Origin: a virus
Length of the DNA stretch: 39,808 nucleotides
Direction: 5' to 3' (one strand)
Virus record (IMG/VR): IMGVR_UViG_3300013307_000032
Span: 1-39,808 of that record
Part shown: in pieces, positions 1 through 39,808 of the stretch
How positions within the stretch are numbered: the stretch's first letter is position 1
Layout of the letters: each line of letters begins with the position of its first letter
Program-made: the position numbers and the translations under genes
Notes under the pieces: generated by a model
What the model saw: the letters and a program-made list of their open reading frames with translations, nothing else
Databases searched by the model: none
What the model was told of the DNA's origin: nothing

Positions 1-83
1 ATGACCAATGAACTTAGAGTGTACCTAAGAGGCTTGCAATTATGGAGACTATAAGCGATGATGAATATCGAGCGTTAGTCTCC
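1..83. repeat. Right-end unique segment, repeated at 39614-39696
   Basis: This segment follows the stop codon of gene 19.5 (94) in the direction of transcription and is identical to 39614-39696. It contains the 8-bp-stem palindrome 44-51/76-83 with a 24-base spacer. In a concatemer the order would be gene 19.5, this palindrome, about 113 further bases (39613-39501) and then the terminal repeat. The right terminal repeat itself is not present a second time in the window. Confidence 0.9.
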
Positions 84-93
84 GAGTGCCGCA

Positions 94-240
94 TTAATCA
101 ACGCAACCGAGTACAGCGCACACCAGAGTTTCCAGTTGACTGAGGTCACCATTAAGCTGTGTAGCACCAAAGGCACCAGCAAGCAATAACAGAAAGCGCC
201 ATGTAACACGACTACGAAGAAGTTTCTTTAGGGTAGCCAT
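94..240 (-). CDS. 19.5: Small membrane protein gp19.5
   Basis: Last gene of the genome. 48 residues (T7 49). MATLKKLLRSRVTWRFLLLL, AGAFGATQLNGDLSQLETLV and CAVLGCVD match T7 19.5 (LLRHRVTYRFLVVL, LTGDLSSLESVVCSILTCSD). A basic N-terminus and one or two short hydrophobic segments. ATG after ATAGGAGGGACGTAGC, strong. Function is not established. It ends 11 bases before the palindromic right-end segment. Confidence 0.93.
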   Translation of the reverse strand: MATLKKLLRSRVTWRFLLLLAGAFGATQLNGDLSQLETLVCAVLGCVD

Positions 241-390
241 GCTACGTCCCTCCTATGGTTTACAGTGAGTTATGGTGATATTGTCATAATAACAATCACC
301 TCTTAATGGATATACTTATAGGCACTCAAAGTGAATAGAGTGCACATAAGGTTATTCATTCAGTGTCTCTATAGTGCTCTTAGGGGTCTC
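241..390 (-). other. Leader between phi-OR and gene 19.5, no gene seen
   Basis: Between phi-OR and gene 19.5 I see no open frame beyond a 5-codon one (ATG at about 276). It is AT-rich, with GAGTGCACTCTATTCACTTTGAGTGC-like partial repeats (about 315-345, CACT-CAAAGTG and GAGTGCAC) able to form a weak hairpin. The spacer 415-503 before it likewise has no gene. Confidence 0.5.
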
Positions 391-414
391 TCTCCCAATA
401 GTGAGTCGTAATTG
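391..414 (-). promoter_or_regulatory. Phage promoter phi-OR
   Basis: Minus strand CAATTACGACTCACTAT then TGGGAGAGAGACCCC. It has TATT where all others have TAAT at -4 to -1, so it is closer to T7's TATA. The right-end origin promoter in T7 lies here between genes 19 and 19.5. Confidence 0.93.
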
Positions 415-503
415 AAATCCCAATGAAAACAGTAGGTTACCTCCGAGGGACTATCCGTGTCCCTATGCTTACTTATGCAATCCTTGTGCATATACATTCA
501 TTA

Positions 504-2264
504 CTACCATCCCATGAAGTTCTCTGACCCAGAGTCGTCTTCATAGTAGATATCGATACCACCGACAGCCATGACCATCAGGGACTCTCCACCTACCACT
601 TCACGCTCCATATGGGCCTCTAAGAACTCAGCGACCATCTCAGATTCACCCTGTGCGCTATCTAGCTGCATCCCTGCACGAAGGAACTCAACGCCCAACG
701 CTAACGCATCTAAGCGGTCGTCGTGACGTACAGCGCCCTTCTCGCGGGTCATACGGGTCATCTGGTAGAACAGTGAGTAAACCACTGAGTGCTTGCCGTC
801 TTTGTCTCGGGCAGTCTGGTAGTCTTCTCTTACGACCTCATCACGAACAATCAAGCGGTGCGTAGATAGCACTGGCTCAAGAGTATCGCAGATGCGTAGC
901 TCCTTCATGCCTCTGGCACGGATTTCTTCAAGGGCAGCTTTGTGCCACTTAAGGAGAATAGGCTGGAAGACTTTACCGAACATACCGTCACCGAAGTTAC
1001 TCTCGAAGACAACAGTCTGCACGTCCCAATACTTCGCTTTCTTAGCGAGCTTCTCTAGGGTCGGCTCGGAGTATCCATCAAGGAAACCTCCTGTGTCCAT
1101 CAAGTAGATATAACCATTCAGTGTGTACAATACGACAAACGTAGTTTCATCTGCACCACGACCAGAAGGGTCAATGACCATAATCTTCTGTTGGTACGCT
1201 CCAGTGCGCTCTGAGGCTGTATGGTAACTGTGGATATCATCTCCTTTCAGTCCCACGTTAGGTAAGCTCTCATTGCGGTTCTGGCGGTTTGGCAGCCACT
1301 GGTAACTCAAGGCACCACGCGCTGTATCAATAGCAGCAACGATGAGGTCCTTAAGGCGCAGTGGGTACTTCTCGGCATCGGACAGGTTAGGGTTGAGCAT
1401 GAACTGCAACGTATAACCAGCCTTACCGTACTCAAGCTCACGCTCCCGTAGGTCATCTGAATCGAATCGCACCGGGTCTGTGGGCTGTCCTGCAAGTACA
1501 TCAGTTTCCTCCGCGTACTCCTGCCGTAACATGGGCGCGAGGCGGTCACCGTAGTACAAGTCTTCTTGCGTGTTTCGAGGATACTGCGCAGGCCAGATGA
1601 TAGTGGTGTACCCACGGTTATCTTCCAGTTCCTTATACAGCGTCATCTCGGTCTGAGGGGTCCCCAGATAGATTACACGGCTTGTTGGTAGAGGCTTAAG
1701 CAGAGCAGCGAACTCTTGCACAAGGCCCCATAGCTTCTCACGAGCGCCCTGTGTGGCACTGTTAGACGGAATCTCAACGTCATCTGCAATGATGATATCC
1801 GCACGAGAACCAGTAAGCTGTCCAGTGATACCCACGGATTTAACCGAAGGTGAGTGGTCGGGCTTGGCTGGTCCTACGTCGAAGCTAATCACTGAGTCAC
1901 GCTGGTCCGGTCCCGGCTTAAGTTCAGCGAGGAAAGGCAGCAGACCAATGATGTTCTTGATGAAGATGGAGTTCGCATCGGCACGTTCTTTCGAAGCGGA
2001 CACGATGAGTATCTTCAACTGTGGGTCTTTCCATAAGGTCCACACTACGAACGCACAGGTAATAAAGGATTTACCAATACCACGGAACGCTTGCAGAATG
2101 AATTTCTTATTGTTCCCGTTAGCGAGACATTTAGCCATATCAATCTGGCATCGAGTTGGTGGCGGCAGGTTAAGAGCCTTCCATAAGACGAACAGGAAGG
2201 CCACGAAGTCACCCTTAAGCTGTGCCACAATCAGCGCATTACGCGCCTCCTGTGATTGTTTCAT
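504..2264 (-). CDS. 19: Terminase large subunit (packaging ATPase/nuclease)
   Basis: Motor and nuclease that fills procapsids and cuts concatemers. 586 residues, the T7 length. Walker-A-like FRGIGKS (60-66), Walker B IIIADDVE (157-164), then coupling motif [10 protein letters not shown]. The RNase-H-like nuclease has [11 protein letters not shown] (about 365), [12 protein letters not shown] and [12 protein letters not shown] (about 540). The C-terminus ([13 protein letters not shown]) is acidic, as in T7, where it docks on the portal. ATG after TAATAGGAGTACCGC. Confidence 0.98.
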
Positions 2265-2279
2265 AGTGCGGTACTCCTA

Positions 2280-2987
2280 TTAGGATGCCATAATCTTGGC
2301 GGTTGTCAGAGAGTCAATCAGGCCGTTAGCCGCAGTGTAAGCGGAGCCAGCAGTAGAGCGGACAGTGTTCAGTGTGTCCACCGCGAGGTTGAACGCAGTA
2401 ATCACCTGAGCGAGAGTCGCATCGGTAGCCACCTTGTTGACCACGTTGGATGAACTGGCAGAAGCCTTACTCACCTTAGCGGCAGAGTTCAGGTCAACCT
2501 TGGTTTCACCCAGAGCTTGCAGCTTGGCGTCTGCCTGAGTCTTAGTGTACACGTTCGTTGCGTCTGCCTTACGGTTGACCGCAGTGTTCACGTCACTAAC
2601 CATCTTGTCCACTTCGTCCTTCGTGTAGGCATCGATATCACCGCCCTCAGAGTCCTTAGTGGTGTACAGCGCATCAATCTGATAGATACCCTCAATGTCC
2701 ACTTCGGTCGAGCCAGAGGAGACCTTATAGGCCACCAGCGTCGAGGTCGAAATGTCATCCATCAGGGCCACTGTGACAGCGCCTACAGCAGCACCATCAA
2801 GGTTCGTTGCGGTCGCCTCAGTACCACGAGAGCCACGCAGGGTTAGCTGCTTAGGTTCACGGTGTTCCAGTGAGAAACGGTCAACGTAGATTACACCATC
2901 CAGCAGACCACGAAGCGAGTCGATATGCCACTGACCGCCGATGAGGGCGCTGTTTACGTTCCATAGGGTTTTAGTTGTTACAGCCAT
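2280..2987 (-). CDS. Extra fibre-like protein between spanins and terminase
   Basis: A 235-residue protein with no counterpart in T7, where 18.7 is followed directly by 19. The N-terminal part (1-105) is beta-rich (ALIGGQWHIDSLRGLLDGVI, REPKQLTLRGSRGTEATATN, AVTVALMDDISTSTLVAYKV). From about 115 come repeats of fibre type: IDAYTKDEVDKMVSDVNTAV, NRKADATNVYTKTQADAKLQ, with YTK-xx-D and N-K-AD motifs seen in trimeric coiled-coil shafts, then an Ala/Ser/Val-rich helical end. It is probably a virion or fibre-associated protein, or an assembly helper. ATG with GCAAGGAGTAGTATC. Base composition looks like its neighbours. Confidence 0.8.
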   Translation of the reverse strand: MAVTTKTLWNVNSALIGGQWHIDSLRGLLDGVIYVDRFSLEHREPKQLTLRGSRGTEATATNLDGAAVGAVTVALMDDISTSTLVAYKVSSGSTEVDIEGIYQIDALYTTKDSEGGDIDAYTKDEVDKMVSDVNTAVNRKADATNVYTKTQADAKLQALGETKVDLNSAAKVSKASASSSNVVNKVATDATLAQVITAFNLAVDTLNTVRSTAGSAYTAANGLIDSLTTAKIMAS

Positions 2988-2991
2988 GATA

Positions 2992-3456
2992 CTACTCCTT
3001 GCTTTTGGATTGTGCTTCTTTGAGTTTACCCTGTAACGCGAGCACGGTACGTTGCAGAGATTCTATCCACACGTCACCCTTCTGGGTCACTTGGATAATT
3101 CGCTTAGCAGTGTTGTCGTCAAGTTCGGCTTCACCATCAAACTGGCATCGACCGCGACTGTCGAGTTGTCCGGTAAGGGCTTTGACCCTGACGCGCAACC
3201 GCTTGTTATCGCTGTGAACATCATCAAGAGTCCTAGCAGCATTAGTTTCAGCGGCTTTGAGCTTGGCTTGGTAATCAGCGGAAATGTCGGATAGGACGGC
3301 CTGTGTTGCTGCACGGGCATCGTCTTTCTTGATGTACTCATTGTGTACCTCCTGCTTCCACTTGGCGTCAGCCTTATCGTAACCCACGTTGTAACCAACG
3401 GTCAGAATCACGAAAGCTAAGCACCACGGGATAGCTGCTTTTAAAAGTTTGAGCAT
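2992..3456 (-). CDS. 18.5: Inner-membrane spanin subunit (Rz-like, gp18.5)
   Basis: Inner-membrane half of the two-part spanin that joins inner and outer membranes in the last step of lysis. 154 residues (T7 143). One N-terminal signal anchor (residues 4-24, LLKAAIPWCLAFVILTVGYN), then a long periplasmic coiled-coil (about 30-100), a Cys in SRGRCQFD, and a second helix with LALQGKLKEAQ. ATG after CAGGAGGGCTACC. The outer-membrane partner is nested in another frame. Confidence 0.93.
   Translation of the reverse strand: MLKLLKAAIPWCLAFVILTVGYNVGYDKADAKWKQEVHNEYIKKDDARAATQAVLSDISADYQAKLKAAETNAARTLDDVHSDNKRLRVRVKALTGQLDSRGRCQFDGEAELDDNTAKRIIQVTQKGDVWIESLQRTVLALQGKLKEAQSKSKE
3087..3341 (-). CDS. 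18.7: Outer-membrane spanin lipoprotein (Rz1-like, gp18.7), nested
   Basis: 84-residue lipoprotein lying wholly inside gene 18.5 in a different frame. ATG six bases after a strong GGAGGT, giving MSTSRKTMPVQQ, similar in start and length to T7 18.7 (83). The signal LMLLGLLMMFTAITSGC ends in a lipobox with Cys at about residue 48; the mature part is short, Ser/Pro rich (ASGSKPLPDNSTVAVDASLM) and ends VKPNLTTTLLSELSK, which matches the T7 pattern MV-PNLTT. Anchored in the outer membrane, it pairs with 18.5. Confidence 0.92.
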   Translation of the reverse strand: MSTSRKTMPVQQHRPSYPTFPLITKPSSKPLKLMLLGLLMMFTAITSGCASGSKPLPDNSTVAVDASLMVKPNLTTTLLSELSK

Positions 3457-3509
3457 GGTAGCCCTCCTGTTTCGCCAGAATTGACGTAGCGTTGTCTCTG
3501 CGTAGTGTT

Positions 3510-3555
3510 AGACAATCATAAAGGACACTATATGTAGTATCCTTGAGTTTATCTA
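3510..3555 (-). promoter_or_regulatory. RNase III processing site R18.5
   Basis: RNA AAGGAUACUA-CAUA-UAGUGUCCUU (3544-3521), a 10-bp stem with UAAACUC before and UAUGAUUGUC after, like the other two clear sites in this genome. T7 R18.5 lies in the same junction, after gene 18 and before 18.5. Confidence 0.85.
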
Positions 3556-3819
3556 TCAGTGTGCATACTTTTCCTCATCGGTGAGACCATCGGTTCCCAC
3601 TAGTGAGTTGTAATTCTCCAGACCCTCTGCGAGACCTCCGAGGATGTTCTCATCAGGTTGGAGCTTGGCAATCTGGAACTTGTGGCGCTCCAGTAGTTTG
3701 CCGATAGCATTGTAGAGCTGTGGAGTACGGCGCTCATCGTCTTGCAGGTCTTTCAGCATACGTTGGGCCATCTCTGTGTCCAGCATCTCTAGGAATTTGA
3801 TAAGAGATTTATCACTCAT
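3556..3819 (-). CDS. 18: Terminase small subunit
   Basis: Recognises and regulates cleavage of concatemers with gp19. 87 residues (T7 89). SLIKFLEMLDTEMAQRMLKD, LQDDERRTPQLYNAIGKLLE and RHKFQIAKLQPDENILGGLA are nearly T7's, with GLTDEEKYAH close to the end. The ATG overlapping the holin stop with GGGGACAAAGCC is the start, not an upstream in-frame codon inside the holin gene. Followed by an RNase III hairpin. Confidence 0.96.
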   Translation of the reverse strand: MSDKSLIKFLEMLDTEMAQRMLKDLQDDERRTPQLYNAIGKLLERHKFQIAKLQPDENILGGLAEGLENYNSLVGTDGLTDEEKYAH

Positions 3820-4019
3820 GGCTTTGTCCCCTGTTTGTATTTGATGATTGTATCCACTACCTTGGCACCAATTTGAGCCACTGTGTAGGCGATAGCTGCA
3901 ACGTAGAACCACTCATTAAGTGATAACCCGAAGAAGTACCGGGTCACACCATCAGCGGCAGCAGCCCCCGCAATGGGAGCCGCCTTGATTACCTCGTTGT
4001 TGAAGTCGAAACTTAACAT
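3816..4019 (-). CDS. 17.5: Holin (class II)
   Basis: Forms the inner-membrane lesion releasing the amidase. 67 residues, the same as T7, with near identity: MLSFDFNNEVIKAAPIAGAA at the start and FFGLSLNEWFYVAAIAYTVA as the second hydrophobic segment; the end is basic (KYKQGTKP). Two membrane spans. TGA overlaps the terminase small-subunit ATG (ATGA). Confidence 0.96.
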   Translation of the reverse strand: MLSFDFNNEVIKAAPIAGAAAADGVTRYFFGLSLNEWFYVAAIAYTVAQIGAKVVDTIIKYKQGTKP

Positions 4020-4023
4020 TTAA

Positions 4024-6528
4024 TTATCCTCGCTGAACCGCTGAACCATCCTTAGCGCGGCACCATTTGAGACCATCAGAGAACAGGAGTTCAAACTGAG
4101 TAGCCGCACCTGAGCCAGCACCTGAATCAGTACACAGGATTACACCGTAAGCGTTCTCACCATCAGCAGCCGGAAGGGTCGCCTTGGAGTAACGGTTAAC
4201 ACGAGTGGATTCCATTGTGGTCTGAACAGGGATGTAGCGGTCCTGATAGTTGTTCTTGATGTGGAGATAGCGACCAGCAGCGTTGCCCTCTTCTGGTGAA
4301 GCAAGCAGCAGCGTACCGGACTCAAGGTCCATACCGAGACCTGTGTTGTTCTGACCATCTCCAGCGGTGCCACCGTTGATGGACCATGCTTTCTTGGCAG
4401 ACTTACGGTTGGCGATAGAGTTGATATCTACCGGGTCATTGCTTCCATACTTAACGTAGAAAGGTTTACCGGATGCCAGACGACCTACACCATCGGAACG
4501 AATGAACGCACCCATAGTACGGTTGAACGCACCAACACGGACGTAGATAGCGAATGACTGCCATGCGTGCACATACTGTACCTCTTTGACAGGACAAGCG
4601 CCCTCACCGTGCCACGTCACCTGAATACCATCAGTGGTCGCTTGGTTGTACTTCAACTGACCGCGAATGACCGCACGTCCACCACCGAAACCTGTAGCGC
4701 CCGGATGGGTCGTTGAGGTTCCCGCATTGTCGTAACCGTTCGCGCCTTGTAGTTCCAGCTCGAAGGTTGCACCTAATGTGTCGTTCTGGATAATCTCGCA
4801 GACCTTAATCCACTTCTCATTACCCGAACTGTTGGTGAATCGCATCTCAGCCAGAGGGTAGTCGAACGCCTTAGCGAGACCGGACTTCATGGTTGTACCT
4901 GTTGGTTGGATAGTGGTACGACCTTGGTCCATTGCGTTCGTCACCCATGTAGGTGGCTTACCGCTCGGGTCCCATGAAGGGTCATAACCGGAATCCGTAT
5001 CAGACAGGCCAGCACCCTGACCGTCACCGAAGCGACACTGAATCTGACTCAGCTTGGTGTACTGGATAGCAGAAGGATACACGGAGTTCTCCTGTGTAAC
5101 GTTCTTGAGTACCCAGCCGCCCTGAGAGATATCGAAGCCACGCTCGTTACGGTCGAACCAGACGTTGTTCATCTCGGACTGACCCGCACGGATAGCGGAG
5201 ACCGCGTATTCACCTGTATGGCTCTCAAAGTTACTGTTGGAGATTTCGATTGCAGTAGGATGGTCCCATGCACCCGGAGACTCATTCGACCAATCTGTAC
5301 GGAAGAACGCAGCCTTACCGCGAGAAGAGTAGCACTGGTCCAGCAGTGTATCGAGTGTATCGAACAGGTGGAAGCATCGACCACTCAGGTCACGGGCCTG
5401 CACACGAGCAATACGCGCATAGTCACCACGAGTAACGGTATTCTCCATGAAACCACACTTGGAACCCAGACCGTTGATGTAGATATTCTCTACAACCATA
5501 CGACGAGCCTTGAAGCGGAACATGTAGTTCAGCGTAGTCTTGTTCGTAGGGATAATCTGAACGCTCGGTAGGCGACCGTAAGACACGGAAGGGCCAATCA
5601 GTTTGAACGCAGGAATCTCAGCGTCACCCCAATCGTATGTACCCAGGCCAATCTTACCAGCAGGTAGAACCACACCGGGTCCGAAGGTTGGGTCAAAGGT
5701 GCGAGACCACGCGTGCATCTTAACGACTGCCTGCATGTCATCCGTAACACCATCCATCAGTGCACCGAAGTGAGTCACGTTGATATCAGAGATGTTATAC
5801 ACACGTTTCCAGTGGTGTGAGGGACCAGCAGCGACCATACCACCATCGTCGGTAGCAGTCGTAAGGTGTCCAACGAACTCACCGCCACCCAGATGTTTAC
5901 CTTCGTAGTACGACTCAAGGCGAACTCGCTGTCCTTCATACTGAGGCTTAGAGAGGCGCAATGCGTCAAACGAGATGTAACCACCAATGGCAGAGAAACC
6001 AGCCGGGGTCGCTAAGTAGCCCAGAGTGCCCTTATCACCAGCAGCTTGGATTGAGTCAAGGATACCATCCCAGATTTTCTGAGTGGAGTTACGGTAGGTC
6101 AGACTCTCAGCGGCACTAGCGGCAGATGCCTGAGCGAAACGCTGTGCATCAGCAGTGGCCTCACGAATCTCAGTGGTAATCTCGAAGCGGCCTTCTTCTG
6201 CAATGTGGATTGCTTGGAGCTGTGAGATGTTCAGAGAGTTCGCAGTCAGGACCGAACCGTCCCGGAAGTCTACCAGACGGGTAGCCGGGGTGTGTCGCTT
6301 AACTTCCAGACGGTCACCGAATCCCGAGTAGTCACCATTAAGTGTGACCTCAGTGAGACCAGTGAATCGATAGTCATCGGTCAGTTTCAGGACCTTCTCG
6401 AAAGTCACATCATCCTCACGCTTGATAGTCAGAACAACCGCAGAGCGGGTCAGATAGTCAAACGGGATAGTGACGGCTCGTGTAGAGGACGTTAAGGGAA
6501 TCTCTACGATAGTTGATTGGTCAGCCAT
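4024..6528 (-). CDS. 17: Tailspike: T7 fibre anchor fused to beta-helix depolymerase-like domain
   Basis: 834 residues (T7 fibre 553). Residues 1-130 are the T7 gp17 anchor that binds the tail: IPFDYLTRSAVVLTI, TDDYRFTGLTEVTLN, TRLVDFRDGSVLTANSLNIS and IHIAEEGRFE correspond to T7. A short coiled helix (AQRFAQASAASAAESL) leads into a new part. At about 254-263 FGALMDGVTDD is the entry motif of right-handed beta-helix (pectate-lyase-like) tailspikes, followed by turns rich in V/I and N (about 280-560: MVVENIYINGLGSK, IEISNSNFESHTGEYAVSAI, WVLKNVTQENS). A C-terminal beta region (700-834) may bind sugar or trimerise. Likely degrades a capsule or O-antigen. Catalytic residues are not assignable by eye. 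Confidence 0.9.
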   Translation of the reverse strand: MADQSTIVEIPLTSSTRAVTIPFDYLTRSAVVLTIKREDDVTFEKVLKLTDDYRFTGLTEVTLNGDYSGFGDRLEVKRHTPATRLVDFRDGSVLTANSLNISQLQAIHIAEEGRFEITTEIREATADAQRFAQASAASAAESLTYRNSTQKIWDGILDSIQAAGDKGTLGYLATPAGFSAIGGYISFDALRLSKPQYEGQRVRLESYYEGKHLGGGEFVGHLTTATDDGGMVAAGPSHHWKRVYNISDINVTHFGALMDGVTDDMQAVVKMHAWSRTFDPTFGPGVVLPAGKIGLGTYDWGDAEIPAFKLIGPSVSYGRLPSVQIIPTNKTTLNYMFRFKARRMVVENIYINGLGSKCGFMENTVTRGDYARIARVQARDLSGRCFHLFDTLDTLLDQCYSSRGKAAFFRTDWSNESPGAWDHPTAIEISNSNFESHTGEYAVSAIRAGQSEMNNVWFDRNERGFDISQGGWVLKNVTQENSVYPSAIQYTKLSQIQCRFGDGQGAGLSDTDSGYDPSWDPSGKPPTWVTNAMDQGRTTIQPTGTTMKSGLAKAFDYPLAEMRFTNSSGNEKWIKVCEIIQNDTLGATFELELQGANGYDNAGTSTTHPGATGFGGGRAVIRGQLKYNQATTDGIQVTWHGEGACPVKEVQYVHAWQSFAIYVRVGAFNRTMGAFIRSDGVGRLASGKPFYVKYGSNDPVDINSIANRKSAKKAWSINGGTAGDGQNNTGLGMDLESGTLLLASPEEGNAAGRYLHIKNNYQDRYIPVQTTMESTRVNRYSKATLPAADGENAYGVILCTDSGAGSGAATQFELLFSDGLKWCRAKDGSAVQRG

Positions 6529-6570
6529 ATTGTTAATCCTTTAGTTATAAGAAAGGGAAACCGGAAGTGG

Positions 6571-6594
6571 TCTCCCATTAGTGAGTCTTAATTA
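6571..6594 (-). promoter_or_regulatory. Phage promoter phi-17
   Basis: Minus strand AATTAAGACTCACTAAT then GGGAGACCACTTCCGGTTTCCC. The transcript opens with an 8-bp stem GGGAGACC/GGUUUCCC. Reads the tailspike, lysis and packaging genes. Confidence 0.94.
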
Positions 6595-9500
6595 GCTCGC
6601 GGGGTGCTCTTAAGGTCCACACCTTCCTGACGGAAAATCTGGTAGAGCATCTGTTGAGTCAGTGGGTCATTCGGTACAAGCTCTTTCATCGCAGTGAATG
6701 CAGCCGTTGTGTGGTCCTGTTGGCGGTAGCCGCTAGACATAGCTGCTTGTGACAGACTGTATCCAGCGTAACCTAAGTTAGCCGCAAAGCCTACAGCCGG
6801 GACCTGCTCAAGCGCACCAGTTGCGAACTTCTGGAACGCATCACTACGGGTAACACCTCCTTTGTAAATCTTGTTGTTATCGTACTGTGCCGCATCAGGC
6901 TTCGGTAGGATTGATGTACGCACCTGTTTAGCCATATCGAACCCAGCCGGGGCCGCTACCATGTTGAACACACTCAGTGGAGCACCGAGGCTGGTTGAAC
7001 GGGAGAACGCAGCGTAAGCCACAACGCCCGGACGCAGAGAGTTCTGCAAGTAGTCCTTCTGTTGCTCCTCTGGCAGACCCATAGTCTTAAGTCGAGCCTG
7101 AATCACGTACAGTGCACCAGCCAGACCTGTGGACAGAATCATGTTCATAGCAGCATCGACTCGACGGTCACCCGGCCCAACGAGGTTGTACACGTCACGC
7201 ATAAAGCGACCGTTGAGTGAACGCAGTGTGAAGTTCTTAAACTGCATCACCATCTTGATTCCAGCACTTACTGCCTTGGTGTCCTGAGAGGAAACCTTGT
7301 GTGGACGTAGGATGGTCTCATCGGCAACCTTATCAGCCAGACGGTACAGGTCCATTGAGCGAGGGTCAGCAGCGAAAGCACGCTTGTTGTTAATCACGAA
7401 AGAGCCATCTTCCTTAACGGTCGCATGGTCACGGAATAACTGTAGCATACCTTCATACTGTTCCTTGGAGACAGCCGCAGAGTTCAGGAAGTTATCCTTA
7501 CCCCACTTCGTCTTACCGTCACCCTTGAGTGCCGCATGAGCGATATCACCCAGCACACCCTGACGACCCGCATCAGTGATAACGTTGGTAGTCGCATTGA
7601 GGAACTTAGTGAACGGTGAGCGTGCTGCCAGTTCACCAGTGGCCCACTTAATGCTGCCAGCAATCTTAGCGGAACCCGGCGATGTGTTCGAGGACTCACG
7701 CAGGCGCTGTACGATATCCTGACGGCTAGGGCGAATGAGGTCATCCATCTCGCGACCAAAGATGAAGCTGTGGAGTTCCTGTACTTCGTTAGCCTTGAGT
7801 GCCCGATTGTGATTCATCAGGTCTCGCAGCACAGGGACACCGTTAGTCAACGCGCGGACGTTACCCTTACCAATCATCGACGCAATCTCTCCGAGGTTCT
7901 GTAAGCCCATATAGGCGTTCTTAGCCACGAAGCCCATGTCTGTCATTGAGCGGGTCAGGGTCTCCATCGCACTGTCTGGGTCACGACGACCACGACCAGT
8001 AAGAATCTTGACGGTATCCTTGAGGGCATTCACGTCACGCTGTAGCTTACCGTTCTTCTCGGCCTTCTTGTCCAACGCTAGGATTTCGTCCTTGAGTTCA
8101 GCAGTCGTCTTACCGCTGCCACCCATGATTGCAATGTCACCGTTAACACGGCGGTTGTATGCAGGCATCAGGTCACGCAGGTCGAAGTTACGCAGGTCAT
8201 TCACTGAGAAGTCAGCACCGTCCGGCCCAACGATTTTCACATCGCTGTCGAACAGGTTACGCGCTTCAAGGAAACTATTGTTCTCAATACCAGTGATACT
8301 GTTCTGAGTGGTCGCATCGTCAATCAGCGAGGAACTCGTGAAGTTATCTTCATGTGAGATACCATAGGCTTTCTTGTTAGCGTAATTCTCAACGTCTGCC
8401 ATCGTAGGTGCACGGCCTAGCTCCTCAGTGAGAGACTCATCAACACGCGCTTTGACCTCTGGTCGTCCCAGATAGCTCGCCATCCATGATTTGCTGATTG
8501 CCTGTTGGAGTCCTTCTGGACCTCCGAAGCGTTCAGTGTGCATCAGTTTGGCTGCTCGGTCGTAGACGTGTGGCACGTATGTACCCTTATGGCGGGACTC
8601 TGGGAAGAAGTTGGTTGCGCGGCTATCACCGAACTGACCGGGATTCTCCATCATCTCACGCTTCCTGTCGAAGTTATCCTTGACGATATCCATAACCTTA
8701 CGTTCAGCATCAGTCAACTTCTCGGTTCCGGGACGTTCAATCTCACGGATAACCTTTGCGCTAATCTCTTGACGGACACCAGCAGCATTCGTCTTGAACA
8801 TGCCGACTGAGTGCTGAGGGTCATCCATAGCGACCTTCATCGCATCATAGAAGTCACGATAGGTCTTCTGGTCCCCAAAGTGCAGGCGCTCGTGGATATC
8901 ACTTGCTGTCGCACCGAACTTACCGTTAGAGCCATCAGCCATCATGGTAGCAGGCCGCACAAGGTCAGAGCCAATGGAACGCACAGCGTCATCAGGTGAC
9001 CGTAGGATTGTCTGACCAATCTCAGCGAAGCTACGCAGCAGTCTCTCAGAACCAGCAAGAGCACGTACAGGTGCAGCACTCTCTGGGTTCAGTGGGTTAC
9101 CGTCAGACAGGATTGAGCCATCACGTAGGATAGCTGCACCCTCTTCGGTCGGATGTGGAACATGGAGAGCATCCTCTGGGAAATCGAAGTTCTCTGGTGG
9201 CAGTCGAGACAGGTCAGCACCATCGGTGTTACGCGCAGTCTCTCGGGCCTCCATACGAATCATCGTAGCCGCATAATCATTCTTAGGAGCACCACGGCCC
9301 AACGCTTTGCCAACACCATCAGCCAGCGCGGACATTCCCGCACCGAACACGAAGCCACCTAAAGCGGCCCCTTGATAGTCAGCATCGCCACCAGCCACAG
9401 AGGTACGCAGGGCTTCCCCAACAACACCAGCAGCGGCAGATTGTGCACCAATTGACATTGCTTTGTTCACCAGCTTGAATCCCTTAGCGGCCTGTCCAGC

Positions 9501-10535
9501 AATCGGAATGTAGGTCGTAGGGTCAAACGCTGCGCCAATAACTCCAGCGGACAGCTTCGCACCCAGACCAGCATCAGATGCCTTAAGGTCGGCCTCATAG
9601 TTCTCGTTAGCCAGCTTGATGAGTCCCGGAAGAGTCTCAGAGTCTGCACCGAGTACCGCGTTGATGTACCGAGGGTCTTTAACCTCACGGCGAATCTGTT
9701 CGATTTCCTCTGGTGTAAACTCGTGAGAGTTCCATGCTTTAGGCTTCATGGCATCCAATACCATATCGAAACCTTTATCCTCACGAGAGGCACGGAAAGC
9801 TACACCCATAGTGCTGGTGGAGACAGCCGCTTCCGCAGCATTCTTAAAGCCGAAGAAAGTCGAACGACTCTCCGCGTCTTCCAGTGTCTCACCGTGTGCT
9901 TCCCAATACGACTTACCGAAAGGTTCGTTAGGCGCTTCCTGCTCCTTCCCTTTGATAGAGATACCTTGAGGTGTCGGAAGGTCCTCACTCGCAGTAGAAA
10001 CGCTCGGCTTCTGCCCGATACCCGCGAACGCCTCCGAAGCGGAAACGCCGTTAGCCTTTGGGACGAAAGACTCAATGTCACCCTTGCGAGGACTCTGTGC
10101 CACGTCCAGCAGCTTCTTCATATAGTTCACACCCTCAGAACTAATAGAGGTGAAATCACCCTTATCATATGCCTGAATCTGTGCACCACCAGTACGTCCC
10201 TCGCCTTGGTTATACGCTAGGGCAGCTTTGAGTTCATCACCGCCATACTTACGCACAAGGTCAGACAGGTGGCGAGCACCCGCATCGATTGCACGTTCAG
10301 GGTTCAGACGGTCATCGTCATCACCATCGGTGGCATTGAGTCCCAGACCTTTGGCGGTCGCTCGGGTGAACTGCATGATACCACGAGGGCCAGTCGGTGA
10401 CTGAGCTTTCGGGTTGAACGAACTTTCATTGAACGATAGTTTACGCAGTAAGTCATAAGAGACACCATGAGTGTCAGCAGCTTTGCGGTACAGCGCATCG
10501 TAGGCGCTTGGTACTGTTTTATCATATTGAGCCAT
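6588..10535 (-). CDS. 16: Internal virion protein gp16 with lytic transglycosylase domain
   Basis: Ejected core protein that opens peptidoglycan and crosses the inner membrane. 1315 residues from the second of two adjacent ATGs (the better spaced after AGGAGG); T7 1318. The N-terminal domain (1-150) is a lytic transglycosylase: Glu37 in LSFNESSF is the catalytic residue (T7 E37), followed by GPRGIMQFT (50-58) and LAYNQGEGRTGG (about 109). Further on are Ala/Gly-rich hydrophobic stretches (LSAGVIGAAFDPTTYIPIAG, about 325-345; LGGFVFGAGMSALADGVG) that could insert in membrane, then a long helical region. Largest gene in the window, ends at phi-17. Confidence 0.97.
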   Translation of the reverse strand: MAQYDKTVPSAYDALYRKAADTHGVSYDLLRKLSFNESSFNPKAQSPTGPRGIMQFTRATAKGLGLNATDGDDDDRLNPERAIDAGARHLSDLVRKYGGDELKAALAYNQGEGRTGGAQIQAYDKGDFTSISSEGVNYMKKLLDVAQSPRKGDIESFVPKANGVSASEAFAGIGQKPSVSTASEDLPTPQGISIKGKEQEAPNEPFGKSYWEAHGETLEDAESRSTFFGFKNAAEAAVSTSTMGVAFRASREDKGFDMVLDAMKPKAWNSHEFTPEEIEQIRREVKDPRYINAVLGADSETLPGLIKLANENYEADLKASDAGLGAKLSAGVIGAAFDPTTYIPIAGQAAKGFKLVNKAMSIGAQSAAAGVVGEALRTSVAGGDADYQGAALGGFVFGAGMSALADGVGKALGRGAPKNDYAATMIRMEARETARNTDGADLSRLPPENFDFPEDALHVPHPTEEGAAILRDGSILSDGNPLNPESAAPVRALAGSERLLRSFAEIGQTILRSPDDAVRSIGSDLVRPATMMADGSNGKFGATASDIHERLHFGDQKTYRDFYDAMKVAMDDPQHSVGMFKTNAAGVRQEISAKVIREIERPGTEKLTDAERKVMDIVKDNFDRKREMMENPGQFGDSRATNFFPESRHKGTYVPHVYDRAAKLMHTERFGGPEGLQQAISKSWMASYLGRPEVKARVDESLTEELGRAPTMADVENYANKKAYGISHEDNFTSSSLIDDATTQNSITGIENNSFLEARNLFDSDVKIVGPDGADFSVNDLRNFDLRDLMPAYNRRVNGDIAIMGGSGKTTAELKDEILALDKKAEKNGKLQRDVNALKDTVKILTGRGRRDPDSAMETLTRSMTDMGFVAKNAYMGLQNLGEIASMIGKGNVRALTNGVPVLRDLMNHNRALKANEVQELHSFIFGREMDDLIRPSRQDIVQRLRESSNTSPGSAKIAGSIKWATGELAARSPFTKFLNATTNVITDAGRQGVLGDIAHAALKGDGKTKWGKDNFLNSAAVSKEQYEGMLQLFRDHATVKEDGSFVINNKRAFAADPRSMDLYRLADKVADETILRPHKVSSQDTKAVSAGIKMVMQFKNFTLRSLNGRFMRDVYNLVGPGDRRVDAAMNMILSTGLAGALYVIQARLKTMGLPEEQQKDYLQNSLRPGVVAYAAFSRSTSLGAPLSVFNMVAAPAGFDMAKQVRTSILPKPDAAQYDNNKIYKGGVTRSDAFQKFATGALEQVPAVGFAANLGYAGYSLSQAAMSSGYRQQDHTTAAFTAMKELVPNDPLTQQMLYQIFRQEGVDLKSTPRAN

Positions 10536-10564
10536 CATGGGCCTCCTATTGGATTGGTTGATTG

Positions 10565-12844
10565 TTATTTGATACCTCGTGACTCACGGAACTCCTGAGC
10601 ACGCTGTGCGAGACCCTTACGCTTGCCTGACTTAATCTCCGCAGAGACTTGGTTCACAGCCGCGATAGGTGCACGCTTATTGGCGTTTGCCAGTGCTTCG
10701 TCTGCCGTAGCTTGCGCTTTGGCCTGAGCCGCTTGGTTCAGCTTGTCCTGATTGTCTTTGTACATACGCTTCAACAGGTCTGTATCATAGGTCAGGTTAA
10801 TGGTCCCGGTCGTATCCATAACGCGAATGGTTTTACCCACAGCGGTCACAGAAAGTTGACGGTTGGTAATCCACGGGTTCTGAGCAATGTGTGCCTTAAC
10901 GGTCGCATCAAGAATGTCCTTGCCCTGCTTCCAGCTTGCCGGGTCAGAGGTGACCTGTAGGGCTGAACGCGGGAGAACACCATAGGTGTGACCATCGAGG
11001 TCGTCACTGTCCATCGTCGTGGTTGACTCCTTGAGGAACTTCGTTACCTGCTCCATCGCGCCATCGTTGTTACCAGTTGCATATGAGAACGCATCGAACA
11101 CCGCACGAGCGGAGTCACGAAGGTCAGCAGGCATACGGGCAATCTCTTCGGCAGCACTGGAGTTCAGCGTAGCGGTCCACGCCTTGTCAGCTTCAATCTG
11201 TTGGTCCTTAGTCATGCGCTGCTTGTTACGCTCGGAGTCAATCAGAATCTGGGGTTTGATTCCCATCTTATCCATGAGGTCCATCCTAGCGAACATTCCA
11301 GCTTGCTGCGGATACAGTGAAGCGAACAGGCCGGGGTCTTCGTTACGGATGCGGCGCAGAGAGTCCATCGCTGGAGTCTTCTCTGGCATCTCACCGTTGA
11401 CAACAGCAGCATTCCATTCACCCTGAGCATCGGTAATCATCGTCCCAAACTGAGTACGGAATGGTCCGTTCTCGGCATCGGCTCGGAGATACTGGAGTTT
11501 CTTCTGGTCTTTCTGCTCATCGGTCAGGTCCATCTGCTCAATATCTGCGAGCTTCTTAGCGGCATAATTGGTCGCATCACTAGGCTTGAACTCGCCAGTG
11601 TTCTCGTTGGACGGCATGTCTTTGTAATCAGTCGAGACATACTCACCTGCCATTCGCTTATCGAACGCAGCATCTAACACGGCGTTCTTATTGTACGCCT
11701 GACGTGCCTTGTCGGTAGCCTTAGCGGTAGCCGCTGCTTCCACCTTGAAGCGTTCAGCCATTTGTGCACGGGCAGATACCAGTTGCTGACGCTCCGGGGT
11801 CATGAGGTTACCCGGTTGTACAGCGTTAAGCATGGCTTCCTGCTCATTCAGCATGTTCCACCCAGCGGTCGTATCCGACTGATTCACCGCAGATGCTAAA
11901 CCCAGATTGAACTTCTCGAACGCTTGAGAGTTGTTCATGAACTCTGCATGCTGCGACTTGACCACCATCGAGTTGAACTGTTCGTCACCTAAGACTTCCT
12001 TAAAGGTCGCCTCTTTGCCGTGTAACGTAATCTTCTTATCAGCCAGACCTTGAAGCATTGTAGAGCCACCGGGCTGTTGAACGATATCGTTTAGGCTCCG
12101 AGAGATTAACGCCTCGGCATCACCATCGCTGGCAATTGTCCCATCGGTTAAACCTTTGGTGATATAGTTGGTGAAGAACGCTGGTCCCTGCGGGGAACGG
12201 AGAACATCTGGGTCACTCAATGCACCTTTGAGTTCTACCGTTGAGTTGAGTAACGCCCCCTTCTTGGCCCGTTCACTGAGGAACGTGTCATGTGCACCAT
12301 AGATATGGATGTTACGCTCAGTAATGTTACTGGAGAAACCTCGCTGAAAGTCTTCGTCCTCTGCATTAAAGCCAAACTGGTTCGCGTACTCTTGGCGACC
12401 ATCGGTCAACCGTTTGTGACGGAACTCATCTAACTCCTGTCGAGTCTTGAACTCACCGCGCTGCACCTTCTGGGAAATCTCATCGTCCAACTGAAACGCA
12501 GCGTTGCGTCCGGTCTTCTCTTTGAGGAGCTTCATTGCGTACTTGTCATCCTGATAGAGTAACGTTCCGTTCTGACGGGCTTCCTTAAGTTGCTCCGGGG
12601 TCAGCTTAGTGAGAATCTCATTGGACCTCTCGTCTGCCTTGGCCTGAGACTTAGCGTCAGCCTGCATGTACATATCGGCACCATACTGTGCCAGCTTACC
12701 TACTGTTCCCAGCAGTTGACTCTTAGAGGCGTATGACGGGTCTACACCCGCCTGTGCCACTGTTGCTTGTGATTGAGTGACGCCACGTAACCGCTCAATA
12801 CCCGGCTGTGGGATGTTGCTCAATGCGCCTAATAGCTTACTCAT
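10565..12844 (-). CDS. 15: Internal virion protein gp15 (ejectosome)
   Basis: In T7, gp15 is ejected and with gp16 forms the periplasmic tunnel and a motor that pulls in the first DNA. 759 residues (T7 747). Mostly helical: IPQPGIERLRGVTQSQATVA (12-31), MQADAKSQAKADERSNEILT, ANQFGFNAEDEDFQRGFSSN, then long Ala/Gln/Asp helices and the C-terminal QAKAQATADEALANANKRAP. No catalytic motif is expected or seen. One-base overlap with gene 14. Confidence 0.96.
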   Translation of the reverse strand: MSKLLGALSNIPQPGIERLRGVTQSQATVAQAGVDPSYASKSQLLGTVGKLAQYGADMYMQADAKSQAKADERSNEILTKLTPEQLKEARQNGTLLYQDDKYAMKLLKEKTGRNAAFQLDDEISQKVQRGEFKTRQELDEFRHKRLTDGRQEYANQFGFNAEDEDFQRGFSSNITERNIHIYGAHDTFLSERAKKGALLNSTVELKGALSDPDVLRSPQGPAFFTNYITKGLTDGTIASDGDAEALISRSLNDIVQQPGGSTMLQGLADKKITLHGKEATFKEVLGDEQFNSMVVKSQHAEFMNNSQAFEKFNLGLASAVNQSDTTAGWNMLNEQEAMLNAVQPGNLMTPERQQLVSARAQMAERFKVEAAATAKATDKARQAYNKNAVLDAAFDKRMAGEYVSTDYKDMPSNENTGEFKPSDATNYAAKKLADIEQMDLTDEQKDQKKLQYLRADAENGPFRTQFGTMITDAQGEWNAAVVNGEMPEKTPAMDSLRRIRNEDPGLFASLYPQQAGMFARMDLMDKMGIKPQILIDSERNKQRMTKDQQIEADKAWTATLNSSAAEEIARMPADLRDSARAVFDAFSYATGNNDGAMEQVTKFLKESTTTMDSDDLDGHTYGVLPRSALQVTSDPASWKQGKDILDATVKAHIAQNPWITNRQLSVTAVGKTIRVMDTTGTINLTYDTDLLKRMYKDNQDKLNQAAQAKAQATADEALANANKRAPIAAVNQVSAEIKSGKRKGLAQRAQEFRESRGIK

Positions 12845-13437
12845 TAGTTACCTCCCGCTTTCGCTGAGTCTTTGTTAAGGGTCTTACGGGCTTTGTCACC
12901 GTACAGCTTCTGTCCACCAATGTCGGTGAGACCATACAGCTTAGACACGCCGATACCCAATGGGTCCACAATCTGTTCCAGAGCACCTTTGACCTTACCT
13001 TCCGACTTCTGCATCTGCTCGACCTGACCCAGAGTGTTCGTCTGGTTGCCTAGCTGTTGCGCGAAGATGGACGCATAGTCTCGTGTGTAGTTCTCACGGA
13101 CACCGTTAGCAGCACGAATCTGGTCACCCTCAGTAATCCGAGAGATGCGGTCCATTGAGTTACCCTCAAGGTTGCCCTCACCGATTGCTGCACGTACCGT
13201 ACCCATTGCCTGCACTTTCTGCATCGACTTAAGGGATAGGTCCTGTGACGCTTGGTCCAGTTTGTCCTGATTCTCCAGAGAGAGTCCGGCGTTATTGTAG
13301 GCCATTGTGTTGACCATGTTGATTGCTTGGCGACGACTCTGGTCATTCTGAGCGGCTACTGCTTGGTTGCTTTGAGCACCACTCATCATCTGTTGACCCA
13401 CAGCCATCGCGATAGGGATAGCCACCATCCAGCACAT
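12844..13437 (-). CDS. 14: Internal virion protein gp14 (ejected channel protein)
   Basis: In T7, gp14 is ejected into the outer membrane and forms part of the trans-envelope channel for DNA entry. 197 residues (T7 196). MCWMVAIPIAMAVGQQMMSG at the start matches T7's MCWMAAIPIA, followed by Gln/Ala-rich helices (QAVAAQNDQSRRQAINMVNT), MQKVQAMGTVRAAIGEGNLE with SMDRI, and NYTRDYASIFAQQLG, as in T7. The end is Lys/Gly rich. Stop shares a base with the gene 15 ATG. Confidence 0.95.
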   Translation of the reverse strand: MCWMVAIPIAMAVGQQMMSGAQSNQAVAAQNDQSRRQAINMVNTMAYNNAGLSLENQDKLDQASQDLSLKSMQKVQAMGTVRAAIGEGNLEGNSMDRISRITEGDQIRAANGVRENYTRDYASIFAQQLGNQTNTLGQVEQMQKSEGKVKGALEQIVDPLGIGVSKLYGLTDIGGQKLYGDKARKTLNKDSAKAGGN

Positions 13438-13439
13438 AG

Positions 13440-13853
13440 TTATTTCCTCTTGATTGTGAATAATTGAAATTGCTTACTCTCATCAGAGAACTCATCGTGG
13501 AACACAGCGCCTATCGATTTGAGGAACCTAACGTGGTCAGTGTTGCCGACCCATACGAAGTTCCACAGTACCGGATAGGTCTGTAAGAGTTTATCACGAT
13601 GTTCCATGATGAGCTTTCTAAATTGCATACGCTCCGTTAATGAGCACTGTTTCAACAGCATCGATGTGACGAACCAACACTGGTCCCCATCGTTACCACC
13701 GACTGCCATAGCGTGTCCATGATGTTCTACCATAACGCACTGATTGGCTGGTGGAAAGGCTGGCTCAATGCCATACGCTCGGGCTTCGTCAAGGTCTTGC
13801 CGTGACGGAGTGAACCACCTTAAGTGTTTTTCTGTAGCTGTTCTGAGTATCAT
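13440..13853 (-). CDS. 13: Internal virion protein gp13
   Basis: 137 residues (T7 138). T7 gp13 is needed for stable internal core assembly but is not found at high level in mature particles. MILRTATEKHLRWFTPSRQD and the middle part CVMVEHHGHAMAVGGNDGDQ look like a GNAT-type alpha/beta fold (AMAVGG-N followed by helix LTERMQFRKLIMEHR and strand WNFVWVGNTDHVRFLKSIGA). Acetyltransferase activity has not been shown and I do not claim it. First gene of the phi-13 unit, two bases before gene 14. Confidence 0.9.
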   Translation of the reverse strand: MILRTATEKHLRWFTPSRQDLDEARAYGIEPAFPPANQCVMVEHHGHAMAVGGNDGDQCWFVTSMLLKQCSLTERMQFRKLIMEHRDKLLQTYPVLWNFVWVGNTDHVRFLKSIGAVFHDEFSDESKQFQLFTIKRK

Positions 13854-13878
13854 GCTTTAAGTCCTCTCTTAGTGTTGG

Positions 13879-13902
13879 TCTCCCATTAGTGAGTCGTAAT
13901 TG
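13879..13902 (-). promoter_or_regulatory. Phage promoter phi-13
   Basis: Minus strand CAATTACGACTCACTAAT then GGGAGACCAACAC. Consensus core. No clear stem-loop at the transcript start. Drives the internal virion genes 13-16. Confidence 0.94.
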
Positions 13903-13923
13903 ACCCACCAACAGGATTCCTAA

Positions 13924-16311
13924 TTAAATGCCCGTACTGCGGCGAATGTAGTTACCCTCCCAGCCACACCCAATGATGTTAAGCGGAGTAGTGTAGTCAC
14001 TCGTCAGGGACACGATATTGTAATTGGCGTTACCGACCAGAGGGAAGCGGAACTGTCCAGACTCCACAGCCACCTCTCCTAGTGCGGTCTCACCGACCTG
14101 CTTGCCACTCATGGTGTACGTGTAGGCTCGCGTCTGGTTCGTCACGTTGACATAGAATGCCCCGGACTCCTCATAGTTAACCCACGCTCTGCGGTGCTGC
14201 AAACGGCCCACATCCTCTGTGCTGAACCCTCCGGTCTCATCTTGTTTCTTGATGAGCAACTTAGAGAACACATAGCGGAAGCCGATAGCGAACCCGATGA
14301 ACACCAATTGTCCAGACATATCGCCAGTGATTCGCAGGTACGGGTCCGACTCCCATCCACCAGCAGGCGGCAGGTACTCACGGACTTCACCAACGGTGTC
14401 ACTCACCACAATCTTTCCGGTCTGCCAGCGGGTCCCTTGGAACACGTTAGTCAGAGCCACTGTGGTTTGATAGGTGTCGTTATTGAACGCATCCTGTGGA
14501 ATCGTATAGGGAACCTTCGCGTCCATGTAGAGGCGGTATGGCTCGCCCTGATAGTCCAGAGTGCGCTTCGTGAAACTCACCGTACCCATGAACACATCGT
14601 AGCCATTCTGAATCACCATGTGCATGTGTGACCCGATAGAACTCGCAGCTAGAATCTTCACGTTATCCCCGAAGTCCCAATGAGACCACGACTGTTGCTG
14701 TAGCTGCTCATCAATATAAAGGAACTTATACATGAACACCTTGCCCGGTGCACCACTGGTCAGCACGCTCGCGAAGTTCTCCGTAGAGGAACCCGCAATG
14801 CTGAACACTCCGTTAGGAATGTAGCTCGGTACGTGCATCGTCATGTCCTCTGCGTTCTTCACGGCACTCACATCCTGCACCGCATAGTAACGGTTGATGG
14901 ACGTAAAGGTTGCACGAGGACTCGCAAAGTAGATACCTCGCCCGATACCGTAAGGACGCGCACCGTCTGACACATCGAACTCAGTCGTAAGGTTCAACTC
15001 CACGGACTTCGCAGAGAGCACGCCGGACGCATTGAGCACGAACTGTGCCTCATCAGCCCACAGTAAGAGTTCCTCAGAGAACGGCACAGCGTACTTCAAG
15101 AGGCTCACACGGTTATGGCTCACCGCTACATCGATAGGGTCATCGTCGGATAGCACAGCGACACTCGCAGGGTACATGTTGAAGTAACGAGCGGTGCGAG
15201 ATAACACGATGTTCTCACCAGCCAGCATCCCCAGACGGTTCCGATAGAAGAACACATCGGTAATCGCTTGGCCCACAAAGGACGGATGAGGGTTGGTATC
15301 ATCGTCACCAGCCATACGGTCCACCCACGTATTCACCTTGAAGTCGAACTGACCATCAGCAGCGCGGACCAGTGACCACGGCATAGTGGCATCGTTGAGG
15401 CCCACTTGCTGATTCCAGCCCACGGTCTCCTCCCACAGCTTACGCGTGTAGTTGTAGCGCACATAATACTTATCGGCGTTACGTGAGGTATCCCCTACGA
15501 TTTTCACCATGTAACCATCTGGTGCGTTCTGTGGTAACTTCGAGAACGTCTGAGCATAGTGGGTCACCGGGCTAATCAACTGGTCGGCATAGCCATCCTT
15601 AGTCGATAGGTCGCGCACTGTATCGTTGTTGGCGATAATGTGGATGAACCCTGTGCCTACGTTGAAGGTCCAGTTAGGAACGCTTAGGCGCATCTGACGG
15701 GCTAACTCCTCGGCAATGTACTGTGCATCGACCTTCTTGACCATCTCAGCCACAGCGCCAGCATCGCCCACACCAGAAGGTAACTCAAGGCTGGCACGCT
15801 CGGCCCCGTTGAAGAACACCTTAAGTGTGCGCCCATACTGACCACCACGAACGTTAATGAGGGCATCAGCTTGGTCATTGAACTGACCGTTGTTGGTCAA
15901 CGTAGTGTCAGCCTGAACGATTCTCTGCTTGTTCACAACGAACGTGTAGTCCGCTACGGTCACCGCTCGGATGTTGTCACGAGGGTTCGCTACGTTCACG
16001 TATGAGGTGTCACCGCGTACCTGATACTCAGTCCCATCGAGACCGAACACCTTGATGCCACTACCAGTGAACGCAACGTAATACTGCTCGCTTTCGTCTC
16101 GGTTGATTAGGTGCATCAGTGGGGCCTCTCCCAGATAACCAGCAGGACCCAACTTGCGGTTGAACACCAAAGGGGGCCGCTTCTGGAGACCTTCTGTCTC
16201 AGAGGACCAGCCGTTCACCTGCTCTTTCCCTTGGTCCGGGAACCGTAGGATATCAGGTTGCTGGCTAATGCCGCCCTTTAGGTTTTTGATTGATTGACTT
16301 ACCAGACCCAT
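13924..16311 (-). CDS. 12: Tail tubular protein B (nozzle)
   Basis: Hexameric nozzle at the tail tip; forms the channel and fibre-binding surface. 795 residues (T7 794). Starts MGLVSQSIKNLKGGISQQPD with ILRFPDQGKEQVNGWSSETE, LQKRPPLVF, characteristic of the family; MAGDDDTNPHPSFVGQAI and FFYRNRLGMLAGENIVLSRT in the middle, beta-rich throughout. C-terminus IIGCGWEGNYIRRSTGI. Ribosome site AAAGGAGGCCGTT. Confidence 0.98.
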   Translation of the reverse strand: MGLVSQSIKNLKGGISQQPDILRFPDQGKEQVNGWSSETEGLQKRPPLVFNRKLGPAGYLGEAPLMHLINRDESEQYYVAFTGSGIKVFGLDGTEYQVRGDTSYVNVANPRDNIRAVTVADYTFVVNKQRIVQADTTLTNNGQFNDQADALINVRGGQYGRTLKVFFNGAERASLELPSGVGDAGAVAEMVKKVDAQYIAEELARQMRLSVPNWTFNVGTGFIHIIANNDTVRDLSTKDGYADQLISPVTHYAQTFSKLPQNAPDGYMVKIVGDTSRNADKYYVRYNYTRKLWEETVGWNQQVGLNDATMPWSLVRAADGQFDFKVNTWVDRMAGDDDTNPHPSFVGQAITDVFFYRNRLGMLAGENIVLSRTARYFNMYPASVAVLSDDDPIDVAVSHNRVSLLKYAVPFSEELLLWADEAQFVLNASGVLSAKSVELNLTTEFDVSDGARPYGIGRGIYFASPRATFTSINRYYAVQDVSAVKNAEDMTMHVPSYIPNGVFSIAGSSTENFASVLTSGAPGKVFMYKFLYIDEQLQQQSWSHWDFGDNVKILAASSIGSHMHMVIQNGYDVFMGTVSFTKRTLDYQGEPYRLYMDAKVPYTIPQDAFNNDTYQTTVALTNVFQGTRWQTGKIVVSDTVGEVREYLPPAGGWESDPYLRITGDMSGQLVFIGFAIGFRYVFSKLLIKKQDETGGFSTEDVGRLQHRRAWVNYEESGAFYVNVTNQTRAYTYTMSGKQVGETALGEVAVESGQFRFPLVGNANYNIVSLTSDYTTPLNIIGCGWEGNYIRRSTGI

Positions 16312-16334
16312 AACGGCCTCCTTTAGTTTAGTTA

Positions 16335-16919
16335 TTAACGACCTACCACACCCTGTACGAATGCGTCACCGTCAATCATGTTGAATCGACCGTAGTCCAT
16401 CTCATACTCGTTGCACTGCATCAGCGCCTCAGCTTCTTCCTCACCGAGAATCTGCTCAATGTTCACATCACCAAAGTAACGCATATTGAACTGGCGGGAA
16501 GCCTTGGTCACGATGTAAGAGCGGAAGCACTGAGGCATCTCACTGTACTCGCGCAGGCGGGTCATATCGACCGTAATGGACCCTTGAAATACATCGGTCT
16601 GGTTAGCTGTATCGTACACGTAACCTTGTCGGTTGATGTAGGTGTTAGCCGACCCAGAGCCTTGCACTCGCAGGTAAGACGGAAGGTAGGGGATTAACCC
16701 TGTGTTCACATCCGGGACCAGTGTGGCACCCTCTTCGATGTTGAACGTCCAGCCTTTCGATTGGACCATGCGGTTAACCTTGTTGAGAATCTGTTGAGCG
16801 TTCGACACGTCAACGTTTGATGAGTCACCCAGAGTCAACACAGGGGCCTCACCGATTGCTGAGAGGATATCGTTGATAGCATCAAGCTCATCAGCCGGGT
16901 TTAAGAATGAATCAGCCAT
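16335..16919 (-). CDS. 11: Tail tubular protein A (adaptor/gatekeeper ring)
   Basis: Dodecameric ring joining portal to the tail nozzle and fibres. 194 residues (T7 196). The start ATG follows TTTAGGAGGCCAT; an upstream frame through T-phi is not used. Landmarks: NPADELDAINDILSAIGEAP (7-26), STSNADVSNAQ-like SSNVDVSNAQQILNKVNRMV, VQSKGWTFNIEEGATL, and YFGDVNIEQILGEEEAEA near the C-terminus. Confidence 0.97.
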   Translation of the reverse strand: MADSFLNPADELDAINDILSAIGEAPVLTLGDSSNVDVSNAQQILNKVNRMVQSKGWTFNIEEGATLVPDVNTGLIPYLPSYLRVQGSGSANTYINRQGYVYDTANQTDVFQGSITVDMTRLREYSEMPQCFRSYIVTKASRQFNMRYFGDVNIEQILGEEEAEALMQCNEYEMDYGRFNMIDGDAFVQGVVGR

Positions 16920-16933
16920 ATGGCCTCCTAAAG

Positions 16934-16972
16934 CAAAAAACCCCTCGCCGCCCAATTAAGGACCCGAGGGGT
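16934..16972 (-). terminator. Late terminator T-phi
   Basis: RNA ACCCCUCG (16972-16965) pairs perfectly with CGAGGGGU (16947-16940) around a 17-base loop, followed by UUUUUU. It lies between genes 10 and 11, the place of T7 T-phi, which has the same ACCCCU/AGGGGUUUUUU design. It limits downstream transcription after the capsid gene. Confidence 0.95.
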
Positions 16973-16988
16973 ATCATTATGTTATCGT

Positions 16989-18145
16989 TTAAGCAGACTC
17001 ACCGCTTTCCGCAGCCAGTTTAGCCGCTTTGTTAGCAGCACGAGTACGGGCAGCTTTCTGCGCAGGAGTTAACTCATCCTCAGTGACCTCCGAAGAGGCC
17101 AAAGAGAATGCACGAGATGTTACTCCGCTGCCGCCTTTACCAGTGCACCAGCAGCTTCTGGACGCAGACCACCGTGACCCATCGCGTACTTAGCGATAAT
17201 CTGGTCAGCCTGATAGTTTGCACGACGAGCACGCTCAAGCGCAAGGTCTTTCAGCTTCACAGTACCAACAGCAGAACGGTGCTGGAACAGGCCCACAACG
17301 TTAGCCAGATTGACTTTACCACCAGTTGCCGGGAAGCTGTGCTTCTGGTTCTCTGGGGCAGTGCCCTCTTCTGGACGGTCATCACCAGCACCACCAGCGG
17401 TCAGGTGTGGAACCTCAACAACCTCGAAGCCCATCACGTTACGGATAGAACCCTTCTCTGGGTCAATCAGAGCCGCGTAGTTCGCTGCGTTAGGCATCAG
17501 AGCCGCCAGAATCGCAGAGTAGTTGTCTGGAGTGGTGTAGAAGGTACGGTCACTTGCAGGAACGTAGTTCTTAGTCAGACCAGCACGGGCCTTAGTCAGA
17601 CCAGCGATGATTGCTTTACCCAGCTCAACTTGGTCGTCGGAAGCGGTAACTTCGATAACCTGAGCTTTACCCAGACCAGCGATGTTCTCGTTGTTCGCAT
17701 CCGGCAGGTTAACCAGACCAGCCAGTTCAGCCAGTACAGCACCATCAGCAGCCATTGCCAGAGATTCACCCAACTGAGCGGTATACTCTGAACGCACATC
17801 GTAGTGGTTCATTGCGTCTTCGATATCGTAAATCAGAACGTCAGCAGTCAGCAGGCCATCAATGTTAATGGTCTTCTCAGTGTGCTTAATGTCCTTACGC
17901 TTATCATCGAGGTTCTCACCCGCTTGCAGGTAAGCAGCTTTGGTACGACCAATCACAGGGAACTGTGCGGACTTACCGGACGCGATTGAACGCATCATGT
18001 GACGTGAAGTGGTCACAGAGGTACGAGCAAATGCCGTAATGACCTCACCACCGAATACTTTCAGGAACAGAGCCAGTTTATCCGCTGCGCTCTGGCCTTT
18101 ACCTTGGTTAGTACCAATCTGCTGTCCACCATTCATGTTCGCCAT
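16989..18145 (-). CDS. 10B: Minor capsid protein gp10B by -1 frameshift
   Basis: T7 and T3 make about 10% of a longer capsid protein by -1 slippage near the end of gene 10. Here, if the ribosome slips back at the A-AAG Lys codon (17137-17135, in GGTAAAGGC), the chain continues GGSGVTSRAFSLASSEVTED and so on for 48 residues to the TAA at 16989, giving about 385 residues (T7 about 397). The extension is Ala/Lys/Ser rich, ending AAESGESA. The -1 frame is closed by TAA about 70 bases upstream, so the slip must lie in that interval; the exact site is inferred. Confidence 0.8.
17120..18145 (-). CDS. 10A: Major capsid protein gp10A
   Basis: HK97-fold shell protein. 341 residues (T7 345). Starts MANMNGGQQIGTNQGKGQSA (T7 MASMTGGQQMGTNQGKG, the well-known T7 tag region); E-loop and core follow with SVTTSRHMMRSIASGKSAQF and PVIGRTKAAYLQAGENLDDK (about 60-80), NHYDVRSEYTAQLGESLA and KNYVPASDRTFYTTPDNYSA. 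The frame ends in ALVKAAAE with a TAA, while the -1 frame stays open for a further 48 codons (see 10B). Leader from phi-10; ribosome site AGAAGGTATATAAC. Confidence 0.98.
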   Translation of the reverse strand: MANMNGGQQIGTNQGKGQSAADKLALFLKVFGGEVITAFARTSVTTSRHMMRSIASGKSAQFPVIGRTKAAYLQAGENLDDKRKDIKHTEKTINIDGLLTADVLIYDIEDAMNHYDVRSEYTAQLGESLAMAADGAVLAELAGLVNLPDANNENIAGLGKAQVIEVTASDDQVELGKAIIAGLTKARAGLTKNYVPASDRTFYTTPDNYSAILAALMPNAANYAALIDPEKGSIRNVMGFEVVEVPHLTAGGAGDDRPEEGTAPENQKHSFPATGGKVNLANVVGLFQHRSAVGTVKLKDLALERARRANYQADQIIAKYAMGHGGLRPEAAGALVKAAAE

Positions 18146-18231
18146 GTTATATACCTTCTAAATTAGATTATGAGATTAAGTTGAGTTGGTCCGTTCGTGG
18201 ACCAGTCGTGAAACGAAATGGGAACATGTGG

Positions 18232-18255
18232 TCTCCCATTAGTGAGTCGTAATTA
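18232..18255 (-). promoter_or_regulatory. Phage promoter phi-10
   Basis: Minus strand AATTACGACTCACTAAT then GGGAGACCACATGTTCCC. Fully consensus from -17 to -1. It drives the capsid gene, where T7 has its strongest promoter. The leader can form GGGA/UUCCC. Confidence 0.95.
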
Positions 18256-19203
18256 AAAGTTCGAGGCGTAGACACGTTGTTCTACTTCCTGACGGAACTT
18301 AGCGTCAGTGCGATAGCGGGAATCACTCATCGCTTTAACCATCTCGTCACGAGAGGCGAACCCTTCGGAACGCTTCGGAGTCTGTGGTTTAGCTTGAGTG
18401 GCCTGCTTCGTGATTGACCGAGTGGCTTTCGTGCCGAACTTACGGTTGTAAGAACTGGACGCCAGATTCAGGATAGCCTTAACGGTGGACAGGTCGCGGG
18501 TCTCAAGGGCTTTCAGCAGAGACTCAGAGGCTTCCTTGTTGGAAACTTCGAGGTGCTTCTGTACCGCTTGGAACTTTTCGGGACCACCAGCGTAGGACAT
18601 AACCTGATTGACGTACTGCTCAACCAATGCTTCCTGACCTTTGATGTAACTATCGACGAAACCTTTCGAGTAACCAGCAGCAGCCAGTGCCTCATAGGAA
18701 CCATCGGAGATGCCATCATTTTCATACTCTGAGCGAATCTGAGCGACCATCTCTGGGGTCAGACCACGTTCAGTTGCTTGCTCAACCATCTCGTTGAAGC
18801 CAGCTTCATGCTCACCAATCAGGTCAGCACTTGAGGTTAAGTCATCAGGGATATCGCCTACAGGCTCAATCTCTGAGTCACCTTCTGTTTCACCGTCCGA
18901 AAGCTCTTGGCCCTCGTTGGTAATTTCTACTTCTGGTTCTTCCAGAGTATCTTCCGAATTACCTTCGGTGTCGATGCGGACCTGCATACGGCCTTCATCT
19001 TCTTCGCCTTCTTCGGCAAACGGGTCGCGGTCCTGACCGTAAGGGTCATCGTTGTCTACGAGAGAGATTTGGTCATCCCCATCGCGGGTCTCAACGTCAA
19101 GGGCCAGCATGTTCTGCTCGTGCTCCTCAATGGTCGAGCCACCGACAACTGCGTTCTGTACACCGAATGACGCATAAACGTCAGCATTTGATTCACCAGA
19201 CAT
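18253..19203 (-). CDS. 9: Capsid assembly (scaffolding) protein
   Basis: Internal scaffold for procapsid assembly, lost before maturation. 316 residues (T7 307), from the ATG with CAGGAGACTATT; the upstream in-frame extension lies in the promoter leader. SNADVYASFGVQNAV near the start and EEHEQNMLALDVETRDGDD match T7, followed by an Asp/Glu-rich region (about 40-110), then FIDSYIRGQ-like FVDSYIKGQEALVEQYVNQV, and a C-terminal part with ATVKAI and MSDSRYRTDAKFRQEVEQRV ending ASNF (T7 DSNF), the capsid-binding end. Confidence 0.97.
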   Translation of the reverse strand: MSGESNADVYASFGVQNAVVGGSTIEEHEQNMLALDVETRDGDDQISLVDNDDPYGQDRDPFAEEGEEDEGRMQVRIDTEGNSEDTLEEPEVEITNEGQELSDGETEGDSEIEPVGDIPDDLTSSADLIGEHEAGFNEMVEQATERGLTPEMVAQIRSEYENDGISDGSYEALAAAGYSKGFVDSYIKGQEALVEQYVNQVMSYAGGPEKFQAVQKHLEVSNKEASESLLKALETRDLSTVKAILNLASSSYNRKFGTKATRSITKQATQAKPQTPKRSEGFASRDEMVKAMSDSRYRTDAKFRQEVEQRVYASNF

Positions 19204-19246
19204 AATAGTCTCCTGATTGAAATGAACTAAGTGGGAAACTCTTTGG

Positions 19247-19270
19247 TCTCCCATTAGTGAGTCTTAATTA
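19247..19270 (-). promoter_or_regulatory. Phage promoter phi-9
   Basis: Minus strand AATTAAGACTCACTAAT then GGGAGACCAAAGAGTTTCCC. A at -12. The transcript starts with a 7-bp stem GGGAGAC/GUUUCCC. Lies within a few bases of the gene 8 stop and drives the scaffold gene. Confidence 0.93.
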
Positions 19271-19273
19271 AAA

Positions 19274-20884
19274 CTAGCCGCCTACTTCCATCCCAGCGTT
19301 GCTTGCCGCAGCCTGCATTGCTTCGGGACTTTCTGTAGCCATAGCGCCTGCTCCTGCACCAGCCTGTTGAGCCGCTGCTTGAGTTGCCGTTGCGGTAGCA
19401 TCCTGTGCCATCATTGCTTGCTTCTGCTCGGCAGTCAGTAGGATACCAGAAGTATCGATACCAATTGCGTTCGCGATGCGTAGCTTGATGGTTGCCAGAT
19501 TGATATCCGGGTCCTGAGCCATAGGAGCAAGTTGCGCCCACGCTGCGATACAACGTTCCAGCTTGTCGAGGTCCTGACCGCGCCCGATAGCATCCAGACC
19601 AGTAGAGATTGTCGGCTCGACTGCCTCTTTAGGTAGCTCTGGGATTTGCTGCGTTGCCTGTAGTTGGGTCAGCAATACGCGCACCAGTGGAAGCTGTAAC
19701 TCTTGTGACAGAATCGAGTAGACACCACCGAGGGTATCTTCGAGTTCCGAGGCCACATACCGAATCTCTTCGGCAGTCACGCGTTCACCGCTGCGTTGTA
19801 CCGCACTGTTCAACATAAAGGCATACGACAGGCGACCCTCAATGGCAGATGCCACTGACTGAGCAACCGAGAAGTCTGCTTGTTTCTCTAACTGTAGGAA
19901 ATCGATATCTTCACGACGACCGGGAACGAAGTCACCTGTCTGCGCTTTGGTTAATCTACGAGGCTGCGTAATGCCAGCCGGGTTCACCAGACCGATTACC
20001 TTGGATGATACCATAGCCATCTTCACGATAGCCTCTTGGAGGTTCTCTAAGGACTTGAGGTCACCCAGATACTCCTCAACGTATGAACGTCCATAGGACT
20101 CACCGTCGATTCGAACCATGCGCACAGGCACGTAAGGACAAGCCTCTCGTGGGTACGATGCGTCTGACCCTGCAACTTCCTCTCCTTCCACTTCCTCATA
20201 CTTGAGGTAGTCTCCAGAGTCTTCGTCGAGGTAGACGTGAGTGTACACATCGATTAACTCATCGGGCTTCTTCTCGCCACCTGCCGATTCCACTTGGGAC
20301 CTAACGTCATCCGGTAGTGCACCGAAAGCAATCTGGTCACGGGTCACAGTCTGTAGCATATTGCCGTAAGCATCTCGCTGGACAACATAGGCCGACAGTC
20401 GGTAGACCTTGAGTGGGGTGTACCCTTCCGGGTCCGGTAGGTGAAGCAGAACGTTACCCGCTACGCACAACTGCTTGAGGGCCTCAAAGAGAGACACACG
20501 GTAGCTGTTCGATTCGATGTAGTTCATGATGATACGTTCGACCATCGATAGACCTTCGTCTACCTTAGCGAGACCATCCGGGTCAGAGACCAACTGTTTC
20601 GCTTCGAACTCTGAGATGGTCAGCTTCATCCACGTTTGCATAGGGAACAACGCGAGCATCAACTTGGACGCTAGGTTGTTTAACCCTCGGGCACCTACTG
20701 CTTGCCACGGAGTCGTGTAATCGGTTGACGAGTTATCTGAGTCCTTCGGGAACAATGACGGAATCGTATAGGTCGCACAGTTTTCTGCGCGGGTCGTGTA
20801 AGGATTTCGGTCATTCACTAAGCGGTCATACACAGCCTTAGCGCCTTCCTCTGCGAATCCTTCACGAGTCTGTGAGGTTGCCAT
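19274..20884 (-). CDS. 8: Portal (head-tail connector) protein
   Basis: Dodecameric portal at the capsid vertex; the packaging motor docks on it. 536 residues, the T7 length. Typical features are YDRLVNDRNPYTTRAENCAT (19-38), TPWQAVGARGLNNLASKLML (about 59-78), PLKVYRLSAYVVQRDAYGN, GRSYVEEYLGDLKSLENLQE (the stem/crown helix region) and a Gln/Ala-rich C-terminal barrel part (ATATQAAAQQAGAG). Ribosome site AAGGAGCTAACCT. Ends before phi-9. Confidence 0.97.
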   Translation of the reverse strand: MATSQTREGFAEEGAKAVYDRLVNDRNPYTTRAENCATYTIPSLFPKDSDNSSTDYTTPWQAVGARGLNNLASKLMLALFPMQTWMKLTISEFEAKQLVSDPDGLAKVDEGLSMVERIIMNYIESNSYRVSLFEALKQLCVAGNVLLHLPDPEGYTPLKVYRLSAYVVQRDAYGNMLQTVTRDQIAFGALPDDVRSQVESAGGEKKPDELIDVYTHVYLDEDSGDYLKYEEVEGEEVAGSDASYPREACPYVPVRMVRIDGESYGRSYVEEYLGDLKSLENLQEAIVKMAMVSSKVIGLVNPAGITQPRRLTKAQTGDFVPGRREDIDFLQLEKQADFSVAQSVASAIEGRLSYAFMLNSAVQRSGERVTAEEIRYVASELEDTLGGVYSILSQELQLPLVRVLLTQLQATQQIPELPKEAVEPTISTGLDAIGRGQDLDKLERCIAAWAQLAPMAQDPDINLATIKLRIANAIGIDTSGILLTAEQKQAMMAQDATATATQAAAQQAGAGAGAMATESPEAMQAAASNAGMEVGG

Positions 20885-20895
20885 AGGTTAGCTCC

Positions 20896-21165
20896 TTAGA
20901 TGTTAATGCCAGCTCCGCTATTACGCGCTACTGACAGTGACCGTTTGCCGCCTGACCGGGCCTTCTTCTTGTCGCTCGCGGTATCCGCTCCTGATTCCTC
21001 ATCAGTCACTTCCTTCGCTGGTTCGACTTCTGGTGCCGCTACGTCCGCTGGTGGAGCCTGAGTGGTCTCCGGTTTGTCATCCAGACCCGCAGCATGTGCC
21101 AGAGCCTTGACGGGCGCGTTAGTGATTTTCTTAACGGCCTTTTTGATTTTCTTAAACAGTCCCAT
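20896..21165 (-). CDS. 7.3: Virion protein gp7.3
   Basis: In T7 gp7.3 (99 residues) is a tail protein, ejected, and needed for adsorption or particle stability. This 89-residue version keeps the Lys-rich N-terminus (GLFKKIKKAVKKITNAPVKA), an acidic Pro/Ala-rich middle, and the conserved end KKARSGGKRSLSVARNSGAG ending GINI (T7 KKSLSVARSSGGGINI). Unstructured by composition. T7 gene 7 is absent. Ribosome site AGGAGCCAATT. Confidence 0.92.
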   Translation of the reverse strand: MGLFKKIKKAVKKITNAPVKALAHAAGLDDKPETTQAPPADVAAPEVEPAKEVTDEESGADTASDKKKARSGGKRSLSVARNSGAGINI

Positions 21166-21382
21166 AATTGGCTCCTGTGAATTTATTACGAATGGATGTG
21201 GATGGTGATTGCACCTTGTCCACCTTTAGACTCGAACGGTTGCCCTTGACCACATCGTTACCTGTAGTCGCCGCAGTCTCATCATCACCGAACTCTACGC
21301 TAGTAGGTTCCGCTGTGAGTGGAGCTGGGTCTGGGGCTTTCGTGTCCACCTTTGGTGTCTTTACTTTCGCTGAGAAGCACAT
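21152..21382 (-). CDS. 6.7: Virion protein gp6.7
   Basis: T7 gp6.7 (88 residues) is a minor virion protein ejected into the host on infection. Here 76 residues: MCFSAKVKTPKVDTKAPDPA followed by PLTAEPTSVEFGDDE matches T7's MCFSPKIKTPKMDTN and PAPLTQEVSSVEFG. The rest is low-complexity and basic, with KGNRSSLKV. The frame overlaps the start of 7.3 by 14 bases. Confidence 0.9.
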   Translation of the reverse strand: MCFSAKVKTPKVDTKAPDPAPLTAEPTSVEFGDDETAATTGNDVVKGNRSSLKVDKVQSPSTSIRNKFTGANYGTV

Positions 21383-21387
21383 AGAGA

Positions 21388-21630
21388 TTACTCCCGGTTG
21401 GCTTCCTTACGTAGTTCCATTTCGTCCAACAGTGCCGATGCGAACCCGAGACCCTCAATGAATCCCAGAATGTGGGAATCAGAGTAGCCTGCTTGCTGCA
21501 TCTTCTTGAGGACTCCGGTCTCACGCAAGTAAGCATGGTTAAACGAAGATTGTAAATACTCCTTGGTTGCACGAGGCACGTCAGGAATATCGTTAGGATT
21601 GTCTACCAGATGTTTAATTGGCTTTAACAT
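21388..21630 (-). CDS. 6.5: Conserved T7-like protein gp6.5
   Basis: 80 residues (T7 84). [20 protein letters not shown] with ATKEYL and ETGVLK is close to T7 6.5 as I know it; the C-terminal half is helical. No function is established. Ribosome site AGAGGTACTCTT, first gene after phi-6.5, just before the virion genes 6.7 and 7.3. Confidence 0.85.
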
Positions 21631-21677
21631 AAGAGTACCTCTTAGAGTGTTTAACTTAAAGTTATATTAATTAGGTC

Positions 21678-21701
21678 TCTCCCATTAGTGAGTCGTAATA
21701 G
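21678..21701 (-). promoter_or_regulatory. Phage promoter phi-6.5
   Basis: Minus strand CTATTACGACTCACTAAT then GGGAGAGACC. Consensus from -14 to -1; C at -17 region. Its leader shows no stem-loop like those of the other late promoters. First of the late (class III type) promoters. Confidence 0.92.
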
Positions 21702-21716
21702 AAGGGACCTAGCGAA

Positions 21717-21839
21717 TTAACCTTTACCGAACAGCTTTTTGTACTCGCTGATTTGAACGCCAGCGGCAGCAAGGGACCATAAGCCCCGAGCTACCAGACC
21801 GACTGTCAGCACGATAAGAACGTACTTGTAGGGTTCCAC
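21717..21839 (-). CDS. 40-residue membrane peptide, GTG start (6.3 position)
   Basis: A GTG start seven bases after AAGGAGA, overlapping the last 34 bases of gene 6 in another frame. Sequence begins (V/M)EPYKYVLIVLTVGLVARGLW, one membrane span, then ISEYKKLFGKG, a basic tail. T7 6.3 (37 residues) is a small protein in the same place. The strong ribosome site argues that it is real. Function unknown. Confidence 0.6.
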   Translation of the reverse strand: MEPYKYVLIVLTVGLVARGLWSLAAAGVQISEYKKLFGKG

Positions 21840-22732
21840 AGGTGAATCTCCTTGGTATCAATGTTGTAATCCTCAGCACGCAAGATGCGAGCCATACGAG
21901 CCTGAGCAATCAACTGGTCCTCAGTCATACCAGCTTTCGCAGCGATGGACACCATGCACTCCCATAAGGTTTTACCCTCACGGTCACGCTTGACCCACTG
22001 AACTTTCTCCTGACCCTTGTTCTTACCAGACTTGAGGATAGTCACCTCTTGTTCAGTGAAGAACGGAGCCTCAAGGAAGTCCGCAGCGGTCTCGCCCCAG
22101 CCCGGTATGCCACCATAGCCATCGGTGATATCACCCTTGATGGTCTGGAACATGTGCCAGTAATCTGCATCAGTCAGGTCGTGAGACAGGATGTTGCCAG
22201 TTGTGCACCACAGGAAGTCACAATAAGGGATGGTCTTGAAGTCCTTGTCACAGGAGACCAGCACGGCTTTCTTCGCGTTGAACACCATTGGTTCGGACCC
22301 GATGATTCCCATCACGTCATCACCCTCTAGGTTATCTTCACGAACGCTTAACCATTCCTCATGCTCGAAGACGCGCTCAAGGAACGCCCGGTAGCCTACA
22401 GGTTTGCGAGAAGCCTTTCGGTTCTCCTTGTAGGTCGGGTCAACCAGCACCTTGCGCCAGTTCACCGTATCGGTAAAAGCCAGCACGATAGGCGCAGTTT
22501 GCCACGCTTTCTTGCGAGAAGCATACGAGTTGATGGAATCACAGAAGATGCCCCACGCTTTCGCATGGTCACATTCCAGTGTCCAGTGGTCATCGCCCCA
22601 ATCAGTCTCGACCTCTGAGGCGCTCATAGCTTGAAACACCAGCCAGTCGCCATCAAGAACCAGCACACCTTTGTTAAGCGGCCCTTCACTAAGAGCCTCG
22701 CGTAGTGACGCTAAAGTATGTAACTTGCTCAT
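21806..22732 (-). CDS. 6: 5'-3' exonuclease, RNase H activity
   Basis: Degrades host DNA to nucleotides, removes RNA primers and takes part in recombination. FEN-like fold, 308 residues (T7 300). Metal-binding acid residues lie in VLDGDWLVFQAM (about 24-35), EGDDVMGIIGSEP (about 134) and VLVSCDKDFKTIP (about 157), with FLWCTTGNIL and GDITDGYGGIPGWGETA (helix-hairpin region). The C-terminus reads IHLWNPTSTFLSC, a few residues longer than T7's IYLWRP. The reading frame overlaps the next small gene by 34 bases. Confidence 0.96.
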   Translation of the reverse strand: MSKLHTLASLREALSEGPLNKGVLVLDGDWLVFQAMSASEVETDWGDDHWTLECDHAKAWGIFCDSINSYASRKKAWQTAPIVLAFTDTVNWRKVLVDPTYKENRKASRKPVGYRAFLERVFEHEEWLSVREDNLEGDDVMGIIGSEPMVFNAKKAVLVSCDKDFKTIPYCDFLWCTTGNILSHDLTDADYWHMFQTIKGDITDGYGGIPGWGETAADFLEAPFFTEQEVTILKSGKNKGQEKVQWVKRDREGKTLWECMVSIAAKAGMTEDQLIAQARMARILRAEDYNIDTKEIHLWNPTSTFLSC

Positions 22733-23103
22733 GCCACTTCCTCCAGTTTAGAAATCATAGGGAAGTGACGCTGTGCGAACTCAAGGGCCAGAGAGTTTTC
22801 CTCTGCGTTGAGATGCGACAGTACGTTGAAGTAATCCTTACGGACCTGTGGTTCAGCCTGAACGCGGCGGTAAACCTTAATGTCATCATAGGAATCCCAC
22901 CCGTAGTTATACGAGATGGTCCCTTCCTGACGCACTACGCAGCCCTTATAGGCGCTCATAGCCGGGAACAGTGTAATCACCTCATCGGTAACCTCAAGGC
23001 TTCTGGATGCGAAACAGGAGTCATGCTTGTGGAAGTCTCCACGCTCAACGTCAGACACGTCATCGAAGTAGGACGCGAAGTCCTCTGGTAGTTTGATAGT
23101 CAT
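22729..23103 (-). CDS. Acidic protein of unknown function in the 5.9 position
   Basis: A 124-residue protein, starting at an ATG that overlaps the 5.7 stop (ATGA) and ending in an ATGA overlap with gene 6. It has about 24 Asp/Glu against about 14 Lys/Arg, with acidic runs such as LPEDFASYFDDVSDVERGDF near the start. T7 5.9 (52 residues, an inhibitor of RecBCD) sits at the same place but I see no similarity, and this protein is more than twice as long. A DNA mimic or nuclease inhibitor is a guess from charge and position only. Ribosome site within 5.7 (GGAGCAATC). Confidence 0.8.
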   Translation of the reverse strand: MTIKLPEDFASYFDDVSDVERGDFHKHDSCFASRSLEVTDEVITLFPAMSAYKGCVVRQEGTISYNYGWDSYDDIKVYRRVQAEPQVRKDYFNVLSHLNAEENSLALEFAQRHFPMISKLEEVA

Positions 23104-23309
23104 ACGATTGCTCCATGTTCTGAGAGGAATGCTGTGCCAGCCGCTGTGATTTCCCACGCTCCAGCGTTACGACCCGCACCAGTGAGGCACGAGATGTGAC
23201 CGCGACTAGCGGCCTCAGCGATTAACGCAGCGTTGTTACGCACGTAGTTCGATTGGAAACTCTTAGGACACGACTTGATGCCTAAGAGCACTTTCAGATA
23301 ATCGCTCAT
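23100..23309 (-). CDS. 5.7: gp5.7, inhibitor of stationary-phase sigma factor
   Basis: T7 gp5.7 blocks RpoS-containing polymerase, which gp2 handles poorly. 69 residues, the same as T7, with near identity: MSDYLKVLLGIKSCPKSFQS, SNYVRNNAALIAEAASRGHI and SCLTGAGRNAGAWEITAAGT. Only the last ten residues differ clearly. ATG overlaps the 5.5 stop and TGA overlaps the next ATG. Confidence 0.95.
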   Translation of the reverse strand: MSDYLKVLLGIKSCPKSFQSNYVRNNAALIAEAASRGHISCLTGAGRNAGAWEITAAGTAFLSEHGAIV

Positions 23310-23587
23310 ACTCGCACCGCCACATTACCAACGGAGAGACCAGCTTCGGTCACCTCAGATTTAACGAGCTTCTGCAAGCCTTGCTTAAGGTTCAGGCGCA
23401 TCATACCATCGAGTCCACCTTCGAGACCCGCCTTGACGAGAGCAACAGTGATACCGTCAACACGCTCATCACCAGAAGCGACACGCTTGGTCAACTCTAG
23501 GGCCTGCTTCATCATCTCTGCCTCATCTTCCGAGGACAGAACGAACGAGAAGTCAAACGATACTTTACCTTTAAATGTCATAGCCAT
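23306..23587 (-). CDS. 5.5: gp5.5-like protein (H-NS antagonist family)
   Basis: T7 gp5.5 (99 residues) binds host H-NS and relieves its silencing of phage genes, and in fused form with 5.7 affects lambda Rex. This 93-residue protein begins MAMTFKGKVSFDFSF against T7's MAMTKKFKVSFDVTA; the remainder is a similar-length helical region but divergent. ATG is seven bases after AGGAG. The stop overlaps the 5.7 ATG (ATGA), beginning a coupled run 5.5-5.7-next-6. Confidence 0.78.
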   Translation of the reverse strand: MAMTFKGKVSFDFSFVLSSEDEAEMMKQALELTKRVASGDERVDGITVALVKAGLEGGLDGMMRLNLKQGLQKLVKSEVTEAGLSVGNVAVRV

Positions 23588-23604
23588 GATAGGCTCCTTA
23601 TTGA

Positions 23605-25725
23605 TTAGTGGCATACGGCCCAATTGGGACCAATCTTACCTTCCGTATCCAACTGACACCGGAAGTTCCAATGCTCGCCTACCCAGCGCATAGCCTCTTG
23701 AGCAATCTCTCGGACTCTCTCAGCAATCTCTGGGGTCCGGCAAGCGACCTGAATCTCATCGTGAATCCAGCCCATGTACGCAAAGTCACCATCCCAGCCA
23801 TGCTTGAAGCCAGCTTCGATGAGTAACTTCTCGGTCTGAACCACCCACAGTTTGCAGATGAGAGCACCCGCAGATTGCAGCAATGAGTTCAAAGCTGCGT
23901 GTGGGGACCGAATGTGAATCCTACGACCATCAAGGCCCTTAATCCATCGGCGCTTCCACGTCACTCGCTGCTCTCCACCAATCCACTTGGAGTCCTTAAC
24001 GAGACTCTCTTGGATACCTTCACGCAACGCTGAGATAGCTGGGGTGTTCTCTAAGAATTTCTTCTTGAGTTCCTTACCCCGCTCCTTACCTGCACCAACA
24101 ATCTGACCAATCTTCTCATCACCAGCCCCGTATAGGAAACCGTAAATGAACGTCTTGGCGTTGTCTCGTGTAGGTAACTCAGCAGCGTGCTGGTTCACCG
24201 TGTGGATATCACCGTTGAGAATCACATCAGCATACTCACCGTTGTCATAACGGGCCATGAAGTGTGCGAGACACCGCAGTTCGAGACCACTGGCATCGAT
24301 ACCTGCTTGCACCCACGGTTGCCCTGTGAGTCCATCAAGATGATACTCGGCACCAAAGGATGAGCGGCACTCTTCACCATAAGGTGAGCGCACTCCGGGG
24401 ACCTGCCCCATGTTAGGGAACGAGTGAGTCGCACGACCAGTGACCGCACCGTTAGGATTAATCGAGCCATGAATCTTACCGTCCTCTGCAATGTAACGAA
24501 GCCACGCTTTGTCGCCCTCTGCCACCTGACCGATTCGCTTCTGCACCATAAGGTACTCTTTAATCAAGTCGATACAAGCCTGCTTCTCAGGGTCATCAAC
24601 GCGAACATGCTCAAGCACCTCATCGTCAATCTTCGGTGCACCCTTGTCGGTGAACTCAGTGGGAACCCAGCCAGCTTCTTGTAGCTTCAACTGGATGTGG
24701 TCACGAGATGATGGGTTGAACACGACGAACTCAACTGGTGTGAACGGAGCGCCCTCAATGTAATCGCGGGTGTCCAACTCACAAGGTTCCAGACCGAGAC
24801 GCTGTGCTTTGTTCTTTGGTTTCTTATAGACACCACCCTGCTTCGGCACCTTAATCAAAGGGTACTTCGCTAGTGGCTTACCAGTGCGAGGATGAAGGAA
24901 CGGAGTGTTACCACCCTTGGCCCTGTACCACGTACCGAATGTGTCACTCAGTCTCTGTTTGAGTTCTGAACGGCGTGCTGATAGTTGCACGTAAAGGTCT
25001 TGTAGCGCCTGCTCGTTTACAGGGAAACCATTACGCTCCATCTTAGCGAGCACCCACGCAGCCTCGTGTTCCAATAACACGGACTCGCCACAGTTAGCCC
25101 AGAACTCAGTTGCAGAAACATCGAGCCACGACTTGCCTATCTCTGGGAAGTAGTGCTTCTGAGACAGACACGCTTCCAGTAACGCACGAGTGACCACAAC
25201 GTCTTGGTCGTTATACTCCATCATGGGTTCATTGAAGTTCGCCCACTCATCACCGTCCGTGTACTCTTCGCCTTGCTCCTCAAGCATACGCTTAAAGATA
25301 TCGGTGTACTCGCCCTTCATGTGACCGAGGCGATAACCCCATGCCTCCAGAGCGTGTGACCCAAAGCGGCGACCGGGTAACTTACCGGACTTCAACAAGG
25401 CAACGTCAGAGTCCTTGATGTTCGCAAACAGTAATCGGACCAGTACCAACGTATCGATACAGTTGCGCATCGGTAAGTGGAACTCACGGTCCAGCACCAG
25501 CTTCGCCAGTTTGGTCAGCGCCGGGGCATCATACTTGTGTCCGTTGTGGAACACGATAAGTTCATCACGTTCGACCGCAGCCTCAAGCGCATCGAGGTAC
25601 GCTGAGAAATCGTTGGGTCGGAACCAATCGTTCGGGGTATCGAATGTTGTGTTATCGATAACTCCGCAGTGAAACTTGGTGACTTTCTCTAACAGGTTGT
25701 TAGCTTCGATATCGGTAATCAACAT
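23605..25725 (-). CDS. 5: DNA polymerase with 3'-5' exonuclease
   Basis: Family A replicative polymerase that uses host thioredoxin as processivity factor. I start at the ATG giving MLITDIEANNLLEKVTKFHC (T7 MIVSDIEANALL), 8 bases after GGAGG; an in-frame TTG six bases upstream is less likely. 706 residues (T7 704). Exonuclease: D5, E7, NGHKYDAPAL, YNDQDVVVT. The thioredoxin-binding loop is present (about 255-335, HPRTGKPLAKYPLIKVPKQG, KPKNKAQRLGLEPCELDTR). Polymerase: GIDASGLELRCLAHF (motif A), RDNAKTFIYGFLYGAGDEKIG (motif B), WIHDEIQVACR (motif C), end CQLDTEGKIGPNWAVCH. Confidence 0.98.
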   Translation of the reverse strand: MLITDIEANNLLEKVTKFHCGVIDNTTFDTPNDWFRPNDFSAYLDALEAAVERDELIVFHNGHKYDAPALTKLAKLVLDREFHLPMRNCIDTLVLVRLLFANIKDSDVALLKSGKLPGRRFGSHALEAWGYRLGHMKGEYTDIFKRMLEEQGEEYTDGDEWANFNEPMMEYNDQDVVVTRALLEACLSQKHYFPEIGKSWLDVSATEFWANCGESVLLEHEAAWVLAKMERNGFPVNEQALQDLYVQLSARRSELKQRLSDTFGTWYRAKGGNTPFLHPRTGKPLAKYPLIKVPKQGGVYKKPKNKAQRLGLEPCELDTRDYIEGAPFTPVEFVVFNPSSRDHIQLKLQEAGWVPTEFTDKGAPKIDDEVLEHVRVDDPEKQACIDLIKEYLMVQKRIGQVAEGDKAWLRYIAEDGKIHGSINPNGAVTGRATHSFPNMGQVPGVRSPYGEECRSSFGAEYHLDGLTGQPWVQAGIDASGLELRCLAHFMARYDNGEYADVILNGDIHTVNQHAAELPTRDNAKTFIYGFLYGAGDEKIGQIVGAGKERGKELKKKFLENTPAISALREGIQESLVKDSKWIGGEQRVTWKRRWIKGLDGRRIHIRSPHAALNSLLQSAGALICKLWVVQTEKLLIEAGFKHGWDGDFAYMGWIHDEIQVACRTPEIAERVREIAQEAMRWVGEHWNFRCQLDTEGKIGPNWAVCH

Positions 25726-25752
25726 TGTCAATACCTCCAGTTATAAATGATA

Positions 25753-25788
25753 ATCATAAAGGCCCTCGAAAGGACCTTGAGTCTATCA
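25753..25788 (-). promoter_or_regulatory. RNase III processing site (R4.7 type)
   Basis: The RNA forms an 8-bp stem AAGGUCCU-UUCG-AGGGCCUU (25778-25759) with a UUCG tetraloop, between UGAUAGACUC and UAUGAUUAUCAUUUA flanks identical to those of the site at 32758-32780. T7 R4.7 also lies just before gene 5. Confidence 0.83.
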
Positions 25789-26067
25789 CTCAGCCAGTGA
25801 ACTAGCAGCGAACAGTGCGTCCATGTAGTTCTTGCGGCGTGCTTCATCGTCACCAATGGCGTGACTCGCAGCTTTACCCAGCGCCATCGACAGGCGTGCA
25901 ACCTGTGCATCATCGAGGGTCATGCGTTGAGTGTGGTCACGACCGTCCGCTCGGGACTTCCAGCGATAGACCATAGTGGTCTTACCGTTACGCACGTTGA
26001 TGTGAATACGGCGGGTCCACTGGTCAGCAGTGTCGGGCATACGAAGAGTTGTAGTGTGCTTAGGCAT
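25786..26067 (-). CDS. 4.5: Conserved T7-like protein gp4.5
   Basis: A 93-residue protein (T7 89). The segment VRNGKTTMVYRWKSRADGRDHTQRMTL, here at about 27-53, resembles the central part of T7 4.5 (MIYRWK, DGRDHT-TMTL). The rest is helical. No function is established. The right start is the ATG with TAAGGAGCACATC, not an upstream frame running through 4.3. It is followed at once by an RNase III hairpin. Confidence 0.78.
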   Translation of the reverse strand: MPKHTTTLRMPDTADQWTRRIHINVRNGKTTMVYRWKSRADGRDHTQRMTLDDAQVARLSMALGKAASHAIGDDEARRKNYMDALFAASSLAE

Positions 26068-26077
26068 GATGTGCTCC

Positions 26078-26290
26078 TTACAGGAAGAATTTAGACAGGG
26101 CTTGTGCATCGGTCGCAACCTTCGCGGCCTTGTTTGTAGCGTCGATACTTGCTTCTTTAGCTCGGACGTGGGCCACAGCCATCTTAGAGGCCAGCTTGTC
26201 TTCGGCCTTAGCCAGTTTGACCAGAGCTTTTGCTTCACGCTGATACGCTTTAACAACCAGTTTGCCGATGAATTTAATGAAGTTAAACAT
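26078..26290 (-). CDS. 4.3: Conserved T7-like protein gp4.3
   Basis: A 70-residue basic, Ala-rich helical protein. T7 4.3 is also 70 residues, and both end in a QALSKFF-like motif. The N-terminus MFNFIKFIGKLVVKAYQREA may form an amphipathic, membrane-associating helix, followed by a long charged helix rich in Ala and Lys. No function is known in the family. I start at the ATG with AAGGAACACATC before it; an upstream in-frame codon lies in the promoter leader. Confidence 0.75.
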   Translation of the reverse strand: MFNFIKFIGKLVVKAYQREAKALVKLAKAEDKLASKMAVAHVRAKEASIDATNKAAKVATDAQALSKFFL

Positions 26291-26327
26291 GATGTGTTCC
26301 TTGAGTTTAATTGAGAGGGAACGGAGT

Positions 26328-26348
26328 GTTCCCATTAGTGAGTTGTAA

Positions 26349-26351
<3 letters not shown>
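26328..26351 (-). promoter_or_regulatory. Phage promoter phi-4.3
   Basis: Minus strand AATTACAACTCACTAAT then GGGAACACTCCGTTCCC. A at -11. The transcript opens with the 6-bp stem GGGAAC/GUUCCC and reads into 4.3, 4.5 and 5. Confidence 0.9.
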
Positions 26352-28086
<1,735 letters not shown>

Positions 28087-28130
28087 CTATTCCTTAATCA
28101 TTAAGTGCAAACACAGAGAGACCGAAGTGG

Positions 28131-28154
28131 TCTCCCATTAGTGAGTTGTTATTG
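28131..28154 (-). promoter_or_regulatory. Phage promoter phi-3.8
   Basis: Minus strand CAATAACAACTCACTAAT then GGGAGACCACTTCGGTCTC. Differs at -16 to -13 and -11. The transcript begins with the GAGACC/GGUCUC stem. It lies directly before gene 4; T7's accessory gene 3.8 is missing here. Confidence 0.88.
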
Positions 28155-28155
28155 C

Positions 28156-28611
28156 TTACTCGTGGTCAGAGGTGACCAGTTCGTTAGTGTCCAGCCAACG
28201 CTTTACGTTGAATGAAGGGCAAGCCTTAGCTGCGAACTCGTGGTGACCATGAACGGTAACACCGGGGAACTCAGCCTTTAGACCATCCAGCAGGCCCCGC
28301 AGGGCGCTCATCTGAGCTGGCGTAAAGTTAGCCTGTGGCTTCATCTTGTCATCAACACCACCCACAAGGCAGATGCCTACGGAGTTATAGTTGTGACCTT
28401 CGACGTGTGCACCTACAGCATTAACGTCACGACCGTCTTCAATGGTCCCATCACGTTTGATGATGAAGTGGTAGCCTACGTCAAGCCAGCCGCGCTCTTT
28501 GTGCCACTGACGAATCTCACGGACACTGATGTTCATGCTCGGCTTGGTTGCTGAACAGTGAACGATAAGCATCTCAGTGGATGCACGAGGTTTGAATTGT
28601 ACCTTAGCCAT
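28156..28611 (-). CDS. 3.5: Lysozyme (N-acetylmuramoyl-L-alanine amidase), RNA polymerase regulator
   Basis: Zn amidase that cuts the murein amide bond during lysis and also binds phage RNA polymerase to lower late transcription. 151 residues, exactly the T7 length. Zinc ligands are in place: H18 (IVHCSATKP), the second His of GHHEFA (about 123) and Cys131 (KACPSF); Tyr in VGYHF and Lys before CPSF are the catalytic partners. The end NELVTSDHE is close to T7's NELVTSDRG. Ribosome site lies in the end of gene 3. Confidence 0.97.
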   Translation of the reverse strand: MAKVQFKPRASTEMLIVHCSATKPSMNISVREIRQWHKERGWLDVGYHFIIKRDGTIEDGRDVNAVGAHVEGHNYNSVGICLVGGVDDKMKPQANFTPAQMSALRGLLDGLKAEFPGVTVHGHHEFAAKACPSFNVKRWLDTNELVTSDHE

Positions 28612-29060
28612 TATCTTTTACCTTTCGCTTTGAACTTGTCGAACGGGACAGGACGCTTCGGTTCCTTGAGCCACTCAACGGGGATTAATTTATCGGCAAA
28701 CTTGATGCCGTTCTTTTCGCACCACTCACCGTAACTGGTCGGTGACCCTTTGTAAATCTTTGAGCGTGACGAACTGAACACGATACGGATATCAATGTCA
28801 GGGTACTGCTCGCGAATCAACAGATGTTTCTTACGGTCATCACTATCCCACAGACCCTTGGTCTCAATGAAGATTCCATTAGGTAGCAGGAAGTCGGGTG
28901 TGTACTTGTGGTTTGACGCCGGGATAACATAAGGGATGGACCACTGCTCATAGTCAAATGGAACTCCCTTACTCTCAAGCTGCTTTGAAACTTTATCCTC
29001 AAGGCCGGAACGAAATGCTCCGACCTTACGTACACCACGCGCAGCGTAGCGACTAGACAT
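28611..29060 (-). CDS. 3: Endonuclease I (Holliday-junction resolvase)
   Basis: Cuts branched DNA, resolving concatemer junctions and, with gp6, degrading host DNA. 149 residues, the T7 length. The catalytic residues of T7 (E20, D55, E65, K67) are present one position later: E21 in SGLEDKV, D56 in YTPDFLLPNG, E66 and K68 in FIETKGLW. N-terminal arm basic. Starts at the ATG sharing a base with the 2.5 stop, and its own stop shares a base with the lysozyme ATG, so the three genes are coupled. Confidence 0.97.
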   Translation of the reverse strand: MSSRYAARGVRKVGAFRSGLEDKVSKQLESKGVPFDYEQWSIPYVIPASNHKYTPDFLLPNGIFIETKGLWDSDDRKKHLLIREQYPDIDIRIVFSSSRSKIYKGSPTSYGEWCEKNGIKFADKLIPVEWLKEPKRPVPFDKFKAKGKR

Positions 29061-29770
29061 TAGAAGTCTTCATCATCGTCTGGTTCAGACTCATTGCGGC
29101 TCATGTCGTTCTGGTCCCATGATTGCTCATCGGCCTGACGCTGAGTTGTTTGTTCGGTGCTCGCGCGGTAACCACCCTGCTCGGTCTCATCGCCCCAATC
29201 ATCAGAGCCACCAGCGCCGAACTCAACGAGGTCAACCAGCATCACACCTTCAAGCTGGAGCTTAACGCTCGCGCCTGCAACCTGAGACCAGCCATAAGGA
29301 ATCATGCTGTATTTCAGTTTCAGTGTGGAACCACCAGAGATTGCTGGGACCTGACGGATGCGCTTGCCTGCACTATCAACGACAGCCAGTTCAATCGCTT
29401 TGGTCTCCTGAGTTTTCTTATCGATGAACGAACCGTAGCACTTAAACTTAAAGGTCACAGTACCGTCACCATTATCGAAGAACGGCAGGTCGCCCTGATA
29501 CGGCAGCAGTGGTTTCTTACCGCGAGCCACCTGTGGTGGATTCTCGTTGTAGTCTGCCTCACGCTGTGCGTAATCTTCATCAGCCAGCTTGGTGATATCG
29601 TTCATCATCTGGACTGCGCGAGGGTCATCAATCGGACACGTCAGGTCCACCTTGTAGACACCGCGTTCGTTCTTGAATGAGCCGTGACCGTAGTCAGGTT
29701 TCTGTAGGTAGCAGTAAGGCTCGGCAGTACCCAGAGCTGACACGAGGATTTTCTTTTTGTTAAACGCCAT
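29060..29770 (-). CDS. 2.5: Single-stranded DNA-binding protein
   Basis: Coats single-stranded DNA at the phage fork and contacts gp5 polymerase and gp4 helicase through its acidic tail. 236 residues (T7 232). The OB-fold part shows SALGTAEPYCYLQKPDYG (11-28), CPIDDP, YQGDLPFFDNGDGTVTFKFKC (about 95-115) and GSTLKLKYSMIPY-W. The linker is Gln/Thr rich and the C-terminus is acidic and ends in Phe (EPDDDEDF), as in T7, where the last Phe is essential. Ribosome site AAGAAGGTACATATC. Stop TAA shares a base with the ATG of gene 3. Confidence 0.97.
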   Translation of the reverse strand: MAFNKKKILVSALGTAEPYCYLQKPDYGHGSFKNERGVYKVDLTCPIDDPRAVQMMNDITKLADEDYAQREADYNENPPQVARGKKPLLPYQGDLPFFDNGDGTVTFKFKCYGSFIDKKTQETKAIELAVVDSAGKRIRQVPAISGGSTLKLKYSMIPYGWSQVAGASVKLQLEGVMLVDLVEFGAGGSDDWGDETEQGGYRASTEQTTQRQADEQSWDQNDMSRNESEPDDDEDF

Positions 29771-29823
29771 GATATGTACCTTCTTGGTTATGAAATTTTG
29801 ATTGAACAGAGAGACCGAAGTGG

Positions 29824-29847
29824 TCTCCCATTAGTGAGTTTTAATTA
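29824..29847 (-). promoter_or_regulatory. Phage promoter phi-2.5
   Basis: Minus strand AATTAAAACTCACTAAT then GGGAGACCACTTCGGTCTC. A at both -12 and -11, so farther from consensus. The transcript begins with a 6-bp stem GAGACC/GGUCUC around ACUUC. Confidence 0.9.
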
Positions 29848-29994
29848 GCGAGCGGGACGGACGCGGGTGACAGTGAAGCCAGCCTCATCGTACATCGCCT
29901 CTGCTTGGTCATGCGCATCTTCCAGTGTCTCCGCATACACAGGGACCTCGAAGGAATGGAGCGCCGACTCTACGGTTACAGCATACTCTTTCAT
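29845..29994 (-). CDS. 2: Inhibitor of host RNA polymerase (gp2)
   Basis: T7 gp2 (64 residues) binds the beta-prime jaw of E. coli RNA polymerase and blocks open-complex formation, needed so that host polymerase does not interfere with packaging. This 49-residue protein matches T7 from TVES to TRVRP: residues 7-24 [18 protein letters not shown] against T7's TVESSEHSFEVPIYAETL, and AGF-VTRVRP at 39-47. The first 15 or so T7 residues, which are disordered, are absent, so it starts directly at the folded core. ATG overlaps the 1.8 stop. Its stop overlaps promoter phi-2.5. Confidence 0.88.
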
Positions 29995-30119
29995 TTCGCT
30001 TTATCCTTCCAGAGTTTAATGAGTTCCAGATAGTCACGAGCCGATTCAATATCGTAATCAGCAAGTGCATCCTCCAGTTTCTTAATGCACCAGTCAAGTG
30101 GAATCATCGGGCCAATCAT
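29991..30119 (-). CDS. 1.8: Small protein gp1.8-like
   Basis: A 42-residue protein in the place of T7 1.8 (48 residues), between 1.7 and 2. It is mostly helical with a repeated Leu pattern ([20 protein letters not shown]) and a Lys-rich end. ATG overlaps the 1.7 stop (ATGA), its own TGA overlaps the gp2 ATG. Ribosome site TTAGGCTCCTC is weak, so coupling to 1.7 is probably needed. Function unknown in the family; identity is by position. Confidence 0.55.
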
Positions 30120-30496
30120 GAGGAGCCTAACTTAGACTGCTCAACCAGACGCTTACCGAAGAACTCAACTTTCTCTGCATCGTACAGACCATCATCTTTA
30201 GCGCCAGCCTTGCGCTTACCCAGAGTTCTCTGAGCGGCTCGACGCCACAGCGCCTTGAACGCATTACCTTCCGCGAAGTTCATACCCAGAGCCTCGATGA
30301 TATCGTTGCACTCGGCAGTGTACGGGAGAGCGTAGGGTGTGGTCGTACTGACAATCTTCACGGTGTAGTAGCTGGAGGAACCACCAGTGTAGATAGGGTC
30401 ATCCACCTTTGGTGCTGTCTCACACTGGCAACGGCTCACCGGAACGTAGCACTTCTGACAGGTAGATTCGAAGCTATGTTCGCTAGGCTGAATCAT
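30116..30496 (-). CDS. 1.7: gp1.7-like protein (nucleotide kinase / DUF3310 region)
   Basis: T7 gp1.7 (196 residues) is a thymidylate/guanylate kinase that makes T7 sensitive to dideoxythymidine. This 126-residue protein has a Cys-containing N-terminus (CQKCYVPVSRCQC, about 13-25, a possible zinc knuckle), and a C-terminal part ALPYTAECNDIIEALGMNF with GNAFKALWRRAAQRTLGKR, which follows the DUF3310 pattern (x-DII, GNAFK-LWR-G-K) also found in T7 gp1.7. It is about 70 residues shorter than T7, so kinase activity is not assured. Start at the ATG overlapping the 1.6 stop, with AAGGAG seven bases before; ends overlapping the next gene by 4 bases. Confidence 0.65.
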   Translation of the reverse strand: MIQPSEHSFESTCQKCYVPVSRCQCETAPKVDDPIYTGGSSSYYTVKIVSTTTPYALPYTAECNDIIEALGMNFAEGNAFKALWRRAAQRTLGKRKAGAKDDGLYDAEKVEFFGKRLVEQSKLGSS

Positions 30497-30768
30497 GGCA
30501 GCATCTCCTTGAAACGTTGAACATACAGTCGAACACGAGGCCACTTGGTGACCACTACTGGTACTTCGGGACGCTTGCCCTTCTGTGCCTTCAGCATCAG
30601 ACCGCGAGTGACCAGCGCGTGAACGTTGGGCGATAACTCGAATGGGTCAATACCAATCAGAGGCAGCTTGCGATACTCGGAACGCTTACCAGTTGCCGCC
30701 AGAGTTGAGCGGTCGATACGGCGAACAGAAAAGATGCCGTTACTCTTATTGAAATGTAGACGAAGCAT
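30493..30768 (-). CDS. 1.6: Conserved T7-like protein gp1.6
   Basis: A 91-residue basic protein (T7 gp1.6 is 88). Its start MLRLHFNKSNGIFSVRR and the segment LIGIDPFELSPN resemble T7-group 1.6 proteins as I know them. No biochemical function is established for the family. The ribosome site is AAGGAGTAACACATT, lying in the end of the preceding small gene. Its TGA overlaps the ATG of 1.7 (ATGA), so it heads a run of four translationally coupled genes. Confidence 0.75.
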   Translation of the reverse strand: MLRLHFNKSNGIFSVRRIDRSTLAATGKRSEYRKLPLIGIDPFELSPNVHALVTRGLMLKAQKGKRPEVPVVVTKWPRVRLYVQRFKEMLP

Positions 30769-30774
30769 AATGTG

Positions 30775-30882
30775 TTACTCCTTATGAGCGCCAGCAGTGG
30801 GACCGCTAGGCCAGTTGTCGTCGAGCCAGATGAACACCCATGAGGCGACGAATACAATAACGATTAACCATAAAGGATTCAT
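30775..30882 (-). CDS. 35-residue membrane peptide
   Basis: A 35-residue frame with a TGAGGTAACACTTT ribosome site. Residues 3-20 (PLWLIVIVFVASWVFIWL) are one transmembrane span; the tail (DDNWPSGPTAGAHKE) is polar. It ends six bases before gene 1.6, and its last codons (AAGGAG) form the ribosome site of that gene, which supports it as real and coupled. No T7 homologue recognised. Confidence 0.6.
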   Translation of the reverse strand: MNPLWLIVIVFVASWVFIWLDDNWPSGPTAGAHKE

Positions 30883-30958
30883 AAAGTGTTACCTCATAGT
30901 GTTGTGAGAGTGGGATACTTCCGAAGCCATGCTCAATGATGGTCAAGAGCGGAAGTGT

Positions 30959-30982
30959 GTTCCCATTAGTGAGTCTTAATTA
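30959..30982 (-). promoter_or_regulatory. Phage promoter phi-1.6
   Basis: Minus strand AATTAAGACTCACTAAT then GGGAACACACTTCC. A at -12 instead of C. Transcripts can form only a short GGAA/UUCC helix. It reads into the small membrane peptide and the 1.6-2 cluster. Confidence 0.9.
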
Positions 30983-31069
30983 AATGTCGTCAGTGTCGTG
31001 GCAGACCAGACAGCCTATCGCTAGGCCAGCAAGGAACGAAACGAGACACCAGAACAGGGTGAACCACAT
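30980..31069 (-). CDS. 29-residue hydrophobic peptide (1.5 position)
   Basis: A 29-residue frame, MWFTLFWCLVSFLAGLAIGC plus VCHDTDDI, with AGAGG six bases before the ATG. It is one membrane span with a short acidic tail. T7 gene 1.5 also encodes 29 residues at this position, so it is the likely counterpart, but peptides this small cannot be aligned securely. It lies 14 bases after the preceding gene, and its stop codon overlaps the next phage promoter. Function unknown. Confidence 0.6.
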   Translation of the reverse strand: MWFTLFWCLVSFLAGLAIGCLVCHDTDDI

Positions 31070-31083
31070 TGATACCTCTTCCA

Positions 31084-31320
31084 TCAGTACCACTCCTTCG
31101 CGTTGTTGTCACACAGGTATTCATGTTGAGTCACCGGGACCACAGTCACGATGGTTGTGTCACCGCTCGGGATAGTCATGGGCTGCAAGTAGGTGGACGT
31201 TCGCCCGGTCTTCTCGCAGTGGAACTCTCGGATGTGCTTGACCTGCTCTTTAGCAGCGAAGATGCACAGGATACTCAGCGCCAACACAGCAGCGCCACAA
31301 AGTCCAATAAACCATTTCAT
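31084..31320 (-). CDS. Small protein with N-terminal membrane/signal segment (1.4 position)
   Basis: A 78-residue protein starting at the ATG nine bases after AGAGGA, not at an upstream in-frame codon inside TE. Residues 3-24 (WFIGLCGAAVLALSILCIFAA) form one hydrophobic segment, either a signal anchor or an uncleaved signal peptide. The rest, about 50 residues, holds two cysteines (in FHCEKTG and YLCDNN) that could pair in the periplasm. First gene after TE, where T7 has the unrelated 51-residue 1.4. Function unknown. Confidence 0.75.
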   Translation of the reverse strand: MKWFIGLCGAAVLALSILCIFAAKEQVKHIREFHCEKTGRTSTYLQPMTIPSGDTTIVTVVPVTQHEYLCDNNAKEWY

Positions 31321-31339
31321 AATGTCAATCCTCTTGAAC

Positions 31340-31370
31340 GCAGAAAGGCCCACCCGTTAAGGTGAGCCAG
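31340..31370 (-). terminator. Early transcription terminator TE
   Basis: RNA GGCUCACC-UUAACG-GGUGGGCC (31368-31347), a perfect 8-bp stem followed by UUUCUGCG. This is almost the T7 TE terminator, which has the same stem arms and tail with a slightly different loop. It lies just after the ligase gene, as in T7, and ends host-polymerase transcription of the early block. Confidence 0.93.
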
Positions 31371-31375
31371 TGGGT

Positions 31376-32386
31376 TTACATCTTAGTGAACGGGTCAGCC
31401 TCGGTGCCTCGGAACTTCTCGAAGCTAGGGTGACGCAGTGAGCCATCAGGTGTCTCTTCCATGTACTTAATCTGCACAGCGTATCCCATGTAGAAGTCAA
31501 CGTCTTTCTGCACGTTCGCTGTAAATTCTTCCATCAGGTCCTGAGAGATGTTCGTGGCGTTGACCACTCGACCGGACTCAAGGAGAACCTCGAAGCCAAT
31601 CACCTTGCCCTCGTTAGCGAGACCCTCAGTTCCCCAGACCAGACCAACTACCTCGCCGTCAGCCTCATCCTCTGGCTTCATCTTCCACCAGCCGGACTTC
31701 TTACCGCGCTTGTAGTTGCACAGTGGGTCCTTGATGATGAGACCTTCCTCGCCAGCTTCACGAGCCTTGATGAACATCGGGGCCAGAGCATCGAAGTCGA
31801 ACACGTCTTCACTCTTGGTCATCTTCCAGTCGATGTTCGGGTAGTGCTGGCGCAGGATAGCCACCATGTTAGCGGTATGATACTGCATCAGAGCGGAGTC
31901 AACCGGGTACTCATCAGGTGAGCGCACGGCATCCATCGGAAGGACAGCAATCACTCGGGCCTCAATGCGCTCCGGGTCCATCTGGAAGGGAACCTTGCGG
32001 GACTTCTTCGTGGACTCCTCAGCCTCTGGGTTGCAGTTGAACCGGAAGTTCTTCGTGTCACTCTGTGCAGTACGCAGCAGACCACTGCCAGTGTTGAAGT
32101 CTACACCCTTGACCATCAGTTCACAGTCAATCATGAAGCCTTGAGCGAACGGGTTACGGTCATCCTTGAGTAGACGCAGAGTGGACAGAGGTTGGTCATC
32201 CAGCCACGCCAGCGCCGGGATAGACTTACCGACACGAGACAGGAACTTGATGCCCGACTCTTGGAACAGGATGTTACCGCGCACACCATCGTACTTGCTC
32301 TCAACGATGAGTGACCCGGCGTTTGCCAGTGCTTTCTTGATTGCATTCTCGTTGAAGTTCACAGCTTTAAACGGATTGGTTTTCAT
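31376..32386 (-). CDS. 1.3: ATP-dependent DNA ligase
   Basis: Seals nicks in replicating phage DNA; T7-type two-domain ligase with no accessory domains. The 336-residue protein (T7 359) has motif I SKYDGVRG with adenylated Lys31, motif III CELMVKGVDF, motif IV EEGLIIKDP, motif V YKRGKKSGWWKMKP, and the OB-fold end with SYMEETPDGS-like KYMEETPDGSLRHPSFEKFRG. It is shorter than T7 mainly near the C-terminal third, where T7 has an extra loop. Start ATG preceded by AAAAGGTATACACC. It is the last gene before terminator TE and so in both the host-transcribed early block and phi-1.3 transcripts. Confidence 0.97.
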   Translation of the reverse strand: MKTNPFKAVNFNENAIKKALANAGSLIVESKYDGVRGNILFQESGIKFLSRVGKSIPALAWLDDQPLSTLRLLKDDRNPFAQGFMIDCELMVKGVDFNTGSGLLRTAQSDTKNFRFNCNPEAEESTKKSRKVPFQMDPERIEARVIAVLPMDAVRSPDEYPVDSALMQYHTANMVAILRQHYPNIDWKMTKSEDVFDFDALAPMFIKAREAGEEGLIIKDPLCNYKRGKKSGWWKMKPEDEADGEVVGLVWGTEGLANEGKVIGFEVLLESGRVVNATNISQDLMEEFTANVQKDVDFYMGYAVQIKYMEETPDGSLRHPSFEKFRGTEADPFTKM

Positions 32387-32435
32387 GGTGTATACCTTTT
32401 AATCAGAATTTGAATGAACAGAGAGGGAACGTTGT

Positions 32436-32459
32436 GTTCCCATTAGTGAGTTATTATTA
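32436..32459 (-). promoter_or_regulatory. Phage promoter phi-1.3
   Basis: Minus strand TAATAATAACTCACTAAT then GGGAACACAACGTTCCC. It is weaker than consensus at -14 to -11 (AATA). The first 17 transcribed bases form a 6-bp stem GGGAAC/GUUCCC. It drives the ligase gene and overlaps the end of gene 1.2. Confidence 0.88.
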
Positions 32460-32723
32460 CTTCCAGTGCTGCAAGTCGCTGTGTACCTTGCGGAGCCATG
32501 CAGTCTGCGCATTGATTTGCACATCGCTATCAGAATGCTCGAACGTGCGGGACGCAACCGGATGCCCGGAGCGAGTGAACACACGGAGGACCTCACCGCA
32601 CACGGTACGCAGTCTTGCCGGGTCAGCATAGCGGAACGTCTCACGCTCTACGTTCACATCGTGGTCCTCTTTGAGTCGCTCCAGTGCATCGCGGTAATCG
32701 TTCAGGTTGCCAGAGTAAATCAT
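32457..32723 (-). CDS. 1.2: Inhibitor of host dGTPase (gp1.2)
   Basis: T7 gp1.2 (85 residues) binds and inhibits E. coli dGTP triphosphohydrolase, protecting the dGTP pool for phage replication, and it also triggers F-plasmid exclusion. This 88-residue protein keeps the family start YSGNL (3-7) and the C-terminal pattern STF-H-D-DV...TAWL...LQHWK, matching T7's DTSTFYHHDEDV and LKDWK; the middle is divergent. It follows the RNase III site, with a GAGGAACGCACC ribosome site. The stop codon overlaps the next phage promoter. Confidence 0.85.
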   Translation of the reverse strand: MIYSGNLNDYRDALERLKEDHDVNVERETFRYADPARLRTVCGEVLRVFTRSGHPVASRTFEHSDSDVQINAQTAWLRKVHSDLQHWK

Positions 32724-32751
32724 GGTGCGTTCCTCTCGTTGTTAAATGATA

Positions 32752-32790
32752 ATCATAAAGGCCACCTCTCGGGCGACCTTGAGTCTATCA
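32752..32790 (-). promoter_or_regulatory. RNase III processing site (R1.1 type)
   Basis: The RNA forms a 9-bp stem AAGGUCGCC-CGAGA-GGUGGCCUU (32780-32758), flanked by UGAUAGACUC before and UAUGAUUAUCAUUUA after. The same flanks enclose different stems at 25759-25778. T7 RNase III sites have this form, and T7 R1.1 lies at this map position, before gene 1.2. Confidence 0.82.
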
Positions 32791-33273
32791 CTTGCGGTGC
32801 ATCATCATGCGGTTCCTGCGTTCCCACGCTTGACGCTGGCGCACTCGCTCAATGTAGAACGTGTTAGGCTGCACGTTGACAACCTCATAGCACTCCTGCA
32901 CCCGTCCGATGATATCACCATCCCGGTACGTGAATACTTTCTTTGACCCGTCAGTGTGCCACTGCGTAATCTCGAAGGTCTCACTGGTCCGCTTGAGTTC
33001 CAACTGCTCGACTGTCTTACCGCAGCGACCGGGACCCAACACAAAGTCAGTCTCTTTGCTAGTACCGTCTGGCATGAACGCGATGAACTTGATGCGGGTA
33101 AGTGCCTTGACCGGGATGACTCCGCTGAGGCGCTCAATGTCTTCCATCAGGTTCTTGTTGAACCCTCGCAGTGTTCCATTGCTGGCGTTAAGTGTCTTGA
33201 CTGTTGCCTCAAGTTCCGCGATGCGTGCTTCGAGAAGTTCTTCGTTACGGTTACGGCGAATGAAGTTGAACAT
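32788..33273 (-). CDS. Coiled-coil protein of unknown function between genes 1 and 1.2
   Basis: A 161-residue protein in the slot of T7 1.1 (42 residues) and T3 1.05. The N-terminus MFNFIRRNR is followed by a heptad-like stretch at about 10-50 (LLEARIAELEATVKTLNAS), then a mixed alpha/beta part with many charged residues and a basic tail (RQAWERRNRMMMHRK). I start at the second in-frame ATG, with GAGAG about 8 bases upstream; an ATG 27 bases earlier has only a distant site. The start MFNFI resembles that of the 4.3 protein in this genome. It is the first gene read from phi-1.1. Function unknown; a scaffold or nucleic-acid-binding role is possible. Confidence 0.75.
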   Translation of the reverse strand: MFNFIRRNRNEELLEARIAELEATVKTLNASNGTLRGFNKNLMEDIERLSGVIPVKALTRIKFIAFMPDGTSKETDFVLGPGRCGKTVEQLELKRTSETFEITQWHTDGSKKVFTYRDGDIIGRVQECYEVVNVQPNTFYIERVRQRQAWERRNRMMMHRK

Positions 33274-33360
33274 AATGTGCACTCTCTTTAAGTTAATCAT
33301 TAAGTTATAAAGAATCTCTTTGGGTTTAACTTAGAGTCTCTTAAGGTTATCTCTAAGTGT
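33274..33360 (-). other. AT-rich leader: candidate primary origin with stem-loop
   Basis: T7's primary replication origin is the phi-1.1 promoters plus the following AT-rich segment, where polymerase transcripts prime synthesis. Here phi-1.1 is followed by about 85 AT-rich bases before the next ATG. The RNA contains an 8-bp inverted repeat ACTTAGAG...CTCTAAGT (33358-33329) and a second small helix AAAGA/TCTTT (about 33322-33310); this might also be the RNase III site R1. Origin function is inferred from position and composition. Confidence 0.45.
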
Positions 33361-33383
33361 TTCCCATTAGTGAGTCGTAATTA
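33360..33383 (-). promoter_or_regulatory. Phage promoter phi-1.1
   Basis: Minus strand AATTACGACTCACTAAT then GGGAAACAC, a consensus match in the -17 to -1 region. It lies 10 bases after the polymerase stop, where T7 has phi-1.1A and phi-1.1B. Only one promoter is found here. Confidence 0.92.
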
Positions 33384-33392
33384 AATCAGACG

Positions 33393-36050
33393 TTATGCGA
33401 ACGCAAAGTCAGACTTGAGAATCTCTTGCAGGTCAAGGTCACCCATCGCTGGAATCGGTGGCATCTTGTCCAGTTGGGTCTCGTGTAGCTGGTCCATGAA
33501 TTGCTCACGGAAGTCCTCAAGCACATTGTTGTTCTCATAGGTCTCAACCAGTGTCTCCCTGACCGCTTTAAATAGGTTGCCTGCGTCTGCCGGGATGGTC
33601 CCAAAGCTATCGTGAATCAGAGCGAACGACTTGATGCCGTACTTCTTGGACGCATGGACCACAGTCTTGCGCAGGTGTGACCCGTCCTGTGAGTGCACAA
33701 AGTTAGGTGCGATGCCTGACTCCTGCTTATGCGCATCAATGCCCGAGTCCTTATGCGTGTTGATGGTTGGCTGCATACGGAACTCACCGAGGAACATCAG
33801 GTTAAGGCGAGTCTGCACCGGGATGCGATACTCCTGCCACACCGGGAAGCCGTCTGGTGTCACCCAATGAACGCCACCGCGACCGCGCAGCACGTTTCCG
33901 TCCTTGTCCTTGACCTCAGCAGCCAGCAGTTTCGCAGCAGACTTGAGCCAGTTCATTGCCTCCACCGCTGCAACTACCGTATCACTCACACATTCCCAGA
34001 TGAGTTTCGCCATGTACCCAGCGGCCTGATTAGGGTTCACGAACATATCACCACGACCATTGTCAATCGCTGGTTGAATCGTATCCTGCAACACTTGGTC
34101 ACGGAAGCCGAACTCTTTCGAGCCATACGCCAGAGTCATAACGGAACGCTTAGTTACTGAGCGGTTAACGCCGTGCTGTTTCCACCAGCCAGCCATGACC
34201 TTGGTCCCGTAACGTGTGCGCTCGGTAATCTCCCCGGTCTTCTTGTCGGTCTTGGTCTCCTGCATGGTGTCCGTACCGTTGATGATATCCTGCAAGATGC
34301 GCTCGTTAACTTTGTCGGCAACAATCTTGTAGATATCCTGCACGTAACTGGACGGTAACAGGTTGACCGCACGACCGCCTACAGTATCGCGGAGCATCGC
34401 AGAGAAGTGCTGAATACCTGAACATGAACCATCGAACGCGAGCGGTAGGCTAGACACGTATGATTTACCGTGGCGAATCACACCAGCGTACTCGAAGCAG
34501 AACGCGAGGAAACAGAAAGGTGAATCCTGTTCGGCCCACCATGTGTGTTCGGTAGGGTTAGCCGCTGAGTCCATAATGTTCTCGTGGTTCGCCTCAATGA
34601 ATGCGATACGCTCACCAAACGGGACCTTATCGACACCAGCACAGTTAGCGCCGTGTATTTTCATCCAGTAGAAACCCTCATCGCCCACTGGTTTTCCTTG
34701 CGCCAGAGTCAGTAGCCCTTTCGTTAAGTCGTTGCCCTGTGGGTTGAACATCGGGACCGCGTAGACACGCCCACGGTAATCCATGTTCATCGGGAACCAG
34801 ATAGCCTTGAACCGTGCGAACTTCTCAGCCTGCTCCAGTGTGAAAATCATTGAGAGCCTGCGAGATTGGCGAGCCGTGTCCTTACGGTACACAGTGGACG
34901 CCTCTTTCTTCCAGCGCTTGAGAGCCTCCGGGTTGGTGTCGATATCGTCCGGCTTGATTGGCATCTCATCGCGCTCTTTGGCTGGGATATCAGCAACCGG
35001 GCAATGCTTCCACTCGGTAATCTCTTTGGCTACCTCAAGCACGCGCTTGTTAATCTTCCACGCTGTATTCTGCGCGATGTTTACTGCCTCATACACCTCT
35101 GGCATATGCACATCGTTGTAACGCTCAAGTCCTTTGCGTGTACCTGTACGGACCAGCGTCAACGGCTTACGACCAGCAGCCCAATAGCCACCGCCTACAG
35201 GAGAAGTCCACGGTTTAGGTGGAACAACACAAGGCTGGAACAGTGGAGAGAAGCCAGCCAGTGCACCCGCACGCTTCGCTAACAGGTCGCGATACTCATC
35301 GGCAAGCTGCAAGGTCTCAGTGTCTGACCCTACGTTCCCCGCGTTGAGGCGCTCCACTTTGACGAGACCCGTAGTCTCTGCCAGCAGTTCAATCATACGG
35401 ATACCCACGTTGATTGTTTCCTCTTTGGTCCACTTGGTCCACGCGTAGTCCGCGCTGAGGTGACCTTGCTGAATCATCTTGTCCTCGACCACGTTCATAA
35501 ACGCTTTCTTGAACAGTTGGCCCTTGCGCTTATTGAGAGCCTCTTGCACGCGCTCCTTGAAATACTTCTGCTCCTCATCACGGATGCGGCCGAATCGAAT
35601 CTCATCCTCAATGTTGATACCGATATCATTCGCCACCTTCACGACAGGAACATCCGGCATCTTAGCGAGCAACGCCAGCGACACTTTGAGTGTGATTGCT
35701 GCCACCGCATCGGCCCCGATACCCTGCACCTTGTTGTACGCTACAGGCTTGCGGCCCTTGCCCTTGGTGCGCACAGTTTCCATCCAATCGTTGAAGCCAT
35801 GCACCATGCGAGGATGTAACGTGGTCAACAGTGGTTTGGCTACTGCATTATCCCCGAACTCACCATGCTCAATCTGACGATTCATCTGTTTGATGAAACG
35901 CTTCTCACCTTCCGTGTACGCCTCGTGCTCAAGCTGCAACTGCGTGGCGGCGATTGACTCACCGTAAGCGTCTGCCAATACGTTGAATGGGATTGCTGCG
36001 TGCTCAATCTCTGAGAAGTCTTGCTTTGGTGCGTTGATTACGTTAGTCAT
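33393..36050 (-). CDS. 1: Single-subunit DNA-directed RNA polymerase
   Basis: The 885-residue T7-family polymerase (T7 883) that reads all middle and late genes. Seen: N-terminal domain beginning NAPKQDFSEIEHAAIPFNVL, palm aspartate in AFDGSCSGIQHF (about D540), RSVTKRSVMTLAYGSKEFGF with the O-helix Lys and Tyr (about 634 and 642), HDSFGTIPAD (about D814) and the invariant C-terminal SDFAFA foot. The specificity loop reads QTRLNLMFLGEFRMQPT: Asn (about 750) matches T7 N748, and the Arg and Gln match R756 and Q758, as expected for promoters keeping T7's G(-11)A(-10). T3 has Asp at that Asn. Start ATG after an AAGAGGCACCA site. Transcribed by host polymerase, last large gene before the origin region. 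Confidence 0.98.
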   Translation of the reverse strand: MTNVINAPKQDFSEIEHAAIPFNVLADAYGESIAATQLQLEHEAYTEGEKRFIKQMNRQIEHGEFGDNAVAKPLLTTLHPRMVHGFNDWMETVRTKGKGRKPVAYNKVQGIGADAVAAITLKVSLALLAKMPDVPVVKVANDIGINIEDEIRFGRIRDEEQKYFKERVQEALNKRKGQLFKKAFMNVVEDKMIQQGHLSADYAWTKWTKEETINVGIRMIELLAETTGLVKVERLNAGNVGSDTETLQLADEYRDLLAKRAGALAGFSPLFQPCVVPPKPWTSPVGGGYWAAGRKPLTLVRTGTRKGLERYNDVHMPEVYEAVNIAQNTAWKINKRVLEVAKEITEWKHCPVADIPAKERDEMPIKPDDIDTNPEALKRWKKEASTVYRKDTARQSRRLSMIFTLEQAEKFARFKAIWFPMNMDYRGRVYAVPMFNPQGNDLTKGLLTLAQGKPVGDEGFYWMKIHGANCAGVDKVPFGERIAFIEANHENIMDSAANPTEHTWWAEQDSPFCFLAFCFEYAGVIRHGKSYVSSLPLAFDGSCSGIQHFSAMLRDTVGGRAVNLLPSSYVQDIYKIVADKVNERILQDIINGTDTMQETKTDKKTGEITERTRYGTKVMAGWWKQHGVNRSVTKRSVMTLAYGSKEFGFRDQVLQDTIQPAIDNGRGDMFVNPNQAAGYMAKLIWECVSDTVVAAVEAMNWLKSAAKLLAAEVKDKDGNVLRGRGGVHWVTPDGFPVWQEYRIPVQTRLNLMFLGEFRMQPTINTHKDSGIDAHKQESGIAPNFVHSQDGSHLRKTVVHASKKYGIKSFALIHDSFGTIPADAGNLFKAVRETLVETYENNNVLEDFREQFMDQLHETQLDKMPPIPAMGDLDLQEILKSDFAFA

Positions 36051-36073
36051 TTGGTGCCTCTTGTGTGATTAAA

Positions 36074-36116
36074 GTTTATCTATAGGTGACACCGATTGAT
36101 GCCACCGAACATAAAC
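36074..36116 (-). promoter_or_regulatory. Intergenic hairpin before gene 1 (candidate RNase III site)
   Basis: Between genes 0.7 and 1 the RNA can form GUUUAU (36116-36111) with AUAAAC (36079-36074), with an inner GGUG/CACC stem. T7 has RNase III sites in its early gene junctions. This one lacks the CAAGG...CCTTTATGATT signature of the three clear sites here, so it is only a candidate. Confidence 0.35.
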
Positions 36117-36127
36117 CTAACAGATTC

Positions 36128-37336
36128 TTATCGGCCTTTCAATACCATCATGCGAGCCGGACGCTTCCACGTTAAGTGGTTCTGTAGGATGCACCCTTCT
36201 GGCTGCTCATTGCGTGGTCGCTCCGGCTTTAGCTGTTCAATGAGTAGCGCATCGTGGACCAGTAAGTGTGCGTGCGCTTTCAGACCGCGCAGACCACAGT
36301 CAATCATCTTTGGGTTGCCTCCGAAGTTATGGGCGAACATCATCACTTTCATATCCTGAGCGTGCGCCGTATTGATTCCCACACCGCGCTTGATGCGTGG
36401 ATGTTCAAAGCGTACACCTTTGTTGTCGAACACCGGACCAGTTAACATCGGGTCATTCAGCATCGCTGCCAACTGACGCGCTTTGCGTTTAGCGTGACGA
36501 CGACGAGCCTTTACCTTACGTTTACGCAGGCGGCGAACCTCAGTGCTTGGGTGCTTCTTGTGCCACTTAGCGAGGCGACCTTGCGCCCACTCCTTGAGCC
36601 TCAGCGCGGCTATCTCATCCATGATAGAATCGAAGTCACACTCTTTCAGTGCCTCATCGTTACTGTATGACACCGGGTCAGTGATAACCAGTGCGCCACT
36701 CTGAGTCATCATTACGTTCCCTGTGTGCAGGTCGAACGATGCCACACCATCAAAGAACTTACGGATATCTCTTGCGGTCTCAGCCAGTGCGTGCTGGTAG
36801 TCCGTCAAGACACCTTGAGTCACCTCAGTGTACCCGGTCTTATAGCTGATAACCTCGTGCACGATTGAGTAACTACCTACCACGCTGTCTGGCATGGTGC
36901 GCTCAAGGCTGATTAGTTCATCCAACACAACGCTATAGCATGACTTGTGGCGAGCCAGTGCGTGAATGGTAGGCAGACCCACAGCGCCAGCGTTTGCACG
37001 GCAGTAAGCAGCGTAAGCGGCCCCGCTATCCTCTTTCTTAAAGCCAATCTTAATCACCTTGCCCGGTAACATCTCGTGCTTGAACGCAGCGGAGAAGTGA
37101 CCCGCCCCGAGGAACTCAAAGCCTGCGCCTTTAGCGTACTCCTTGAGCGACTGCCAATACTTTTGCGACTGCACACCGCCATAACTGTGGGTCATCTTGC
37201 CGTTGTCGGTCTCGTGGTCCACCAGCATGACCAGCAAGTCTACCAGCATGGGCTGGCGCAGTTCCAACTGACAGATAGGCAGTGCTTTAATTGCGTTGAT
37301 ACGGTTAACGATGCGCATTGCAATAGTGTTGTTCAC
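36128..37336 (-). CDS. 0.7: Serine/threonine protein kinase and host transcription shut-off protein
   Basis: T7 gp0.7 phosphorylates host RNA polymerase beta-prime, RNase III and translation factors; its C-terminal part shuts off host transcription. This 402-residue version (T7 359) has a glycine loop GAGHFSAAF (77-85), a lysine in VIKIGF (K96 region), the catalytic loop FDLHTGN (201-207, D202 and N207) and a metal-binding ITDP (218-221, D220). After the kinase core comes a strongly basic stretch (about 260-290, RRLRKRKVKARRR) and then a C-terminal half matching the T7 shut-off domain by position. GTG start 8 bases after GAGGA; an ATG 18 bases on is an alternative. Last gene before the RNA polymerase. 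Confidence 0.9.
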   Translation of the reverse strand: MNNTIAMRIVNRINAIKALPICQLELRQPMLVDLLVMLVDHETDNGKMTHSYGGVQSQKYWQSLKEYAKGAGFEFLGAGHFSAAFKHEMLPGKVIKIGFKKEDSGAAYAAYCRANAGAVGLPTIHALARHKSCYSVVLDELISLERTMPDSVVGSYSIVHEVISYKTGYTEVTQGVLTDYQHALAETARDIRKFFDGVASFDLHTGNVMMTQSGALVITDPVSYSNDEALKECDFDSIMDEIAALRLKEWAQGRLAKWHKKHPSTEVRRLRKRKVKARRRHAKRKARQLAAMLNDPMLTGPVFDNKGVRFEHPRIKRGVGINTAHAQDMKVMMFAHNFGGNPKMIDCGLRGLKAHAHLLVHDALLIEQLKPERPRNEQPEGCILQNHLTWKRPARMMVLKGR

Positions 37337-37368
37337 AGATTGAATCCTCAGATTGATTTCACAGATGG

Positions 37369-37836
37369 TTAGAGTTTGATGGTCTCAGTGACCGTGCGTG
37401 TCAGGGTGATACCGCCCAGCTTTTCTACTGCGTACTTCTTGCACTCCTCAATGGAACCAAAGGATTGCCCGTCGATTACATACTGTTCCACTGGCTCAGG
37501 TTTAACAGGTGGCACACTGCGTACAGCCACAGCGTTGGACAGCGTGAGGATTCCTGCATCGTGTTGCTCTTTCCAGCGATACAGTGACTTGCGAGCCGCG
37601 CCAATGTCCTCAGCGATAACTTGCGGTGACTCACCGTTAATCATCCTGCGCACTGCATCGATGCGCTCCGCTACAGTGAACACGTTGCGACGAGATACAG
37701 TTTCGTTCTCCTTGCGGTACACATTCAACTGATTGTAGGTGACCTGCATAACCTCCGCTGCTTCCTTCATGGTCACGCCACGGTCTACCAGTTTGCTTGC
37801 GGCTGCGATGCGTTGCTTTAAGTTGTTGTTGTTCAT
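37369..37836 (-). CDS. Early protein with two helix-turn-helix segments
   Basis: A 155-residue protein. Residues about 20-42 (VTMKEAAEVMQVTYNQLNVY) and 69-92 (ESPQVIAEDIGAARKSLYRW) both look like helix-turn-helix units of the transposase/recombinase kind, where a small helical domain ends in Y/W-R-K. A linker around 100-115 leads to a C-terminal part (IDGQSFGSIEECKKYAVEKL) that looks like a small alpha/beta fold. It is probably a DNA-binding protein. It sits between the small membrane protein and kinase 0.7, transcribed by host polymerase within minutes of entry, so it could act on host or phage transcription. I do not know a T7 counterpart. ATG preceded by AAGGGAA, 11 bases. Confidence 0.8.
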   Translation of the reverse strand: MNNNNLKQRIAAASKLVDRGVTMKEAAEVMQVTYNQLNVYRKENETVSRRNVFTVAERIDAVRRMINGESPQVIAEDIGAARKSLYRWKEQHDAGILTLSNAVAVRSVPPVKPEPVEQYVIDGQSFGSIEECKKYAVEKLGGITLTRTVTETIKL

Positions 37837-37857
37837 TGCTCAGTGATTCCCTTTAAT

Positions 37858-38052
37858 CTAGTAAGTTGCTACGTGCCAGAATGATACCTTGTTGCGCTTG
37901 AAGCGTCCATTACGTTCACGCACTGTGAACCGTGGGAAGAAGCCCCACTGCCAGTAAGCCAGCGTTGCTTTGTGTACCTTAACGCCCTTGCGGAAGTCCC
38001 TTGCGATGTACGCAAAGATGAATGCGTAGACCAGAGCTATCAATATGACCAC
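37858..38052 (-). CDS. Small basic membrane protein, early region
   Basis: A 64-residue protein starting at GTG, 8 bases after GGAG. Residues 2-17 (VILIALVYAFIFAYIA) form one hydrophobic span; the rest is rich in Arg, Lys and aromatics, so an N-terminal anchor with a cytoplasmic basic tail is likely. It lies where T7 keeps its small early genes 0.4-0.6, which inhibit host functions or are dispensable. I recognise no family and assign no function. The TAG stop is followed directly by the ribosome site of the next gene. Confidence 0.7.
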   Translation of the reverse strand: MVILIALVYAFIFAYIARDFRKGVKVHKATLAYWQWGFFPRFTVRERNGRFKRNKVSFWHVATY

Positions 38053-38054
38053 GT

Positions 38055-38117
38055 TTAGTGCTCCATTGGGTAGAGATAGGCGACCACTACAGCCGCCAGT
38101 AAGAATGCGTTAAGCAC
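38055..38117 (-). CDS. Possible 20-residue membrane peptide (GTG start)
   Basis: A GTG-initiated frame begins 3 bases after the SAM lyase stop and encodes a mostly hydrophobic peptide (VLNAFLLAAVVVAYLYPMEH), one possible membrane span. A GGGAAG block lies about 11 bases before the GTG, a weak ribosome site, and it ends 2 bases before the next gene, so coupling is possible. T7-like phages have many tiny early genes, but the length is too short to be sure. Confidence 0.25.
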   Translation of the reverse strand: MLNAFLLAAVVVAYLYPMEH

Positions 38118-38120
38118 GGG

Positions 38121-38585
38121 TTAGCGAACTTCCCAGACCTGACCGAACTTATCGACAGACCAGCACTCGCCAGTTGCTTCACGTACAGGCATCAGTGTAC
38201 CAATCTCAGTGCGGCTGCGAGTAATCTCACCGTGCACACCTTCACGCTTATAACTAACGAGGGTCGCTGTGTGCAACTGTGAGCGCACTTCAAGTACAGC
38301 GTCCTGCATGTAACGGTCGCACGCTAAGAACGCTACGTTGTCCGCTTCAATCTCATTGCGGCAACGAATACGCAAGGTGCGCTCAGTGGTCGCTACGTCA
38401 CTGCCTGCTTCACGGAAAGAACCCGCTACGAACTCATCCTCAATGACACCATAGAGACCCGGAAACTTGCGAATCTCAGCAATCATACCTTTCAGCATCT
38501 TCTCGTTCACTGCCTGTGACTCATAGCCACGATAAGCGGTAGCGTACACATAGAACTGGTTAGCTGGCTGGTTAGTCTGAATCAT
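38121..38585 (-). CDS. 0.3: S-adenosylmethionine lyase (T3 gp0.3 / SAMase family)
   Basis: This 154-residue protein resembles T3 SAMase, now known to be a lyase converting SAM to methylthioadenosine and homoserine lactone, not the T7 DNA mimic Ocr. Shared landmarks are PAN-FYV near the start, PGLYG (42-46), FREA (57-60), RIRCRN (72-77), the run SQLHTATLV (102-110) and a VDKFGQ-WEVR end like T3's DEFGRRWQVQ; T3's protein is 152 residues. Removing SAM starves SAM-dependent restriction enzymes and host methylation. I start at the ATG 8 bases after AGAGG; a GTG three codons upstream has no room for a ribosome site. It is the first early gene, behind three host promoters and a leader hairpin. Very sure of family. 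Confidence 0.93.
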   Translation of the reverse strand: MIQTNQPANQFYVYATAYRGYESQAVNEKMLKGMIAEIRKFPGLYGVIEDEFVAGSFREAGSDVATTERTLRIRCRNEIEADNVAFLACDRYMQDAVLEVRSQLHTATLVSYKREGVHGEITRSRTEIGTLMPVREATGECWSVDKFGQVWEVR

Positions 38586-38594
38586 TACGTTCAC

Positions 38595-38637
38595 CTCTTT
38601 AGGCTATGCACTGCTCATCAGTACATTTCACAAAGAG
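38595..38637 (-). promoter_or_regulatory. Leader stem-loop over the 0.3 ribosome binding site
   Basis: The early RNA can form an 8-bp hairpin AUGUACUG-AUGAG-CAGUGCAU (38626-38606), closed by an outer 6-bp helix CUCUUU (38637-38632) with AAAGAG (38600-38595). The second strand of the outer helix is part of the AGAGG Shine-Dalgarno of the first gene, so folding would hide it. In T7 an RNase III site (R0.3) lies here and processing raises gene 0.3 translation; the same role is inferred. Confidence 0.5.
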
Positions 38638-38713
38638 CCTACCTTGTGGTAGCACACCTTTCGGCAATCCATATTGTTAAAGAGCGGTACATCGTGTTGC
38701 TTATTGAGGTCAC

Positions 38714-38743
38714 ATCGTATCACTGTTTGTTTCGCCGTGTCAA
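38714..38743 (-). promoter_or_regulatory. Host sigma70 promoter A3
   Basis: Minus strand TTGACA (38743-38738), an 18-base spacer and TACGAT (38719-38714). It is the third and last host promoter before the early genes. Its transcript meets a boxA-like GCTCTTTAACA near 38675-38690 and then the structured leader of the first gene. Confidence 0.82.
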
Positions 38744-38796
38744 GCTCAAGTTGACTAGAAGACGCTGTGTGTTACGTTGTGTGCCTCAGAGACTGC

Positions 38797-38825
38797 ATCC
38801 TACCGTGTTGCTTACTGCTTGTCAA
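38797..38825 (-). promoter_or_regulatory. Host sigma70 promoter A2
   Basis: Minus strand TTGACA (38825-38820), a 17-base spacer and TAGGAT (38802-38797): a consensus -35, ideal spacing and a good -10. About 125 bp after A1, as in T7. Confidence 0.85.
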
Positions 38826-38921
38826 TACCTGTTGTTCATACGACTTATCAGGCTGTCTACTTAACCGTTTGACCCGGTATCAATCAGCTATCCGGTTTCC
38901 CCTATCGCTGTTGACGGAAGC

Positions 38922-38951
38922 TATTAAGCCATAGCCAACTTAAAGAGTCAA
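38922..38951 (-). promoter_or_regulatory. Host sigma70 promoter A1
   Basis: Minus strand TTGACT (38951-38946), an 18-base spacer, then TTAATA (38927-38922). It is the first of three tandem host promoters in the gene-free left end and corresponds to T7 A1. An AT-rich stretch (39010-38955) sits just upstream. Confidence 0.65.
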
Positions 38952-39009
38952 TAGGTTATTATCAAATAGTTTAATCTTTATGTTTCCCTCTTATAGTATG
39001 TCTTATCGT

Positions 39010-39033
39010 ATTCCCATTAGTGAGTTGTAATTA
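39010..39033 (-). promoter_or_regulatory. Phage promoter phi-OL
   Basis: The minus strand reads AATTACAACTCACTAAT followed by GGGAATACG. It matches the other phage promoters except A for G at -11. It is the leftmost one, upstream of all genes and of the sigma70 promoters, the place of T7 phi-OL, a secondary origin promoter. Its transcript start (GGGAAT) shows no obvious stem-loop. Confidence 0.88.
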
Positions 39034-39185
39034 GGCTATTGACAATGACCACCACTTATAGGATACTCCTTATCGCACCACCAATAAGCCCTGAGAGATA
39101 GCGACTCTCTGATAACACGCTAAGAAGTGAAACCCTATGTCTCCTCCTCTCAGAGACTGCTAAACGATTGGAACGTGGTGTGCTG

Positions 39186-39578
39186 GTCATTAGGTGTCTA
39201 TCGATTCACATTAGGATAGAGAGGCATTAGGTGTCACATTAGGTTGGACGCTAAGAGACTCAAGGAGCCTATACAGATAGGGACGCATTGAGGCCCACAT
39301 ATAGTGTCACTAGGTCCCACACACCACTAGATGTAGTCATAAGGGTCACTCTCAGTCACATTAGGTCACTCAATGGTTGACGATAGGCCCATAAGGTGAC
39401 ACAATAGGTGCTCATTAGGTCAACACTAAGAGGGGACCCCACCAAAGGTGGAACGTTGAGAGGGCCTACGGGGGGAACTCTGGGAGTTTACTCTATGAGA
39501 TACTGACAGGAATTTTTGTGGTATATTCTTAAAGGGTCTCATTAGGACCCACGTAAGGTTAGCCACCTCATTAGGTGC
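39186..39578 (-). repeat. Dispersed CCTAATG repeats beside the terminal repeat
   Basis: On the minus strand the motif CCTAATG, usually preceded by A and often followed by TGA, recurs about eight times here, with degenerate forms CCTAGTG, CCTATTG and CCTTATG. T7 carries arrays of CCTAAAG flanking its terminal repeats (SRL/SRR), and this is the positional counterpart with a different unit. Spacing is irregular. The zone holds no open frame I would call a gene. Confidence 0.6.
39330..39500 (-). other. Putative mature left end and terminal repeat (far boundary unknown)
   Basis: Read on the minus strand from 39500 the sequence begins TCTCATAGAG and soon reaches GTTCCCCCCGTAGG. T7 and T3 DNA, as I recall them, begin with TCTCA-A-G and a GTTCCCCC block close behind, so 39500 is the best candidate for the packaged left end. 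The repeat should run about 160-230 bp towards lower coordinates, but only one copy is present, so its other boundary cannot be read; 39330 is only a guess. A short hairpin (CCACC-TTT-GGTGG) lies inside. Confidence 0.45.
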
Positions 39579-39808
39579 ACCCGAAGACACTGGACGTAGC
39601 TACGCTACTCTTGATGACCAATGAACTTAGAGTGTACCTAAGAGGCTTGCAATTATGGAGACTATAAGCGATGATGAATATCGAGCGTTAGTCTCCATAA
39701 TTGCAAGCCTCTTAGGTACACTCTAAGTTCATTGGTCATCAAGAGTAGCGTAGCTACGTCCAGTGTCTTCGGGTGCACCTAATGAGGTGGCTAACCTTAC
39801 GTGGGTCC
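39545..39808. repeat. 264-bp perfect inverted repeat (fold-back end)
   Basis: Bases 39545-39664 are the exact reverse complement of 39689-39808: two 120-bp arms around a 24-base loop (39665-39688). The centre falls on a short natural palindrome, GGAGACTA...TAGTCTCC (39657-39696), which is also present un-folded at 44-83, where it leads into gene 19.5. The outer copy is therefore a strand fold-back at that palindrome. T7 concatemers are known to form a hairpin-ended intermediate next to the terminal repeat during packaging, and this has that geometry. A polymerase or assembly fold-back artefact at the same palindrome is the alternative. Confidence 0.95.
39614..39696. repeat. 83-bp copy of the window start (contig overlap)
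   Basis: These 83 bases are identical to window positions 1-83. After the shared block the copies diverge: the low-coordinate copy continues into the end of gene 19.5, the high-coordinate copy folds back on itself. This is the concatemer-junction overlap, so the sequence can be joined head to tail and the non-redundant unit is about 39613 bp. The overlap lies outside the putative terminal repeat that starts near 39500, in the right-end unique region before the next genome copy. Confidence 0.95.

Follow-up and report, generated by a model that had tools for sequence, protein, structure and literature searches.

Gene content and placement of the contig

The window, i.e. the whole stretch of DNA that was analysed, is one entire IMG/VR virus record of 39,808 bases, classed as linear. 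Its orientation is reversed with respect to T7, with the terminase and gene 19.5 at the left and the early region at the right. The terminase large subunit (gene 19) lies at 504..2264 on the minus strand and is 92-93% identical to the terminases of Elunavirus (PF22530, E 4e-38). Gene 19.5 is assigned to a frame of 48 amino acids at 94..240 on the same strand, which occupies the gene 19.5 position of SK1 and T7 and has a weak match to DUF5465, under the cut-off. A T7-type promoter of repeat family D2 is found at the phiOR position (389..416, minus), the place where phiOR is annotated in T7, and the family-A DNA polymerase (gene 5) is encoded at 23605..25731 on the minus strand (PF00476, E 2e-41). 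The domain matches in the window comprise a T7-type terminase, a family-A DNA polymerase, a T7 helicase-primase, a single-strand binding protein and endonuclease I. The best DNA matches, with about 80% identity, are Pantoea phage SK1, Erwinia phage Stepyanka and Erwinia phage L1, all of them Elunavirus. By gene content and sequence closeness, the phage is provisionally placed as an Elunavirus-like T7 relative (Studiervirinae).

Two further repeat patterns were observed. The window carries at least 13 T7-type late promoters (families D1 and D2) with the core TTACGACTCACTAATGGGA or near variants, on the minus strand with the genes. Also, two exact repeats of 21 and 18 nt occur in the same order at 25744-25790 and 32743-32792, 7 kb apart and in different gene regions.

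The fold-back end

The right end of the window folds back on itself. The first arm, consisting of spacer and stem, covers 120 nt at 39545..39664 (plus) and is 100% complementary to 39689-39808. A loop of 24 nt without assigned strand follows at 39665..39688, and the second arm of 120 nt (39689..39808, plus), the reverse complement of the first, takes the place of the normal continuation into gene 19.5. The turn is made by the stem-loop GGAGACTA-N24-TAGTCTCC at 39657..39696 (minus), whose arms GGAGACTA (39657-39664) and TAGTCTCC (39689-39696) form a native stem of 8 bp; its DNA fold has an energy of -6.3 kcal/mol and a z of -3.3. An unfolded copy of this stem-loop exists at 44..83 (minus) in the normal concatemer junction. 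Bases 1-83 are identical to 39614-39696, including the loop at 52-75, and the copy continues towards gene 19.5 (94-240, minus) without folding. The overlap of 83 bases is compatible with an assembly word length of 83. An earlier reading made from the sequence only had described perfect arms of 120 bp around a loop, a central palindrome with an 8-bp stem as the folding site and an unfolded palindrome at 44-83 beside gene 19.5. This description is borne out to the base, and the fold-back turns exactly at that stem-loop.

The 120-nt inverted repeat is the only separated hairpin with arms of at least 14 nt in the whole contig, and a perfect arm of this length goes far beyond what chance would produce. 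The native 8-bp stem at such a distance appeared in 2% of dinucleotide shuffles, and a chance origin is unlikely for it as well. Which strand folded is unreadable from a double-stranded contig, because the fold-back and its complement look alike.

Contig ends are a frequent place of assembler errors, and normal reads might have been misjoined through the short palindrome. The native inverted repeat, however, is only 8 bp, far under the usual word length of 21 or more, and graphs simulated for four relatives were unbranched circles when they contained only the normal junction. The fold-back was therefore most likely present in the sequenced molecules, and we give a misjoin by the assembler hardly any credence. 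The sequence-only reading had named a polymerase or assembler fold-back as a serious alternative; the assembler part of it fails on the 8-bp repeat, while the polymerase part is kept below as the less likely explanation. A DNA with a permanent hairpin telomere of the N15 type would likewise give a contig that ends in an inverted repeat. Here, the fold-back exists at one end only, the unfolded junction is present in the same contig and the gene content is T7-like; a protelomerase telomere was ruled out since no match to the telomere resolvase family (PF16684) was found in the record, and we regard the chance of such a telomere as practically negligible.

Predicted terminal repeat and distance to the mature left end

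A terminal repeat of 222 bp is predicted in single copy at 39279..39500 (minus), by homology with T7 and with the direct repeat that is annotated in SK1. It begins with TCTCATAG and ends with GTCCCT before ATCTGT. The latter letters (39273..39278, minus) adjoin the predicted right-end cut and also follow the repeat in SK1; we take them to have a role in T7. A spacer of 156 bp (39501..39656, minus) lies between the terminal repeat and the stem-loop. The hairpin centre was measured at 176.5 bp outside the predicted mature left end at 39500, which is placed by T7 and SK1 homology, and this agrees with the distance of about 176 bp given earlier. The T7 stem-loop at the same place has its centre 190.0 bp from the repeat. 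The fold-back arm reaches no further than 39545, which leaves 44 bases to the terminal repeat, because the contig ends there, and the contig holds no duplicated repeat.

Stem-loops at the same place in other T7-like phages

Most of the T7-like clades examined have a comparable stem-loop between gene 19.5 and the terminal repeat, usually at a distance of 145-207 bp from the latter. In T7, it reads AGGGAT-N29-ATCCCT between gene 19.5 and the right terminal repeat. The arms in SK1 and L1 are GGTTAACT-N25, those in Przondovirus are AGGGAT-N33, and Berlinvirus has AGTGATTAT-N20 together with a compensated form AGTGATAAT-N20; CCTTAAGGGA-N33 and CCTTAAGGTC-N29 occur elsewhere among T7-like phages. 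The arms are thus compensatory within Berlinvirus, and they are so between SK1 and the window, where the loop core is alike and the arms are replaced on both sides. At a few loci (e.g. L063 and L068), the simple stem-loop search gave no clear equivalent.

When six of the elements were folded as single-stranded DNA, z ranged from -3.3 to -4.9, and all six had an inner stem near the apex. The plain stem-length test was significant (0 to 2.3% of shuffles) for the window, SK1, one Berlinvirus and three other loci, and not significant for T7, Przondovirus and three further loci. The outer stem of T7 and Przondovirus is only 6 bp, and therefore position, inner stem and fold energy carry their case. 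By simple stem energy, the processing stem-loop is equalled or surpassed in stability by 19 to 203 perfect stem-loops per genome, in a count that ignores inner stems; it is not the strongest one.

Ends of deposited genomes at the stem-loop

A fold-back on the spacer side is expected to leave two branch points in an assembly graph. One lies before the 5' arm, where gene 19.5 and the folded spacer are the alternatives, and the other before the 3' arm, where the alternatives are the loop and the reversed loop. We searched the surroundings of the processing stem-loop for records ending at these points. Junction queries matched 182, 67, 131 and 385 records, about 765 in all; these sets overlap in part and contain duplicate accessions.

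Four deposited isolate genomes, three of Przondovirus and one of Berlinvirus, end exactly at the branch points of a left-side fold-back. CAVLHH020000002.1 (Przondovirus), a SPAdes contig with a coverage of 602, starts at base 1 of the 5' arm and has an end overlap of 77 bases. MT966872.1 (P510, Przondovirus) has base 1 of the 3' arm as its first base, and its last 77 bases are the 77-mer starting at the 5' arm. When a k=77 graph containing the fold-back was simulated, the main unitig was identical to this record; the simulation is informative only for the two end positions because the genome used in it was the record itself. OP620755.2 (K2044-EW, Przondovirus) has the same start base in the 3' arm. 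Its length falls 38 bases below that of the predicted unitig, which would fit trimming of the overlap to obtain a circle. MN080711.1 (D226, Berlinvirus) has a different stem-loop of its own, and the record ends at the outer edge of it, with an overlap of 115 bases. With arbitrary record starts, the expectation for the two bases would be about 0.04 (2/40,000 x ~765), and 4 were observed. The ends of all four records apparently lie at the hairpin edge as a result of graph branching there. P510 is annotated as a complete genome, yet its ends are assembly ends.

As a control, albeit a small one, none of 18 other T7-like records started or ended at the stem-loop edge; these included five metagenomic T7-like contigs, which had no break at the stem-loop. 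The footprint was also absent in the 182 T7-clade and 131 T3-clade records. A search of Przondovirus for fold-backs with a DNA pattern that has the spacer on both sides found none; a pattern with a one-sided spacer was useless, as it also fits every normal junction read in reverse complement.

Several other candidates were rejected. ON922920.1, OR287812.1 and MT350293.1 each have a second match place, which is an ordinary overlap of the termini away from the hairpin edge, and the one in NC_048129.1 is a repeated stretch which is not at the hairpin edge either. An inverted repeat of 19 bp in L097 had been considered as a fold-back and is instead a promoter-bearing hairpin after the gene 0.7 homologue: it lies at L097:6848-6909 just past that gene, with a loop of 24 nt and a 3' arm resembling a T7-type promoter (CCCACTATAGGGAAA). 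Two relatives of gene 0.7 were found in viral contigs, neither of them informative. Separately, MT350293.1 is labelled Enterococcus phage EFA-2, but it is a Studiervirinae genome with a junction 96% identical to T7, and the host label is doubtful.

Side of the fold-back

A fold-back on the terminal-repeat side predicts all four record starts, and a fold-back on the gene 19.5 side predicts none of them. The fold-back of the window is also left-sided. In simulated graphs, the main unitig of P510 was reproduced only with the left-side fold-back alone. A right-side fold-back, a both-sided fold-back and a loop inversion were each simulated as the cause of the ends of MT966872.1, and each gave a different main unitig.

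The sidedness bears on the remaining polymerase explanation, in which a 3' end folded at the stem-loop and was extended during library amplification or end repair, without a hairpin in the cell. The stem-loop is a ready site for this. In PCR, strand switching by proofreading polymerases occurs at inverted repeats (PMC5218489), and hairpins arise when DNA is amplified with the T7 replisome (PMC9484634). Such an origin would be expected to affect both sides and other stem-loops too, yet the footprints are left-sided although each genome offers 19 to 203 stem-loops of at least the same stability. Moreover, the documented PCR event is a loop inversion, which fails to reproduce MT966872.1. We consider an origin in vitro unlikely but still credible; the one-sidedness and the choice of a stem-loop that is not the strongest favour a hairpin made in the cell.

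It may also be asked whether some virions carry packaged DNA with a hairpin left end in place of the mature end. The four footprints come from isolate genomes, which are usually sequenced from lysates, and the contig with a coverage of 602 still kept the branch. On the other hand, lysates contain unpackaged DNA as well, and SK1 was deposited with mature, repeat-bounded ends. Packaged hairpin DNA is very unlikely in our judgement.

Interpretation as a probable processing intermediate

A fold-back is present in the contig on the left-end side, and it is positioned at a conserved stem-loop. It lies at the place of the T7 hairpin, and the same one-sided footprint was found in four genomes; therefore a real intermediate was most likely captured. 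We conclude that the contig end is probably the hairpin-ended left end produced by T7-type concatemer processing. The sequence-only reading had suggested a T7 processing hairpin, which is supported by the position, the distance, the side, the turning point, the conserved stem-loops and the four left-side footprints.

We infer the nick, the enzyme, the order of the steps and the trimming as follows. A nick would be made close to the inner boundary of the single-copy terminal repeat, from which the phage replisome would copy leftwards by strand displacement through the repeat and the spacer. The new 3' end would then fold back at the stem-loop, where the 3' exonuclease of the polymerase would trim any unpaired tail, and the folded end would copy itself back towards the genome, so that the terminal repeat is duplicated. 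The gene 5 DNA polymerase is the enzyme expected to make the fold-back. The product would be a hairpin lying some 176 bp beyond what becomes the left end, and the terminase would later cut at 39500 and remove the hairpin.

The hairpin is probably not the sole route to a duplicated repeat. In the T7 mutant clone MZ375238.1, a deletion between direct repeats of 9 bp has taken out the entire stem-loop together with the end of gene 19.5, and many sister T7 mutant records match the junction only from the base following the stem-loop. These mutants were deposited as complete genomes, which suggests that the element is dispensable; Kim and Chung reportedly described the T7 element called m as non-essential in 1996. 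Taken together with the T7 and T3 records and the metagenomic contigs that have no footprint, the mutants indicate that the hairpin is probably one efficient route among others and that it is probably not equally visible in all libraries. A further suggestion, which we make tentatively and regard as doubtful, is that hairpin left ends are not fleeting. They would then form a sizeable share of lysate DNA in several T7-like genera, packaged or released, as a general and directional step of repeat duplication, with the stem-loop sequence turning over while the fold is kept.

The evidence on terminal-repeat duplication in T7-like phages is largely gel work on T7 itself. The processing intermediate has been known in T7 since 1990; what is new is its capture here, the turning point at base resolution in an uncultured relative and the same one-sided footprint in two further genera. 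As a result, the generality and the direction of the hairpin step become testable from public reads. The fold-back also explains why some T7-like assemblies break precisely at the base in question, and depositors can spot this break and avoid mistaken trimming or starts there.

Comparison with known systems

In vitro, strand-displacement amplification with the wild-type T7 replisome gives rise to hairpins at short inverted repeats, and the proposed cause is that gp5 trims the 3' end back to a paired stretch and then extends it (PMC9484634). These products resemble the window in folding back at a short inverted repeat, whereas they were obtained on lambda DNA, at several repeats and with no tie to a terminal repeat or to one side (PMC9484634). 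PCR strand switching also takes place at short inverted repeats that are able to form hairpins; the reported outcome there is an inverted loop, in contrast to the fold-back end found here (PMC5218489). Protelomerase telomeres, as in N15 and phiKO2, share the hairpin-ended linear phage DNA with the present case, but they need a telomere resolvase, for which the window has no match, and both of their ends are closed.

The closest comparison is with T7. Chung, Nardone and Hinkle reportedly described in 1990 a hairpin end on T7 concatemers as a possible processing intermediate. The window differs from it in the sequences of arm and loop and in an arm that stops before the repeat, and its example is known from an assembled contig alone. 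The two agree in a stem-loop between gene 19.5 and the terminal repeat, in a fold-back on the left-end side and in the distance from the centre to the left end, which is 176.5 bp in the window (for an end predicted by homology) and 190.0 bp in T7.
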